Source: Paracoccaceae bacterium
GTDB lineage: Bacteria > Pseudomonadota > Alphaproteobacteria > Rhodobacterales > Rhodobacteraceae
Direction: 5' to 3'
Assembly: GCA_026989355.1 (NCBI GenBank)
Contig: JALSJM010000008.1
Location: 1-64,000 of the forward strand
DNA: 64,000 nt
Below the pieces are notes generated by a model that saw only the letters and a program-made list of their open reading frames with translations, did not search any database and had not been told where the DNA came from. A program made the translations under genes and the position numbers. Every line of letters starts with the position of its first letter. The stretch's first letter is position 1. Below are positions 1 to 64,000 of this stretch, one piece after another.

Positions 1-560
1 AGGCGCTGATGCGCTCCACATCCCCGATCGTCGATTGCGGGGTGCATTACGTGGATGTCATGTGCCAGATCACCGACGCGCCACCGCGCGAGGTGCGCGG
101 CATGGGGCTGCGCCTTTCCGGCGAGATTGCCGAAGACATGTACAACTACGGCCATTTCCAGGTGCTGTTCGCCGACGGATCGGTGGGCTGGTACGAAGCC
201 GGCTGGGGGCCGATGATCTCGGAAACCGCCTTCTTCGTGAAGGACGTGATCGCACCCGGGGGCGCGGTGTCGATCGTTGGCTCCGAGCCCGGCGGCTCGG
301 CCGAAATCGAAGGCCACACGCGGGTGGGCGCGCTGCGGCTGCATCGCGCGGGCCACGGCGATCGGGTCGTCGAAATGCCTGACGAGCCCGGCCACCAGGC
401 GCTGTGCGCGGCCGAAATGGCGCAGATGGCCGCCGCGATCCGCGAAGACCACGACCTGAGCCGCCACATGAGGGATGCGCTGAATTCGCTTGCCGTGTGT
501 CTGGCGGCCGATGAAAGCGTGCGCACGGGGCGGGCGGTGAAACTGCAGGGGGAAATGTGA
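1..560 (+). CDS. Gfo/Idh/MocA-family oxidoreductase, C-terminal part (5' truncated by window)
   Basis: The frame is open from the first bases, so the start and the N-terminal NAD(P)-binding Rossmann domain lie outside the window. The visible 186 or so residues have the C-terminal alpha/beta domain features of sugar-type dehydrogenases: a D-C-G-V-H-Y motif resembling the family's catalytic histidine region, followed by a region that scores the context of a glycine/tryptophan-rich sheet. The stop codon is immediately followed by the ATG of an ABC ATPase gene, implying one operon for import and oxidation of a sugar or sugar derivative. The substrate cannot be told. Confidence 0.85.
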   Translation, partial: ALMRSTSPIVDCGVHYVDVMCQITDAPPREVRGMGLRLSGEIAEDMYNYGHFQVLFADGSVGWYEAGWGPMISETAFFVKDVIAPGGAVSIVGSEPGGSAEIEGHTRVGALRLHRAGHGDRVVEMPDEPGHQALCAAEMAQMAAAIREDHDLSRHMRDALNSLAVCLAADESVRTGRAVKLQGEM

Positions 561-1565
<1,005 letters not shown>

Positions 1566-1804
1566 CGCCATGCGCAAGGCCGCCATGTCGGGCATTTCCT
1601 CATGCCCCGCCGCCGGCAGCCCTGGCCCTTTCGGGGCATGCATGAAATCGGCACCAATGCTGCACAGTGTTGCCACATTCCTCTGGCTGTTTTCCCCGCA
1701 AAACGGGAGCCCGCCAAACTGAATCCCGCCAATCAGGGAATGCGGGAACAGGCCGTACCCGACCGGGATGCCACAGCCCTGATACAGCAAGGAAAAACAC
1801 CGCA

Positions 1805-2746
1805 ATGACACATTTGCCAAAGGCCCCTGTCGCGGCTTTCAGCCTTTCTCGGGTTCTGCTTCTGGCCCTGGCCCTGACCGCGGCACCGGCCGCAGCAAAC
1901 ACGCAGACCGGGGGCAGCGCGCTGCCTCGGCCGCAACCGCGCGCCGAGGGGGAAACCCTGTTCTTCGTGATCCAGACCAACATTCCCGGCCCCGATGCCA
2001 CACCGCTGGTGCTGTGCGGGAAGGTCAGGCGCCACATGCTGGGTTTCCTGCCGCTGCGTTTCGAACCCCTGGGCTATGCGCTGGCCGAACGCAGCTGTGC
2101 GGCCGCGCACCATATCCCCCTCTCCGAGGAACGCTTCCGCGCGCTTCAGGCCGCCGGCAGCCTTCCGGCCGACCTTGCCGCAACGCCCGAACTGCCGCCG
2201 CTGCAGAAACACTGGCTGACCCTTCTGGCAACGGTTGCGGCGCTGCTGGCGATCCTGGTGATCTTCCTCAGACTTGGAAGGCACCGCAGCCGGCACGCCG
2301 CCACCCGCCGCTTCAAGCCGCACGGCAACGCCATCGGCAACCCCGGAAAGGCGCTGTTCGCAGCCAAGCTGCTTTCCGTGCTGTGCCATGCCGCCCGGGC
2401 CGATGGCCCGATGAACGACGATGAACTGGAAGCCATTGCAATTGCCATGCGGCGGCTGACCGGCCAGCAGTATTTCCCCGACGAGATCGCACCGATCGCC
2501 GCCGACAGCAGTGCCGGGCTCGGCCCCCGGGAACTTGCCAGCATCGCCGAAGGTCTGAGCGATCCCGAGAAAGAACAGATGATGCGCGCCGCCCTGCTGG
2601 TTGTGGTTGCCGACAACACGCTGTCGGCCGCCGAACGGCGGCTGCTGGCCTCTCTGGCACAGGCTCTGGCGATCGACGGCGCCCGCATCAGCAAGTGGTT
2701 CACCGAGCTGACCGGCCGCAAGTTCCCGCCGGCCTCGGCGGCCTGA
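1805..2746 (+). CDS. membrane-anchored TerB-like domain protein
   Basis: 313 residues from an ATG preceded by AAGGA about 10 bases upstream. An N-terminal signal peptide or membrane anchor (residues about 12-32) is followed by an extracytoplasmic segment with two cysteines, a second hydrophobic helix near residues 137-155, and a C-terminal all-helical domain (about 190-305). In the latter, the [15 protein letters not shown] and [15 protein letters not shown] motifs resemble the paired acidic metal-binding repeats of TerB/DUF533-like domains. The function is unknown; TerB domains occur in tellurite-resistance and membrane stress complexes, but no other ter genes are present. It appears monocistronic. 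Confidence 0.7.
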
Positions 2747-2821
2747 GAAGCACGGCGCGCGGGAAGTTCCTGTCTGCGGAAGCGAAGCACGAAGCGAAAC
2801 TGCCGCAAGCCATGCGAAGAA

Positions 2822-2898
<77 letters not shown>

Positions 2899-2910
2899 GC
2901 GTGGGGCCAG

Positions 2911-2939
2911 CATATAGGCCATCGCCCCGCGCCCTGCAA
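2911..2939 (-). promoter_or_regulatory. promoter of tRNA-Arg
   Basis: On the minus strand TTGCAG (2934-2939) and TATATG (2911-2916) are separated by exactly 17 bases. The predicted start point falls a few bases upstream of the tRNA 5' end. Confidence 0.6.
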
Positions 2940-3054
2940 TCCGAAACTTGGCCTGCCGCAGCCGGGAAGCGCAGCGGGGGCAAGGGCTTCCGGAAGCCGC
3001 CGCAAACGCGCTGCAGCCATGCGTTCCCTGCCTTGCCTGCGCGCGCCCCGGGGT

Positions 3055-4338
3055 TCAGCCGAACAGGTCGTGACACAGCTCCAGGCCCTCGATCAGCGCA
3101 TCCACCTCGGCACGGGTATTGTAAAGCCCGAACGAGGCCCGCGCGGTTGCCGGCACCCCCAGAAACTCCATCAGCGGCTGGGCACAATGATGCCCGGCGC
3201 GCACGGCAATACCCCGCTTGTCAAGCACCGTCGAAAGATCGTGGGCATGGGCCGCACCGGCCATGGTGAAGGAAAAGATCGCACCGCGGTTGCGGGCCCG
3301 CCCCTGAAGATTGATCCAGTTCAGCCCCCCGAGCCGCTCAAGCGCATAGGCGCACAGATCGCGTTCGTGGGCGGCGATGGCCTCCATCCCGAGGCCCATC
3401 ATGTATTCAAGCGCCACGCCAAGCCCGATCATCTGCACGATACCGGGCGTGCCGGCTTCGAATTTCAGCGGCGGATCGGCATATTCCACCGCCGTGCGCG
3501 TGACCTCGCGGATCATGTCGCCACCGCCCAGAAAGGGGCGCATCTCTGCCAGCCGTTCGGCCCGCGCCCAGAGCGCCCCCGAGCCGGTGGGGCCATAAAG
3601 CTTGTGCCCGGTAACGACATAGAAATCACAGCCGATCCCGGCAACGTTCACCGGCATGTGCACCGCCGCCTGGCTGCCATCGACCAGCACCGGCACGCCG
3701 GCGGCACGCGCGCCTTCGCAGATTGCCTGCACATCCACCACCGTGCCCAGCACGTTCGACATGTGCGTTACCGCAATCAGCCGGGTGCGCGGGCTGACCG
3801 CTTCAAGCAGCGCAGCCGGATCGAGATTGCCGTTTGCATCCGGTGCAACCCATTTCAGCACCACCCCCTGGCGCTCGCGCAGAAAATGCCAGGGCACGAT
3901 ATTGGCGTGATGCTCCATGAGCGACAGCACGATCTCGTCTCCCGGCCCGAACCGCGGCGCCGCCCAGGCATAGGAAACCATGTTGATCCCCTCGGTGGTG
4001 CCGGTGGTGAACACGATCTCGTGCTCGCTGCGGGCCCCCAGAAAACGGGCGATGGTGCCGCGCACGGCCTCGTATTTTGCCGTCAGTTCGTTCGACAGGT
4101 GGTGCAGGCCCCTGTGCACATTGGCATATTCATGGGAATAGACATTGGCGACCGCATCGATCACCGCCTGCGGCTTCTGCGCCGATGCACCGTTATCAAG
4201 ATAGACCAGCGGGCGCCCGTTCACCTGCCGCGAAAGGATCGGAAAATCCCTGCGAACCGCGGTGACATCATAGCCGCCCTCCCGCGCGGCCTGCTGCTTT
4301 TCCTGCGGTCCGGCATCCTGTTTCGCTTCGCGGCTCAT
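3055..4338 (-). CDS. sufS: SufS cysteine desulfurase (class II)
   Basis: 427-residue PLP enzyme that removes sulfur from cysteine as a persulfide for the SufBCD scaffold. The PLP lysine is K246 in [11 protein letters not shown] and the persulfide cysteine is C385 in [11 protein letters not shown]; the R-x-G-H-H-C pattern and total length mark the class II SufS group rather than IscS. The start ATG overlaps the stop of the YIP1 gene by four bases (ATGA), so it is the last gene of the suf operon. No SufE is seen in the window. An additional class I desulfurase heads the same operon (8959-10008), giving the operon two sulfur donors. Confidence 0.96.
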
Positions 4339-4844
4339 GGCCTGTCCGCCTCCTTGTCTTGTGCCTGCGTTTCAGCCTCGTAAAGGCCGCTCAGCCAGAT
4401 GAACAGGAAAGCCGCCAGAAGCAACGCTCCCAGCAGGTCGCGCTGCGGGCCGGGGCCGATCATGCCTGTCACCAGCCCGTGCAGCAGCCACAGCGGCGCG
4501 GTGGCCAGCAGTGCCCAGAACAACGCCATCCGCGCACCGAACCAGCTGCCCCGCCCGCCCGCCAGGCGCGCCGCCAGGTGGCTGACGCCGGCGATCGCAT
4601 AGAACATGAACGGCGCGATCACCAGCCAGCCCACCAGCGCCGCCCCAAGGCGCGCATCCAGCGGGATCTCGGGCTGGAAATGGGCTTCGCGCGCCAGTCG
4701 CGGCAACTGGGCCACGAAGATCAGCCCGCAGGCCAGCATCAGGATCATCAGCGCGTGATCCTCGCGCTGTCCGGCGCCAAGGCGTGCACGCAATACCCGG
4801 CGCGGCGCGCGGTAGCTGCGCAACATGTCGCGCGTGAGCGACAC
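4335..4844 (-). CDS. YIP1-family membrane protein in suf operon
   Basis: 169 residues from a GTG (4844-4842) four bases after the sufD stop; an in-frame ATG at 4826 is the alternative. Four or five hydrophobic helices (for example residues about 27-45, 62-85, 105-128 and 138-158) follow a short arginine-rich N-terminus, as in YIP1/Yip-type small integral membrane proteins. It sits between sufD and sufS in a tightly packed operon. Such genes commonly accompany rhodobacterial suf operons, but no role in cluster assembly has been established from the sequence. Confidence 0.8.
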
Positions 4845-4848
4845 CGGC

Positions 4849-6158
4849 CTATCCCCTGCGCTCGACCCAGCCGCGCAGGCGGTCGCGGATATCGTTGGCG
4901 ATGGCCTCGTCGCGGATTTCCTCGACCGCGGCATCGAGAAAGGCCAGCACCAGCAGATTCTCGGCCTGACGGCGGGGAATGCCACGCGATCGCAGATAAA
5001 ACAGTGCCTCTTCGTCGATCGCGCCGGTGGTCGAGCCATGCGAACAGGCCACGTCATCGGCATAGATCTCAAGCTCCGGCTTGGCCAGGAACTGGCTGTC
5101 GCCGTCAAGCATCAGCGCCTGCGACATCTGATAGCCATCGGTTTTCTGCGCCCCCTGTTTCACCAGGATCTTGCCCTGAAACACCCCGACGGCGCCGTTT
5201 CTGAGCACCTTCTTGAACACCTGCCGGCTTTCGCAACGCTCGGCCCCGTGAACCACGAACACCGTATCGTCATGGTGAAAGGGGGTGTCGGCCCCGTCAC
5301 CCAGGGCAGCACCGGCCAGGTGGGCTGTGGAATCGTCTCCGGCAAGGGTCACCACGGCCTCGTTGCGCGTCATGCGGCCGTTGGCCGTCAGGGTGAAGCT
5401 GCTGAAGCCGCTTTCGCACCCGAGACGGGCAAAGATGTGGGTAACGGCGATGCGCGCATGGTCGCGCCCCTGGGCGCGCACGTGATCGAAGCGGGCGCCA
5501 TCCGCCGCATTGACCTCGAGCACGGTATTGAAACGTGCGGCCCCGGGGCCGTTTTCCAGAAGCGTGAGGGCGGCGCCCTCTTCAAGCAGCACCAGATGGT
5601 GCAGCATGGCATCGGATTGCGGTTGGTAATGGCGATAGATCAGCGAAACCGGGCGCGATACCTTCCCGGTGACCCGGATCAGCACGCCGTTGCGCGCGCA
5701 GGCGGTATTGAGCGCGGCCAGGGGGCGGGGCACCGGCTGCTGGCCTGCGGCCTCGAGCCGGCCGTAATGCTCCTGCGCCCAGTGCAGATCGGATTCTCCG
5801 GCTTCCAGAAGGGTGACGATCTCGATCCCTTCCCCGGCCTCCGAGATGTCGTCCGAGGCACGCGGATCGAAGCGGCCATCGGTAAAGACGATCTTCAGGC
5901 GGTCGATTTCATCGAACACCGGGGGTTCGTCGGTTTCGAAAGGCTCAGCCGTAGCCGGTTCGGGAGCAGTCAGCAGATCGGGACGGGTAAAACGCCAGTA
6001 TTCGTCGCGCGGCCCCGGCAGGCCGAGGGCGCGCAGGCGCTGTTCGGCCTCATGGCGGGCCCTGGTGACCCAGGCACCGGCCCTCTCTTGCGCCAGCCCC
6101 TGCCGACAGGCCGCAAGCCGCGCTTCGAGGGCATCGGATCGGGGATGTCTTTCCGCCA

Positions 6159-6159
<1 letters not shown>
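4849..6159 (-). CDS. sufD: SufD, Fe-S scaffold subunit
   Basis: 436 residues of the SufBD family; it forms the SufBC2D scaffold with SufB and the SufC ATPase in the cytoplasm. The C-terminal right-handed beta-helix core is recognisable from LEIYADDVACSHGSTTG (near residues 360-376) and the following DEEALFYLRSRGIP motif, both diagnostic of SufB/SufD. The N-terminal 100 residues are less conserved, as usual for SufD. The ATG overlaps the sufC stop by one base (TGATG). Confidence 0.96.
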
Positions 6160-6914
<755 letters not shown>

Positions 6915-7053
6915 TTCTTTCGTTTCCTTGTTTGCGTCCTGTCCGGGGCCTGCCGCTTTCGTGCCGACACGCCCGTTATCCTGTTCATCCATCACATGGC
7001 GAAAGCCCTGATGCGGTGCCGGTGCCATCACCCCGCTTCCGGAAGGCCGGCAC

Positions 7054-7368
7054 CTATCGGTCAAGGCCAACCGCCGTGCCCGAGGCCGAGACCATCAGCA
7101 TGTTGTTGATCACTTCGTAATCAAGGTCCACGCCCACCACCGCATCGGCCCCGAGGGCGCGGGCCTTTTCCTCCATTTCCTCGAGGGCCGTGCGCCGGGC
7201 CTTGCCCAGCTCTTCCTCATAGGCCGCCGAGCGTCCGCCCACGATATCGCGGATACCCGCGAAAAGATCGCGAAAGATGTTCGCCCCGAGGATCGCCTCG
7301 CCGGTTACTATGCCGTGATAGGTGCCGATTTTCCGCCCTTCCACCGAAGGCGTGGTCGTGATGATCAT
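7054..7368 (-). CDS. YbjQ/UPF0145-family protein
   Basis: 104 residues from ATG 7368, preceded by GGGAGAGG. The sequence [12 protein letters not shown], the central GGRS-A-YEEEL motif and the C-terminal [13 protein letters not shown] block are typical of YbjQ (UPF0145), a small pentamer-forming family annotated as heavy-metal binding by homology only. It is inserted between sufB and sufC, so it is co-transcribed with the Suf machinery. Whether it handles iron or another metal is inference. Confidence 0.9.
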
Positions 7369-7418
7369 GCTGCCTCTCCCTTCGTCTGCTCCGGCACCGC
7401 CATTCCTTGCCCAGGGCA

Positions 7419-8945
7419 TCAGCCCACACTCCCCTCAAGCGAGATCGCCACCAGCTGCTGGGCCTCCATGGCGAATTCCATCGGCAGGGCCTGCAGCACC
7501 TCGCGGGCAAAGCCGTTGACGATCAGCGCCACGGCCTCTTCCTCGTCCATCCCGCGCGAGCGGCAGTAAAACAGCTGATCCTCGTCAACCTTGCTGGTGG
7601 TCGCCTCGTGCTCGACGCGGCTGGAATTGTTCTTCACCTCGATATAGGGCACGGTATGCGCCCCGCAGCTGCTGCCGATCAGCAGGCTGTCGCACTGGGT
7701 ATAGTTGCGGCTGTTCTTCGCCTTCGGGTGCATGGAAACAAGGCCGCGATAGGTGTTCTGGGCACGCCCCGCGCTGATCCCCTTGGAAACGATTCGCGAG
7801 CGCGTGCCCTCGCCAAGATGGATCATCTTGGTGCCGGTATCGGCCTGCTGCCAGTTGTTGGTGATGGCGATGGAGTAGAACTCGCCCTGCGATTCACGCC
7901 CGCGCAGGATGCAGCTGGGATATTTCCAGGTAACCGCGCTGCCGGTTTCCACCTGGGTCCACATCACCTTGGCGCGTGCCTCGCGGCAATCGGCCCGCTT
8001 GGTGACGAAATTGTAGATGCCGCCCTTGCCTTCCTCGTCGCCTGGGAACCAGTTCTGCACGGTGGAATATTTCACCTCTGCATCTTCCAGCACCACGATC
8101 TCCACCACCGCCGCGTGCAACTGGGCGATATCGCGCTGCGGCGCGGTGCAGCCTTCCAGATAGCTGACATACGAACCCTTGTCGGCGATGATCAGGGTGC
8201 GTTCGAACTGACCGGTATTTTCGGCATTGATGCGGAAATAGGTGGAAAGCTCCATCGGGCAGCGCACACCCGGCGGCACATAGACGAAAGAGCCATCGGA
8301 AAACACGGCGCTGTTCAGGGCGGCATAGAAATTGTCGCCCTGAGGCACCACCGAGCCCAGATACCTGCGCACCAGTTCGGGATGCTCGCGGATCGCCTCG
8401 GAGATCGGACAGAAGATCACCCCGGCCTTCTTCAGCTCTTCCTGGAAGGTGGTGCCGACGGAAACGCTGTCGAACACTGCATCCACCGCCACCTTGCGGC
8501 CATCGCCGCGCCCCTCGGCCGGGGTCTGCCCGGCGCCTTCGACGCCGGCCAGGATCATCTGCTCCCTCAGCGGAATACCCAGTTTTTCATAGGTTTCCAG
8601 AAGCTTCGGATCCACCTCGTCAAGGCTTTTCGGTCTCTTCTCCATGCTCTTGGGGCGGGCATAGTAATACTGATCCTGGAAATCGATTTCCGGATAGTTC
8701 ACCATCGCCCATTCCGGCTCTTTCATCTGCTGCCAGCGGCGGAAAGCCTCGAGCCGCCAGGCAAGCATCCATTCCGGCTCGCCGTTCTTTTCGCTGATCA
8801 GGCGAACGATATCCTCGTTCAGCCCCTTGGGGGCATATTCCATCTCGATCTCGGTTTCCCAGCCGTGCTTGTACTTGCCCGAGATCGACCTGACCGTTTC
8901 GACGGTTTCCCGATCCACTCCTTCGCGAATTTCAAGATCTTCCAT
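7419..8945 (-). CDS. sufB: SufB, Fe-S scaffold subunit
   Basis: 508 residues from ATG 8945, chosen because GGGAG lies five bases upstream; an ATG at 8957 would place the ribosome site inside the gene. SufB landmarks are present: [20 protein letters not shown], the cysteine region [11 protein letters not shown] near the C-terminus and [20 protein letters not shown]. Together with SufD and SufC it forms the scaffold on which [Fe-S] clusters are built. Only 13 bases separate it from the upstream desulfurase gene. Confidence 0.97.
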
Positions 8946-8958
8946 GTTCACTCCCATC

Positions 8959-10008
8959 TCAGGCCGCGCGGGCCATGTGTTTCCTGAGCGCGCTTTCCCA
9001 GGCCTCGGCAAAGCGCATGATCTCATCCTCCGTGGTCGCCGGTCCGATCGAAACCCGTATCGCACCACCCGCAACATCCCGTGCATGCCCCATTGCCGTC
9101 AGCACCGGGCTCTGACGCAGCTTGCCCGAAGAACAGGCCGACCCTGCGGAAATCGCGAAACCGGCCAGATCCATCTGCATGACCTGGGTTTCGTTCTTCC
9201 AGCCCGCAACGGCAAGACAGCTGGTGTTGGGCAGGCGGCGCGCATCTTTTCCGACAAAAATAATCGTATTTCCGGAGGATGCCAGCCTTTCTTCCAGAAG
9301 ATCGCGCTTTTGTCGCACGTCTTCCCAGATCCCGTCCGCGAGCTCGCGCGCCGCCGCCTCGGCCGCAGCCCCGAATCCGGCGATGCCGATCAGATTCTCG
9401 GTGCCTGCGCGCCGGCCCATTTCCTGACCGCCGCCGCGGATCTGCGCGGCAATTCCTGTGCCCCGCCTTGCCACCAGCGCCCCAACCCCCTTCGGTCCGC
9501 CGATCTTGTGGGCTGAAACCGCCGCCATCTGCACGCCGCTCCAGTTGAAGGCAAAGGGCACCTTGCCGAAGGCCTGGGTGGCATCGGCAAACGCCAGCCC
9601 CTCGGGCAGCTCCTGCAGGATGCCGGTTTCGCTGTTGGCGGCCTGCAGTACGCTTCGCGTGGGATCGGTCACCGCCACCGCGCCATCAGCCGCCACCGGC
9701 AGTGCCTCGTCCACCCAGGCGCGCACTGCATCATGCTCGACCGGCGCCCCCAGCAGGCCGCGCCCGGCCAGTGCCAGCGCCGCCGCCTCGGTTGCCCCCG
9801 AGGTAAAGATCACATCCGCCCCCTCGGCGCCAAGGGCCGCGGCCACCTGCCCGCGCGCGCGCTCCAGCAGCGCCTTCGCCGCGCGCCCCTCGCCATGGAC
9901 GCTTGACGGATTGCCCACCACATCCATTGCCGCGCACATCGCCGCCCGTGCCTCGGGGCGCAGCGGCGCCGATGCATTCCAGTCAAGATATGCACGCCCG
10001 GAAGCCAT
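8959..10008 (-). CDS. class I cysteine desulfurase (IscS/NifS type)
   Basis: 349 residues from ATG 10008 (AAGGG seven bases upstream); a GTG at 10014 is the alternative but is too close to that ribosome site. The PLP lysine is in [10 protein letters not shown] (K168) and the catalytic cysteine in [11 protein letters not shown] (C292), the class I signature. It lies between iscR and sufB, so the operon carries a NifS/IscS-like desulfurase in addition to SufS. It is slightly shorter than E. coli IscS (404 residues) and lacks the long C-terminal extension that docks IscU, and no iscU is present. Confidence 0.92.
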
Positions 10009-10087
10009 GCTCACACCCTTTTCCGGCAGCCATCACCGGCCAGGGAACATCCCCGCCGGAGGCATGAATCTTCTGTCCGGTCAGCCC

Positions 10088-10585
10088 TCATTCGTCCACC
10101 ACCTCGAACAGCCCCGGAACCGCCGGACAGGGGGTCAGCTGGTTCTGCACCACATCCGAAAGCCGGGTCTGGTGCAGGAATACATAGACATGGGCGCTGA
10201 GCCCCTCCCACAGACGGTTGCACAGGGATTGTGCCTTGGTGCCCGACACCGCCCCCTTCGCCCCGGCCCCCGTCTCAAGCGCCGAAACCGTTTCGTCCAC
10301 CGCTTCGAGTATTTCCGATATCCGGATTTCGGCAGGCGACCGGGCCAGCCGGTAGCCGCCCCCCGGCCCGCGCACGCTCTCCACCAGGCCGGCCTGGCGC
10401 AGCTTCACGAACAGCTGTTCGAGATAGGTCAGCGAGATGTCCTGCCGCTGGGAAAGCTCGGCCAGCGATACCAGCACATCGCCGCCCGCTGCCGCGCCGG
10501 CGCCTTCCCTGACGCCTTCATCCGCCTGCAACGCCAGATCGGCCAGTGCAACCATGGCATAGCGCCCCTTGGTGCTGAGTTTCAT
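10088..10585 (-). CDS. iscR: IscR-like Rrf2 regulator of the suf operon
   Basis: 165 residues. The N-terminal winged helix matches Rrf2/IscR (MKLSTKGRYAMVALADLAL, SLTYLEQLF, SVRGPGGGYRLAR). In E. coli IscR three cysteines and a histidine bind [2Fe-2S]; here only C122 remains in that region (another, C153, is near the C-terminus). A single-cysteine IscR has been described in Rhodobacter. A glycine/alanine-rich insertion of roughly 14 residues (about 22-36) lies between helix 1 and the VSLAELSQRQ helix. It is the first gene of the suf operon and probably autoregulates it. An Irr-type box is located about 135 bases upstream. Confidence 0.93.
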   Translation of the reverse strand: MKLSTKGRYAMVALADLALQADEGVREGAGAAAGGDVLVSLAELSQRQDISLTYLEQLFVKLRQAGLVESVRGPGGGYRLARSPAEIRISEILEAVDETVSALETGAGAKGAVSGTKAQSLCNRLWEGLSAHVYVFLHQTRLSDVVQNQLTPCPAVPGLFEVVDE

Positions 10586-10660
10586 CGCTCTCTCCCCGGC
10601 ATCACCTGCCCCGCCCGCGGTGCCGACACGGCCTTGCCCGCACCGCGAAACGCAAAACCA

Positions 10661-10689
10661 TTGACCAACAGCCCAAGGGCGCTTAATTC
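10661..10689 (+). promoter_or_regulatory. candidate promoter for the alpha/beta hydrolase gene
   Basis: TTGACC (10661-10666) and TAATTC (10684-10689) are spaced by 17 bases. Predicted transcription starts near 10696, about 90 bases before the hydrolase ATG. Confidence 0.45.
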
Positions 10690-10718
10690 CCTACTGACCG
10701 CTGCGCCGCTACCGGCGA

Positions 10719-10735
10719 TTTGGAATCTTTCTAAG
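10719..10735. promoter_or_regulatory. Irr (ICE) box between iscR-suf and the hydrolase
   Basis: TTTGGAATCTTTCTAAG is an interrupted palindrome closely matching the alphaproteobacterial Irr box TTTAGAA-N3-TTCTAAA (two mismatches). It sits in the divergent region upstream of iscR, where iron/haem control of suf by Irr is known in related bacteria. Confidence 0.6.
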
Positions 10736-10783
10736 ATGGCCGAGCAAATTCGTCAAGAATGAACGGCTCTCACGAGGACGCAT

Positions 10784-11437
10784 ATGCCCGAGGTATTCTT
10801 TCCGGGGCCGGAAGGCCGGCTCGAAGGCCGCTATCACCCGCAAAAGGACAAGGACGCACCGATCGCGATCATTCTGCACCCGCATCCGCAGTTCGGGGGC
10901 ACGATGAACAACCGCGTTGTCTACAACCTGCATTACGCCCTGCACGAGATCGGATTCACCGTGCTGCGCTTCAACTTCCGCGGTGTCGGGCGCAGCCAGG
11001 GCGAATACGATCAGGGCACCGGCGAATTGTCGGATGCCGCGGCAGCGCTCGATTACCTGCAATCCTTGAACCCCAATGCCAAGCATTGCTGGGTGGCCGG
11101 GTTCAGCTTCGGCGCCTGGATCGGCATGCAGCTGCTGATGCGCCGCCCCGAGATCACCGGCTTCGTTTCGGTCAGCCCGCCAGCCGACATGTATGATTTC
11201 TCGTTCCTCGCCCCCTGTCCGGCTTCGGGGCTGATCATCAACGGCCTGGCCGATCGCGTGGCCTCGCCGCAGGATACCCGTGTCCTGGTCGAGAAGCTGC
11301 ACGAGCAGAAGGGCATCACCATCACCCACGAAGAGGTGGAAGGCGCCGGACATTTCTTCGAGAACGCGCATATGGACAGGCTGCTGGAAACGGTAAAAGC
11401 CTACGTGCTGCGCCGCCTTACCGAAAACACGCGATAG
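10784..11437 (+). CDS. alpha/beta hydrolase (YtxM/YsgA-like, putative lipase/esterase)
   Basis: 217 residues with GAGGA eight bases before the ATG. It is an alpha/beta hydrolase of the CC-3DIII/DUF1749-like group: HPHPQFGGTMNN is the oxyanion-side loop, GFSFGAW the nucleophile elbow (serine about residue 108), D at about residue 164 (NGLADRV) and H at about residue 191 (GAGHFF) complete the catalytic triad. Transcribed away from the suf operon and followed after 21 bases by a small acidic protein gene. Substrate unknown. Confidence 0.9.
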   Translation: MPEVFFPGPEGRLEGRYHPQKDKDAPIAIILHPHPQFGGTMNNRVVYNLHYALHEIGFTVLRFNFRGVGRSQGEYDQGTGELSDAAAALDYLQSLNPNAKHCWVAGFSFGAWIGMQLLMRRPEITGFVSVSPPADMYDFSFLAPCPASGLIINGLADRVASPQDTRVLVEKLHEQKGITITHEEVEGAGHFFENAHMDRLLETVKAYVLRRLTENTR

Positions 11438-11458
11438 AACCAGGCCGGGAGAACCGAC

Positions 11459-11701
11459 ATGGGGATCATGGAAGAACTTGCCGACGAACTGGCGAAAGAG
11501 GTCGTCGAAGCCGCCGAACGGCTTGGCGATCTCGATCTGGCCAAGAAGGTGGGCCAGGTGATCGGCTCGTCCTCGACCACCACCGAAGAGGCATTCCTGA
11601 CCGCCGTGCGCTATCGCACCGCACTGCACCGCGGGCGGCTCTTTCTGCACGAACGTCTGAAAAACGCGGCAGAAGGTGCCGAAGGCGACAGCGAGGAATG
11701 A
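11459..11701 (+). CDS. small acidic helical protein, unknown function
   Basis: 80 residues, mostly amphipathic helix, rich in Glu/Asp with an acidic tail (EGAEGDSEE). The ATG is 21 bases behind the hydrolase stop, with GGGAGAA in between, so the two are probably co-transcribed. I do not recognise a family. The central AKKVGQVIGSSSTTTEEAFLTA segment looks structured, and the composition and codon use match neighbouring genes. Confidence 0.65.
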   Translation: MGIMEELADELAKEVVEAAERLGDLDLAKKVGQVIGSSSTTTEEAFLTAVRYRTALHRGRLFLHERLKNAAEGAEGDSEE

Positions 11702-11844
11702 ATCTCCGCCATGCGCGCGCCCGGCGCCTGCCCCCCTGAGCGCCCCGGTCGCTTCTGCCGCCCCGCCCCGATCGCATGGCTCACCCCTTGCGCCTGCCGT
11801 GCCGCTGGCCTACATCTGCGGATGAAACACCGGAGACGCGACCC

Positions 11845-12087
11845 ATGCCCATATCCGCTCAGGAAATCGAAGACCTGATCCGCGCGGCCTTCCCGGAGGC
11901 GAAGATCACCATCACCGACCTTGCCGGCGACGGCAACCACTATGCCGCCGAGGTGATCGACGAAAGTTTCCGCGGCATGAACCGGGTGCAGCAGCAACGC
12001 GCCGTCTATGCGGCTCTGAAAGGCAAGATGGACGGCGCCCGGGGCGAGCTGCACGCTCTTGCCCTCACCACCCGGGTGCCCGGCTGA
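11845..12087 (+). CDS. BolA-family protein
   Basis: 80 residues from ATG 11845. It has the BolA fold motifs: an N-terminal helix (QEIEDLIRAAFPEAKITITD), the GDGNHYAAEVIDESFRGMNRVQQQRAVYAAL core with the invariant F-x-G and RV-x-QRxVY pattern, and a C-terminal ELHALAL strand containing the conserved histidine. BolA proteins pair with CGFS monothiol glutaredoxins to bind a [2Fe-2S] cluster. A glutaredoxin of that type is encoded 460 bases downstream, separated by one small membrane-protein gene. Confidence 0.93.
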   Translation: MPISAQEIEDLIRAAFPEAKITITDLAGDGNHYAAEVIDESFRGMNRVQQQRAVYAALKGKMDGARGELHALALTTRVPG

Positions 12088-12088
12088 C

Positions 12089-12505
12089 ATGGCCGCATGG
12101 CAGATCACCCTTGCGCTGATCCTGGGCGCCCTTGCCCTGGCGATCGGAATCGAGGCATGGCTCAAGCGCAACCGGCCACGCCGCCCCCTGGCCGAAAAGT
12201 TCATCGAAGAGCAGCCCGCCGATGACGGCGACGCAGACGCCATGCCCCCCCCGCTCGGCATGGAAGCGGTGAATTTCGACGTGCTGCGCGAAAGCGAACG
12301 GCGGAACCTGCACGCATCACAGCTTGGCGCACGCGACATTCCCTTCTGGAGCCGCCAGATGCAACGGGCCCTGCGCCGCAGCGGCCGGAAGCCGGGGGAT
12401 CCTGAACCAGGGAAAGAACCAGGGAAAAGGGCCGGCAAGCAAGACACGCGCTTCCGCCACCAGCGTCAGGGGCCCGAGCACTCGCCGAGCAAAGACACAG
12501 GATGA
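12089..12505 (+). CDS. single-pass membrane protein, unknown function
   Basis: 138 residues from ATG 12089, one base after the bolA stop. A single hydrophobic helix near residues 6-22 is followed by a basic and proline-rich cytoplasmic tail with an acidic patch and a highly charged end (KEPGKRAGKQDTRF). The conserved-looking part is FDVLRESERRNLHASQLGARDIPFWSRQMQRA. It lies between bolA and grxD in an apparent operon, as in related genomes, but its function is not known. The low-complexity tail may be poorly constrained. Confidence 0.7.
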   Translation: MAAWQITLALILGALALAIGIEAWLKRNRPRRPLAEKFIEEQPADDGDADAMPPPLGMEAVNFDVLRESERRNLHASQLGARDIPFWSRQMQRALRRSGRKPGDPEPGKEPGKRAGKQDTRFRHQRQGPEHSPSKDTG

Positions 12506-12545
12506 AATCCGGCCGGCAACCGGCCGGCACAGATGGAGAAGACCG

Positions 12546-12908
12546 ATGCACGATATCGATACCCGCATCAAGGACATGATCGACAACAACGACGTGGTGC
12601 TGTTCATGAAAGGCACCAAGGAAATGCCCCAATGCGGCTTTTCCAGCCGGGTGGCCGGGGTGCTGAGCTACATGGGAGTCGATTTCGAAGACGTGAACGT
12701 GCTTGCAGACGAAGACATCCGCCAGGGAATCAAGGATTTCTCCGACTGGCCCACCATCCCGCAGCTGTACATAAAGGGTGAATTCGTCGGCGGATGCGAT
12801 ATCGTCACCGAAATGGTGCTCTCGGGCGAGCTTGACCAGATGCTTGAGGCCAAGGGCGTTTCCTACAGCAAGGAAGCCGCCGACAAGATCCGGGAAGCCA
12901 ACGCCTGA
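12546..12908 (+). CDS. grxD: Grx4-type monothiol glutaredoxin (CGFS)
   Basis: 120 residues from ATG 12546 (GGAGAAG upstream). The CGFS active site is at residues 30-33 (MPQCGFSSRV), and W-P-T-I-PQLY and GGCDI glutathione-binding motifs follow. Grx4/GrxD homologues bind a [2Fe-2S] cluster through CGFS and glutathione, transfer clusters, and form heterodimers with BolA. Coexistence with bolA and the suf operon makes this stretch an Fe-S trafficking neighbourhood. Followed by a strong hairpin at 12934-12958. Confidence 0.96.
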   Translation: MHDIDTRIKDMIDNNDVVLFMKGTKEMPQCGFSSRVAGVLSYMGVDFEDVNVLADEDIRQGIKDFSDWPTIPQLYIKGEFVGGCDIVTEMVLSGELDQMLEAKGVSYSKEAADKIREANA

Positions 12909-13128
12909 CCCTCCCCGCAGCCCCCGGCCGCGCCGGCCGGATAGCAGCCATCCGGCCGCAAGCGCCCCGCCCTCGCCGGACGCGACGGGCGCAGCAAGAC
13001 GGCAGGCGCGAAACGGCAATCGGTGAAACCGGGGCAAACGCGCCAGACAGGCACCCCGGAGCACTTCCCGGAACGGATTGCCGGAAGCCCCCCATGGGGT
13101 CGGCCGATCAGGCGGGGGCGGGGGCCGC
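12909..13128. other. 220-bp intergenic region between grxD and zapA (convergent)
   Basis: Contains the hairpin at 12934-12958 and GC-rich, self-complementary sequence on the minus strand. 6S RNA is encoded beside zapA in many proteobacteria, but I could not recognise a 6S consensus here. Confidence 0.4.
12934..12958 (+). terminator. hairpin downstream of grxD
   Basis: CGGCCGGAT and ATCCGGCCG form a perfect 9-bp stem with a 7-base loop 26 bases after the grxD stop. There is no T-tract, so factor-independent termination is uncertain. Confidence 0.5.
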
Positions 13129-13149
13129 TCAGGCGGGGGCGGGGGCCGC
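13108..13149 (-). repeat. 21-bp perfect tandem duplication spanning the zapA stop codon
   Basis: Two identical 21-base units (13108-13128 and 13129-13149), each beginning TCAGGCGGGGGCGGGGGCC. The zapA stop (TCA on the plus strand, 13129-13131) is the first triplet of the second unit, so the first unit carries a second in-frame copy of the tail and stop. Confidence 0.9.
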
Positions 13150-13536
13150 CGCCTTTGCCTCGATCTGATCGGCCAGGGCCTCGGCCCGGGCCGCGATCTC
13201 GGCCATGGTGTCGGTCACGATCGGCGGAATCACCGGCACCTCGATACGCTCGGGCTCGGGCGCCGGGCGGGCGCGCATTTCTTCGATCAGTGCCTCCTGG
13301 GCGGCCAGCTTGTCTTCCAGGCCGCGCAGCTTTTCCTCAAGCCCTGCCGTCTTGTCGGCCAGCATCAGCCCGGCCATCAGCAGCATCCGCGCCTCGGGAA
13401 TCCGCCCGATCTGGTTGGTCAGTTCCGTTGCCTCGGCATCCAGCAGACGGGCGGCCGCCTCGAGATAATGTTCCTCGCCATCCTGGCAGGCCACCTCGAA
13501 CTGGCGCCCTCCGATGGTAATGGTGACTTCCGGCAT
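13129..13536 (-). CDS. zapA: ZapA-family cell division protein
   Basis: 135 residues. The N-terminal globular part (MPEVTITIGGRQFEVACQDG, EEHYLEAAARLLDAEA) and the following coiled coil (KTAGLEEKLRGLEDKLAAQE) are typical of ZapA, which bundles FtsZ filaments at the division site. The C-terminus is an alanine/proline tail (EAKAAAPAPA) coded by the duplicated sequence at 13108-13149. The start overlaps the stop of the upstream coiled-coil gene by one base, an arrangement common in Rhodobacterales. Confidence 0.93.
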   Translation of the reverse strand: MPEVTITIGGRQFEVACQDGEEHYLEAAARLLDAEATELTNQIGRIPEARMLLMAGLMLADKTAGLEEKLRGLEDKLAAQEALIEEMRARPAPEPERIEVPVIPPIVTDTMAEIAARAEALADQIEAKAAAPAPA

Positions 13537-14012
13537 TACGCACCCTCCCCGACCAGCGGCTTCAGTTCCTCGATCAGCGCACCAAGTTCGCCGCGCTCGG
13601 CCTCGCGCAGGGCGCGCAGGGCCTCGAGCTCGGCCATCATCGCCTTGTTGACCAGATTCGCATCGCCCTGGCCGGCGCCATTCGCCGCGCGCAGCGCCCC
13701 GACGCTTTCGCGCAGCTGCTCCATCACCTGGGTCATCTGTTTCATCTGCCTTTCGTGGTCGCGTATCTGCCGGGTCATGTCGGCGATCCGGTTTTCAAGC
13801 TCGCGCACATGGGTTTCCTGCCGTTCCTTGATCGCCGCCACACGTTCCTGCAGCTGCGCCGTCATCGCGCGCTCCTCGTCAAGAGCCACCTGAAGCGCCT
13901 CGGCATCGCCCCGGTCATCCGCCACCGGGGCCGACGACAGCCTTTCAACCCCCGCTCCGATCCGTTCAAGCGCGGCATTGATCCGACGCTCCAGTTCCGT
14001 GATTTCGCTCAT
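13536..14012 (-). CDS. coiled-coil protein encoded with zapA, unknown function
   Basis: 158 residues, almost entirely heptad-type coiled coil (residues about 3-18 and 38-115: QERVAAIKERQETHVRELENRIADMT and neighbours) with a shorter C-terminal helical segment. No enzymatic motif. It precedes zapA with a one-base overlap, suggesting joint function in division or cell shape. I do not recognise a named family. Start ATG 14012 follows a weak purine-rich site (AAGCGGATAGGGA). Confidence 0.75.
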   Translation of the reverse strand: MSEITELERRINAALERIGAGVERLSSAPVADDRGDAEALQVALDEERAMTAQLQERVAAIKERQETHVRELENRIADMTRQIRDHERQMKQMTQVMEQLRESVGALRAANGAGQGDANLVNKAMMAELEALRALREAERGELGALIEELKPLVGEGA

Positions 14013-14195
14013 TCCCTATCCGCTTCCTTGCCGGCTTCCCTGTCGGCCGCCTGGCGCCGCGGCTCATTGCCCGGATGCTCCTGCGCGGCCCGGCGAATCG
14101 CCGCCCGGTTTCATGTATGGCCGAGTTTAACCAAACCTGCAGAGATTTGCGCCCCTTTTCGATCAGGGGTTTGTCCTGCGCAGTTGATCCTGCGC

Positions 14196-14223
14196 TTGAT
14201 ACTGCCGGCGCGGCTGCTATCAC
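14196..14223 (+). promoter_or_regulatory. promoter upstream of transketolase
   Basis: TTGATA (14196-14201) and TATCAC (14218-14223) with a 16-base spacer; the expected start is about 30 bases before the TTG initiation codon. Confidence 0.5.
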
Positions 14224-14259
14224 GAGGCAGGTTTTCGCTGCCAGCAAAGGATCAGACCC

Positions 14260-16275
14260 TTGGACCTTCAGACATTGCGCAAGACGCACCCCGCCCATTT
14301 CCGCCGTGCCGCCGCCATTCGCGCCCTCACCCTTGATGCGGTTGCTGCGGCCGGTTCCGGCCATTCCGGCATGCCCCTGGGCATGGCCGATGTTGCCACC
14401 GTGCTGTTCGAGCGCCACCTGAAATTCGACGCCGCCGCGCCGCACTGGCCCGACCGCGACCGTTTCATCCTGTCGGCGGGGCATGGCTCGATGCTGCTTT
14501 ACGCGCTGCTGTATCTGACCGGTTATCGCGACATGACGATCGACGAGATCCGCAACTTCCGCCAATGGGGCGCACGCACCGCCGGCCACCCGGAATACGG
14601 CCATGCCGAAGGGATCGAGATCACCACCGGCCCGCTCGGGCAGGGCATTGCCAGTGCCGTCGGTTTCGCGATGGCCGAGGAAATGCTGCGCGCCCGCTTC
14701 GGAAGGAAGGTGGCGGATCATCGCACCTGGGTGATCGCCGGCGACGGCTGCCTGATGGAAGGCATCAGCCAGGAAGCCATCGCACTGGCCGGACGGCACG
14801 GCCTGTCGCGTCTCGTAGTGCTGTGGGACAACAACGACATCACCATCGACGGCACCGTGGAACTGGCCGACCGCACCGACCAGATCGCCCGCTTCCGCGC
14901 GGCCGGCTGGGCCGTGTCCGACTGTGATGGCCACGATCCCGACGACATCGACCACGCCATCACCCGGGCGAAACGCGCGCAAAAGCCCGCGCTGATCGCC
15001 TGCCGCACGCATATCGGTTTCGGCTCGCCCGTCCAGGATACGCCAAAGGCCCATGGCGCACTGACCGATCCCGAACAGATCGCCGCCACCAGGAAGGCCC
15101 ATGGCTGGACGGCCGCGCCCTTCGATATCCCGGCCGACATCAAGGCCGAATGGGAGGCCACCGGCGCACGCGGGCGGGCCGAGCGCATGGCCTGGGAAAA
15201 GCGCCTTGCCACCATCCCCGCCAGCAGGCAGCGCGAATTCGCCCGTCGCCAGACGCTGGAGGTTCCGAAACGGCTCTCGGCCGTCATCAAGGCTCTGAAA
15301 CGGGCCGCCAGCGAAGAGCAACCCACCCTGGCCACCCGGCAATCCAGCCAGCGGGTGCTGGCTGCGGTCAATCCGATCATGCCCGAAACCGTGGGCGGCT
15401 CGGCCGACCTGACCGGCTCGAACAACACCCGGACCGACGATCTTGGCGTATTCGATACCGATAATCGCACCGGTCGCTATATCCATTACGGCGTGCGCGA
15501 ACATGCCATGGCCGCAGCGATGAACGGCCTTGTTCTGCACGGCGGGCTGCGTGCCTATGGCGGCACCTTCATGGCCTTTACCGATTACGCCCGCCCGGCA
15601 ATCCGGCTGGCCGCCCTGATGCGTATTCCCACGGTCTTCGTGATGACCCATGACAGCATCGGCCTTGGCGAGGACGGCCCCACCCACCAGCCGGTGGAAC
15701 ATCTGGCCATGCACCGCGCCACCCCGAACACCCGCCTGCTGCGCCCGGCCGATACGGTGGAAACCGCCGAAGCCTGGGAAATAGCCCTTGCCGCGAAAGA
15801 TGTTCCCTCGGTGCTGGCGCTTTCGCGTCAGCCCCTGCCCACGGTACGCACCACCCACAAGACGAAGAACCTGACCGCCCTTGGCGCCTATGTTCTGGCC
15901 GAGGCCGAGGGCAGGCGTCAGGCGATCGTCCTGGCCACCGGCTCGGAAGTGCATGTGGCACTGGCGGCGCGCGATCTGCTGCAGAAGGAAGGAGTCGGCA
16001 CCAGGGTGGTCTCGATGCCCTGCTGGGAACTGTTCGCGGAACAGGATGAACGCTACCGCCGCCGTGTGCTGCCCGGCGGGCCGGTGCGGGTGGCGGTCGA
16101 GGCCGGGGTTCGCACCGGCTGGGATCGCTGGCTGTGCGGCGAACGGGGCAAGGCGGCAAGGGCAGGCTTCGTGGGAATGGACGGTTTCGGGGCCTCGGCT
16201 CCTGCGGAAATCCTGTTCGGAAAATTCGGCATCACGCCACAGGCCGTGGCCGAAAGGGTGAAATCGCTGCTCTGA
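14260..16275 (+). CDS. tkt: transketolase
   Basis: 671 residues, normal length. Uses a TTG start (AAAGG nine bases upstream), chosen because the family N-terminus begins at once ([27 protein letters not shown], trimmed here). TPP-binding [13 protein letters not shown] with the downstream N-N-D-I-T-I-DG loop, the catalytic histidines ([15 protein letters not shown]) and the C-terminal pyrimidine-domain motifs ([12 protein letters not shown]) are all present. It transfers two-carbon units in the pentose phosphate/Calvin interconversions. It precedes pgk and fba on the same strand, a carbon-metabolism cluster without obvious Calvin-specific genes. Confidence 0.97.
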
Positions 16276-16355
16276 GGCAGGTAATGAAAGAAAGGCGCAG
16301 GGAGCAGGGCCACCCGGCGCCGGAACCGGCAGCCATGCTCCGGGCGGCCCGTCCC

Positions 16356-16385
16356 GCAGATCCGGGGCACGCAGATCCGGGGCAC
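16356..16385 (+). repeat. 15-bp direct tandem repeat, two copies
   Basis: GCAGATCCGGGGCAC occurs twice in a row (16356-16370 and 16371-16385) in the spacer between tkt and the tRNA gene. No protein reading is apparent. Confidence 0.85.
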
Positions 16386-16467
16386 GGGCCGACCGCGGCG
16401 CCGCCCCACCGGAACGGCCGGCCCGGACCCGCCCCGTTTCCCGCCCATTCCGGCCCGGTTTTTTCGG

Positions 16468-16496
16468 TTGACGCCCCTGCCCTGCGGCGCTATCCC
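16468..16496 (+). promoter_or_regulatory. promoter of the tyrosine tRNA
   Basis: TTGACG (16468-16473), 17-base spacer, TATCCC (16491-16496); start point about five bases before the tRNA. Confidence 0.65.
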
Positions 16497-16507
16497 CCAC
16501 CCCTGAC

Positions 16508-16591
16508 GGGCGACGTGCTGCAAGGTGCGGCAGCGGACTGTAACTCCGCCGGGGAGACCCATGCCTGGTTCGATTCCAGGGTCGCCCACCA
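16508..16591 (+). tRNA. tRNA-Tyr (anticodon GTA), class II with long variable arm
   Basis: 84 nt. Acceptor GGGCGAC pairs with GTCGCCC; anticodon loop CTGTAAC gives GTA; the variable arm has a GGG-GAGA-CCC hairpin; T arm CCTGG-TTCGATT-CCAGG; A73 and an encoded CCA. G1-C72, A73 and the GUA anticodon are the tyrosine identity set. Position 8 reads G rather than the usual U and position 14 C rather than A, and GCTGC/GCAGC could form an alternative D stem. Confidence 0.85.
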
Positions 16592-16848
16592 TGAATTCTT
16601 CCCGGAAAACCGCACCCCCTGCACAGCCGGTGTTTCCAGCGCATTCCGGCGCCGGCCGGCAAGGCCGGAAGCCCGCGGTCGCTCTCGGCGGCGCCGGAAA
16701 CCGGCCGCAGTCACGCTGTCCGGCTGCGTCAATCGCCGCATTGACGCGAGCAAGGCGATCGCGTCTGCTGGCAGGGAACGCGCATCCGTTTCGGGTGCGG
16801 CGCGGAACGTGCATGCAACAAGGTGCTGCGGAACATGCGGAGGAACAC

Positions 16849-18033
16849 ATGACCTGGAAAACCATCGACGATATGGACCTTGCCGGCAAGGTGGTGCTGG
16901 TGCGGGTGGACATCAATGTGCCGGTCGAGGATGGCCGGGTAACGGATGCTTCGCGCATCGAGCGTATCGTGCCCACCATCAAGGATATCGCCGCACAGGG
17001 CGGCAAACCGGTGCTGATGGCCCATTTCGGCCGCCCCAAGGGCAAGGTGGTGCCGGAAATGAGCCTGAAGACGGTGCTGCCGGCGCTTGAAAAGGCCCTG
17101 GGCCAGCCGGTGCAATTCGCCTCCGACATGGCCGCCGGCCGGGAAATGGCGGCGGCCCTGCAACCGGGCGAGGTGCTGCTTCTGGAAAACCTGCGCTTCA
17201 ATCCCGGCGAAGAGGCCAACGACAGGGATTTCGCCGCCGCCCTTGCCGCTCTGGGCGATATCTACTGCAACGACGCGTTTTCAACCGCACATCGCGCCCA
17301 TGCCTCGACCGAAGCCCTGGCCCGCCTGCTGCCGGCCTGCGCCGGTCGCCTGATGGAGGCGGAACTGAGCGCCCTTGAAACCGCCCTCGGAACCCCCCGG
17401 CGTCCGGTGGTGGCGGTGGTGGGCGGGGCCAAGGTCTCGACCAAGATCGAACTGCTGGAAAACCTTGTGGGCAAGGTGGACCACCTGGTGATCGGCGGGG
17501 GCATGGCCAATACCTTCCTGGCTGCAGAGGGCATCGACGTGGGCAAGTCGCTGTGCGAACACGAACTGGCGCCGCTGGCGCGCAAGATCCTGACGAAGGC
17601 GCTCGAGGCGGGTTGCGAGATCATCCTGCCCCAGGACGTGGTGGTGGCCTGGAAATTCGAGGCCGGCGCCGAACACAAGGTGGTGGCCGCCGGCAACTGC
17701 CCCGCCGACGCGATGATCCTGGACGCCGGCCCGCGCGCGGTGCAGCGCATCTGCGACACTTTCGAAAACTGCCACACCCTGGTGTGGAACGGCCCGCTTG
17801 GCGCCTTCGAGATTGCCCCCTTCGACACCGCCACCACCGCCTGTGCGCAAAAGGCGGCCGAACTCACGAAAGCCGGCAGGCTGACATCGGTGGCCGGCGG
17901 CGGTGATACGGTGGCCGCGCTGAAAAAGGCGGGCGTGGTAAATGATTTTTCCTATGTCTCCACCGCCGGCGGTGCCTTTCTGGAATGGATGGAAGGCAAG
18001 GATCTGCCCGGCGTCAAGGCGCTGACCGGCTGA
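16849..18033 (+). CDS. pgk: phosphoglycerate kinase
   Basis: 394 residues from ATG 16849 (GGAGGAA upstream). PGK signatures are intact: [18 protein letters not shown] with the substrate-binding DxN, R-x-x-HFGRPKG, [28 protein letters not shown], the hinge, and the C-terminal [13 protein letters not shown] nucleotide motif. It makes ATP from 1,3-bisphosphoglycerate in glycolysis, or runs the reverse in gluconeogenesis. It lies 257 bases after the tRNA, with no gap-type dehydrogenase next to it, and is followed by a hairpin and class I aldolase. Confidence 0.97.
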
Positions 18034-18066
18034 CGGGCAGCCGGCCGGGCTGGCGGGCATGGCGGC

Positions 18067-18090
18067 GGGGTGCGAAGAAATCCGCACCCC
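18067..18090 (+). terminator. hairpin after pgk
   Basis: GGGGTGCG and CGCACCCC form an 8-bp perfect stem with loop AAGAAATC, 33 bases after the pgk stop. The T-tract is short (GTTAG), so termination may be partial. Confidence 0.5.
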
Positions 18091-18133
18091 GTTAGCGCCA
18101 CCAGTCTTGCGCGGTGGCCCGGGCGGGATAAAA

Positions 18134-18156
18134 GCAGCGGCATTGATTGCCGCTGC
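18134..18156 (+). other. 5' leader hairpin before class I aldolase
   Basis: GCAGCGGCA-TTGAT-TGCCGCTGC is a perfect 9-bp stem-loop immediately upstream of the AAAAGGA ribosome site of fba. Read on the minus strand it is followed by TTTTAT and could act as a terminator there. Confidence 0.55.
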
Positions 18157-18171
18157 AAAAGGAATATCCCG

Positions 18172-19101
18172 ATGAAAGCCACCCGCATTGTCCAGAAGAT
18201 CCTTGCCAATTACGAAGCCGACTGCCCCGGCGTGAAGGCCAATCTCTGCCGCATCCTGATGCACGGCAAGCTGGGCGGCACCGGCAGGCTGATCATCCTG
18301 CCGGTGGATCAGGGGTTCGAGCACGGCCCGGCGCGCTCTTTCGCAGCCAACCCCCCGGCCTATGATCCCCATTACCACTTTCAGCTGGCGATCGACGCCG
18401 GGCTGAACGCCTATGCCGCGCCGCTTGCCATGCTGGAAGCCGGGGCCGATACGTTCGCCGGACAGATCCCGCTGATCCTGAAGGCCAATTCCGCCAATTC
18501 GCTGATCCCGGCCGAGGCCCCCAGGGATCAGGCGATCACCGCCAGCGTGGACGATGCGCTGCGCCTTGGCGCCTCGGCCATCGGCTTTACCATCTATCCC
18601 GGCTCTTCGCAGGGGCTCGAGATGTTCGAGGAAATCTCGGCCATGCGCGAAGAGGCCGCCGCGAAGGGCATCGCCACGGTGATCTGGTCATACCCCCGGG
18701 GCGAAGCGCTTGATGCGGCTGGCGAAACGGCGGTGGACATCGCGGCCTATGCGGCCCAGATTGCGGCGCTTCTGGGGGCCCATGTCATCAAGATCAAGCT
18801 TTCCACCGATCATCTTTCGCTGCCCGCCGCAAGGAAGGTGTACGAGGCGGAGGGAATCGATATCGCCACACAGGCCGCGCGGGTGCGCCACTGCATGCAG
18901 GCCGCCCTGGGCGGGCGGCGGCTGGTCGTGTTCTCGGGGGGCTCGAAAAAGGGGATCGAAGGGGTATTCGACGATGCCCGCGCAATCCGCGATGGCGGCG
19001 GCAACGGCTCGATCATCGGGCGCAACACCTTCCAGCGGCCGCGCAAGGAAGCGCTGGCGATGCTGGCCAGGCTGGTGGAGATCTACCGGGGGAAGGCCTG
19101 A
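18172..19101 (+). CDS. fba: class I fructose-bisphosphate aldolase (archaeal/DhnA type)
   Basis: 309 residues from ATG 18172 with AAAAGGA seven bases upstream. It belongs to the DhnA/archaeal class I group rather than the zinc class II enzyme: LPVDQGFEHGP at residues about 45-55, the Schiff-base lysine in VIKIKLSTD (near 205), and the phosphate-binding VVFSGGSKKG and GNGSIIGRNTFQR loops. It splits fructose 1,6-bisphosphate into DHAP and glyceraldehyde 3-phosphate. The pgk-fba order supports a glycolytic/gluconeogenic operon. Confidence 0.93.
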   Translation: MKATRIVQKILANYEADCPGVKANLCRILMHGKLGGTGRLIILPVDQGFEHGPARSFAANPPAYDPHYHFQLAIDAGLNAYAAPLAMLEAGADTFAGQIPLILKANSANSLIPAEAPRDQAITASVDDALRLGASAIGFTIYPGSSQGLEMFEEISAMREEAAAKGIATVIWSYPRGEALDAAGETAVDIAAYAAQIAALLGAHVIKIKLSTDHLSLPAARKVYEAEGIDIATQAARVRHCMQAALGGRRLVVFSGGSKKGIEGVFDDARAIRDGGGNGSIIGRNTFQRPRKEALAMLARLVEIYRGKA

Positions 19102-19195
19102 ACCGTTGGCATCGGGCACAGGCGGCGCGGCTGAAGCGGGGGCTGCCTGTCTTCACATCCCCATTCCCGGAAGCATTTCGGCCGGGGTGAAAAGA

Positions 19196-19963
19196 TCATG
19201 TCCGCCCCCCCAGGAAGGCAAGGCGCAGCAGGCGCAGGCGGGAGCGGAACGGCGATGGCGCAAGCCGCCCTTCCCATACCCGCTCCGGCCGGCGCGCGGC
19301 ACGAACCAGCATCGGCCGCGCCATGAAGCCCGCAAGCATCGCCCGGCGCGCCGCAACAGAGACCGGGCCGATGCGGGCAAGCCTTTCCAGCCCCTGCCCC
19401 GCCAGCCGGACCACCGCTTCGGGGCGCGCGTCGGGAAGCGGCTGACGGCCGCGTGCCGCCAGCACCGGCACCGCGCGCAGCCAGTTGGCCATGCCCTGCG
19501 CCTGACCGGCCGCGCGCAGGGGGGCTGCGTCATCGCCATGGGCGCCAAGCGCCCGGCCCGCAAGCCACATCAGGTTTCCGGCGGTGCGATCAAGATAGCG
19601 CCACAGGACGGTTTCATCGGCAAAGGGCGCGTGCTCCAGATCCCGGCGTCGTGCGGCCACCATTTCCTGCAGGGAGACGATGTCAAGGTTCTGCTCTTCG
19701 ATCACCCCGCGCAGGGGTGCCGCGATTTCATGCGGGTAATGGGCAGCGCCGTCGGCAATCCGGTCCAGAACGTCATGCCAGAACTGCAACCGCATCTCGG
19801 CGATCATCGGTTCGGGGCTGGCCCAGGGGGCACGGGCAATTTCAAGGTTGAAGGCAAAAAGCGGCCACAGGCGGGCCCGCTCTTCGGGGGCAAGCGCCAG
19901 GGTGGCCATGAAGCGCTCCGGGTCGGCGCGCCTTACCCGTTCGGCACAGGCGTCAAGGCTCAT
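19196..19963 (-). CDS. squalene/phytoene synthase-like protein
   Basis: 255 residues of the all-helical squalene/phytoene synthase fold, similar to the NDUFAF6-like branch. The substrate-binding aspartate motifs of true prenyl synthases (D-x-x-x-D, twice) are not evident; the corresponding helices read RLQFWHDVLD and GQAQGMANWLRAVP, so catalysis of carotenoid synthesis is doubtful. The gene overlaps cimA by four bases (ATGA) and is last in the cysS-cimA operon. No crt genes are nearby. The role is unknown. Confidence 0.75.
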   Translation of the reverse strand: MSLDACAERVRRADPERFMATLALAPEERARLWPLFAFNLEIARAPWASPEPMIAEMRLQFWHDVLDRIADGAAHYPHEIAAPLRGVIEEQNLDIVSLQEMVAARRRDLEHAPFADETVLWRYLDRTAGNLMWLAGRALGAHGDDAAPLRAAGQAQGMANWLRAVPVLAARGRQPLPDARPEAVVRLAGQGLERLARIGPVSVAARRAMLAGFMARPMLVRAARRPERVWEGRLAPSPFRSRLRLLRLAFLGGRT

Positions 19964-21582
19964 GGTTCCGGGGCGCCGTCGCGCAGCAGCTTCCAGTTGA
20001 TCGCATCAAGCAGCGCCTCGAAGCTGGCATCAACGATATTGGCCGAAACCCCGACGGTGGACCACACCCGGCCCTGCCCGTCCTCGCTGTCGATGGTGAC
20101 ACATGTGACCGCATCGGTTCCGCCATCGGTGATACGCACCTTGAAATCGACAAGGCGCATGTCATCGATATAGCACTGGTAGGGCCCGAGATCCTTGGCC
20201 AGCGCGCGGGCCAGCGCATTGACCGGGCCGCAATCGTTGCCCTGCGCGTCCAGGCTTTCGGAAACCGACAGCTTCTTTTCGCCCGCCACCTTCACCACCA
20301 CCACCGCTTCGGAAAAGCTGCGCATCCGGTCGTGCCGGTTCTTGCGCCGCTCCACGGTGACCTTGTAGCGCTTGACCTCGAAGAATACCGGCAGCAGGCC
20401 CAGTTCGCGCCGCGCCAGAAGCTCGAAGCTGGCCTGTGCCCCGTCATAGGAGTAGCCCTGCGATTCGCGCTGCTTCACGGACTCGAGGATGCGCGCCAGC
20501 GCCGGATCGTCCTTCTTCACCTCGATTCCCGCCTCGGCCAGACGGCGGCGCAGGTTGGACTGCCCGGCCTGATTGCTCATCGGGATGATGCGTGCATTGC
20601 CCACAAGGGCAGGATCGACATGTTCATAGGTTGCCGGATCCTTGAGGATCGCGCTGGCATGCAGCCCCGCCTTGTGGGCAAAGGCACTGGCCCCCACATA
20701 GGGGGCCGATTTCTCCGGCACGCGGTTCAGGATCTCGTCAAGCATGCGGGAGGTCCGGGTGAGCCCGGCAAGGGCTTCGCGCGAAACGCCGGTTTCGAAA
20801 CGCCCGGCATAGGGCTCTTTCAGCAGAAGCGTCGGGATCAGGCTGACCAGATCGGCATTTCCGCAACGCTCGCCAAGCCCGTTCAGCGTTCCCTGTATCT
20901 GGCGCGCCCCCGCATCCACCGCAGCCAGCGTATTGGCCACTGCATTGCCGGTGTCGTCATGGGTGTGAATGCCCAGATGGCTTCCCGGAATGCCTGCCGC
21001 AATCACCTCGGCGGTGATACGGCCTATCTCGCCCGGCAGGGTGCCGCCGTTGGTATCGCACAGCACCACCCAGCGGGCACCGGCCTCGCAGGCAGCCCGG
21101 CAGCAGGCAATCGCGTAATCCGGATCGGCCTTCCAGCCATCGAAGAAATGCTCGGCATCGAACAGCGCCTCGCGCCCCGCGGCCACCACATGCGCCACCG
21201 ATGCGCGGATGTTCCCGATGTTTTCCTCAAGGGAAATGCCGAGCGCCCTTTTCACATGGAAATCATGCGTCTTGCCCACCAGACACACCGCCCCGGTGCC
21301 CGCATTCAGCACTTCGGCCAGCACATCGTCGTTTTCGGCCGAGCGCCCGGCGCGTTTTGTCATCCCGAAGGCCACCATGCGCGCACGGGTCTCGGGGGCT
21401 GCGGCGAAAAAGGCGCTGTCGGTGGGATTGGCCCCGGGCCAGCCGCCCTCGATGTAATCGACCCCGAGCGCATCGAGCATGCGCGCGATTCGCCGCTTCT
21501 CGCCAAGCGAAAAGCGCACGCCCCAAGTCTGCTGACCATCGCGCAGCGTGGTATCATAGATGTAAATCCGCTCACGCCCCAT
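19960..21582 (-). CDS. cimA: (R)-citramalate synthase
   Basis: 540 residues from ATG 21582, preferred over an ATG six bases upstream because AAAGGG is seven bases before it. It is a DRE-TIM metallolyase of the CimA/LeuA family: DTTLRDGQQTWGVRFS at the N-terminus, the metal-binding HTHDDTGNAVANTL, ERCGNADLVSLIPTL, and a C-terminal LeuA-type allosteric domain (LVDFKVRITDGGTDAVTCV). It condenses pyruvate and acetyl-CoA for isoleucine synthesis. It lies between cysS and a squalene-synthase-like gene. Confidence 0.93.
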   Translation of the reverse strand: MGRERIYIYDTTLRDGQQTWGVRFSLGEKRRIARMLDALGVDYIEGGWPGANPTDSAFFAAAPETRARMVAFGMTKRAGRSAENDDVLAEVLNAGTGAVCLVGKTHDFHVKRALGISLEENIGNIRASVAHVVAAGREALFDAEHFFDGWKADPDYAIACCRAACEAGARWVVLCDTNGGTLPGEIGRITAEVIAAGIPGSHLGIHTHDDTGNAVANTLAAVDAGARQIQGTLNGLGERCGNADLVSLIPTLLLKEPYAGRFETGVSREALAGLTRTSRMLDEILNRVPEKSAPYVGASAFAHKAGLHASAILKDPATYEHVDPALVGNARIIPMSNQAGQSNLRRRLAEAGIEVKKDDPALARILESVKQRESQGYSYDGAQASFELLARRELGLLPVFFEVKRYKVTVERRKNRHDRMRSFSEAVVVVKVAGEKKLSVSESLDAQGNDCGPVNALARALAKDLGPYQCYIDDMRLVDFKVRITDGGTDAVTCVTIDSEDGQGRVWSTVGVSANIVDASFEALLDAINWKLLRDGAPEP

Positions 21583-21691
21583 CTTCATGCCCTTTCATCT
21601 GGCAGAAACGCTTCCGGAAAGGAAAAGGCGGCCCACCCCGAACGGAAGTCGGCCAACCCCCTGCCGCGCCGGCCCTCTGCCTGCCGGGCGC

Positions 21692-23101
21692 TCACTCCAT
21701 TTCCTCCAGCCGCGCCGGATCGAAACCGGGGGCGAGCTCCCACCTGGCCCCCTCGGCCGTATCCCTGACGATCACGCCGGCGGCGGCAAAACCATCGCGC
21801 AGGCGATCGGCGCGGGCAAAATCGCGCGCGGCACGGGCCTCGGCGCGGGCCCGAAGCAGCCGCTCGATCCGCTCCGCCACATCCGCATCGGCCCGCGGCG
21901 CACCGGCCCAGCCGCCCATCCCCTTGTTCAGAAGGCCCAGCAGCCCGGCCGAGGCCCGCAGGGCCGGTCCGTTTCCCGCTCCGGCAAGCTCATGCAGCCG
22001 TGCCAGCGCACCGGGGGTATTGAGATCATCCGCAAGCGCTTCCAGCACGCCCGGATCCACCTCTTGCGGCGGCTTTCCCTCTGCCCTTGCCTCTGCCATT
22101 TCTCCGGCAAGCCCGCGCCATCGGCGCAAGACAGACTCTGCCTCGCGCGCCTTCTTCGCGGTCCAGTCCATCGGCTTTCGATAATGCGTCGAAAGCATCA
22201 CGAAGCGGATCACCTCGCCCGGAATTCCCTGATCGAGCAGATCACGCACGGTGAAGAAATTGCCCAGGCTCTTTGACATCTTCTTCCCCTCAACCTGCAA
22301 CATTTCATTGTGCAGCCAGTATCTTGCAAAACATTCTTCACCTTTTCTGGCCGGGTGCGCACAGCAGCTTTGCGCAATCTCGTTTTCATGATGGGGGAAT
22401 ATCAGGTCATTCCCGCCACCGTGTATGTCGAAGCGATCTCCCAGCAGTTCGTATGACATGGCCGAACACTCGATATGCCAGCCCGGACGCCCCCGCCCCC
22501 AGGGGCTTTCCCAGCCCGGCTGATCCGGTGTCGAGGGCTTCCAGAGCACGAAATCCATCGGGTTCCGCTTGTAGGGCGCAACCTCTACCCGCGCGCCGGC
22601 GATCATGTCATCCACCGAACGCCCCGAAAGCGCGCCGTATTGCGGATAGCTTTCCACCGCGAACAGCACATGCCCCTCGGCCGCATAGGCATGGCCGCGC
22701 GCGATCAGCGTCTCGATCATGCGCAGCATGGCGGGGATGTAATCCGTGGCGCGCGGCATCGCATCGGGCTTCAGCGCACCAAGCGCTGCCATGTCGTCAA
22801 GAAACCACTGTGTCGTTTCCGCGGTGATCCCGCCGATCGCACGCCCGGTTTCTGCGGCACGGGCGATGATCTTGTCATCCACATCGGTGAAATTGCGCAC
22901 ATAGGTCACGCGGCCCGCGCCATAGACATGACGCAGCAGGCGATAGAGCACATCGAACACCAGCACCGGGCGCGCATTGCCCAGATGTGCCCGGTCATAC
23001 ACCGTGGGCCCGCAGACATACATCCGCACATTGGCCGGATCGAGGGGCCTGAAAAGCTCCCGGCGGCGGGTTTTCGTGTTGTGAAACCTGATTTCGACCA
23101 T
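21692..23101 (-). CDS. cysS: cysteinyl-tRNA synthetase
   Basis: 469 residues. CysRS landmarks: zinc ligand cysteine in [14 protein letters not shown]-type motif [45 protein letters not shown] and KMSKSLGNF. It charges tRNA-Cys in the cytoplasm. The ribosome site GAGGATGAACC is followed by the ATG at 23101. An upstream 16-codon cysteine-rich reading frame with its own promoter elements (23188-23272) suggests attenuation control. Confidence 0.97.
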
Positions 23102-23187
23102 GGTTCATCCTCGGGAGGGCCGTGCCGCCCGGGCTTGTCGGTTTCGCGGTTGATCGGAAACGGAAGGAAGGGCCCGGGTGACGATTG

Positions 23188-23238
23188 TCAGCCGGTCATG
23201 CAGATGCAGCAGATGCGGATCGCCCCTTGCCTGTTCAT
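23188..23238 (-). CDS. putative cysteine-rich leader peptide of the cysS operon
   Basis: A 16-codon frame, MNRQGAIRICCICMTG, ends 86 bases before cysS. Three of its codons are TGC (Cys-Cys-Ile-Cys). AGGA is placed seven to eight bases upstream of the ATG and could be a ribosome site. The same bases are part of a candidate -10 element, which would make the transcript leaderless. After its stop, GCCCGGG at 23172-23178 can pair with the GCCCGGGC palindrome at 23127-23134, and CCCG beside the cysS ribosome site offers an alternative partner. Stalling at cysteine codons when Cys-tRNA is low would favour cysS expression. The logic fits; the evidence is sequence only. Confidence 0.55.
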   Translation of the reverse strand: MNRQGAIRICCICMTG

Positions 23239-23244
23239 GGCGCG

Positions 23245-23272
23245 ATCCTAGCATCCGCGCCGCAGAAGGCAA
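23245..23272 (-). promoter_or_regulatory. candidate promoter of leader peptide/cysS operon
   Basis: Minus strand TTGCCT (23267-23272), 16-base spacer, TAGGAT (23245-23250). Predicted start falls at or next to the A of the leader ATG (23238), as known for some leaderless attenuator peptides in alphaproteobacteria. Confidence 0.45.
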
Positions 23273-23523
23273 GCCCCGAACGGTGGCTCTGGACAGCCGG
23301 AACCGGCGCAACCGCCCCCACGGAAAGCGTCATGGTCCCTGCCGGGAAGGGCGCCGGCAATGCAGGCTGCATTCCCGCCCTTCTTTCTTTCCATGCCGTG
23401 CGCGTGCTATTCACCGGAAATGGAAACGGCGAAACGGGGCGGGCCCCGACACTGAAGAAGCGCCGTTCGCATGATGAGGCTTGCAGGGAGCATCGCCGGA
23501 ACGTGTTTGAATCGGCAGGAGAC

Positions 23524-24075
23524 ATGACAGCAACGGACATGCCGACGGGGGGCATGCAGGGCTGGTTGCGCCACTGGATCCAGGGCGCGCTTCGCGAATG
23601 GCTGGCGGGCGATCAGCTTCTGATGCCCTGGAGCTGGGTGCTTCTGCTGGCCATTGCCGGCTATGGGGCGATCCGGCTGCTGGAGCGGCACCGCAACCGG
23701 AGACACAGCATCCCTGCCCGCCCCGCATCCACCCGGGATCCGTCCGCGGGTGCCCTGTCCGCTGGCGCCGGGCCTTCCGTGGGCGCCGGCGGCAACGCCT
23801 GGCAGAAGGGCCTGTCCCCCGAACGGCGAGGCATAGCCCGCAGCATCCCCCGCAGCAGCGCCATCGCCGCCGGCGGGCGGGGAAAGGAAGAGGCCCCGTC
23901 CTGTCCGCGCTGCGGCGGCCCGGTAACGCGCCGCAGGGTTGAACCCGCGCCCGTATACGGCCCGGTGCACATCCGCGAAAGCTGCGGACGCTGCACCTGG
24001 TTCACCGAAAAGGTGCGCCTTGCCCGACGGTCCGGCGATCACCCGGGCGCGCCCGGCGCCGCCGGGTTCAGGTGA
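23524..24075 (+). CDS. membrane-anchored zinc-ribbon-like protein, unknown
   Basis: 183 residues from ATG 23524 (GCAGGAGAC upstream). One hydrophobic helix near residues 36-50 (MPWSWVLLLAIAGYGAI), a poorly conserved arginine/glycine/serine-rich linker, and a C-terminal CPRCGGP...CGRCTW pair typical of a zinc ribbon (two C-x2-C knuckles 25-30 residues apart). No family name recognised. Its last eight bases overlap the end of the convergent rpiR gene. Confidence 0.55.
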   Translation: MTATDMPTGGMQGWLRHWIQGALREWLAGDQLLMPWSWVLLLAIAGYGAIRLLERHRNRRHSIPARPASTRDPSAGALSAGAGPSVGAGGNAWQKGLSPERRGIARSIPRSSAIAAGGRGKEEAPSCPRCGGPVTRRRVEPAPVYGPVHIRESCGRCTWFTEKVRLARRSGDHPGAPGAAGFR

Positions 24076-24964
24076 ACTTGCGGAACAGGCGGGTCTTGTC
24101 GAACATGCTTTCAAGGCGCTCCATGCGTTCGCGGGTCTGCGCCCAGGTGCGCTCCTGCACCGCCGCCAGCACCGTTTCCAGCAACAGCATCAGCACCACG
24201 TTGCTGTCCCAGGCCGAGGGCACCGCGATGCGACAGCTCAGCACATGGTCGGCATGCGCTGCCACCGGCGACCCCCACTGATCGGTAAACAGCACGATCC
24301 GCGCCCCCTGCCCCCGTGCCATTTCCGCCAGCTTCAGCGTGGCGTTTTCATAGCGGCGCACATCGAACACCACCAGCACATCGCCCGGCGCCATGTTCAG
24401 CAGATCATGCGGCCAGGCATTGGCCAGCGACTGAATCAGCGAAACCCCCGGGCGCACCACCTGCATGTGCAGGAACAGGTAATCTGCCAGCGCCCGGGTA
24501 ATGCGCCCGCCCACCACATGCACCCCGTGCGCGGTATCGGCCAGCAGATCGGCCACCGCATCGAAACTTGCCGTGTCCACCTGTGCAAGCGTCTGGCGGA
24601 TATTGCCGATCACCGCCTCGGTGAAGCGGTTCAGGATATGCTGATCGGGGGCTTTCGCGGCCCAGGTATCGTGCTTGTCGATCGGATTCGAGATCCTTTC
24701 CCCGAGTTCGCGGCGCAGTTCGGCCTGGAACTCGGGGAAACCGCGAAAGCCCAGTTTCTGCACCATGCGCACCACGGTCGGCGTCGAAACCCCGGCCTGC
24801 GCGGCCACCGCGGTAATGCTGGAAAGCCCTGATACCGGATAGTTTTCAAGCAGCGAGCCGGCAAGCTGACGCTCGGCGCGGGTCAGTTCGTCAAACCGCT
24901 GCTGCAGCCTTTCGGCAATGGTCTTTTGCGGATCTCTTTCACACACGCCCTGCACGCCCTGCAT
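24068..24964 (-). CDS. MurR/RpiR-family transcriptional regulator
   Basis: About 298 residues from ATG 24964; an in-frame ATG at 25015 sits only six bases from the predicted start point and is possible. An N-terminal RpiR HTH (about residues 12-88: LTRAERQLAGSLLENYPVSG, STPTVVRMVQKLGFRGFPEFQ) is followed by a SIS effector-binding domain (about 125-260, with VHVVGGRITRALADYLF and VVFDVRRYENATLKLAEMA). SIS domains usually bind phosphosugars, but RpiR members near TRAP and amine-catabolic genes sense other ligands. It is transcribed divergently from the 25.3-33.5 kb island and is its probable regulator. Confidence 0.85.
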   Translation of the reverse strand: MQGVQGVCERDPQKTIAERLQQRFDELTRAERQLAGSLLENYPVSGLSSITAVAAQAGVSTPTVVRMVQKLGFRGFPEFQAELRRELGERISNPIDKHDTWAAKAPDQHILNRFTEAVIGNIRQTLAQVDTASFDAVADLLADTAHGVHVVGGRITRALADYLFLHMQVVRPGVSLIQSLANAWPHDLLNMAPGDVLVVFDVRRYENATLKLAEMARGQGARIVLFTDQWGSPVAAHADHVLSCRIAVPSAWDSNVVLMLLLETVLAAVQERTWAQTRERMERLESMFDKTRLFRKFT

Positions 24965-25013
24965 GGAACGGAACATCCGGGGGCCGGCCCGGCAGGCGAT
25001 ACCGGCACCGGGC

Positions 25014-25077
25014 ATCCGGTTCTGGAATATATACCGTCAAGCGCTCCGGTGTTGAAGAAATTATTTCAGAACCGGAT
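25014..25077. promoter_or_regulatory. 11-bp inverted repeat and operator-like palindrome in the rpiR divergent region
   Basis: ATCCGGTTCTG (25014-25024) and CAGAACCGGAT (25067-25077) are perfect inverted repeats 42 bases apart. Between them lies GAAATTATTTC (25057-25067), an 11-bp near-perfect palindrome of the type bound by RpiR proteins. It separates the two divergent -35 elements. Confidence 0.6.
25028..25056 (-). promoter_or_regulatory. promoter of rpiR
   Basis: Minus strand TTCAAC (25051-25056), 17-base spacer, TATATA (25028-25033). Confidence 0.5.
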
Positions 25078-25105
25078 TGACAGGATGCCCGAACATGAAG
25101 AATTC
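25077..25105 (+). promoter_or_regulatory. promoter of the catabolic island
   Basis: Consensus -35 TTGACA (25077-25082), 17-base spacer, GAATTC (25100-25105). Its first base overlaps the inverted-repeat arm ending at 25077; the transcript would have about 160 bases of leader before the first gene. Confidence 0.5.
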
Positions 25106-25271
25106 TTTTCAGGAACGGTTCGCATGCGAACGGATTCGCATATCCGGGCGCCGGATGCAGGCAGATGCAGAACTGCCGGGGGAAGGCCGGGGGGAGGCCG
25201 GAAAAAGCGCCGCAACAGGGCGCTGGCTGGCACGCCCCCTTCGCCCCCCGGAAAGAAGCGGAAAACGGGGG

Positions 25272-26135
25272 ATGATGATGCCGTCACGTCAGACCGCCAG
25301 CGAAGATGCCCCGGCCCGGCTTGTGCGGGCGGGGGGGCACGCGCCCGTGGTCCTGTCGTGCGAACACGCCGCCAACCGGATACCGGAGCGCCATGCCGGC
25401 CTCGGGATCGGCGATGCGGTGCGCCAGAGCCACGTGGCCTGGGATCCCGGGGCCGCGGCGGTGGCCCGCCACCTGGCCGAGGCGCTCGACGCGCCGCTTG
25501 TCGAAAGCACCGTTTCGCGCCTGGTGCACGACTGCAACCGCCCGGCCGCATCGGCGGAAGCCATGCCGGAAAAAAGCGAAATCCACGAGATCCCCGGCAA
25601 CCGCAACCTGAGCGAAGCCGAACGCGCAAGGCGCGCGCGCGAGGTTTACCAGCCCTTCCATGCGCTGCTGGCCGAAACCATTGCCGCCGCACGGCAGCGG
25701 TGCCGGCGTGCCAATGCGCCGGCACTGGTCACCATTCACAGCTTCACCCCGATCTATGATGCAAGGCCGCGCAGCGTCGAGATCGGCATCCTGCACGATG
25801 CCGACAGCCGCCTGGCCGATGCCATGCTGACAACCACCAGCGCCCATACTCCCCTGAAGGTGGCCCGCAATGCCCCCTATGGCCCCGAAGACGGCGTGAC
25901 GCACACGCTGAAGCGCCACGCGCTGCCGCTCGGCCTGCCCAACGTGATGATCGAGATCCGCAACGATCTGATCGCCACCCCCCGACAGCAGGCCGATATC
26001 GCCCGGATGCTGGCCACCTGGCTGTCCGAGGCGCTGACGCGAACCGACGGGGCGGAGAAAGACATCGGGAAGGATGACAGAGCGCGGGAAGGCGCGGCCG
26101 CCGGCACCCTTCGCAGGGGGGCAGAGGCAGGATGA
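25272..26135 (+). CDS. N-formylglutamate amidohydrolase-like hydrolase
   Basis: About 287 residues. Three consecutive ATGs (25272, 25275, 25278) follow a GGGGG run; the frame is open further upstream but without family similarity. VVLSCEHAANRIP, SRLVHDCNRP, E-x-x-R-NLS-x-AE and TIHSFTP motifs identify the FGase family of zinc-dependent amidohydrolases that release glutamate from N-acyl- or gamma-acyl-type substrates. It is the first gene of the TRAP/ligase/dehydrogenase island and overlaps dctQ by four bases. The true substrate may be a glutamyl amide rather than formylglutamate; see findings. Confidence 0.85.
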   Translation: MMMPSRQTASEDAPARLVRAGGHAPVVLSCEHAANRIPERHAGLGIGDAVRQSHVAWDPGAAAVARHLAEALDAPLVESTVSRLVHDCNRPAASAEAMPEKSEIHEIPGNRNLSEAERARRAREVYQPFHALLAETIAAARQRCRRANAPALVTIHSFTPIYDARPRSVEIGILHDADSRLADAMLTTTSAHTPLKVARNAPYGPEDGVTHTLKRHALPLGLPNVMIEIRNDLIATPRQQADIARMLATWLSEALTRTDGAEKDIGKDDRAREGAAAGTLRRGAEAG

Positions 26136-26770
26136 TGAAGCTGGCCATCCTCTATGTGCGGGCGATCGACCGCTTCAACCACCGCCTCGGGCGGATCGTG
26201 ATGTATGGCATCTTCGTGATGATCGGAGTGCTGCTGTGGTCGTCGGTTTCGAAAACCTTCTTCCGTCCCTCGCAATGGACGCTGGAGATCGCCCAGTTCG
26301 CACTGGTGGCCTATTACATGCTGGGCGGTCCCTATTCGATCCAGCTCGGCGCCAACGTGCGCATGGATCTTTTCCATCACCGCTGGAGCAGCCGCACCAG
26401 GGCTGCGGTCGATTCCTTCACGGTGCTGTTCCTGGTCTTCTATCTCGGGGTAATGCTCTACGGGGCGCTCACCTCGACCGCTTACGCGCTTGGCTATTTC
26501 GGTGACGAACCCTTCCGCTTCTGGCGCGAACTGGCCTGGGCCTTCCTTTCGGGCGGGCCGGAGGGGGCATCGGAGATGCTCGGACATCTCGAGCGTTCGC
26601 CCACGGCCTGGCGGCCCTATCTGTGGCCGGTCAAGGTGATCATGACGCTCGGCATATTCCTGATGCTTCTGCAGGCGCTTTCCGAACTGATCAAGGATAT
26701 CGCCACGCTGCGCGGCATTGATCTGCGCAGCGATGCGCCTGCGGCGCGGCACGGGGCGGAGGACGCCTGA
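26132..26770 (+). CDS. dctQ: TRAP transporter small permease (DctQ type)
   Basis: 212 residues with four transmembrane segments (about 20-40, 60-80, 95-120 and 168-188), larger than the minimal DctQ, with an extended loop after the third helix (GGPEGASEMLGHLERSPTAW). It forms the membrane complex with DctM for sodium-driven substrate uptake from the periplasm. ATG overlaps the hydrolase stop (ATGA), and it is followed by dctM with a one-base overlap. Confidence 0.92.
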   Translation: MMKLAILYVRAIDRFNHRLGRIVMYGIFVMIGVLLWSSVSKTFFRPSQWTLEIAQFALVAYYMLGGPYSIQLGANVRMDLFHHRWSSRTRAAVDSFTVLFLVFYLGVMLYGALTSTAYALGYFGDEPFRFWRELAWAFLSGGPEGASEMLGHLERSPTAWRPYLWPVKVIMTLGIFLMLLQALSELIKDIATLRGIDLRSDAPAARHGAEDA

Positions 26771-28296
26771 TGTCGTACGAAGCCATTGCCCTGTTCATGT
26801 TCGCCAGCATGATGCTGATGCTGTTCACCGGCCAGCGGGTGTTCGGCGCGATCGGTGCGGTGGCGGCGGCCGCAGCACTGATGCTGTGGGGCACCGGCGG
26901 CAGCGACATTCCCTTTTCTGCCGCCATGAAACTGATGAAATGGTATCCGCTGCTGACCCTGCCGATGTTCATCTTCATGGGCTACGTGCTGTCCGAAAGC
27001 CGCATCGCCGACGATCTTTACCGCATGTTCCATGTATGGATGGGCAGCGTTTCCGGAGGGCTGGCAATCGGCACCATCGGGCTGATGGTGCTGATCAGCG
27101 CGATGAACGGGCTTTCGGTGGCCGGCATGGCGATCGGCGCCACCATCGCCCTGCCCGAACTGCTGAAACGCGGCTATGACAAGCGCATGGTCACCGGAGT
27201 GATCCAGGCGGGCAGTTCGCTGGGCATTCTGGTGCCCCCCTCGGTGGTGCTGGTGCTTTACGCGATGATCGCGCGTCAGCCGGTGGGCCAGCTGTGGCTG
27301 GCCGGGGTGATTCCGGGGCTGATGATGGCGGGCATGTTCATGCTCTATATCTGGCTGCGCTGCCGCATCAATCCGTTTCTCGGCCCCACGCTCGGCCCCG
27401 AGGAACGCCGGCAATATGATCGCGACAGGCCGCTCGAGATCGATCTTGCAGTCTGGGCCTTCGTGGCGGGGGCGGTCGCGTTTCTGGTGCTGTTGAAACG
27501 CGATGCCATCGCCCTGCCCGATGGCCAGGCAGCCGGACTGCTGCTGCTGCTGGCGCTGGTCGGCGCCGGCGCGCTGGTCTGGCGCTGGCGGCGGCGCATC
27601 GGCTGGCGCATTACCGTTCACATGGCCGAGAAATACCACCTTCTGCTGGCCGGCCTGCTGCCGCTGGTGATCTTCTTCTCGATGATGATCCCCTTCGTGA
27701 ACGGCTGGACATCGCTGACCGAAAGCTCGGCCCTCGGTGCGGTGGTGGCCCTTGCCGCTGCGGTGATGAAAGGGCGCATGACACGCGAGGTGTTCGAGAA
27801 CGCGGTGCGCAAGACGCTCGGCATCACCTGCATGTTCATGTGGATCATCGTAGCCGCCATGGGATTCGGCGCGGTGTTCGACGGGCTGGGCGCGGTGCGC
27901 GCCATCGACAACCTGTTTACCGAACAACTGGGCCTCGACCCCTGGGTGATCCTGATCCTGATGCAGCTGTCCTTCCTGCTGATGGGCACCTTTCTTGACG
28001 ATACCGCCATGCTGGTGATCGTGGCGCCGCTCTACATCCCGCTGGTGCACGCCCTCGGCTTCGATCTGATCTGGTATGGCGTGCTCTACACGATCACCAC
28101 CCAGATCGCCTACATGACGCCACCCTTCGGATACAACCTGTTCCTGATGCGGGCCATGGCGCCGAAGCAGATCACCCTGCGCGATATCTATGCCTCGATC
28201 TGGCCCTTCGTGCTGATCATGGTGCTGGCGCTGACCATCATCATGCTGGTGCCTGAATTGGCCCTGTGGCTGCCGCATCTGATATATGACAAGTGA
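26770..28296 (+). CDS. dctM: TRAP transporter large permease (DctM type)
   Basis: 508 residues, about 12-13 hydrophobic segments, longer than the usual 425-430 because of a central insertion (residues about 190-290) including a charged stretch RINPFLGPTLGPEERRQYDR. The family signatures GSSLGILVPPSVVLVLY and LLMGTFLDDTAMLVIVAP are present. It is the transport channel, coupled to DctQ and the periplasmic DctP. A C5 hairpin separates it from dctP. Confidence 0.93.
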   Translation: MSYEAIALFMFASMMLMLFTGQRVFGAIGAVAAAAALMLWGTGGSDIPFSAAMKLMKWYPLLTLPMFIFMGYVLSESRIADDLYRMFHVWMGSVSGGLAIGTIGLMVLISAMNGLSVAGMAIGATIALPELLKRGYDKRMVTGVIQAGSSLGILVPPSVVLVLYAMIARQPVGQLWLAGVIPGLMMAGMFMLYIWLRCRINPFLGPTLGPEERRQYDRDRPLEIDLAVWAFVAGAVAFLVLLKRDAIALPDGQAAGLLLLLALVGAGALVWRWRRRIGWRITVHMAEKYHLLLAGLLPLVIFFSMMIPFVNGWTSLTESSALGAVVALAAAVMKGRMTREVFENAVRKTLGITCMFMWIIVAAMGFGAVFDGLGAVRAIDNLFTEQLGLDPWVILILMQLSFLLMGTFLDDTAMLVIVAPLYIPLVHALGFDLIWYGVLYTITTQIAYMTPPFGYNLFLMRAMAPKQITLRDIYASIWPFVLIMVLALTIIMLVPELALWLPHLIYDK

Positions 28297-28320
28297 CCGG
28301 TTGCGCAATTCACAAGCAGA

Positions 28321-28335
28321 CCCCCGGCAAGGGGG
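28321..28335 (+). other. stem-loop between dctM and dctP
   Basis: CCCCC-GGCAA-GGGGG, a 5-bp GC stem 24 bases after dctM; may stabilise the downstream dctP message or reduce read-through. Confidence 0.35.
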
Positions 28336-28385
28336 CAACAACAAGGGGCAAGAACCCTGAAGACGAACCAGCAAGGAGAAAGACG

Positions 28386-29426
28386 ATGACGACCACAAGA
28401 CGCAAGTTCCTGAAAACCGCCGGGGTCGGCGTGGCGGCCTCGGCTCTGGCCGCGCCGGCCGTGCGCGGCCAGACCAAGATCAAGTGGCGCCTGCAGACCT
28501 ATGCCGGCCCGGCGCTGGCCGAGCACGTGATCAAGCCCCAGATCGAGATGTTCAACCGCATCGCCCGCGACGAGATGGAGATCGAGCTCTACTTCGCCGA
28601 TCAGCTGGTGCCCACGGGCGAACTGTTCCGCGCCATGCAGAAAGGCACCATCGATGCCGTGCAGTCAGACGACGACAGCATGGCCAGCCCCACGGAAGTG
28701 ACCGTGTTCGGCGGCTACTTCCCCTTTGCCCTGCGCTATTCGCTCGATGTGCCGGTGCTGTTCAACCAGTATGGTCTGGACGAGATCTGGAAAGAGGAAT
28801 ACGCAAAGGTGGGCGTGCAGCACATCTCGGCCGGTTCCTGGGATCCGTGCCATTTCGCCACCAAGAAACCGGTGACATCGCTGAAGGATCTCGAAGGGCT
28901 GAAAGTATTCACCTTCCCCACGGCGGGGCGCTTCATGTCGCGCTTCGGGATCATCCCCGTCACCCTGCCCTGGGAAGATGTCGAGGTGGCGCTGCAGACC
29001 GGCGAGCTTGACGCCATCGCCTGGTCGGGCATCACCGAGGATTACACCGTCGGCTGGGCGGATGTGACGGAATATTTCCTGACCAACAACATCTCGGGCG
29101 CCTGGATCGGCCATTTCTTCGCCAACCAGGAACGCTGGAACGAACTGCCCGATCACCTGAAGGATCTGTTCCGCGCCTGCACCGATGCCTCGCATTACTA
29201 TCGCCAGTGGTGGTACTGGGGCGGCGAGGCGGCGCTGCGCGTCAACGGCGACAAGCTGAAGCTCACAACCATCCCGGCCGAGGAATGGGCCACGGTCGAG
29301 GCCGAGGCCAAGAAATTCTGGGACGAGATCGCCTCCGAATCCGAAGTGAAGGCAAAGGTCGTGGCCAAGATACGCGAATACAACGACGTGATGGAAAAGG
29401 CCGGCCCGCCCTATCGCTATGGCTGA
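28386..29426 (+). CDS. dctP: TRAP transporter substrate-binding protein (DctP/TakP type)
   Basis: 346 residues from ATG 28386 with AAGGAGA about nine bases upstream. A twin-arginine signal peptide (TTTRRKFLKTAG, then an alanine-rich region to about residue 26) indicates folded export by Tat. The mature part is a DctP-type periplasmic binding protein; the region FTFPTAGRFMSRFG contains the substrate-carboxylate arginine position, and the DAIAWSGITED segment is typical. TRAP binding proteins favour organic acids, so the ligand is probably a carboxylate-bearing compound. Confidence 0.92.
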   Translation: MTTTRRKFLKTAGVGVAASALAAPAVRGQTKIKWRLQTYAGPALAEHVIKPQIEMFNRIARDEMEIELYFADQLVPTGELFRAMQKGTIDAVQSDDDSMASPTEVTVFGGYFPFALRYSLDVPVLFNQYGLDEIWKEEYAKVGVQHISAGSWDPCHFATKKPVTSLKDLEGLKVFTFPTAGRFMSRFGIIPVTLPWEDVEVALQTGELDAIAWSGITEDYTVGWADVTEYFLTNNISGAWIGHFFANQERWNELPDHLKDLFRACTDASHYYRQWWYWGGEAALRVNGDKLKLTTIPAEEWATVEAEAKKFWDEIASESEVKAKVVAKIREYNDVMEKAGPPYRYG

Positions 29427-29457
29427 AGGCGCCCCGCCTTCCCGAATACGGAAACCG

Positions 29458-29482
29458 GCCCTCCGCCCGCCGCGGGGGGCCG
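29458..29482 (+). terminator. hairpin between dctP and the ligase gene
   Basis: GGCCCTCC and GGGGGGCC form an 8-bp stem (one G-U) with a 9-base loop, 31 bases after dctP. It lacks a T-tract and probably attenuates rather than stops transcription. Confidence 0.4.
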
Positions 29483-29530
29483 CCCGCCGCCACCCGAACG
29501 GCAAGCTGAATGACAGGAGCTGAGTGACAC

Positions 29531-30895
29531 ATGACCGCCCCCCTTACTTTCGAGGAACTGAAGAAGCAGGTGGCCGATGGCCGGATCGATACCGTGCTTG
29601 CGGTCATGGTCGACATGCAGGGCCGCCTGATGGGCAAGCGCTTCCTGGCCAGACATTTCACCGAAAGCGCCTTCGAGGAAACCCACTGCTGCAACTATCT
29701 GCTGGCCACCGATCTGGAAATGGCCACCCCCGACGGCTATGCCGCCACCAGCTGGGAAACGGGCTATGGCGATTACGTGATGAAGCCCGATCTTTCCACC
29801 ATCCGCCCCGTGCCCTGGCTGGAAGGCACGGCGATGGTGCTGTGCGACGTGCTCGATCACCACACCCATGCCGAGGTGCCCCATTCCCCCCGGGCGGTGC
29901 TGAAGCGCCAGATCGAACGGCTGGCCGAAACGGGGCTTGTCGCAATGACGGCGACCGAACTCGAATTCTTCCTGTTCGAAAAAAGCTACGATGCGCTGCG
30001 CCGGCGCGGCTGGCGCCGGCTGACCCCGATCAGCGGCTACAACGAAGATTATCACATCCTGCAGACCACCAAGGAAGAACACGTGATGCGGCCGATCCGC
30101 AATCACCTGGCCGCGGCCGGCATCCCGGTGGAAAACACCAAGGGCGAGGCCGAAGCCGGCCAGGAAGAACTGAACATCCGCTATGCTCCCGCTCTGGCCT
30201 GCGCCGATCACCACAGCATCGCCAAGCATGCGGTAAAGGAAATCGCCTGGAGCCGGGGCCACGCCGCCACCTTCATGGCCAAGTGGGATCATCGCCGCGT
30301 GGGCAGTTCCAGCCATGTGCACCTGTCGCTGTGGAAGGGCGGCACCCCGGCCTTCTTCGATCCGAAGGGCGAATACGGCATGTCGGAACTGATGCGCCAC
30401 TGTCTGGCCGGCCTCATCCGATACGCCCCGGACTACACGTATTTCCTTGCGCCCTATATCAACAGCTACAAGCGCTTCCAGAAGGGCAGCTTCGCCCCTA
30501 CGGGCACCGCATGGTCGGTTGACAACCGCACCGCCGGTTTCCGCCTGTGCGGCGAAGGCACGAAGGCGGTGCGCATCGAATGCCGGATCGGCGGAGCCGA
30601 CCTCAACCCCTATCTGGCCATCGCCGCCATGCTGGCTGCCGGCATGGCCGGCATCGAGGAGGCGCTCGAACCCGGCCCGCCCCTGCGCGGCGATGCCTAC
30701 AGGGCAGAAGATGTCGAGCATATTCCCGGCACCCTGCGCGAGGCGGCAACGCTGCTTTCGGGTTCGCAGATGCTGCGCCGCGCCATGGGCGACGCGGTGA
30801 TCGATCACTATACCCGCGCCGCCACCTGGGAGATCGAGGAATTCGATCGTGTGGTTACCGATCACGAAATCGCACGCGGATTCGAGAGGGCCTGA
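29531..30895 (+). CDS. glutamine synthetase-family ligase (GlnA-like, GlnT/PuuA/IpuC type)
   Basis: 454 residues, close to GSI-gamma/PuuA-type length. Glutamine synthetase motifs are present: DMQGRLMGKRF near the N-terminus, TATELEFFLF (metal glutamates), the GSSSHVHLSLW metal histidine motif, and KRFQKGSFAPTGTAWSVDNR (ATP binding, with the NR-x-A-x-FR pattern of the family). No adenylylation-site tyrosine loop is apparent. Family members gamma-glutamylate amines (putrescine, isopropylamine, ethanolamine) instead of ammonia. It directly precedes an aldehyde dehydrogenase (one base apart), an arrangement seen in gamma-glutamyl catabolic routes. Substrate unassigned. Confidence 0.88.
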   Translation: MTAPLTFEELKKQVADGRIDTVLAVMVDMQGRLMGKRFLARHFTESAFEETHCCNYLLATDLEMATPDGYAATSWETGYGDYVMKPDLSTIRPVPWLEGTAMVLCDVLDHHTHAEVPHSPRAVLKRQIERLAETGLVAMTATELEFFLFEKSYDALRRRGWRRLTPISGYNEDYHILQTTKEEHVMRPIRNHLAAAGIPVENTKGEAEAGQEELNIRYAPALACADHHSIAKHAVKEIAWSRGHAATFMAKWDHRRVGSSSHVHLSLWKGGTPAFFDPKGEYGMSELMRHCLAGLIRYAPDYTYFLAPYINSYKRFQKGSFAPTGTAWSVDNRTAGFRLCGEGTKAVRIECRIGGADLNPYLAIAAMLAAGMAGIEEALEPGPPLRGDAYRAEDVEHIPGTLREAATLLSGSQMLRRAMGDAVIDHYTRAATWEIEEFDRVVTDHEIARGFERA

Positions 30896-30896
30896 C

Positions 30897-32285
30897 ATGA
30901 GCAACGCAAGAACGCTGAAATGTATTTCGCCGGTTGACGGATCGCTGGTGGCCGAGCGCCCCCTGCTGACGCGGAAGCAGGCTGAGGCGGCTGTTGCCCG
31001 CGCCCGCGGAGCACAGGCCGAATGGGCTGCAAGGCCGCTTGCGGAACGCATTGACCTCGTTCTTCAAGGGGTTGAAAATGTTGGAAAGATGAATGACGAA
31101 ATCGTGCCGGAACTGGCCTGGCAGATGGGCCGCCCGGTGCGCTATGGTGGTGAATTCGCAGGCTTTCGCGAACGGGCCGGCTACATGGCCGAAATCGCCG
31201 AAGAGGCCCTGGCGCCGATCCGGATCGAGGACAGCGGCAATTTCAGGCGCTACATCGCCCGCGAACCCCACGGCCTGGTGCTGGTGATCGCGCCCTGGAA
31301 CTATCCCTACATGACGGCGATCAATACCGTGGCCCCGGCCCTGATTGCCGGTAACGCGGTGATGCTGAAACACGCCAGCCAGACCCCTCTGGTGGGCGAG
31401 CGCATGGCCCGCGCCTTTCACGAGGCCGGCATCCCCGAAGACGTGTTCGCAAACGTGTTCCTCGATCACGACACCACCTCCGGGCTGATCGCGGACAAGG
31501 CCTTCGGTTTCATCAATTTCACCGGGTCGGTGGGTGGCGGCCGGGCAATCGAGCGCGCAGCCGCCGGCACCTTCACCCCCGTGGGGCTTGAACTGGGTGG
31601 CAAGGATCCCGGCTATGTGATGGAAGACGCCGTGCTTGATCGGGCGGCGGAAACGCTGATCGACGGCGCCATGTTCAATTCGGGCCAGTGCTGCTGCGGG
31701 ATCGAGCGCATCTATGTTGCCGAAAGCCTGTTCGACGATTTCGTGGAGCGCGCGGTGAAGATCGTCAGCGCCTACAGGCTTGGCAATCCGCTTGACCCGG
31801 AAACCACCCTTGGCCCCATGGCCAGCGTGCGTTTCGCCAATGCGGTGCGCGCCCAGATCGCCGAAGCGATTGAAAAGGGTGCCCGCGCCCTGATCGATCC
31901 GGCGCTTTTCCCCCAGGATGACGGCGGCGCTTACCTGATGCCGCAGATCCTGGTGGATGTGGATCATTCGATGCGGGTGATGCGCGAGGAAAGCTTTGGC
32001 CCGGTGGTCGGCATCATGAAGGTCAGGAACGACGAGGAAGCCATTGAACTCATGAATGATTCCGAATTCGGCCTGACTGCATCCCTGTGGACGCAGGATA
32101 TCGCACGGGCCGAGCGCATCGGCCGGCGCCTCGAAACCGGTACCGTGTTCATGAACCGCGCCGATTATCTTGATCCGGCCTTGTGCTGGACCGGCTGCAA
32201 AAACACCGGGCGCGGCGGCGGCCTGTCGGTGATCGGGTATCACAACCTGACCCGCCCGAAATCATATCACATGAAGATGATCTGA
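30897..32285 (+). CDS. aldehyde dehydrogenase family protein
   Basis: 462 residues from ATG 30897, one base after the ligase stop. NAD(P) binding: VIAPWNYP and FTGSVGGGRAIERAAAGTFTPVGLELGGKDPGY; the catalytic cysteine lies in NSGQCCCGIERIYV (three adjacent cysteines; the middle or last is the nucleophile), and the general-base glutamate is in VGLELGGK. Total length is on the short side of the superfamily (about 475-500). It oxidises an aldehyde to an acid, presumably the product of the alcohol dehydrogenase encoded next. Confidence 0.92.
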   Translation: MSNARTLKCISPVDGSLVAERPLLTRKQAEAAVARARGAQAEWAARPLAERIDLVLQGVENVGKMNDEIVPELAWQMGRPVRYGGEFAGFRERAGYMAEIAEEALAPIRIEDSGNFRRYIAREPHGLVLVIAPWNYPYMTAINTVAPALIAGNAVMLKHASQTPLVGERMARAFHEAGIPEDVFANVFLDHDTTSGLIADKAFGFINFTGSVGGGRAIERAAAGTFTPVGLELGGKDPGYVMEDAVLDRAAETLIDGAMFNSGQCCCGIERIYVAESLFDDFVERAVKIVSAYRLGNPLDPETTLGPMASVRFANAVRAQIAEAIEKGARALIDPALFPQDDGGAYLMPQILVDVDHSMRVMREESFGPVVGIMKVRNDEEAIELMNDSEFGLTASLWTQDIARAERIGRRLETGTVFMNRADYLDPALCWTGCKNTGRGGGLSVIGYHNLTRPKSYHMKMI

Positions 32286-32314
32286 CAGAAACCTGAAAAT
32301 CAAGGAAGTTTCGT

Positions 32315-33460
32315 ATGGAACTGAAAGCCAACTGGTCTTACCCCACACTGATCCGATTCGGCGCGGGGCGTATCAAGGAAATCGGCGACGCCTGTGCGCA
32401 GGTCGGGATCCGCAGGCCCCTGCTGATCACCGACCGCGGACTGGCCGAACTGCCGCTCACCGCCCGCACCCTTGACCTGATGGAGAAAGCCGGCCTGGGG
32501 CGGGCGCTTTTTGCCGATGTCGATCCCAACCCCACCGATGAAAACCTGGCCGCCGGCATCACGGCCTACAAGGCGGGCGGCCATGACGGGGTGATCGCCT
32601 TTGGCGGCGGCTCGGGGCTGGATCTGGCCAAGATGGTGGCCTTCATGCACGGCCAGAGCCGCCCGATCTGGGATTTCGAAGACGGCAGCCCGCTGTGGCG
32701 CGAAGCCGATACCGATGCCATCGCCCCCATCGTCGCCGTGCCGACCACCGCAGGCACGGGCTCGGAGGTGGGGCGCGCCAGCGTCATCACCAACAGCGAA
32801 ACCCACGAGAAGAAGATCATCTTCCACCCCAAAGTGCTGCCCGGCGTGGTGATCGCCGATCCGGAGCTGACCACCGGCATGCCGAAATTCATCACCGCCG
32901 GCACCGGGCTGGATGCCTTCGCCCATTGTGTCGAGGCCTATTCAAGCCCCTTCTATCACCCGATGAGCCAGGGAATCGCGCTCGAAGGCATGCGGCTGGT
33001 AAAGGAATACCTGCCGCGCGCCTACGAGACCCCGGAAGATATCGAGGCCCGGGCCCAGATGATGAGTGCCGCCATGATGGGCGCGGTGGCCTTCCAGAAG
33101 GGTCTTGGGGCGATCCATGCGCTGTCGCACCCGGTGGGCGCGCTTTACAACACCCACCACGGCACCACCAACGCGGTGTGCATGCCCGCGGTGCTGCGCC
33201 TGAATGCCCCCGAAATCGCCGAACGTTTCGATGCCGCCGCCGCCTATATGGGGATCGAAGGCGGGTTTGCAGGCTTTCAGGCCTTCGTGCAGGATCTGAA
33301 CCAGCGCCTCGGCATTCCCCGCCACCTGTCGGAAATGGGGGTGGAGCGCGATCGGATCGACGAACTGGTGAAAAAGGCACTGGCCGATCCCACCTGTGGC
33401 GGCAACCCGGTGAAGCTGACCGAAGAAAACGTGCGCGCGCTTTACGAAGAGCTGATCTGA
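32315..33460 (+). CDS. iron-containing alcohol dehydrogenase
   Basis: 381 residues of the group III (Fe) ADH family: GGGSGLDLAKMV coenzyme-binding loop, PTTAGTGSEVGRASVIT, and the metal-binding region FAHCVEAYSSPFYHP with HALSHPVGALYNTHHG, which supplies the aspartate and three histidines (the HPVGALYNTHHG histidines are intact). Such enzymes oxidise small alcohols or hydroxy acids with NAD. It is the last gene of the island; a hairpin at 33507-33532 follows. Confidence 0.93.
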   Translation: MELKANWSYPTLIRFGAGRIKEIGDACAQVGIRRPLLITDRGLAELPLTARTLDLMEKAGLGRALFADVDPNPTDENLAAGITAYKAGGHDGVIAFGGGSGLDLAKMVAFMHGQSRPIWDFEDGSPLWREADTDAIAPIVAVPTTAGTGSEVGRASVITNSETHEKKIIFHPKVLPGVVIADPELTTGMPKFITAGTGLDAFAHCVEAYSSPFYHPMSQGIALEGMRLVKEYLPRAYETPEDIEARAQMMSAAMMGAVAFQKGLGAIHALSHPVGALYNTHHGTTNAVCMPAVLRLNAPEIAERFDAAAAYMGIEGGFAGFQAFVQDLNQRLGIPRHLSEMGVERDRIDELVKKALADPTCGGNPVKLTEENVRALYEELI

Positions 33461-33506
33461 CAGCCCGCCCGGGCCTGCCGGTGCATGCCAATCCGGCATG
33501 GAGCAG

Positions 33507-33532
33507 AAAGGACACACCCCCGTGTGCCCTTT
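33507..33532 (+). terminator. terminator of the catabolic island
   Basis: AAAGGACACAC and GTGTGCCCTTT with a CCCC loop form an 11-bp stem (one A-C mismatch in RNA), 46 bases after the alcohol dehydrogenase stop. Confidence 0.5.
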
Positions 33533-33554
33533 CGCCCCGTTCCGTCGTGCGATC

Positions 33555-33595
33555 TTCACGACCGGCCCCGGAACTGCTAGGCTGACGTAGCGTCA
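33555..33595 (+). promoter_or_regulatory. promoter/operator of the beta-barrel gene
   Basis: TTCACG (33555-33560), 17-base spacer, TAGGCT (33578-33583), overlapping the palindrome TGACGTAGCGTCA at 33583-33595, which may be an operator at the start point. Confidence 0.4.
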
Positions 33596-33620
33596 ATCCG
33601 ATAAAGGGAGGTAACAAAAG

Positions 33621-34583
33621 ATGAAACTGTCGGCCCTGCTGATCCTTTCAGCCCTTCTCTTGCCAAGCGTAGCGCAGGCCCAGGCGATCCCCGAGGGGGG
33701 CATCCGGATAACCGGAGAAATCACCGGTGCACATGCCCGCTCGGACAGCTTCGATATCAGTTACGCGTTTGGCAGTATCGATCTCTTCACCCCCCGCGAT
33801 CAGGGCCTCAGGTTCTCGCTCGGGATCGATGCGGTGCGTTACGTTTCCGGAGTAACCTCAGGCCGCGCTGCACTCTATCCGGCGGCCAGCTATGGCTTCG
33901 GCAATGGCGGGCGTCTTTCCTTCGGCATTCCCCGCTCTGCTTCGGATCGCGATGGCCGCCTTCTGCCGGACAACACCTTTGCCTATTCGCGTCAGCTGGA
34001 TATCACGCCGCTATCCATCCTGTTTCGTCAGTCCATTACGGCCGCCGTATATCTCAACTCATCCACCGATATATACGGCCTGCGCTATGACGGGGATGCG
34101 GGGGCTCTTTCCTATGCGGTTTCCTATCATCACCTTGTCCCCGACAGCGGCGATCGTGAGAATGCCTATGCCCTTGCCCTCAGCCGCAGCGTCACCGGCC
34201 CCGGCAGCCTGCCCGAAGCCCGCGTCTATCTCGCGATCGAACATCTCGACTTAGACTCCAGCAACCGTGTCACGTCCTACATGATCGGCGCCGAAGCCTC
34301 GGGCGAGCGTCTTGCAGGCGGGCTGAACTATACGAAGGCGAAGATAACGGGGCTGGTGGTCCCCGAAATATCCACCATCGAAACATGGGCCGACTATGCC
34401 TTTTCCGACAGGTTTTCCACGCGGCTTTCCCTGTTGCGTATATCACCACCCATTAACGACACCTATTACGGGATCGGCCTGAAATACACGCCGCGCGAAA
34501 ACATCAGCCTGCACGCCAGCATGCTCGGCTCCGACAGTTCTGCAAATACGCAGTGGGAACTCGGTCTGACCTGGGAATTCTGA
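33621..34583 (+). CDS. outer-membrane beta-barrel (porin-like) protein
   Basis: 320 residues from ATG 33621 with GGGAGG about nine bases upstream. A signal peptide ends near residue 21 (SVAQAQA). The mature sequence consists of alternating hydrophobic beta strands and polar turns, ends in an aromatic residue (GLTWEF, the usual barrel C-terminus), and has few cysteines. Codon choice and base composition look more AT-rich than neighbours (frequent tat, ttt, aaa). No porin family name recognised; it is probably a small secreted or outer-membrane protein of variable content. It stands alone between two terminators. Confidence 0.75.
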   Translation: MKLSALLILSALLLPSVAQAQAIPEGGIRITGEITGAHARSDSFDISYAFGSIDLFTPRDQGLRFSLGIDAVRYVSGVTSGRAALYPAASYGFGNGGRLSFGIPRSASDRDGRLLPDNTFAYSRQLDITPLSILFRQSITAAVYLNSSTDIYGLRYDGDAGALSYAVSYHHLVPDSGDRENAYALALSRSVTGPGSLPEARVYLAIEHLDLDSSNRVTSYMIGAEASGERLAGGLNYTKAKITGLVVPEISTIETWADYAFSDRFSTRLSLLRISPPINDTYYGIGLKYTPRENISLHASMLGSDSSANTQWELGLTWEF

Positions 34584-34642
34584 CCGGAAAGCTTTCAAGG
34601 GCACCGGCCCGGCAGACAGGCACCTTTCCGGGGCGTCCGCGC

Positions 34643-34666
34643 GGGCACCCCTTGCGGTGTCCTTTT
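34643..34666 (+). terminator. rho-independent terminator after beta-barrel gene
   Basis: GGGCACC / GGTGTCC 7-bp stem (one G-U) with loop CCTTGC followed directly by TTTT. Confidence 0.65.
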
Positions 34667-34806
34667 GGGCCCTGCGCGGGCGCGGCGTGCCTCGACGCCC
34701 CCTTCCAAACCGGCATATCGTTCCTATCTGTGAAACGAACAGGATCCTGAAAGCACATCGTTTCAGGAAGGGAAACGGCAGCCCCTTGAAAGAAGGAGGA
34801 ATTGCC

Positions 34807-36822
34807 ATGACCGATCCGTTCTCCGTGCAGCGCGAACGCATGGTGCAGGAGCAGATCCGCGGCCGGGGCGTGCGCGACGGGCGTGTGCTTCAGGCCATGG
34901 GCTCCGTGAAGCGCGAGCTGTTCGTGCCCGACGAGATGCGCCCCCATGCCTATGACGACCGCCCCCTGCCGATCGTCGCGGGGCAGACCATCAGCCAGCC
35001 CTATATCGTGGCCTTCATGATCGAGGCCCTGGCCCTGCAGGGCGGCGAAAAGGTGCTCGAAATCGGTGCCGGCAGCGGTTATGCGGCCGCAGTGCTGGCC
35101 CGGATTGCCGATGAGGTCTGGGCGGTGGAGCGGATCGGGGCCCTGGCGAAGATTGCCAGCGAAAACCTGAAGAAGGCCGGGGTGGAAAACGTGCATGTGA
35201 TCCATGCCGACGGTACCGGGGGCTGGCCTGCGGCCGCACCATACGATGCGATTCTCGTTTCCGCCGGATCACCCGCAATCCCGCCATCGCTTAAGGAGCA
35301 GCTGAAGGTCGGCGGGCGGCTCGTGATGCCGGTCGGCAGAGACCCGATCGCACAGGAGCTCGTCCGCCTCACCAGGCGCGCGGACGGCAGCCTTGATCGC
35401 GAAGAGCTTGCCGATGTGCGCTTCGTGCCGCTTGTCGGCAAGGAAGGCTGGCCGGAAAAGGAGGATGACGGGGCGGGCCTGACAGGGGCCGGCAAGCCCC
35501 GGACAACCGGGCACCGCCCCCGTCAGACCGAAGAAATTTCCGCGCTGATCGCCCGTAATGCCGTGCATTTCGAAAATGTGGAAGAGGCGGATCTTGATCG
35601 GCTGATCGCAGGCGCGGGCGATGCCCGTATCGTGCTGCTGGGCGAGGCCAGCCACGGCACTTCCGAATTCTATCGCATGCGCGACCTGATCACCCGCCGC
35701 CTGATTGCCGAAAAAGGGTTCGATATCGTCGCCGTCGAGGCCGACTGGCCGGATGCCGCGCGGATCGACGATTACGTGCGCCATGCAGACGTGCCTCCTT
35801 CCACCTGGCAGGCCTTTGCCCGCTTTCCCGCCTGGATGTGGCGCAACGAAGAGGTGAAGGCCTTTGTGGACTGGCTGCATGAACACAACCGCCAGCTGCC
35901 CGAAAGCAGGCGCGCCGGTTTCTACGGGCTCGACATGTATTCGCTCTACAATTCCGCCGCCCGGGTGATCGAATATCTCGAAGGCATCGATCCGGCTCTG
36001 GCGAAGGTCGCACGCGAACGCTATGGCTGCCTTTCCCCATGGGAAAGCGATCCGGCTGCCTATGGCCACGCAGCCCTTGCCGGACGTTACCGCGCCTGCG
36101 AAGACGAGGTGGTGGCGATGCTTGTCGATCTGCTCCGCAACCGGCAGAAGCTTGCCGCCCACGACGGCGAGAAATTCCTTGATGCGGCGCTCAACGCCAG
36201 GCTGGTGGCGGATGCCGAAAAATACTATCGCGTGATGTATTACGGCTCACGCGCCTCGTGGAACCTGCGCGACCGGCACATGTTCGATACGCTCGTCACC
36301 CTGCTCGATTTCCGCGGCCCGCAGTCGAAGGCGGTGATCTGGGCGCATAATTCCCACATCGGCGATGCCCGCCACACGGAAATGTCGGCCCGCGGCGAAC
36401 TGAACATCGGTCAGCTGATACGCGAAGGCTACCCCGGTCAGACCCGCGCCATCGGCTTCGGCACCGACCGCGGCACGGTGGCCGCGGCCAGCACCTGGGA
36501 AGGGCCGCTGGAAATCAAGGCCGTGCGCCCGAGCCACCCACAGAGCTTCGAACGCCTCTTTCACCGAAGCGGCGTGCCGGGGCTGATCCTGCCGATGACA
36601 CAGGGCGATAGCGCCCTGCGCGAATTCCTGGCGAAACCGCGGCTCGAACGGGCGATCGGCGTGATCTACCGACCCGAAACCGAGCTTGCCAGCCACTATT
36701 TCGAGGCCCGTCTGTCGCGCCAGTTCGACGAATACATCTGGATTGACGAAACCAGCGCCGTGCAGCCTCTGAAAACGGAAGAGATGCCCGGTCTGCCCGA
36801 TCTCTATCCGTTCGGGGTGTGA
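34807..36822 (+). CDS. fused protein-L-isoaspartate O-methyltransferase + erythromycin-esterase-like domain
   Basis: 671 residues from ATG 34807, behind a strong AAGGAGG site. Residues about 1-215 are a PCMT: QTISQPYIVAFM, VLEIGAGSGYAAAVLA (SAM motif I) and YDAILVSAGSPAIP. A linker follows, then an EreA/EreB-like domain from about residue 240 to the end, with LLGEASHGTSEFYRMRD (catalytic-type E280 and H283) and the WAHNSHIGD region. PCMT repairs isoaspartyl damage by methylation with SAM. Fusions of this kind are known in proteobacteria; the esterase-like domain's substrate there is not established, and this is not evidence of macrolide resistance. Confidence 0.88.
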   Translation: MTDPFSVQRERMVQEQIRGRGVRDGRVLQAMGSVKRELFVPDEMRPHAYDDRPLPIVAGQTISQPYIVAFMIEALALQGGEKVLEIGAGSGYAAAVLARIADEVWAVERIGALAKIASENLKKAGVENVHVIHADGTGGWPAAAPYDAILVSAGSPAIPPSLKEQLKVGGRLVMPVGRDPIAQELVRLTRRADGSLDREELADVRFVPLVGKEGWPEKEDDGAGLTGAGKPRTTGHRPRQTEEISALIARNAVHFENVEEADLDRLIAGAGDARIVLLGEASHGTSEFYRMRDLITRRLIAEKGFDIVAVEADWPDAARIDDYVRHADVPPSTWQAFARFPAWMWRNEEVKAFVDWLHEHNRQLPESRRAGFYGLDMYSLYNSAARVIEYLEGIDPALAKVARERYGCLSPWESDPAAYGHAALAGRYRACEDEVVAMLVDLLRNRQKLAAHDGEKFLDAALNARLVADAEKYYRVMYYGSRASWNLRDRHMFDTLVTLLDFRGPQSKAVIWAHNSHIGDARHTEMSARGELNIGQLIREGYPGQTRAIGFGTDRGTVAAASTWEGPLEIKAVRPSHPQSFERLFHRSGVPGLILPMTQGDSALREFLAKPRLERAIGVIYRPETELASHYFEARLSRQFDEYIWIDETSAVQPLKTEEMPGLPDLYPFGV

Positions 36823-36877
36823 AGCATGAAAACCCTTGCCAGCCCCCCATGCCCGAAGGGGCTCCTGCATCGCACGG

Positions 36878-37309
36878 ATGACACCCGACAACTTCTTTCT
36901 GCCCCATGATCTCGGCCTGCGCATCATTGCCGGCGCCGAATCCGGGATCGCGCGGATCATGCAGACCGACACCCTTGCCGGTCCGCCCTCCCGCCGGCCT
37001 GCCTGCCGCGAACCGGGCCTCGCGATCGGGCTGTTGCTGCCTGCCTGTCTGGCCATCGGCGGCGAAATTCCGCGGGAAGCAGCCCGCCACACGCCCCTGG
37101 TGGCCGCGATCGTGTCTCTTGCACGCCTTGCGCCCCTGCGCGAGGATGTGATCGCAACCTGGCGCGATCCCCGCGCCCGTCAGAACGAAAGCTGGCAGAC
37201 ACATGAGGACATCAATGCCGTCATGCTCGCCGCTGCCCTTGCGCGACGGGGCTTTCTGGTGCTGACATATCCCGAAAGCCGCGCCGGGCTGCCGAAACGG
37301 ACAGCATGA
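36878..37309 (+). CDS. hypothetical protein upstream of polX
   Basis: 143 residues from ATG 36878, or longer with ATG 36836. No signal peptide or domain recognised. There is a hydrophobic stretch (LAIGLLLPACLAIGGEI) and a helical C-terminal half (HEDINAVMLAAALARRGFLVLTYPE). It lies 55 bases downstream of the Pcm fusion and its stop overlaps the ATG of the longer polX start by four bases. Coding potential is supported by composition and position only. Confidence 0.45.
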   Translation: MTPDNFFLPHDLGLRIIAGAESGIARIMQTDTLAGPPSRRPACREPGLAIGLLLPACLAIGGEIPREAARHTPLVAAIVSLARLAPLREDVIATWRDPRARQNESWQTHEDINAVMLAAALARRGFLVLTYPESRAGLPKRTA

Positions 37310-37344
37310 CTTCACCAGCAGGCATCACCGCAGAAGGGGCAGAG

Positions 37345-39069
37345 ATGGTCCGGAACATCACCAATGCAGAGATCGCCGCGATCTTCCGAAAGCTTGCCGA
37401 TCTGCTGGCAATCGAAGGGGCAAACCCCTTCCGCGTGCGCGCCTATCGCCAGGCGGCACTGGTGATCGACACCCTGCCCGAGCCGGTAGCCGGGATGGTG
37501 GCGCGGGGTGAAGACCTGACCCGCCTGCCCCGGATCGGCGCCGATCTGGCGCAGAAGATCCGCACCATCGTTGAAACCGGCCACCTGCCGCTGCTTGACA
37601 GGGTGATGCGCCGCACCCCGCCGGCGCTGGGCGACCTGCTGCAGGTGCCGGGTCTGGGACCGCGGCGTGTGGAACAGATCCACGAAGCACTTGGCATCGA
37701 GACTCTCGAGGATCTGGAGGCGGTGCTGAAGGCCGGACACCTGCGCCGCCTGCCGGGCTTCGGTGCAAGAACCGAGGCGCGGCTTCTGCGCGAAATCGGG
37801 AAACTGCGCCGGAAAGGCCCCGAGCGCCGCTGGCCGATCGGCGCGGTGCGCAACGTGGCCCGCCGGTTGCGCGATCATCTGCGCAGCCTTCCGGGCTGCA
37901 GCTTCGCCGAAATCGCCGGTTCATTCCGCCGCCGCAGGGAAACCGTCGGCGATCTCGACATGGTGGCCGTGGCCCGCTCGGGGCCGGCGCTGATCCGCCA
38001 TTTCACCGCATTCCCGGAATGTGGCGAGGTGCTGCTGAAGGGCATCACCCGCAGCACCATCGTTCTGAAGTCGGGCCTGCAGGTGGATCTGCGGGTGGTG
38101 CCCGCCGAAAGCTGCGGCACCACGCTGGCCTATTTCACCGGCGCGCGCAGCCACACCATCGCACTGCGGAAGATGGCGGTGAAGCAGGGCTGGAAACTTA
38201 ACGAATACGGCCTGTTCGATGAAACCGGCAAGGTGATGGCCGGCGCCCGCGAAAGCGAAGTTTATGCCGCTTTCGGGATGCGCTGGATCCCCCCCGAACT
38301 GCGCGAGATGCGTGGCGAGATGGAAGCCGCGCGCAGGGAAGCCCTGCCCCGTCTGGTGGAAGCGGACGATCTGTGCGGCGATGTCCTGTGGCGGGCCGGC
38401 CCTGCTGATCTGGCAGCGTTGGTTCAGGCGGCGCGGGGGCGCGGGCTGTGCTGGGCCGGCGTGCTGGCGCCCGATTCCGGAAGCCCTGCGGAAATCTTTC
38501 GGGCAATCGACCGGCACAATGCCGCCACCCCCGGCTTTCGCCTGCTGAAGGTCGCGCGTCTTGAAATCCCCCCTGCCGCCACCTCCGGCAACGAACCCGA
38601 TCTTGCCCCCCTTGCCGCTCTCGGCCCCGATCTGGTGCTGGCCGAAGCCCCCGCCGCAAGGGGCGAAACCGCCGCATCCCTCACCGGGCGCTGGCGTGCG
38701 GCCATCGGGGCCGCCGACAGGGCCGGGCTGCGCCTTGTGCTCGGAGGCCTTGCCAACCGCCGGATTTCCCCCGACACCGGACAGCCCGTGCGGGGCTGCG
38801 CTCCTGATCTCGGAGAGATTCTGGCCGCCGCCGCACAGGGCGGCCACCTGGCCGAAGTCTGCCAGCAGCCCGGTCGCCTGGGGCTTGACGATACCCAATG
38901 CCGCATGGCGGGCGATGCGGGCGTGGCGCTGGCGCTCTCCAGCCGGGCACAGGGCGCGGGCGATCTGGATGCCCTGGAACTGGCGCTCTGGCAGGCACGG
39001 CGGGGCTGGGCCGAAGCGAAGCAGGTGGCGAACACGGCAAACCCCTTTCCGGCACCGCACCGCCCATGA
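37345..39069 (+). CDS. polX: DNA polymerase/3'-5' exonuclease PolX with degenerate PHP domain
   Basis: 574 residues from ATG 37345, selected for AAGGGG five bases upstream and a family-typical start; ATG 37306 is the alternative. HhH-type 8-kDa domain and fingers (residues about 5-160), then the polymerase active site GSFRRRRETVGDLDM (D203, D205) and D248 in LQVDLRVV. The C-terminal PHP domain (about 340-574) has lost its metal ligands: the DxHxHT motif reads GDVLWRAG, the DHS motif reads PDSGS, and no other histidine cluster is visible. The polymerase is expected to be active, the PHP exonuclease not. It acts in base-excision/gap repair. Confidence 0.9.
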   Translation: MVRNITNAEIAAIFRKLADLLAIEGANPFRVRAYRQAALVIDTLPEPVAGMVARGEDLTRLPRIGADLAQKIRTIVETGHLPLLDRVMRRTPPALGDLLQVPGLGPRRVEQIHEALGIETLEDLEAVLKAGHLRRLPGFGARTEARLLREIGKLRRKGPERRWPIGAVRNVARRLRDHLRSLPGCSFAEIAGSFRRRRETVGDLDMVAVARSGPALIRHFTAFPECGEVLLKGITRSTIVLKSGLQVDLRVVPAESCGTTLAYFTGARSHTIALRKMAVKQGWKLNEYGLFDETGKVMAGARESEVYAAFGMRWIPPELREMRGEMEAARREALPRLVEADDLCGDVLWRAGPADLAALVQAARGRGLCWAGVLAPDSGSPAEIFRAIDRHNAATPGFRLLKVARLEIPPAATSGNEPDLAPLAALGPDLVLAEAPAARGETAASLTGRWRAAIGAADRAGLRLVLGGLANRRISPDTGQPVRGCAPDLGEILAAAAQGGHLAEVCQQPGRLGLDDTQCRMAGDAGVALALSSRAQGAGDLDALELALWQARRGWAEAKQVANTANPFPAPHRP

Positions 39070-39111
39070 CAACAACGAAGCGGAAGGCCGGCAGCAGCCC
39101 CGGAACGGAAA

Positions 39112-40053
39112 TCAGTGATCGGGGCAATCGGGCTGGCGGGCACGCTCGATCTGGATGGTGGCGTGATCGATGGAAAAGCGCCGGCGCAACTCGGTGCGCA
39201 GAGCCGGCAGAAATCCGTCGTCCCCCTCGCCTTCGGGCATGACGAGATGAGCCGTCATCGCCACTTCGGTGGTGCCAAGTGGCCAGATATGAAGATCGTG
39301 CACATCGACAACACCGGGCTGGGCGGCCAGAAATTCCGCAGCCGCTTCCCGATTGATCCCCTCGGGCACCGCATCCATCACCGCATCAAGCGCCCGGCGC
39401 AACAGATCCCATGCGGTATAGGCAATGAGCACGCTGACCAGTATCGCCACCACAGGATCAAGCCATTGCCAGCCGGTGGCCATGATCCCCGCCGCCGCCA
39501 GCACCACAGCCAGCGACACCGCGGCATCCGCCACCAGATGCAGATAGGCCCCTCGCGCATTGAGATCCCCCCCTTGCGCATGGGCATGACCATGCGCCCC
39601 CCCATGCGCATGGCTGCGAAACAGAAGTGCCGATCCCGCATTGACGGCAATGCCCGCCAGCGCCACCATCATCACCGTGCCACCCGGCACCTCGGGCGGG
39701 GCCTCGAAGCGCTGCAGGGCCTCCCAGATCACCATCCCCGCACCGATCAGGATCAGCACCGCGTTGGTCAGCGCCGCCAGGATGGTGGCACGCCCGAAAC
39801 CATAGGTGAATTTCGCCGTTGCCGCCCGCCCGGCCAGCACCGCCGCCGCCCAGGCCAGCAGCAGCCCCGCCACATCGGTCAGATTGTGCGCCGCATCGGC
39901 CAGCAGGGCCAGCGAACCGGTCCAGAATCCGGCGGCCGCCTCGAACACGACGTAAACCACGTTCAGAATCACCGCCAGGCGGAACGCCGGTGTCAGATCG
40001 GCCCGATCCGGCCCGGCAGGGGCACCGGAAACGCGGTCGTGATCATGGGGCAT
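39112..40053 (-). CDS. cation diffusion facilitator (CzcD/ZitB type)
   Basis: 313 residues. Six transmembrane segments with the CDF metal site DAAHNLTDVAGLL in TM2 and HLVADAAVSLAVV in TM5 (two His/Asp pairs), a histidine-rich cytoplasmic loop (SHAHGGAHGHAHAQGG), and a C-terminal ferredoxin-like domain (VHDLHIWPLG). It exports Zn2+ (or Co/Cd/Mn) by proton antiport. It is convergent with polX, which ends 42 bases away. Confidence 0.95.
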   Translation of the reverse strand: MPHDHDRVSGAPAGPDRADLTPAFRLAVILNVVYVVFEAAAGFWTGSLALLADAAHNLTDVAGLLLAWAAAVLAGRAATAKFTYGFGRATILAALTNAVLILIGAGMVIWEALQRFEAPPEVPGGTVMMVALAGIAVNAGSALLFRSHAHGGAHGHAHAQGGDLNARGAYLHLVADAAVSLAVVLAAAGIMATGWQWLDPVVAILVSVLIAYTAWDLLRRALDAVMDAVPEGINREAAAEFLAAQPGVVDVHDLHIWPLGTTEVAMTAHLVMPEGEGDDGFLPALRTELRRRFSIDHATIQIERARQPDCPDH

Positions 40054-40387
40054 GGCACAACTCTCTTCCGGTTATCGTTCCGCCCGGCCGCCCCGGCCCG
40101 GCGGGGCTGCCGAGCATACCCGATTCCAGCCTAGCGAAATTCCCGCACTTCGCAATCCCCCGCCACCCGCATGGCGGGAGCCCGGAGCGCTCCCGACGAT
40201 CGTAAGATGTCCCCCCCCCTGCGGCCACAACAGAATGGCGCATATCTGCCACAATCCGCCGGAGATGCCTCCAAATGAACGCGGAATTGACTTTTCCACA
40301 ACCAGATTACGTGTTTCCCTGACTGCAGGGCGCATGTTGTTTGTGTTTGGCCAGTCCGCGCCCGCTGGCCATACAGGGAAACGGAAA

Positions 40388-40612
40388 ATGGCATATGGTG
40401 AGAGCCCCCGAGACGCCTGCGCAGCGGTAAACCGCCTGCTGGGGGAAGACGGCACGCAGGATACGCAAAGCGAACCGCCCGGCAACCGGAACGCCGCCCG
40501 GAACGGCACCGCAACAGCCAATGCCCCGGCGCCGGATACCTCCCGGCAGACCTCAAGCCGCGGCGACGCAGGGGAAAGGCCTTTCGTATTCACCGACTGG
40601 GCCAGCCTCTGA
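40388..40612 (+). CDS. small ORF, possible short protein of unknown function
   Basis: 74 residues from ATG 40388, with GGGAAACGGAAA upstream. A Ser/Thr/Pro/Asp-rich disordered middle is flanked by MAYGESPRDACAAVNRLLG and a C-terminal FVFTDWASL. TTGACT at 40287-40292 could be a -35 with TACGTG 15 bases on. The 658 bases from the CDF gene to the TfoX-C gene hold no other clear gene; this ORF could be spurious. Confidence 0.35.
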   Translation: MAYGESPRDACAAVNRLLGEDGTQDTQSEPPGNRNAARNGTATANAPAPDTSRQTSSRGDAGERPFVFTDWASL

Positions 40613-40711
40613 CGGTATCGCCGGTTGACGCGAAGGCATCCGGGTGTCAGGATGGAACCGCAAATTGCCGTCCGCCCGACGGCAGGCGCAGAATGTATTG
40701 TCCCGTTCGCC

Positions 40712-41068
40712 ATGTCCAAGCCGGTTTCATCCATCCGCAATCTCGGCCCCGCTGCCGATCGGGCTTTCGCCCGTGCCGGTATTACCAGTGCCGAAAGCCT
40801 GCGCGCCATGGGGCCCGATACGGCCTATGCGCGCCTGCTTGCAGCCGGCACGAAACCCCATTTCATCGGCTATTACGCGCTGGTGATGGGCCTGCAGGGG
40901 CGCCCCTGGAATGATTGCCGGGGGGCTGAAAAGACCGCATTGCGCAAACGTTTCGAGGCGCTGAAAAGCGCTGGTGACAAGAGGGATCCGGATGCGGCAG
41001 GCCGCGCCCGGCTGGACGCGGCCCTTGACAGGATCGGCGTGATCGCCTCGCAGAAGAAGAACTGCTGA
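40712..41068 (+). CDS. TfoX C-terminal-domain protein
   Basis: 118 residues from ATG 40712, which matches the family start (MSKPVSSIRNLGPAADRAF); upstream ATG/TTG choices only add dissimilar sequence. It contains the C-terminal TfoX/Sxy helix-hairpin domain, IRNLGPAADRAFARAGITSAESL, and a helical HFIGYYALVMGLQGRPWNDC block. The N-terminal TfoX domain, which activates competence in gammaproteobacteria, is absent, so this is the stand-alone form common in Rhodobacterales; function there unknown. Confidence 0.88.
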   Translation: MSKPVSSIRNLGPAADRAFARAGITSAESLRAMGPDTAYARLLAAGTKPHFIGYYALVMGLQGRPWNDCRGAEKTALRKRFEALKSAGDKRDPDAAGRARLDAALDRIGVIASQKKNC

Positions 41069-41078
41069 AAAACGGGAA

Positions 41079-41098
41079 CCGCGGCAACCGGCCCGCGG
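41079..41098. terminator. bidirectional hairpin between tfoX-C gene and ndk
   Basis: CCGCGG-CAACCGGC-CCGCGG, a 6-bp palindromic stem located between two convergent stop codons (41068 and 41108). Confidence 0.4.
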
Positions 41099-41107
41099 CG
41101 GCCTTCC

Positions 41108-41530
41108 TCAGCCGACGATTTCAAGCTCGGAAAAGAAGAAGGCGATTTCCTGTTTCGCGGTATCGGGGCCATCAGAACCATGCACCGAGTTTTCGCCGAT
41201 CGACAGCGCAAATTCCTTGCGGATGGTGCCATCCTCCGCTTCCGCCGGGTTGGTGGCGCCCATCACTTCGCGGTTCTTCGCGATGGCATCCTCGCCTTCG
41301 AGAACCTGCACCACGATCGGCCCGCTGGCCATGAACTCGCACAGTTCGTCATAGAAAGGGCGTTCCCTGTGCACGGCATAGAACTGCCCGGCCTGCTCTT
41401 TCGTCAGGCGAATGCGCTTCTGCGCCACCACCCGCAAGCCGGCATCCTCCAGCTTCTTGACAATGGCACCGGTCAGATTGCGCTTGGTGGCATCGGGCTT
41501 GATGATCGAGAATGTGCGTTGGATGGCCAT
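41108..41530 (-). CDS. ndk: nucleoside diphosphate kinase
   Basis: 140 residues from ATG 41530. The NDK active site is complete: NTP-binding [19 protein letters not shown], and the phospho-histidine in NSVHGSD with the following [11 protein letters not shown]-like C-terminus (here [11 protein letters not shown]). It equilibrates nucleoside di- and triphosphates in the cytoplasm. Upstream, a long open frame continues to about 42187 on the same strand, but family similarity starts only at [13 protein letters not shown]. Confidence 0.97.
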
Positions 41531-41776
41531 GATTGCCTCTTTCCTTGCTGTTTGCCTTGCATGACGCGGAAACCCGCGCGCGTGAAATGAAATCCGCCGC
41601 CCTCTAGCACGGCGCCGGATGGTTGAAAAGCGGTGATTGGCGGAAAGCGCCGGGATCGCACGCGGGCGAACCGGCGGGCGGATCGGCGGCGGGAGGCTGC
41701 CGGTCGGCAGGGATGCGGGCAACTGGCGGACGACAGGGCGATTGACGCATGCCGCCCCATGCGTCAAACCCCGCTC

Positions 41777-43666
41777 ATGCTCGTGATCGACAACATCAGC
41801 TGCAGCATTGCCGGGCGCCCCCTGTTCGCGGGCGCCAGCGCGCGCATTCCCGCCGGCCACAAGGTGGGGATCGTGGGCGCGAACGGCAGCGGCAAGACAA
41901 CCCTGTTCCGCCTGATCCGCGGCGAGATCGAGCCCGAAAGCGGCACCATCACCCTGCCCGTCCGCACCCGCACCGGCGGTGTCGATCAGGAGGTTCCGGC
42001 CAGCGAAACCTCGCTGCTTGAAACCGTGCTTGCCGCCGACCACGAGCGCGCCGCGCTGATGGTCGAGGCCGAAACCGCAAGCGCCCCTGCCCGCATTGCC
42101 GAAATCCAGACCCGCCTGGCCGAAATCGATGCCTGGAGCGCCGAAGCGCGTGCCAGCGCCATTCTCAGGGGGCTCGGCTTCAGCCATGAAGAGCAGCTGC
42201 GCCCCTGCGCCACCTTTTCAGGAGGCTGGCGGATGCGGGTGGCGCTGGCGGGCGTGCTGTTCTCGGCACCAGATCTGCTGCTGCTGGACGAGCCCACGAA
42301 CTATCTCGATCTGGAAGGCGCGCTGTGGCTTGAAAGCTATCTTGCGCGCTATCCGCACACGGTGCTGGTGATCAGCCACGATCGCGGGCTTCTGAACCGT
42401 GTTTCAGGATCGATCCTGCATCTCGAAAACCGCCGCCTTGCCCTTTACCAGGGCAATTACGACAGCTTCGCCCGCACCCGGGCCGAGCAGCGCACCCTGC
42501 AGGAGGCCGAAGCGCGCAGGCAGGCCGCGCAGCGAGCCCGGATACAGGGCTTCGTCGATCGGTTCCGCTACAAGGCCAGCAAGGCGAAACAGGCCCAGTC
42601 ACGGCTGAAGATGCTGGCGAAGATGCAGCCGGTCGCCACCCCCGAACAGGCCACGCGCCACCGCTTCACCTTTCCCGATCCCGAAGACGCTCTGTCACCG
42701 CCGATCATCTGCATGGAGGGGGCATCGGTCGGCTATGACAACAGGCCCGTCCTGCGCAACCTCGATCTCGGGATCGACCACGACGACCGCATCGCGCTTC
42801 TGGGCCGCAACGGCGAAGGCAAGAGCACGCTGGCAAAACTGATCGCCGGTCGGCTGCCGCCCATGGCGGGCAGTGTGACACGGGCGCGCAAGCTGCGGGT
42901 GGGGTTCTTCGCCCAGCATCAGAGCGAGGAACTGACCGCCGGCGAAACTCCGCTTGCTCATCTGCGCCGCGCCCTGCCCGACGCCGCGCCCCCCGCCCTG
43001 CGGGCGCGGCTTGCCGGTTTCGGTCTTGGCGCCGAGCAGGCCGAAACCCCGGTGGCACGGCTTTCGGGCGGCCAGAGGGCACGCCTCACGCTGCTGCTGG
43101 CCACTCTGCATGCCCCCCACCTGCTGATCCTCGACGAGCCCACCAACCACCTTGACATCGAAAGCCGCGAGGCGCTGGTCGAGGCGCTGACCCCCTGGAA
43201 GGGCGCGGTGATCCTTGTCAGCCACGACATGCACCTGCTCAATCTTCTGGCCGACAGGCTGTGGCTGGTCGAAGGCGGCCGGGTGCGCGAATGGCGCGAT
43301 GATCTCGAAACCTATCGCCGCCACCTGCTGAACGCCTCTCCGCAAAGGAAGGCAGGAACACGCAAATCCCGCTCCGCCGTCACCCCCCGGCCATCCGGCA
43401 CCCCAGTCCGACCCTCGCGCGAACGCATGCAGGCCCTGCGAGCCGACCTGCGCAGATGCGAGGCCCGGCTGGACAAGCTTGCGCAGATGCGCGACAAGCT
43501 TTCCCAAAGGCTGGCCGACCCGGCAATCTATGCTGCGGAAAGCGGCAATGCCGCCGAACCGTGGCAGCGCAAATATGCCGAGGTGATGGACGCGATCGAA
43601 CGCGCCGAAGCACTGTGGATGGCGGCGGCCGAGCGGCTTGAGAAGGCGGAAAGGGACGCGGGCTGA
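41777..43666 (+). CDS. ABC-F family ATPase
   Basis: 629 residues from ATG 41777 (ATG 41759 also possible). Two nucleotide-binding domains in one chain: Walker [10 protein letters not shown] and GRNGEGKST; signatures [12 protein letters not shown] and LSGGQRARL; Walker [14 protein letters not shown] and [13 protein letters not shown]. The linker between the domains, rich in Arg/Lys/Gln ([27 protein letters not shown]), is the ABC-F arm that inserts into the ribosomal E site. The C-terminal coiled coil resembles that of Uup. No membrane domain. It probably rescues or tunes translating ribosomes. Confidence 0.94.
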
Positions 43667-44283
43667 TGGATCAGGGATCGATCATCACCAGTTTCGTGAC
43701 GCTGTTCGTGATCATCGATCCGATCGGCCTGGCCCCGCTGTTCGTGGCCCTGACCACGGGCATGTCGCCAGCCCGCCGGCGGGCCATCGCACTGCGGGCC
43801 CTCGGCATCGCCTTCGGGCTTCTGCTGCTGTTCGGCCTGTTCGGAGAATCCCTGCTGGGCTTCCTTGGCATCTCGATGCCCGCCTTCCGCATCGCCGGCG
43901 GCATCCTGCTGTTCCTGACCGCGCTCGACATGCTGTTCGAACGCCGCAGCAAGCGCCGCCGCGATCAGGCCAGCGCCGAAGATGACCCTTCGGTCTTTCC
44001 CCTTGCCACCCCCCTGATCGCCGGCCCCGGCGCGATTGCCACGATCATCCTGCTGACCGGCAACACCTCCGGCGACTGGGCCGCGCAGGCGCTGGTGTTT
44101 GCGGTTCTGCTGGCGGTGATCGCGCTGGTATTCCTGGCCTTCCAGATGGCCGGGCTGCTGGAACGCGCGCTCGGAGAAACCGGCACCAATGTGGTGACGC
44201 GCCTTCTGGGCATGCTGCTGGCCGCCCTTTCGGTGCAGTTCGTGGTGGACGGCATCTCCACCCTTGTGCGGGGCGCGGGCTGA
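43666..44283 (+). CDS. MarC-family (UPF0056) inner membrane protein
   Basis: 205 residues with six hydrophobic segments. VTLFVIIDPIGLAPLFVALT and FPLATPLIAGPGAIATIILL are the conserved half-repeats of MarC/UPF0056. The function of the family is not established; the earlier link with multiple antibiotic resistance was not supported. It overlaps the ABC-F stop by one base, and the next gene begins 41 bases on. Confidence 0.92.
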   Translation: MDQGSIITSFVTLFVIIDPIGLAPLFVALTTGMSPARRRAIALRALGIAFGLLLLFGLFGESLLGFLGISMPAFRIAGGILLFLTALDMLFERRSKRRRDQASAEDDPSVFPLATPLIAGPGAIATIILLTGNTSGDWAAQALVFAVLLAVIALVFLAFQMAGLLERALGETGTNVVTRLLGMLLAALSVQFVVDGISTLVRGAG

Positions 44284-44324
44284 AGGGGCTCGCAATCGCC
44301 GGCCTTCATGCCTATCTTCCCCGC

Positions 44325-44906
44325 ATGACAACCGATGATTACATGCGCCTTGCCTATCTTGTCCTGCTGCTGGTGGCCGTGGGCGGCTGGTTCTTCGCCC
44401 AGGGGCGCGCGGCCATCGGCAAGACCATGCAGCAGGCGATGATCTGGGGCTTTCTGTTTCTCGGGGTGGCGGCCGCCTACGGCCTGTGGAGCGACATCAC
44501 CACCCGCACCCGCCTGCAGCAGATATACGATTCCGAAAACGGCGAGCTGCGGGTGCCGATGTCGCCCAACGGTCATTTCTACGTGACGCTCGAAATCAAC
44601 GGCACGCCGCTGCGCTTTGCCGTGGATACCGGGGCCTCGGAAATCGTGCTGACACGCGAAGACGCGCGCCGCATCGGCCTTGATCCCGATGCGCTGCGCT
44701 ATACCGGCATTGCCCGCACCGCCAATGGCGAGGTCCCCACTGCCCCCGTGCGGCTGAAGGAAGTCAGGCTCGGCCCCTTCACCGATCGTGACCTGCCGGC
44801 CTCTGTCAACGGCGGCGAAATGCCCGGTTCGCTGCTGGGGATGAGCTATCTGCGCCGCTTCGAGGATGTTTCCTTCAACCGGGGCGAACTGGTTCTGCGC
44901 CGCTAG
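44325..44906 (+). CDS. TIGR02281-type retropepsin-like aspartic protease
   Basis: 193 residues. One or two N-terminal membrane helices (about 8-25 and 38-55), then a single retroviral-protease-type domain with the catalytic FAVDTGASEIVLT motif (D at about residue 101) and the C-terminal GSLLGMSYLRRF loop. It would dimerise, with the domain in the periplasm. This clan AA family is widespread in alphaproteobacteria; substrates are not known. The stop is followed by a dispersed repeat. Confidence 0.9.
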   Translation: MTTDDYMRLAYLVLLLVAVGGWFFAQGRAAIGKTMQQAMIWGFLFLGVAAAYGLWSDITTRTRLQQIYDSENGELRVPMSPNGHFYVTLEINGTPLRFAVDTGASEIVLTREDARRIGLDPDALRYTGIARTANGEVPTAPVRLKEVRLGPFTDRDLPASVNGGEMPGSLLGMSYLRRFEDVSFNRGELVLRR

Positions 44907-44941
44907 GCGGCCGGTGCCTGTCCGGGCCGGGGCGCGCAAAC

Positions 44942-45023
44942 GGTCCGGGCATGCGCCCGCCCGCCCGGGAGTCGCACGCCCTGAGCAGCCTGTCGCGCCG
45001 AGTCCGGTCATGTGCGACAGGCT
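44942..45023 (-). repeat. dispersed about 80-bp repeat, copy 1 (hairpin at 44987-45023)
   Basis: Reads inverted relative to copy 2 at 62038-62114 with about 90% identity (GCTCAGGGC, CCTGTCGCACATGA and GGCGCATGCCCGG blocks shared). AGCCTGTCGC (44987-44996) and GCGACAGGCT (45014-45023) form a perfect 10-bp stem that abuts the stop codon of the fadJ-like gene. Confidence 0.85.
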
Positions 45024-47117
45024 CTAGCCATTCAGCGAAGCGAATTTCATGCCGTTCTTGATCAACTCGTTCAGAAGCGGCGCCGGCGTCCAGAACTTCG
45101 GGTTGCCCTCGGCCATCTCCTGCAGCTGTTTCCTTACCTGCAGCAGCCCCCATGCATCGGCCGCCTGCATCGGGCCGCCGCGCCAGCGCGGAAAGCCGAA
45201 ACCATGAACCATCACCACATCGACATCCCCTGGACAGCGGGCGATTTCCTCTTCCACAAGCCGCGCACCCTGGTTGGCCATCGCCGCCAGACAGCGGTTG
45301 CGGATCTCGTCGGCCGGAAAATGGCGCGGGCTGATTCCCCTGGCAGCGCGCAGCTCGTCAAGCAGGGCCAGCATGTCGGGGTTTTCCCGTCCGCGGCGAT
45401 CACCGGAATCGTAAAGATAATACCCCTTGCCCGCCTTCTGCCCGAACCAGCCCAGTTCGCACATCATGTCGCCGATCTCGACATAGCGCTCTTCCGGATC
45501 GCGGGTGGATGCCAGGCGCTTGCGCCGGGCCCATGAAATATCGAGCCCCGCCAGATCAAGCACCTGATAGGGCCCGAGCCGGAAGCCGAATTCACGCATG
45601 GCGGCATCAATCTGACAGGGGGTGGCGCCCTCTTCCAGCATTTCGTCGGCAGCCTGGCGCCAGGCGGTCAGAACCCGGTTGCCGATGAACCCGTCGCCCA
45701 CCCCGGCGCGCACCGGCACCTTGCCGATCCGCCGCGCCAGCGCAAAGGCGGTGGCCACAACATCGGGCGCGGTCTGGCGCGCCACCACGATTTCGAGAAG
45801 CTTCATCACATGGGCAGGCGAAAAGAAATGCAGGCCGATCAGGTTTTCGGGGCGCGGCACGGAAACCTGCAGCGCATTCACGTCGAGGTAGGAGGTATTG
45901 GTGGCCAGGATCGTGCCGGGCCGCGTTGCCCGACCGGCCGCTGCAAGCACGGCCTTCTTCATCTCCATGTCCTCGGGCACCGCCTCGATCACCAGATCAG
46001 CATCGCCAAGCGCGCCAGGGTCAGGCGCACCCGAAAGCCGCGCCAGCCTGAGCCCGGCTTCCTGTTCGTCAAGCCGGCCGCGGGCAGCGGCGCGGGCATA
46101 GATCGTCTCGATCCGCGATATCCCTGCCTGCAGGCTTTCCTGATCGCGCTCGATCAATGTTACCGGCAGCCCCGCATCAAGCATCGTGACCGCGATCCCC
46201 GATCCCATCAGCCCGCTGCCGATCACCCCCACCCTGTTGATCGGGCGCGGTTCGGCCTGTTTCAGTTCGGGCTGCTTGGCAGCACGCCGCTCGGCCAGGA
46301 ACACGTGGCGCAATGCCGCCGATTGCGGCGAGTTCATGAGCTCCTCGAAGGCCGCGCGTTCGAATTCGAGCCCCGCCTCGAAGGGCAGCAGCAGCGCCGC
46401 CTCGACGCAATCGACAATCCTTCCCGGCGCCGGCAGCGGGCTGTTCGCCAGCTTTTCCCGCCATTCGCGCACCGCCTGTTCATAGGCCACGGGATCGGCA
46501 AAGCCTCGGCGCCTTTCCCGGGTGGGGCGCGGCGGCAGGCCGCCATTGGCGGCCTTGCGTGCAAGGGCCAGTGCGGCATGGTAGAGATCGTCTTCGGCCA
46601 CCTCGTCAAGCAGCCCGATTTCCAGTGCCTTGCGCGCCGGCACCGGCCGGGCCGACAGCATCAGGTCAAGCGCATGGCGCCCTCCGCACAGCCGCGGTGC
46701 GCGCTGCGTGCCCCCCGCCCCGGGCAGCAGGCCCAGCTTCACCTCGGGCAGCCCCACCACCGCATCGGCAGCGGCGATCCGGAAATGCGCCGCAAGCGCC
46801 AGTTCGAACCCCCCGCCAAGGGCCGTGCCATGCAATGCCGCCACCACCGGCTTGGTGGCGGCCTCGATCCGGTTGCAGACCTCGGGCAGCCACGGATCCT
46901 GCGGTGGCCGGCCGAATTCGCGGATATCCGCCCCCGCCGGAAAGGTGCGCCCGGCGGCCCGGATCACGATTGCTTCGGCCCCCTTGTCGGCAAGAGCGGT
47001 ATCTAGCGCCGCAACGATCCCGGCCCGCAGTTCATGGCCAAGCGCATTTACCGGAGGATTGTCGAGCGTGATGATGCCGATATCCCCGTCCAGATCGTAG
47101 CCAACGATGTCAGTCAT
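45024..47117 (-). CDS. fadJ: multifunctional enoyl-CoA hydratase / 3-hydroxyacyl-CoA dehydrogenase (FadJ type)
   Basis: 697 residues from ATG 47117. The N-terminal crotonase domain (about 1-190) has IRAAGRTFPAGADIREF (oxyanion hole) and EVKLGLLPGAGGTQRAPRL (catalytic Glu). The C-terminal domain has the NAD-binding VGVIGSGLMGSGIAV (near residue 297) and the HFFSPAHVMKLLEIV catalytic His motif, then the 3HCDH C-terminal helical pair. It performs two steps of fatty-acid beta-oxidation; no thiolase gene is adjacent. Longer than monofunctional forms and similar to FadJ/peroxisomal types. Confidence 0.93.
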   Translation of the reverse strand: MTDIVGYDLDGDIGIITLDNPPVNALGHELRAGIVAALDTALADKGAEAIVIRAAGRTFPAGADIREFGRPPQDPWLPEVCNRIEAATKPVVAALHGTALGGGFELALAAHFRIAAADAVVGLPEVKLGLLPGAGGTQRAPRLCGGRHALDLMLSARPVPARKALEIGLLDEVAEDDLYHAALALARKAANGGLPPRPTRERRRGFADPVAYEQAVREWREKLANSPLPAPGRIVDCVEAALLLPFEAGLEFERAAFEELMNSPQSAALRHVFLAERRAAKQPELKQAEPRPINRVGVIGSGLMGSGIAVTMLDAGLPVTLIERDQESLQAGISRIETIYARAAARGRLDEQEAGLRLARLSGAPDPGALGDADLVIEAVPEDMEMKKAVLAAAGRATRPGTILATNTSYLDVNALQVSVPRPENLIGLHFFSPAHVMKLLEIVVARQTAPDVVATAFALARRIGKVPVRAGVGDGFIGNRVLTAWRQAADEMLEEGATPCQIDAAMREFGFRLGPYQVLDLAGLDISWARRKRLASTRDPEERYVEIGDMMCELGWFGQKAGKGYYLYDSGDRRGRENPDMLALLDELRAARGISPRHFPADEIRNRCLAAMANQGARLVEEEIARCPGDVDVVMVHGFGFPRWRGGPMQAADAWGLLQVRKQLQEMAEGNPKFWTPAPLLNELIKNGMKFASLNG

Positions 47118-47268
47118 CCTGCTTTCGTCCCATCCTGCCTCATGCCGGGCGGCTGCAAGACCCGCCCCCTTCAGCCCCAGAATGACGGCAGAAAGAACAA
47201 AAGAAAAGCCCCCGCGCGGCGCTGCGGACCGGGCGCGCGGCAAAAAGAGCCACCCTGCGGGCCGGAGC

Positions 47269-47541
47269 TCAGACCGGAAGCCCCCCTCCGTCGGAGCCGT
47301 TACCCTTGTCATCGCCGGTATCGGCCGCAGCAGGAGAGGCACCGTCAGGGAGGAGGGTATCCCCCTCACCGGCCAGCCTTTCGCGCAGCTGCACCAGATC
47401 TTCGGGCAGCGGCAGGCCAAAACCTTCCAGTTCGGCCAGCTGTTCGCGCAACTCCTCTTCGAGTTCCAGCCGATCCCCGGGCCGATTCTCGATTTCGTCG
47501 AGCAGCAGGTAGATACCCGCCTTCAGGGATTCGAATGCCAT
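47269..47541 (-). CDS. small helical acidic protein, unknown
   Basis: 90 residues from ATG 47541, with AAGGAGG at an ideal distance. Helical N-terminal half (AFESLKAGIYLLLDEIENRPGDRLELEEELREQLAELEGFGLPLPEDLVQLRERL, abbreviated) and a disordered Gly/Asp/Ala tail. No named domain recognised. It follows the broken dksA-like gene by about 30 bases and is likely part of the same transcript. The strong ribosome site and codon use suggest it is real. Confidence 0.65.
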   Translation of the reverse strand: MAFESLKAGIYLLLDEIENRPGDRLELEEELREQLAELEGFGLPLPEDLVQLRERLAGEGDTLLPDGASPAAADTGDDKGNGSDGGGLPV

Positions 47542-47570
47542 TTCGGCCTCCTTCCGGATCTGGCGCCACT

Positions 47571-47956
47571 TCAGGAATGCCGGCCGGCGCAGGCAGCGCA
47601 AAGCGGTGTAGCCGGCAGGATAGCGAGGCGCCCCTTGCCAATCGCATCGCCACAGCCGACGCAATAGCCGCATCCACCCTCGTCCATGCGCTTCAGGGCC
47701 GCCAGTATCATCCTCATCCCGATATTGGCGGCATTGCCCATGTCTTCAAGAACCTCGTCCTCCTCGCGTTCGGTCGCACGATCTTCCCGGCTTCCCGGCC
47801 CGCGGCATCATGCGACAGCAATTCGTCGCGGATCGCCCCGCGCCGCCTGCGCAACTCGTCAAGGCGCGCTTCCAGTTCCGCCCGCCGATCTGCAGATCTT
47901 GTCACGCTGCCCTCCACACCGCCTTTGATACCACCTTCGATACGCTTCATGGCCAT
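47571..47956 (-). pseudogene. DksA/TraR-family zinc-finger gene, frameshifted by 8-bp tandem duplication
   Basis: The first frame starts at ATG 47956 (or 47950) and runs through RRAELEARLDELRRRRGAIRDELLSHDAAGREA, then ends early at a TGA after PPISG. The +1 frame continues the family sequence: ATEREEDEVLEDMGNA, RMILAALKRMDEGGCG, and the zinc finger CVGC...CAAC, ending at 47571. Removing one of two tandem TTCCCGGC copies (plus strand 47784-47799) restores one open frame of about 126 residues. DksA/TraR proteins bind RNA polymerase. The break could be recent, phase-variable, or an assembly error. Confidence 0.82.
47784..47799. repeat. 8-bp tandem duplication inside the dksA-like gene
   Basis: TTCCCGGC occurs twice consecutively (47784-47791 and 47792-47799); it is out of frame by 8 bases. 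Confidence 0.95.
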
Positions 47957-48056
47957 GCTGGCAAAGCGCGCCGGGTAACACCTTGACGCAAGTCAACCCT
48001 CCTTCCCGGCCACACCGCCGGAACGAACGGACAGAAAGGCAGCGCTCGGCATCCCG

Positions 48057-49418
48057 TCACCGGCCGGCAGGAAGATCGCCGGTGTGCATGGCCGCACCAG
48101 CATCCGCCAGGGGCGGCAGGGGCGGAAGAGAGCCCTTCGTTTCGGTCGCAGGCATGGCCGGCGCGCCCCCGTCGGACAAGGGCAACGGGTCAGGCAAAGG
48201 TGACGCGGCAGGCAAAGGTGACGGGGCGGGCAGATCGTCCGCTCCGGGCTCCGAGGGGCCTGTCGCCATTCCCGGAGCGGCCGGCATGCCTGTCGCCCCC
48301 CCCGGCATGTTGCCGCCGGGCGGCGAAGCACCCTTCCCCGCACGGGCCGCTATCATGTCGCCCATGTCGTCCGACGGGCCCGGTGCCCCGGCCGGCGGCG
48401 AAGCTGCGGCCGGGGAAGTTTCCGGCCATGCGCCGGCCGCCGCCGCTTCGGCGGCTATTTCCGATTTCAGGCGCACGGCCCGCAAACCGCCTTTCTGGCC
48501 AAGCCGCGCCAGCGCCACGTCTTGCCGCGCGCCGCATTCCAGCACCACATTCCCGACCGCCGACAGCGGCACCGGCAGCAGATCACCGGCCTTCAGACCG
48601 CGCAGCTCAGCCAGCGGCAGGTGCAGACGGTGCAGCACCGCATCCAGGCGGGCCCGACTGTGCATGACCTGCTCCGTGAAGATATCACGCCAGCTCCTGT
48701 CCGGCACAGTGCACCCGGCCTGCGCCCCCGGGGGGGAAAGCGCCGGAAAGGCCAGCTGCAGGCGCCCCGTCTTGGCGCCGCCGTCAATATCGATCACCAG
48801 AGAAAACAGCCGATAGGGGATTTCCCCCAGCATCATCTCCAGCAGACGCAGGTTCTCGATCTGCGGACCGGCGCCGTAGCCCGTTACCCAGAAGGGCGGA
48901 TCCGGCCGGGCCAGCGCGCCTTCGAGGCGCTGCAGCAGAAGATCGATGAAATCACGGCACATGGCTGCATCGGTCGGTGTCGGCGGACGGGGCAGAGCGG
49001 CAACGGGCAGCACCCGTCCCAGTGTCTGAACTTCGATCAGCGCCGCCAGCAACTGCGCATCGGGCACGGCGAAGGCGCGCGCGCCACCTTCCCGGTCAAG
49101 GGCCAGCAGCAGCGATCCGGACTCGGCGGCCCTGTCAGCACCGCCCCCGTCGGATCCGTCGGCGCCGCCGCCCGCCTCTTCGGCTTCCGCGCACAGCCGC
49201 GCGGGCAGGTGTTCGGCGGCAACGCGCCTGTCTTCCCCCGCCTCGACAACAGATACGGCCAGACCGAACCGTTCTTCCGCCACCCTGGGCAACAGCTGGC
49301 GCAAGGCCTTGGCCGGGGTCATCTCCCCCAATCCCGGCGGGCGCATCGCCCCGAGCTTGCGACGCAACGCGCCATTGCCGGCCCCACCGCTGCCGTTGAT
49401 GCTGCTTTCGCCTGCCAT
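48057..49418 (-). CDS. orphan FliM/FliN-family (SpoA domain) protein
   Basis: 453 residues. A FliM-like middle domain (about 100-230) and a SpoA/FliMN_C domain (about 250-320: DAVLHRLHLPLAELRGLKAGDLLPVP...VVLECG) with the fold that forms the flagellar C-ring. The N-terminal CheY-binding LSQxEIDALL peptide of FliM is missing, and residues after about 330 are low-complexity Pro/Gly/Ala with an 18-bp tandem repeat (48191-48226, encoding PSPLPA/ASPLPD-type units). No other flagellar gene is in the window. It is probably a FliM paralogue or divergent motor/secretion component. Confidence 0.8.
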   Translation of the reverse strand: MAGESSINGSGGAGNGALRRKLGAMRPPGLGEMTPAKALRQLLPRVAEERFGLAVSVVEAGEDRRVAAEHLPARLCAEAEEAGGGADGSDGGGADRAAESGSLLLALDREGGARAFAVPDAQLLAALIEVQTLGRVLPVAALPRPPTPTDAAMCRDFIDLLLQRLEGALARPDPPFWVTGYGAGPQIENLRLLEMMLGEIPYRLFSLVIDIDGGAKTGRLQLAFPALSPPGAQAGCTVPDRSWRDIFTEQVMHSRARLDAVLHRLHLPLAELRGLKAGDLLPVPLSAVGNVVLECGARQDVALARLGQKGGLRAVRLKSEIAAEAAAAGAWPETSPAAASPPAGAPGPSDDMGDMIAARAGKGASPPGGNMPGGATGMPAAPGMATGPSEPGADDLPAPSPLPAASPLPDPLPLSDGGAPAMPATETKGSLPPLPPLADAGAAMHTGDLPAGR

Positions 49419-49475
49419 TTCCCGCTTTCGCTGCTTCGTTGTCGGCAGATTGCAGAAAGATGGTTACGGATTGGT

Positions 49476-52226
49476 TTATCCGGCTGCCTGTTTCCGCCGC
49501 GGCCTGCGCCTGCTGGAAACGGCCTTCTGCCCGCTTCGTTTCTCGCCCCGCTCCCCCGGCAATGTCAGCGATACCCGAAAAGCCGCTCCGCCCTGCCCCG
49601 GAAGATAGACGATGCTGCCCCCCAGACGGGCCATGATCTCGCGGCAGATCGCCAGCCCCAGCCCTGCGCCACCCGCCGACCGGTAATCCCCGAGACGGGC
49701 GAATTTCTCGAAGATCACCGCCTGATCGCGTTCGGAAATGCCGGGGCCGTTGTCGATGAAATCGATTTCCACCTCGCCAGCCCTTCGTTGCACCTTGATA
49801 CGCAGTTCCGGCGCTGTGCTGTCGCAGTATTTCGCGGCATTCGAGATCAGGTTGATGAACACCTGCGCCAGCCTGTCGCCATCGGTTTCGACGATCACCC
49901 GCTCGGCCGCCGGATCGCGGACGATCCGCAGGTGTTCTCCGCCCTGCTGAACGCCGGTAGCGGCCAATGCCCGATCAAGCACCGCGGCCAGTTCGACCGG
50001 TTCGAGACTGAGCTCCACCTGGCCGTTCTGCAACACCCCGAGATCAAGAAGATCGTCAAGCAAGCGGGTCAGGCGCAGGGTTTCATCGTGGATGATCGCG
50101 CAATAGCGCTCGCGTGTTTCAGGCGCAAGCTCGCGCCCCTCGCGCAGGATTTCGCTGAAGGCGCGGATCGAGGTCATCGGCGTACGCAGTTCGTGGCTGA
50201 TCTGACTGAGGAAGGCATCCTTCTGGATGCTCAGTTCGGTCAGTTTCCGGTTCGCCTCGCGCAGCTGGCGGGCGGTGCGCGCCAGCTGGCGCGACCTGGC
50301 TTCAAGCTGGCTCGAATATTCCATCATCTGGGCGGTCTCGTTGGCCACCGCCATCAGGTCCGGCACCGAAACCGAAGCCCCGCCCACGATCTGCCCCACC
50401 ATCGCATGGGCCGTGGCACTGCCGACCGAACCGGCCAGTTCCCGTTCCAGGCACTGCAGGAATTCGGGCGAAGGATCAGGCAGATAGCCGGCCTTTCCCT
50501 GGGCGCTTGCCTCGGCGCGAAACAGCGCCTGCGCCTGTTCGGGCCCCATGATCCGCTGTGCCATGACCAGCAGATCCTCGGCCTCGGAACCACCGGCCTG
50601 CCAGCCCCGGGCCTGGGGGCTGTGCTCGAACACATTGACGAACTGCGCCCCCTGCAGACGCTCCAGCGGTCCGGGAAAGCTGAGCAGGGAAACCAGGCAG
50701 AAGGAAACCACGTTGAGCAGCATGCTCCACAGCACTGCATGTATCACCGGATCAATCCCCTCGATGCCGAACAGCGCCTGCGGGCGCAGCCAGCCGATGC
50801 CCCAGGGGCCGTTGTCAAGAACCCCCTGGGGCAGGATCACGCCGCCGCCGAAACTTGGCAGGAACAGCGTGTAGGCCCAGACCGCAAAGCCCGCGATCAG
50901 GCCGGCCAGCGCCCCGCGCCGGGTGGCACCCCGCCAGAACAGACCGCCCAGCATGGCCGGCAGCACCTGCGCCACACCGGCAAACGAGATCAGCCCGATC
51001 GCGGCCAGTGCCGCGCCGCCCCCGGAAAAACGGAAATAGGCATAGCCAAGCCCCAGGATGGCAGCGATCGAAAGCCGCCGGGCGCGCAGCACCATCTTGC
51101 GCACATCGCCCGATTTCGTGGCCCCATGGCCCGCGGTGGCCAGCCAGATCGGCATCACCACATGGTTCGACACCATCGTGGAAAGCGCGATCGCCGCCAC
51201 GATCACCATCGAGGTAGCCGAACTGAACCCCCCGAGAAAGGCAAACATTGCCAACCCCTCGCGCCCCTGCGAAAGCGGCAGGGTCAGGACAAAAAGATCG
51301 GGGTTGCTCTCCGCCGGCAGCAAGGTCAGCCCCATTGCCGCAATCGGCACCACGAACAGGCTCATCAGCAGCAGATAAAGCGGAAAGGCCCAGCTGGCGG
51401 TAATCAGGTGGCGCTCGTCGCCATTTTCCACCACCATCACTTGGAACATCCGCGGCAGCGTCAGGAAGGCAGCCGCCGACAGGAAGATCAGGCTGAACCA
51501 TCGCCCCGGCTGCAGTTCCCATGCCGAAATCGGCGAAGCATCGATCCGCGCCAGGATGTCACCCGCGCCGCCACCCAGGCCCCAGATCACGAAAACCCCG
51601 ACCGCCACCAGCGCGACCAGCTTCACCACCGCCTCGACGGCAATCGCGATGACAACGCCGTGGTGGCGCTCGTTCGCATCAAGATTGCGGGTGCCGAACA
51701 GGATGGTGAACAGCGCCAGCCCCGCCGCCACCCAGATCGCGGTGGCATTGATGTCGGGCGGCGCACCCGCCGGGGCGGGCTCCGAGAACACCGCGAAAGA
51801 CAGGGTGACTGACTGCAGCTGCAACGCGATATAGGGGGTGGTGCCGATCACTGCCATCAGGGTAACGATCACCCCCAGCAGATTCGACTTCCCGTAGCGC
51901 GACGAAATCAGATCGGCAATCGAGGTAATGCGCTGGCTGCGGCCGATGTGCACCAGCTTGCGCAATACCACCCACCAGCCCGCCATCACCAGCGTCGGAC
52001 CCAGATAGATGGTGATGAACTCCAGCCCCGAGCGCGCCGCATATCCGACCGCGCCGTAGAAGGTCCAGGCGGTGCAGTAGATCGACAGGCTGAGCGTATA
52101 GATCAGCGGCGAGCGCAGCCAGCCGAACCGCCCCTGCCGGGCCCGGCTGTCGGCCACGAAGGCGATCAGGAACAGGAAGGCCACATAGGCCAGACAGACC
52201 GCGATCAGCAGATCGAAGGACACCAT
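49476..52226 (-). CDS. hybrid sodium/solute symporter-type sensor histidine kinase (CrbS/CbrA-like)
   Basis: 916 residues. Residues about 1-500 form a 12-13-helix SSF-type (PutP/ActP-like) transporter domain (GFSSATSMVIVAAIALSTM, PALYLLLMSLFVVP-type helices). A short cytoplasmic region with coiled coil leads into HisKA (SQISHELRTPMTSIRAF, phospho-His about 678) and HATPase_c (N796 in INLISNAAKYC, DNGPGIS, GAGLGLAI). CrbS/CbrA/MxtR proteins share this plan and sense acetate or carboxylates, some controlling acs. Gene order downstream (response regulator, ScfR-like factor, ABC, acs) fits that role. The C-terminus is a basic, arginine-rich tail. Confidence 0.9.
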   Translation of the reverse strand: MVSFDLLIAVCLAYVAFLFLIAFVADSRARQGRFGWLRSPLIYTLSLSIYCTAWTFYGAVGYAARSGLEFITIYLGPTLVMAGWWVVLRKLVHIGRSQRITSIADLISSRYGKSNLLGVIVTLMAVIGTTPYIALQLQSVTLSFAVFSEPAPAGAPPDINATAIWVAAGLALFTILFGTRNLDANERHHGVVIAIAVEAVVKLVALVAVGVFVIWGLGGGAGDILARIDASPISAWELQPGRWFSLIFLSAAAFLTLPRMFQVMVVENGDERHLITASWAFPLYLLLMSLFVVPIAAMGLTLLPAESNPDLFVLTLPLSQGREGLAMFAFLGGFSSATSMVIVAAIALSTMVSNHVVMPIWLATAGHGATKSGDVRKMVLRARRLSIAAILGLGYAYFRFSGGGAALAAIGLISFAGVAQVLPAMLGGLFWRGATRRGALAGLIAGFAVWAYTLFLPSFGGGVILPQGVLDNGPWGIGWLRPQALFGIEGIDPVIHAVLWSMLLNVVSFCLVSLLSFPGPLERLQGAQFVNVFEHSPQARGWQAGGSEAEDLLVMAQRIMGPEQAQALFRAEASAQGKAGYLPDPSPEFLQCLERELAGSVGSATAHAMVGQIVGGASVSVPDLMAVANETAQMMEYSSQLEARSRQLARTARQLREANRKLTELSIQKDAFLSQISHELRTPMTSIRAFSEILREGRELAPETRERYCAIIHDETLRLTRLLDDLLDLGVLQNGQVELSLEPVELAAVLDRALAATGVQQGGEHLRIVRDPAAERVIVETDGDRLAQVFINLISNAAKYCDSTAPELRIKVQRRAGEVEIDFIDNGPGISERDQAVIFEKFARLGDYRSAGGAGLGLAICREIMARLGGSIVYLPGQGGAAFRVSLTLPGERGEKRSGQKAVSSRRRPRRKQAAG

Positions 52227-52585
52227 CAGCGCCCCCCGTTGTCAATTTCCTGCGCCAGCGCAGAGGGCCCGCCCGTTGCGCCATCGGTACCGGTGGCACC
52301 ATCGCCATCGGAACCGGCCCGAGAACCACCCGCCGGTGGCAGTTCGGCGCTTTCGGCCGGGTCGCGCAGATCGATGCGGCGCGACAGCCAGAAACTGATC
52401 GCCACGAGCAGGCTCCAGACCATGAACAGGTAGACCAGCCCGGTTGCCGTTGCCGACCGGGTCCACAACATCGGCATCAGGAACAGCACAAGCCCCAGAA
52501 CCGGCAGCAGGCGCACCGCGTCGATCAGCCGGCGGCGGCGATAGCTTTCCCGCTCCAGGAACAGGGGCGAGGCGGGGCGTCTCAC
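52226..52585 (-). CDS. small two-TM membrane protein between sensor and response regulator
   Basis: 119 residues; two hydrophobic helices (about 25-40 and 50-68) and a disordered glycine/aspartate/serine-rich C-terminal tail (ATGTDGATGG). It overlaps the sensor kinase by one base and the response regulator by four, so it is translated with both. The architecture recalls small subunits that accompany SSF symporters (DUF4212-like) or CbrX, but no sequence match is claimed. Function unknown; likely accessory to the sensor. Confidence 0.7.
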   Translation of the reverse strand: MRRPASPLFLERESYRRRRLIDAVRLLPVLGLVLFLMPMLWTRSATATGLVYLFMVWSLLVAISFWLSRRIDLRDPAESAELPPAGGSRAGSDGDGATGTDGATGGPSALAQEIDNGGR

Positions 52586-52968
52586 GGGGCCTCGCCCGGG
52601 GGCAGCCCGGCCAGTTCACGAATGCTTTCCAGAACCTCCGCGTTCGAGAACGGCTTGGCCATGAAGCGGCTGGCGCCCAGTTCTTCGGCCAAGTCCCGAT
52701 CCCGGCTCTGCCCGCGCGCCGTCAGAAGCAGGATCGGCAGGTCGCGGGTCCGGGGCGCGGCACGCAGTTCGCGCAGGATGTCATAGCCGCTCTTGCCCGG
52801 CAGCATCACGTCAAGCACCAGAACATCGGGCATCACCCGCAGCACCGCCTCGGTGGCGGTGGCGCCGTTGGCATGGGTATGCACATCCCAGCCATCGCGC
52901 CCCAGAACAAAGCTGATCGCCTCGATGATGTTCGGCTCGTCCTCGATCAGAAGAACCCGTCTGCCCAC
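52582..52968 (-). CDS. single-domain response regulator
   Basis: 128 residues: a stand-alone CheY-like receiver with acidic pair E9-D10 (LLIEDEPNII), phospho-acceptor D53 (VLVLDVMLPG), T at the LLLTARG position and lysine in FMAKPF. No output domain follows. It is encoded at the 5' end of the sensor operon (ATGA overlap with the small membrane protein) and is the likely phosphoryl acceptor of the symporter kinase. Classical CrbR/CbrB partners carry a DNA-binding domain, so signalling here must use a separate output protein. Confidence 0.93.
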   Translation of the reverse strand: MGRRVLLIEDEPNIIEAISFVLGRDGWDVHTHANGATATEAVLRVMPDVLVLDVMLPGKSGYDILRELRAAPRTRDLPILLLTARGQSRDRDLAEELGASRFMAKPFSNAEVLESIRELAGLPPGEAP

Positions 52969-53082
52969 CCTACTCTCCTCCGACGGCAGAGCCCCGAGGC
53001 CCCTGTTTTCAATATCCCCCCATTGCCCCCGCCTGTCAAAGGTTTCGCCGCGGGGCGCGGCTTCCGTTCATGGCGGGAAGGC

Positions 53083-54474
53083 TCATGTCAGAACCGAGGC
53101 CTCGCGCCGGGCCTGACATCCCTGACGGGGGCAGATCCGGCAACTGGCACCAACCGGCAGGAGCGGAGCGACAGGCCCTTCTTCCACAAGTCCGATATCC
53201 TGCGCCGTGGCCAGCGGCACCACCAGCATTGTCGCCTCGATCACCGGCATGTCGTCCATGCTGCCGGGCGCCTGCGGCTCGGCAATGGCAAAAACCAGAA
53301 AGCGGGATGCCAGCGGGCCGGGTTGTTCGATCAGCCGCACAAGCGGCTGTGCCGGGCGCGCCAGCGCCGCAAACAGCGGCCAGCGCGGACAGGCGGGGCC
53401 GAAGCGAGGCTGCTGGAAATCGCGGACCGGCTTGCGCAACAGCGCCGCCCCCGCCCCGTCGCAGATTACCAGCCCGAAGGCCGCCCCCGCGCCTCCGGCG
53501 AAATCGGGCAGGCAGGCCAGGCGCCGCAGCATCCGCGCCGGCGAACAGCCCAGATGCCGGGCCAGCGCTATCGGATCACGGCCGACAGCGGCCTCGGCGC
53601 GGGCGATCGCGTGGCCCGGCAGGGCCTGCGCATCACGGGCAAGGCACAGCAGCCAGCGCTCGGCCATTTCCCGCGCCGCCGGCCCCGAAAGCTGCGGCGC
53701 ACGCGCGGCCATCCGGCGGGCGATCCGTTCGGCCCGCCCTGTGGCATCTTCTCCGCCCGAACCGCCCCCGCCCGAACCGCCCCCGCCCGCAGCATCCGCC
53801 AGCGAAGGCTCGAACTCGGGAAACCGCCAGCCACGCGCGGCGAAAAGGGATTCAACCTCGTCAAGCGGCGAAACCTGCGCCACCTCGGCGCGCGCCGCCC
53901 CGTCAAGATGGCGCACCAGCCCCCGGGCCTGCCCGGCAAGCTTTTCGGCATCTTCCCTCAGGTTGCGCTGAAAGCGCGCCTGCCAGGCGGGATCTATGTC
54001 ATCGGCCTCGGTCAGAATCGACGCGGTGGCCCGGATCGCGGTGGCGCTTGACAGGATCGCATGCAGGGTTTCGAAAAGGAAGGGATCGTGAGACAGCCGG
54101 TCGCTCAGCGTTTCGACCACATGTTCGAGCTCGCCGATCCGCTGCTGCTGGCGGACGACGATCCCGGCCCAGCCGGCAAACCGGGCGGCCAGATCGCGCG
54201 CCTCTTCCGGAGCCACATCCCGCGCCTGCCAGCGCCGCGCGGCAGCCTCGAGCTGCTGCAGCAGGCGGGTGTCGGCCTCACCGCTCAGCGAGACCGGATC
54301 GACATCGAGCGCGCGGGCGATATCCTGCAGAAGCTTGCCGCCGATCCGCCGCCGGTTATGCTCGATCAGGTTCAGGTAAGCCGCCGAGATGCCGCATATC
54401 CGGGCCAGATCGCATTGTTTCATCCCGCGATCAAGCCGTTGCTGGCGAATGCGTCCTCCCGTCAGCCCGTGCAT
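53083..54474 (-). CDS. XRE-family ScfR/PccR-like short-chain acyl regulator
   Basis: 463 residues. An N-terminal Xre HTH (IRQQRLDRGMKQCDLARICGISAAYLNLIEHNRRRIGGKLL, abbreviated; residues about 8-55) and a long C-terminal domain of the DUF2083/ScfR type ending in the cysteine motif CRICPRQGCQAR. Family members (PccR, ScfR, RamB) sense short-chain acyl-CoAs or related metabolites. A GGGGSGGGGSGG linker (about residues 235-246) lies between two helical parts and is unusual. It is transcribed divergently from the ABC-acs operon, with an operator-like site between. Confidence 0.86.
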   Translation of the reverse strand: MHGLTGGRIRQQRLDRGMKQCDLARICGISAAYLNLIEHNRRRIGGKLLQDIARALDVDPVSLSGEADTRLLQQLEAAARRWQARDVAPEEARDLAARFAGWAGIVVRQQQRIGELEHVVETLSDRLSHDPFLFETLHAILSSATAIRATASILTEADDIDPAWQARFQRNLREDAEKLAGQARGLVRHLDGAARAEVAQVSPLDEVESLFAARGWRFPEFEPSLADAAGGGGSGGGGSGGEDATGRAERIARRMAARAPQLSGPAAREMAERWLLCLARDAQALPGHAIARAEAAVGRDPIALARHLGCSPARMLRRLACLPDFAGGAGAAFGLVICDGAGAALLRKPVRDFQQPRFGPACPRWPLFAALARPAQPLVRLIEQPGPLASRFLVFAIAEPQAPGSMDDMPVIEATMLVVPLATAQDIGLVEEGPVAPLLPVGASCRICPRQGCQARREASVLT

Positions 54475-54614
54475 GGCCTTCCTTTCCCCGGCATTTCATC
54501 ACGTTACATGAAAAACCACATCCGCCCCGCAGCGTGATCGTAAAGTAGTTTACATATTTTCAGATCATATCGTTTATTTTTTTACAAATTTTTTCAACAT
54601 CAAAAAGGTATTGT

Positions 54615-54629
54615 TGCGAAATTTTCGCA
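54615..54629. promoter_or_regulatory. operator-like palindrome in the ScfR-like/ABC divergent region
   Basis: TGCGAAATTTTCGCA is a perfect 15-base palindrome in an AT-rich 250-bp divergent intergenic region. It resembles the TTTGCAAA-type half sites of PccR/ScfR regulators. TTTACAAATTTTTTCAA just upstream could be a second, weaker site. Confidence 0.5.
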
Positions 54630-54723
54630 TAGCGCACAATAATGGATCAGCCTTGCAAGGCCGTCGCGCGCAGAGGAGGCGCGCGGCAGTTTCGGGACGG
54701 AAACACCCAGAGGGAGGAACAAG

Positions 54724-56067
54724 ATGTCCAGATCCAGATTCACACGCCGCGGCGTGCTCAAGAGCGGCGCAGTGGCCGGCGCAGGCGTTGCCCTGCCCAC
54801 CATCTTCACCGCCGGCTCGGCTTCGGCCTTCACCAACGAACCCACCGGCGCTACCGTCACCTTCGGCTTCAACGTGCCGCAGTCGGGGCCCTATGCCGAT
54901 GAAGGCATGGACGAGCTGCGCGCCCAGCAGCTGGCCGTGGAGCATATCAACGGTGAAGGTGACGGCGGCATGCTGAACACCTTCAAGAGCGCGCTCGACG
55001 GCTCGGGGGTGCTTGGCAAGAAGGTGGTCTATGTCACGGGCGACACCCAGACCAAATCCGATGCGGCGCGGGCCTCGGCCAAATCGATGATCGAGAAGGA
55101 CGGCGCCATCATGATCAACGGCGGCTCCAGCTCGGGCGTGGCGGTTGCCGTCCAGAGCCTGTGCCAGGAGGCCGGGATCATCTTCATGGCCGGCCTGACC
55201 CACTCGAACGATACCACCGGCAAGGACCGCAAGGCCAACGGCTTCCGCCATTTCTTCAACGCCTACATGTCGGGCGCGGCGCTGGCGCCGGTGCTGGCCA
55301 AGGCCTATGGCACCGACCGGCGCGCCTATCACCTGACCGCCGACTACAACTGGGGCTGGACCCAGGAGGAGTCGATCCGGGCGGCCACCGAGGCCCTGGG
55401 CTGGGAAACGGTGGAAACCGTGCGCACGCCGCTTTCCACGACCGATTTCTCGTCCTACATCGCTCCGGTCCTGAACTCGGGCGCCGATGTGCTGATCCTC
55501 AATCACTATGGCGGCAACATGGTGAACTCGATCAACCAGGCGGTGCAGTTCGGCCTGCGCGACAAGGTGGTGAACGGCAAGAACTTCGAGATCGTCGTGC
55601 CGCTCTATTCCGAACTGATGGCCGAAGGCGCCGGCGAGGCGATCAAGGGCGTCTATGGTTCGATGAACTGGAACTGGCAGCTCGACAACCCGGGCACCAA
55701 GGCCTTCGTCAAGTCGTTCGGCGAAAAATACGGCCGCCCGCCCTCGAACTCGGCGCATACATGCTATGTGCAGACGCTGCTTTATGCCGATGCGGTGGCG
55801 CGTGCGGGCTCGTTCAACCCCTGTGCGGTGGTCGAGGCGCTGGAAGACTTCGAATTCGACGGCATGGGCAACGGCCCCACCCTCTATCGCGGCGCCGATC
55901 ACCAGTGTTTCAAGGACGTGCTGGTGATGAAGGGCAACGAGAACCCCACCAACCAGTTCGACATCCTGGAAATCGTCGAGCTGACCCCGCGCGCCCAGGT
56001 GGAATACGCCCCCGATCACCCGATGTTCGCCGGTGGCGATCTCGGAAAGTGCAACTCCGGGGCGTAA
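54724..56067 (+). CDS. Liv-type ABC transporter substrate-binding protein (Tat exported)
   Basis: 447 residues, with GGAGGAAC before ATG 54724. The N-terminus SRSRFTRRGVLKSG is a twin-arginine signal; cleavage after about residue 35. The mature chain is a type I periplasmic binding protein of the branched-chain amino-acid/urea family (Peripla_BP_6): VTFGFNVPQSGPYADEG, GGSSSGVAVAVQSLCQEAG and YNWGWTQEESIRAA regions. Ligand specificity cannot be read from the sequence. With the Acs gene in the operon, a carboxylate is possible. Confidence 0.92.
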   Translation: MSRSRFTRRGVLKSGAVAGAGVALPTIFTAGSASAFTNEPTGATVTFGFNVPQSGPYADEGMDELRAQQLAVEHINGEGDGGMLNTFKSALDGSGVLGKKVVYVTGDTQTKSDAARASAKSMIEKDGAIMINGGSSSGVAVAVQSLCQEAGIIFMAGLTHSNDTTGKDRKANGFRHFFNAYMSGAALAPVLAKAYGTDRRAYHLTADYNWGWTQEESIRAATEALGWETVETVRTPLSTTDFSSYIAPVLNSGADVLILNHYGGNMVNSINQAVQFGLRDKVVNGKNFEIVVPLYSELMAEGAGEAIKGVYGSMNWNWQLDNPGTKAFVKSFGEKYGRPPSNSAHTCYVQTLLYADAVARAGSFNPCAVVEALEDFEFDGMGNGPTLYRGADHQCFKDVLVMKGNENPTNQFDILEIVELTPRAQVEYAPDHPMFAGGDLGKCNSGA

Positions 56068-56147
56068 GGCCTGGATATTGCTGAAAGATTTCCGGTCGCG
56101 CAGGCTGCGCGGCCGGTTGCTGACAGGGGAAGCATCGGGCGGGGAAG

Positions 56148-57179
56148 ATGGACGATATCATCCTGCAATTCATCAACGGGCTCGACAAGGGCAGCGCCTA
56201 TGCGCTGATCGCACTGGGCCTGACGCTGATCTTCGGCACTCTCGGGGTGGTGAATTTCGCACATGGCATGCTGTTCATGCTGGGCGCCTTCTGCGCCGTG
56301 GTGATGCAGCGCATACTCAACATTTCGGCGGTGACCATCGACGAGACGCAGAAGGATTTCCTGGGGCGCCCGCTCGAGGTGAAGACGCCCTATGCGGAAC
56401 TGTGGTTCGGGCCTGAAATCGGACAGGTGATCGTCAACTGGTCGGTTCCGCTTTCCCTTCTGCTTGCGGTGCCCTTCATGGCGCTGGTGGGCTGGGTCAT
56501 GGAGCGGGGCATCATCAAGCACTTCTACAAGCGCCCCCATGCCGATCAGATCCTGGCAACCTTCGGCCTTGCCATCGTGATCCAGGAGATCATGAAGGAA
56601 ATATTCGGCGCCAATCCGATCCCGGTGCCGGCGCCGCAGAGCTTTGCCGGATCGCTCGACTTCGGCGTGCTGCTGGGGTTCGATCCGAATGTCATCGTCT
56701 ATCCCTACTGGCGGCTGATCTATTTCCTGTTTTCCAGCGTGATCCTGCTCGCCGTGTTCGCCTTCCTGCGCTACACCACCTTCGGCATGGTGGTGCGTGC
56801 CGGCATGGCCGACCGCGAAACCGTCGGCCTGCTGGGCATCAATATCGACAGGCGTTTCACCATCATGTTCGCCATTGCCGCGATCGTCGCCGGCGTGGCG
56901 GGGGCGATGTATGCGCCCATCAATTCGCCCAATTATCACATGGGCATGGATTTCCTGGTACTGTCCTTCGTGGTGGTGGTGGTGGGCGGCATGGGCAGCC
57001 TCGCCGGCGCCGTGCTGGCGGGCTATCTGCTGGGCGTGCTCGAAAGCTTTGCCTCGATGAACACGGTCAAGGATGCCCTGCCCGGTATCGATCAGGTCAT
57101 CATATACCTGACGGCAATCGTGGTGCTGCTGGTGCGCCCGCGCGGCCTGCTGGGCAGGCGCGGCGTGATGGAGGACTGA
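56148..57179 (+). CDS. livH: Liv-type ABC transporter permease (LivH)
   Basis: 343 residues with about 8-9 helices and the family EAA-like loop (LRYTTFGMVVRAGMADRETVGLLGIN). Begins MDDIILQFINGLDKGSAYALIALGLTLIFG, abbreviated, typical LivH. A hydrophilic insertion near residues 45-80 (TIDETQKDFLGRPLEVKTPYAELWFG) lies between the first helices. It forms the membrane channel with LivM; 80 bases separate it from the binding-protein gene. Confidence 0.94.
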   Translation: MDDIILQFINGLDKGSAYALIALGLTLIFGTLGVVNFAHGMLFMLGAFCAVVMQRILNISAVTIDETQKDFLGRPLEVKTPYAELWFGPEIGQVIVNWSVPLSLLLAVPFMALVGWVMERGIIKHFYKRPHADQILATFGLAIVIQEIMKEIFGANPIPVPAPQSFAGSLDFGVLLGFDPNVIVYPYWRLIYFLFSSVILLAVFAFLRYTTFGMVVRAGMADRETVGLLGINIDRRFTIMFAIAAIVAGVAGAMYAPINSPNYHMGMDFLVLSFVVVVVGGMGSLAGAVLAGYLLGVLESFASMNTVKDALPGIDQVIIYLTAIVVLLVRPRGLLGRRGVMED

Positions 57180-57182
57180 CCC

Positions 57183-58403
57183 ATGTTGTTCGGACTGAAC
57201 AAGAAAGATACCCGGTTCCTGATCATCGTGGTGCTGCTGACGCTGTTCACCCCCTTCCTGATGCAGCCCTTTGCCGAAACAAGCCCGCTGGCGCAGTTCA
57301 ACGGCGGCTACCCCGACCTGATGGCCAAGGTGGCGATCTTCGGCATCTTCGCCATCGGCTTCAACATCCTGTTCGGCCTCACCGGCTATCTTTCCTTCGG
57401 CCATGCCGCCTTCCTGGGCGTCGGATCCTATGCGGCGGTATGGATGTTCAAGCTGCTGACGCTCAACGTCTTTCCCGCGGTGATCCTGGCGGTGATCATG
57501 TCGGGGCTGCTGGCGCTCGTGATCGGCTGGATCAGCCTGCGCCGCTCTGGAATCTATTTCTCGATCCTGACGCTGGCGATGGCCGAGATGGCCTATCGGC
57601 TGGCCTATTCGGTGCTGACCCCGATCACCAATGGCGAAACCGGGCTGCAGCTGCGCCCGCACGATCCGCGGGTGCTGGACGGGCCGGGGGCGCCGCAATA
57701 TCCCAACCTGTTCGGCCTGGAACTGAACGATTCCTACTTTCTGCGCCTGGGGGATCACGTGTTCACCTTCAACGTGGGCTACTATTTCTGTGCGGCCTTC
57801 GCGATTCTCGCCTTCTACGTCTCGCTGCGCATCTTCCGTTCGCCCTTCGGGCTGATGCTGCGTGCGGTGAAGGCCAATCAGCAGCGCATGAACTATACCG
57901 GGCTCAGCCCCCGCCCCTACACGCTGGCGGCCTTCGTCATCTCGGGCATGTATGCGGGGCTGGCCGGCGGGCTGATGGCCGCGATGGACCCTCTGGCCGG
58001 CGCCGAGCGCATGCAGTGGACCGTGGGCGGCGAAGTGGTGATCATGACGATCCTCGGCGGCGCCGGCACGCTGATGGGGCCGGTGCTTGGCGCCGGCACG
58101 ATCAAGTATCTCGAGAACATCTTCTCGAAGATCAACGAAAACGTGCTGCACCAATGGTTCGCATTCCTGCCCGACGGGCTTGAGAACATGGTGGTATGGC
58201 TCATCGCGCATTTCACCGGCGAAGGCTGGGCACTGACGCTGGGGCTGATGTTCATGCTGGTCGTCTTCTTCATGCCCGGCGGGCTGGTCGAAGGGGGCAG
58301 GCGCATTGCACGGCTGTGGCGCAAGCGGCGGCACGGAGGCGATGGCGGCGCAGACGGCGATGAGCTCCACCGCCCCGCCCGCTCCCCGCATGTGGCCGAG
58401 TGA
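57183..58403 (+). CDS. livM: Liv-type ABC transporter permease (LivM)
   Basis: 406 residues, longer than usual because of a basic/acidic cytoplasmic tail ([25 protein letters not shown]). About ten hydrophobic helices and the [26 protein letters not shown]-type loop. It begins three bases after the livH stop. It pairs with LivH to move the substrate, driven by LivG/LivF. Confidence 0.94.
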
Positions 58404-58413
58404 GGAGGCAGGC

Positions 58414-59172
58414 ATGGGAATTCTCGAAGTCAAGAACGTCAACAAGAACTTCGGTGGCCTGAAGGCACTGAAAGACGTGAACCTGAGCGTGCAGGAAAAC
58501 AGCGTGCATGCGATCATCGGCCCGAACGGGGCCGGAAAATCGACCCTGCTGAACGTGCTGGTGGGCAAGCTCATCCCCGATACCGGCAGCGTGATGTTCA
58601 ACGGCCGCTCGGTGCTGGGGCGCAAACCGCACGAGATCAACCAGATGGGGATTTCACGGGTGTTCCAGACCCCCGAGATCTTCGGCGATCTGACGGTGCT
58701 TGAAAACGTTCTGATCCCCTGTTTCGCGCATCGCGACGGCGCGTTCCGCATTCATGCCTTCGAAACCGTCGAGGCCGAGGCCGAAATGATCGACATGGCC
58801 AGGCATATCCTTGAGGATGTGAACATGGCCGACAAGTGCCACATACATGCAGCGGCCCTCTCGCGGGGTGACAAGCGCCGGCTTGAAATGGCCATGTGCC
58901 TGGTGCAGGAGCCGAAGCTTCTGCTGCTTGACGAGCCCACCGCCGGCATGGCGCGGGCCAATACCAACCGCACCATCGATCTTCTGCAGGAAATCCATGA
59001 GAAGCGCGCCATCACCATGGTGATCATCGAACACGACATGCACGTGGTTTTCAGCCTTGCCCAGCGCATCACCGTGCTGGCCCAGGGCACGCCGCTGGTC
59101 GAGGACACACCGGAAAACATCAAGGGCAATCCGAAAGTGCGCGAGGCCTATCTCGGCACCGCAGAGGTATGA
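58414..59172 (+). CDS. livG: Liv-type ABC transporter ATPase (LivG)
   Basis: 252 residues from ATG 58414 (GAGGAGGC upstream); the earlier in-frame sequence is the tail of livM in another phase. Walker A GPNGAGKST; signature LSRGDKRRLEMAM (a G-to-R change from LSGG, as often in Liv systems); Walker [12 protein letters not shown]; switch VIIEHDMHVV. It works with LivF to power LivHM. Confidence 0.94.
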   Translation: MGILEVKNVNKNFGGLKALKDVNLSVQENSVHAIIGPNGAGKSTLLNVLVGKLIPDTGSVMFNGRSVLGRKPHEINQMGISRVFQTPEIFGDLTVLENVLIPCFAHRDGAFRIHAFETVEAEAEMIDMARHILEDVNMADKCHIHAAALSRGDKRRLEMAMCLVQEPKLLLLDEPTAGMARANTNRTIDLLQEIHEKRAITMVIIEHDMHVVFSLAQRITVLAQGTPLVEDTPENIKGNPKVREAYLGTAEV

Positions 59173-59176
59173 AACG

Positions 59177-59920
59177 ATGACAGCCACCGCAACCAGACCC
59201 GCCCCCCATGCCGAACCCGCCTTCTTCTCGGTCTGGGACATTCACGCCTATTACGGCGAAAGCTACATCGTTCAGGGCGTGAGCTTCACCGTGCACGAAG
59301 GCGAGATCCTGGCGCTTCTGGGCCGGAACGGCGCCGGCAAGACAAGCACGCTGCGCACCATCGCCCGCCTTGCCGATCCGGTGCTGACCCATGGCGAGAT
59401 CTGGCTTGATCACCAGAAGCTGCACGAAATGCGATCCTTCGAGGCGGCGCGCGCGGGCTGTCAACTGGTTCCCGAGGACCGTCGTATCATCCCCGGCCTC
59501 ACCGTCGAGGAAAATCTGAAACTGGCGCAGATCGCCGCGCCCACGGGCTGGTCGGCCGAGCGGATCTATGACCTGTTCCCGCGCCTGCGCGAACGCCGCC
59601 GCCAGGAAGGCACCACCCTTTCGGGGGGCGAGCAGCAGATGCTGGCCATCGCCCGGGCACTGGCCCGCGACATCAAGGTGCTGCTGCTTGACGAACCCTA
59701 TGAGGGCCTGGCCCCGGTGATCGTGCAGGAAATCGAAAAGACCCTGCAACTGATCAAGGAACAGGGCATTACCACGGTGATCGTCGAGCAGAACGCCATC
59801 GCCGCACTGAAGATCGCCGACCGCGCGGTGATCCTGGATACCGGCCAGGTGGTGTTTGACGGGTTGGCGCAGGAAGTGCTTGATAACGAAGCGCTGCGCG
59901 CGGAATATCTGGCCATCTAG
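59177..59920 (+). CDS. livF: Liv-type ABC transporter ATPase (LivF)
   Basis: 247 residues from ATG 59177. Walker [10 protein letters not shown], signature [15 protein letters not shown], Walker [14 protein letters not shown], switch [11 protein letters not shown]; the short C-terminus ([15 protein letters not shown]) is typical of LivF. It begins a few bases after livG. The N-terminal extension [17 protein letters not shown] is unusual but short. acs follows after 73 bases. Confidence 0.95.
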
Positions 59921-59993
59921 AATACCCGGCCGGATACCCGGCCTTTCCGATGATCGAACCGGCTCGGAACCGCCCAGCAGGAAGGAAGATGCC

Positions 59994-61943
<1,950 letters not shown>

Positions 61944-62037
61944 ACGGGCAGGCCGCGGGCGAAAGCGGGGCAAGGAAGGGGGGAAGGATCGCATGCCTTC
62001 CCCCCCTCGCTTCGCCCTGCCCCGGCGTTTCCCTGGG

Positions 62038-62114
62038 GCCTGTCGCACATGATCGGATTCGGCGCGACAGGCTGCTCAGGGCATGCGACTGCCCGGGCGG
62101 GCGCATGCCCGGGC
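62038..62114 (+). repeat. dispersed about 80-bp repeat, copy 2
   Basis: GCCTGTCGC and GCGACAGGC form a 9-bp stem around a 17-base loop (62039-62072), followed by GCTCAGGGC and the GC-rich GCCCGGGCGGGCGCATGCC block. It matches inverted copy 1 at 44942-45023 with five or six substitutions and a short indel. Both copies are downstream of a gene and in that gene's orientation. Confidence 0.85.
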
Positions 62115-62117
62115 CGG

Positions 62118-62341
62118 AACAGGGGCTGTCATCCCATCCTCCCGATCCCGGAAACGCCCATCCCCCATGATGTGCAGGCGTATCGCGCGCGAAACATGAC
62201 CGAACGCGCCTTCTGCGGCCTCAAGGATTTCCGACACGTTGCCACCCGCCATGACAAACCGGCTCGAAACGTTCTGCCAGCTGTTGCTGTCGCTGCCTTT
62301 GTCCCGTGGTGGACTTGATCGAGTCTCGACCCGGGTAGATA
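62118..62341 (+). mobile_element. IS5-family transposase C-terminal remnant
   Basis: Residues PIPHD, YRARNMTERAFCGLKDFRHVATRHDK and VAAFVPWWT match the DDE-Glu end of IS5/IS427 transposases (ER-x-F-x-LKxFR-x-ATRxDK). The continuation LIESRPG before TAG at 62341 is one frame away, as the typical terminal sequence. There is no N-terminal part and no intact second end, so the element is dead. Its first-strand neighbour is repeat copy 2. Confidence 0.8.
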
Positions 62342-62426
62342 CCCGTCTGTCACGAACGCGGCACCCTTGCGGATGCCGCGTTGTCGTCAGTGCAGATTTC
62401 GCAGTGAAACCGGCACCGCGCCTCCT

Positions 62427-62452
62427 TGCCTCTTGCCCCGGGGCAAGAGGCA
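62427..62452. terminator. 26-bp perfect palindrome between IS remnant and NMT1-like gene
   Basis: TGCCTCTTGCCCC and GGGGCAAGAGGCA are perfect inverse halves with no spacer. It lies 13 bases past the stop codon of the minus-strand substrate-binding protein gene, the place for a transcription terminator or mRNA 3' stabiliser. Confidence 0.6.
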
Positions 62453-62464
62453 GGGCTTCAAGGA

Positions 62465-63460
62465 CTATTTCAGCGCCTTGTCGGTGATCTGGTGGGTCCA
62501 GGCGCCCTCGGGCTTCTTCGTGATCACCGGATCGGATCCGCCGGCCATCAGGATCTTGACCGTGCGCTCGTAATCCGCCGGATCCAGCGCCCCCTCGGAG
62601 CCGGCCGTCAGCTTGGCAATCTCGCCCATCATGCGCTTCTGGTGCTGCTCGGTCTGGGCGCCGGTCTCGTCGTACTCAAGCACGATCATGGCTGCCTCGT
62701 CGGGGTTTTCCTCGGCCCATTTCCAGCCCTTCATCGAGGCGCGCACGAAACGCACCAGCTGATCCTCGAAGGCCGGATCCTTCAGGCGGTCTTCCAGCAC
62801 GTAAAGCCCGTCCTCAAGCGTGGCCACGCCCTGATCCTCATACTTGAAGGTCACCAGATCCTCGGGCTTCAGGCCGGCATCGATGATCTGCCAGTATTCG
62901 TTATAGGTCATGGTGGAAACGCAATCGGCCTGACCGTTCAGGATCGGATCCACATTGAAACCCTGTTTCAGCACGGTCACGCCCTGGGGCGATCCGTCGG
63001 TCGGAATGCCGAGGATGCTCATCCAGGCCAGGAACGGATATTCATTGCCGAAAAACCAGACGCCAAGGGTATGACCGGGAAAATCCTGCGGCGTCTTGAT
63101 GCCGCTGTCGGCGCGGCAGGTCAGCATCATGCCCGAACGCTTGAACGGCTGGGCGATATTGACAAGCGGCAGCCCCTTTTCGCGCGAGGCCAGCGCACTG
63201 GGCATCCAGTCGATCACCACATCGGCGCCGCCACCGGCGATCACCTGGGCAGGGGCGATATCGGGGCCTCCGGGCTTGATGGTGACATTCAGCCCCTCTT
63301 CCTCGTAAAAGCCCTTTTCGAGCGCCACGTAATAGCCGGCAAACTGGGCCTGGGTCACCCATTTCAGTTGCAGTGTCAGATCATCGGCGGCCTCGGTCGC
63401 AGGCGCCGTTCCCAGGGCCAGCCCAAGGGCCAGGGTTGTGGCTGTCAGCAATTTCTTCAT
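62465..63460 (-). CDS. NMT1/THI5-like ABC transporter substrate-binding protein
   Basis: 331 residues from ATG 63460, chosen for AAGGAGG ten bases upstream and the signal peptide MKKLLTATTLALGLALG; the longer in-frame start adds nothing. Cleavage near TEAAD. The mature sequence is of the SsuA/ThiY/NMT1 type: VTQAQFAGYYVALEKGFYEEEGLNVTI, QVIAGGGADVVIDWMP, LGVWFFGNEYPF. Such proteins bind pyrimidine precursors of thiamine, taurine or alkanesulfonates; the Y-A-L/F-A-G-Y-Y pattern fits thiamine-precursor or riboflavin-type ligands, but this is not resolved. Operon with the permease upstream. Confidence 0.9.
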   Translation of the reverse strand: MKKLLTATTLALGLALGTAPATEAADDLTLQLKWVTQAQFAGYYVALEKGFYEEEGLNVTIKPGGPDIAPAQVIAGGGADVVIDWMPSALASREKGLPLVNIAQPFKRSGMMLTCRADSGIKTPQDFPGHTLGVWFFGNEYPFLAWMSILGIPTDGSPQGVTVLKQGFNVDPILNGQADCVSTMTYNEYWQIIDAGLKPEDLVTFKYEDQGVATLEDGLYVLEDRLKDPAFEDQLVRFVRASMKGWKWAEENPDEAAMIVLEYDETGAQTEQHQKRMMGEIAKLTAGSEGALDPADYERTVKILMAGGSDPVITKKPEGAWTHQITDKALK

Positions 63461-63559
63461 GGTTTCTTTTCCTCCTTGTTGAACTGTCTTCTTCATCGTC
63501 TGCACCGGCGCCCCGCACCTGTCGCGTGGCTGTGATTAACCGTGATTGCCCCCCTCTCG

Positions 63560-64000
63560 TCAATCGCCGGCCCGGTTGCGCTGCGAAGGGTGCCAGAAAG
63601 TCACCCATTTCTCGAACAGGACAACCAGGCCATAGAAAGCCGAACCGGCCAGCGCCGCCATGGCGATTTCGGCCCAGACCATGTCGATGGCAAGACGGCC
63701 CACCTCGGTCGAGATGCGAAAGCCCATGCCATAGGTGGGCGAGCCGAAATATTCGGCCACGATGGCGCCGATCAGCGCCAGGGTGGTCGCCACCTTCAGC
63801 CCGTTGAACACGAAGGGCATGGCGGCAGGCAGGCGCAGCCTGGCAAGCTCCTGCCAGTAGCCGGCGCCATAGGTACGCATGAGATCCCGCTGCATGGCCG
63901 AGGCCTCGTCAAGGCCCTGCACGGTGTTCACCAGCACCGGAAAGAACACCATCACCACCACCACCGCGGCCTTCGATTCCCAGCCGAAACCGAACCAGTT
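63560..64000 (-). CDS. SsuC/ThiX-type ABC transporter permease, partial
   Basis: The frame is open to the right edge of the window; the N-terminal half is missing. The visible 147 residues show the EAA loop (MRTYGAGYWQELARLRLPAAMPFVFNG) and three to four hydrophobic helices of the BPD/SsuC family. The next gene is the NMT1-like binding protein, 99 bases downstream, so the transporter operon is transcribed leftwards. Confidence 0.9.
   Translation of the reverse strand, partial: NWFGFGWESKAAVVVVMVFFPVLVNTVQGLDEASAMQRDLMRTYGAGYWQELARLRLPAAMPFVFNGLKVATTLALIGAIVAEYFGSPTYGMGFRISTEVGRLAIDMVWAEIAMAALAGSAFYGLVVLFEKWVTFWHPSQRNRAGD

Follow-up and report, generated by a model that had tools for sequence, protein, structure and literature searches.

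Cysteine and isoleucine codons in a leader of cysS and cimA in Rhodobacteraceae: a probable ribosome-mediated attenuator

The cysS-cimA locus and its leader

The window, a stretch of DNA of 64,000 nucleotides, carries two adjacent genes that, from knowledge of their families, we take to be cysS and cimA (Table 1). Reading the minus strand from 23272 to 23101, we found a promoter-like TTGCCT-16-TAGGAT pair (P1), 6 nt, an open reading frame (ORF) of 16 codons, a hairpin that includes its stop codon and a pyrimidine tract, followed by cysS and then cimA. Codons 10, 11 and 13 of the ORF (MNRQGAIRICCICMTG) encode cysteine, and codons 7, 9 and 12 encode isoleucine. An initial annotation of this DNA had proposed a cysteine-rich leader of 16 codons before cysS, with a promoter placed for a start at or beside its ATG; both are present where it had put them, and a distance of 6-7 nt from -10 box to ATG recurs in relatives. 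The alternative GCCCGGG pairing that it placed next to the cysS ribosome site is there as well; the second copy lies upstream of the GAGG and not on it. The stop-codon hairpin and the three isoleucine codons had been omitted. The window leader diverges from typical relatives; its genus is represented by one further genome in the sample, which has a leader, MTKNATICICIIC, at the corresponding position.

Table 1. Features of the cysS-cimA locus in the window
Feature	Position	Strand	Remark
-35 box TTGCCT of promoter P1	23267..23272	minus	sequence; best -35/-10 pair of the scan
-10 box TAGGAT of P1	23245..23250	minus	16-nt spacer from -35 box; 6 nt to leader ATG
Leader ORF MNRQGAIRICCICMTG	23188..23238	minus	ATG at 23238, TGA ending at 23188; 16 codons
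Hairpin A:B, CCGG-C-UGAC-AAUC-GUCA-C-CCGG	23174..23195	minus	includes leader stop codon
Arm B, CCCGGGC	23172..23178	minus	foot of hairpin A:B; common to A:B and long-range stem B:C
Pyrimidine tract CCCUUCCUUCCGUUUCC	23156..23172	minus	3' of hairpin; site of proposed U-run, weak in the window
Arm C, GCCCGGG	23128..23134	minus	pairs with B; ends 26 nt before cysS start codon
GAGG, Shine-Dalgarno-like, of cysS	23109..23112	minus	sequence
cysS, cysteinyl-tRNA synthetase, 469 aa	21692..23101	minus	homologs in 59/61 family genomes
cimA, citramalate synthase family, 542 aa	19960..21588	minus	directly downstream of cysS

A cysteine-rich reading frame is conserved upstream of cysS

Among the 59 matched genomes of the host's family (Rhodobacteraceae), 49 loci offered at least 200 nt upstream of cysS, and 36 of these contained an ATG-started ORF of 5-20 codons with at least two cysteine codons (shuffled sequences: mean 2.4, maximum 7; reverse strand: 4). 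ORFs with at least two cysteine and at least two isoleucine codons were found at 35 of the 49 loci, compared with 0.3 in shuffles. For the window itself, the 230 nt preceding cysS were shuffled 3000 times with dinucleotide content preserved; five shuffles contained an ATG ORF of 5-20 codons with at least three cysteine codons, and none contained an ORF with three cysteine and three isoleucine codons.

Comparison of nearest neighbours showed that between codons -9 and -3 of the leader 50 of 106 single-change codons were synonymous, where 21% would be expected without coding constraint, or 33% if all changes were transitions (p = 1e-9 and 0.002, respectively). In the last two codons only 1 of 62 was synonymous and the amino acids varied freely; changes there fell on the third base 11 times versus 73 and 57 times on the first and second, and such keeping of the third base is expected of a hairpin arm. 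By this pattern of changes, the front of the leader is evidently read as protein code and its end kept as an RNA arm. Most of the family members sampled keep a cysteine-rich, leaderless-looking leader with alternative pairings in front of cysS, and its codons change in the manner of coding sequence. The initial annotation had named unconserved leader codons as a refutation; cysteine codons are conserved as a class, their exact positions shifting between relatives.

Curation of the leaders was done in part by eye, with the upstream sequence in view, and drew on candidates that had one cysteine codon or more; isoleucine was no criterion, and the demand for cysteine biases the cysteine frequencies upward. 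A curated leader was missing at 5 of the 49 Rhodobacteraceae loci examined with flanks, three of which (L020, L035 and L074) have a linked cimA, and in 6 of 20 further upstream regions. The stop codon was TGA in 58 of 62 Rhodobacterales leaders and TAG in 9 of 10 leaders from Hyphomicrobiales, where, judged by eye, it goes with an altered partner arm. A second leader in the genome of the window (TGCTGCATGTGCATGAC, at G000:C3) was rejected, as the stretch looks, on visual inspection, like a piece of an unrelated gene.

Relation to published leaders

A related element, uORFC-8-2, is described by Brewer et al. 2021 (PMC8632094), whose section on it reports 145 examples upstream of Rhodobacterales cysS, calls it exclusive to cysS of that order, and defines it as an AUG-started short ORF with tandem cysteine codons, UGC being preferred and the pair usually standing at codons 14-15. 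The same section proposes ribosome-mediated attenuation with a terminator and describes two stems, the first holding the cysteine codons, with a U run at the 3' end as an intrinsic terminator (PMC8632094). The window element likewise lies upstream of a Rhodobacterales cysS, starts with AUG and has tandem cysteine codons (codons 10-11); it is very likely a divergent member of uORFC-8-2. The idea that Rhodobacterales control cysS by a cysteine attenuator has therefore been in print since 2021 (PMC8632094).

In our set, unlike the usual position given in PMC8632094, the first codon of the cysteine pair is codon 8, 9 or 10 in 50 of 57 occurrences. As possible counterparts of the two published stems we find a hairpin at the leader end and a pairing of leader start with tract, and where uORFC-8-2 has a U run, the window has the hairpin but a weak tract (CCCUUCCUUCCGUUUCC). 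The uORFC-8-2 section of PMC8632094 is silent on isoleucine codons, cimA and a leaderless promoter. Relative to that section, what is added here is the leaderless promoter, relatives in Hyphomicrobiales (and Hyphomonadaceae), and an excess of isoleucine over cysteine codons together with cimA.

In the titles and abstract openings that we searched, with subscription journals and supplements outside the search, nothing linked this leader to isoleucine or cimA. The enterobacterial ilvG leader mixes isoleucine, valine and leucine codons. The polycysteine ORFs of mycobacteria belong to another phylum, regulate target genes other than those of the cysS leader and have, to our knowledge, no run of isoleucine codons. 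These mycobacterial ORFs are likewise described as leaderless, cysteine-rich and cysteine-responsive attenuators of operons (Canestrari et al. 2020, as cited in PMC9094748). Codons for more than one amino acid (Ile/Val/Leu) also share one leader in the ilv leaders described for Actinobacteria (PMC1262725); those amino acids belong to one pathway, whereas cysteine and isoleucine share none. The trpL attenuator of Sinorhizobium meliloti is also alphaproteobacterial, and the ATG of its 14-aa leader forms the 5' end of the RNA, but it concerns tryptophan only and controls a biosynthetic gene and no synthetase gene (PMC7298713).

Isoleucine codons and linkage to cimA

The leaders of 85 Rhodobacteraceae loci, all of them with cimA either linked or not ruled out, comprise 1063 codons, of which 325 encode isoleucine and 231 cysteine; for comparison, cysS itself has 4.2% isoleucine and 1.1% cysteine. 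The product of cimA starts an isoleucine route. Of 48 leader-bearing loci examined with flanks, 45 have cimA following cysS in the same orientation, the rest being two short contigs and G045, and 226 of 236 family genomes had a cimA match at E <= 1e-90 (74-82% identical among the matches listed, the window itself excepted). The 45 leaders with cimA verified downstream held a mean of 3.78 isoleucine codons, with at least two in 44 of 45, and 16 leaders from genomes without cimA held none (nine), one (four) or two (three). The two groups differ (Mann-Whitney p = 4e-9, with the unlinked G045 placed in the cimA-less group and kinship uncorrected). By codon content, the leader reads as much as an isoleucine leader as a cysteine leader, and the initial proposal that cysteine supply tunes cysS (and cimA) is therefore incomplete, as it leaves out the likelier link, isoleucine codons for cimA.

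The low-isoleucine leaders without linked cimA stem from three lineages, all of which kept cysteine. In G045, cimA lies 770 kb away and the leader is MIWRC; by eye, no isoleucine leader of its own precedes the unlinked cimA. In genus g101, cimA is absent from 3/3 genomes and the leaders are MDWICCLCRA (twice) and MEWICCPC. In Hyphomonadaceae, the 13 leader-bearing genomes lack cimA (best match 31-34% identical), with leaders such as MFVRAFSPCCCACCCR. No leader was seen in three further genomes without cimA (G011, G047 and G139). Two families, f108 and f46, have a linked cimA and leaders with both isoleucine and cysteine, for example MKTAATIWCICCTIIIS.

These data bear on a rival account, in which the leader is a cysteine-only attenuator of cysS, as in the published reading of uORFC-8-2 (PMC8632094), and the isoleucine codons serve an AU-rich unstructured run or an RNA fold. 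Several observations fit it. The isoleucine at codon -3 in Rhodobacteraceae is encoded by ATT in 72 of 77 cases, though cysS prefers ATC, which hints at an RNA-level reason at that codon. In families f91 and f30 cimA comes immediately after cysS, and yet the candidate leaders hold 0-2 isoleucine codons, for example METCSQRCCATGRRITG, and five leaders (L141, L143, L144, L145 and L147) are isoleucine-rich (3-4 codons) in genomes where cimA was not found. The absence of cimA from the genomes concerned (G098, G110, G145, G166 and G179) is unproven because their contigs break off within cysS or soon after it; we excluded these genomes from the cimA-less group while their leaders remain among the 85; a true absence would count against the rule linking isoleucine to cimA. 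Against the cysteine-only account, both isoleucine codons are used at codon -7 (ATT 35, ATC 22) and at codon -8 (ATT 10, ATC 35, ATA 1), so that what stays constant there is the amino acid and not the base sequence, and the three lineages without linked cimA retain cysteine with few isoleucine codons. We regard this account as a real but minor possibility. Across the loci, cimA does not always bring isoleucine codons, while runs of isoleucine appear to need cimA in the cases that can be resolved. The leader codons would match the regulated amino acids, cysteine for cysS and, in most cimA-linked leaders, isoleucine for cimA.

The candidate leaders of f91 and f30 (L221, L237, L263 and L290) share CC or CGAC followed by a GR.[IT]-like end and are immediately preceded by promoter-like sequence.

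Alternative RNA pairings around the leader stop codon

We refer to the leader start as Z, to the last codons plus the stop as arm A and to the ribosome site as D; arms B and C are those of Table 1. In the window, the A:B hairpin has a folding energy of -12 kcal/mol (z -2.5), a stability matched by 4 of 200 shuffles. In alignment A1, which comprises 57 of 71 candidate sequences picked by eye, 82% of A:B cells were paired, versus 28-48% when the arms were slid. Column counting gave A:B weak covariation with the innermost pair and none beyond shuffles without it, so that its support comes from the pairing level, an arm-swap test and the way in which third bases are kept in the last two codons. 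For the long-range stem B:C, 90.2% of cells were paired in the 57 sequences (slid versions 30-48%) and 19 cells were changed on both sides, versus a shuffled mean of 10. None of 500 shuffles was as good on pairing, on both-side-changed cells or on covariation score, and 22 of 500 equalled the stem in how many pairs showed changes in both partners. The compensatory base changes that the initial annotation had advised looking for are present in the covarying stem B:C.

The arm-swap test used 78 loci; the loci set from which 82 of 89 were used left out seven odd loci. A sequence's own partner was better than swapped ones in 65 of 78 cases for A:B (p = 4e-11) and in 57 of 78 for B:C (p = 2e-4). 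Besides these two and the pairing of leader start with tract described below, nine pairings were compared, and in none did the own partner do significantly better; C:D was neutral, while A:D, Z:D and Z:A did worse than with swapped partners, in two cases at p = 3e-4 to 4e-4. Since controls reach such extremes and kinship is uncorrected, p-values near 1e-4 are no proof on their own, and B:C rests on covariation as well. Ribosome-masked folding of single sequences gave no uniform picture. As a separate observation, leader codons 1-6 are complementary to the U-rich tract after arm B, for example in L034 and L093, and here the own partner was better in 56 of 78 cases (p = 1e-7).

Our own covariance model of the region from hairpin to arm C (R1) matched just upstream of cysS in 47 of 61 family genomes. 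Just upstream of cysS lay 44 of the 47 best rows; 30 rows elsewhere had E values of at least 2.8e-4, as expected of chance. The model matches the window by construction, the window being among its 57 sequences. A second match in the same genome (G000:C1) was rejected because it sits inside a long open frame, which resembles a cation-efflux gene. Rfam gave only three unrelated sub-threshold hits in window positions 20000-28000 and none at gathering score in L073, L010 and L104.

That arm B is complementary both to A in the leader and to C downstream follows the logic of an attenuator, and on the comparative evidence A:B and B:C would be mutually exclusive pairings of the trp type. Alternatively, the leader ribosome might decide between an open and a closed cysS ribosome site with no terminator involved. 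This translational form of attenuation would suit the nearness of arm C to the cysS ribosome site and the scan for terminator-like sites, which found none in the window, where the tract is only CCCUUCCUUCCGUUUCC, a poor U-run. It is at odds with the C:D hairpin over the ribosome site, which we rejected as a conserved Rhodobacteraceae element: it showed no covariation, a swap p of 0.99 and little excess stability (mean z -0.36; window 0.00). It also sits poorly with terminator-like sites in 11 of 14 other, hand-picked Rhodobacteraceae, nine of them at the stop-codon hairpin (in L060 the site is elsewhere and in L150 at another hairpin). We consider translational attenuation unlikely.

Promoter-like sites

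In 52 of 87 family leaders the best -10 element sat 6-7 nt from the ATG, versus 83 of 870 shuffled stretches, in a scan that gave real sequences, and not shuffles, a half-point bonus for TG. In the window the -10 box of P1 stands 6 nt from the ATG, so that transcription would begin on the ATG or next to it and yield a leaderless RNA. The -35 region of 89 family loci has the majority bases CTTGGC, each in 44-84%.

A second promoter-like site (P2), with a TT[T/C]C-like box, a spacer of 16-17 nt and TGnTA(AGCC), lies between leader and cysS at 54 of 89 loci. It overlaps arm C, for example in L020, L073 and L142, and by eye occurs also at several loci without a leader. P2 is a possible second, unattenuated promoter of cysS in relatives, and would count against an attenuator since cysS expression from it would bypass the leader. 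In the extreme, the conserved block could be mainly a P2 promoter region for cysS and the leader a relic of little effect, a reading for which the frequency of the site and its presence at leader-less loci speak. Between leader and cysS of the window, no P2-like site was recognised, and without that -10 the window still keeps the leader and B:C; moreover, the leader is under coding-type selection and B:C covaries. We therefore hold the relic reading to be quite improbable. That the ORF arose by chance and has no function is hardly credible: the divergence of the window leader from typical relatives would allow it, and it is contradicted by the shuffle test, the coding-type changes, the B:C covariation, the covariance-model matches and the presence of MTKNATICICIIC at the corresponding position in the second genome of the genus.

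Leaders beyond Rhodobacterales

At 14 named Hyphomicrobiales loci, an ORF with at least two cysteine codons was found in 7 (shuffled 0.6) and an ORF with cysteine and at least two isoleucine codons in 10 (shuffled 0.3). The ten curated leaders come from Stappia, a Xanthobacteraceae bacterium, Rhizobium, Bradyrhizobium, Ensifer, Mesorhizobium, Devosia and Phyllobacterium, hosts that we take to belong to Hyphomicrobiales; tandem cysteine codons occur in none of the ten. In the swap test these ten sequences favoured their own partner in 4/10 for A:B, 5/10 for B:C and 9/10 for leader start with tract (p = 0.03). Five of them (L093, L104, L116, L123 and L127) have a further hairpin and U-rich tract after arm C and before cysS, which suggests a four-segment, trp-like layout.

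Hyphomonadaceae, of which 30 of 39 matched loci were examined, had an ORF with at least two cysteine codons at 13 of the 30 (shuffled 1.4), and 13 loci had a curated leader. This family is now placed in Hyphomonadales and was formerly counted with Rhodobacterales; because of that former placement, the published uORFC-8-2 set may include it. At class level, we looked upstream of 69 of 278 matched genomes (30 loci plus 39 of 40 regions), L200 and L209 being misread or too short. On these ORF counts, leaders of this kind do occur outside Rhodobacterales.

A model for attenuation of the cysS-cimA operon

We propose, with a probability of roughly 0.7, that the cysS-cimA leader is a ribosome-mediated attenuator that senses cysteine and isoleucine for a mixed operon. 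RNA polymerase would start at the leader ATG, and a ribosome would read the short ORF during transcription. When charged tRNA-Cys or tRNA-Ile is scarce, the ribosome would stall on the cysteine or isoleucine codons, its footprint would mask arm A, and B, left free, would pair with C so that cysS and cimA are expressed. With both charged tRNAs plentiful, the ribosome would finish and leave, A:B would form beside the pyrimidine tract, and expression would be lowered, most likely via a premature stop of transcription.

The comparison supports several elements of this attenuator model: apparent coding selection on the ORF, the A:B and B:C pairings, the leaderless geometry, the cysS-cimA linkage and fewer isoleucine codons without cimA. 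We infer from these the stalling, the direction of the switch, termination rather than a translational block, and the sensing of both amino acids. Very probably the leader lets a ribosome sense cysteine shortage and adjust the genes behind it, and comparison with relatives suggests that isoleucine shortage is sensed too. The weakest step is the off-switch, the tract of the window being poor in U. Simple termination at the tract also fails to explain the conservation of arm C, because arm C is transcribed after the tract; a pausing polymerase, a Rho-dependent step or an effect on translation may be involved.

More broadly, we see an even chance that one leader integrates two metabolically unrelated signals for one operon, an old alphaproteobacterial pairing, with cysteine codons for cysS and isoleucine codons for cimA, and that lineages losing cimA pruned isoleucine and kept cysteine. 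If so, leader codon content would track the gene content of the operon, and a two-amino-acid sensor would have been built and pruned codon by codon. The lineages with cimA, with cimA moved and with cimA lost would then form a natural series for testing the evolution of attenuators. The model would also suggest a reason for the puzzling linkage of cysS to cimA. In enterobacteria, threonine deaminase is inhibited by cysteine, an excess of which can leave the cell short of isoleucine; the route through citramalate synthase avoids the threonine deaminase step. As an observation apart from the leader, many groups of Alphaproteobacteria (L076-L127 and L203-L228) have cysS and cimA near each other on the same strand, also at loci where no leader is seen.
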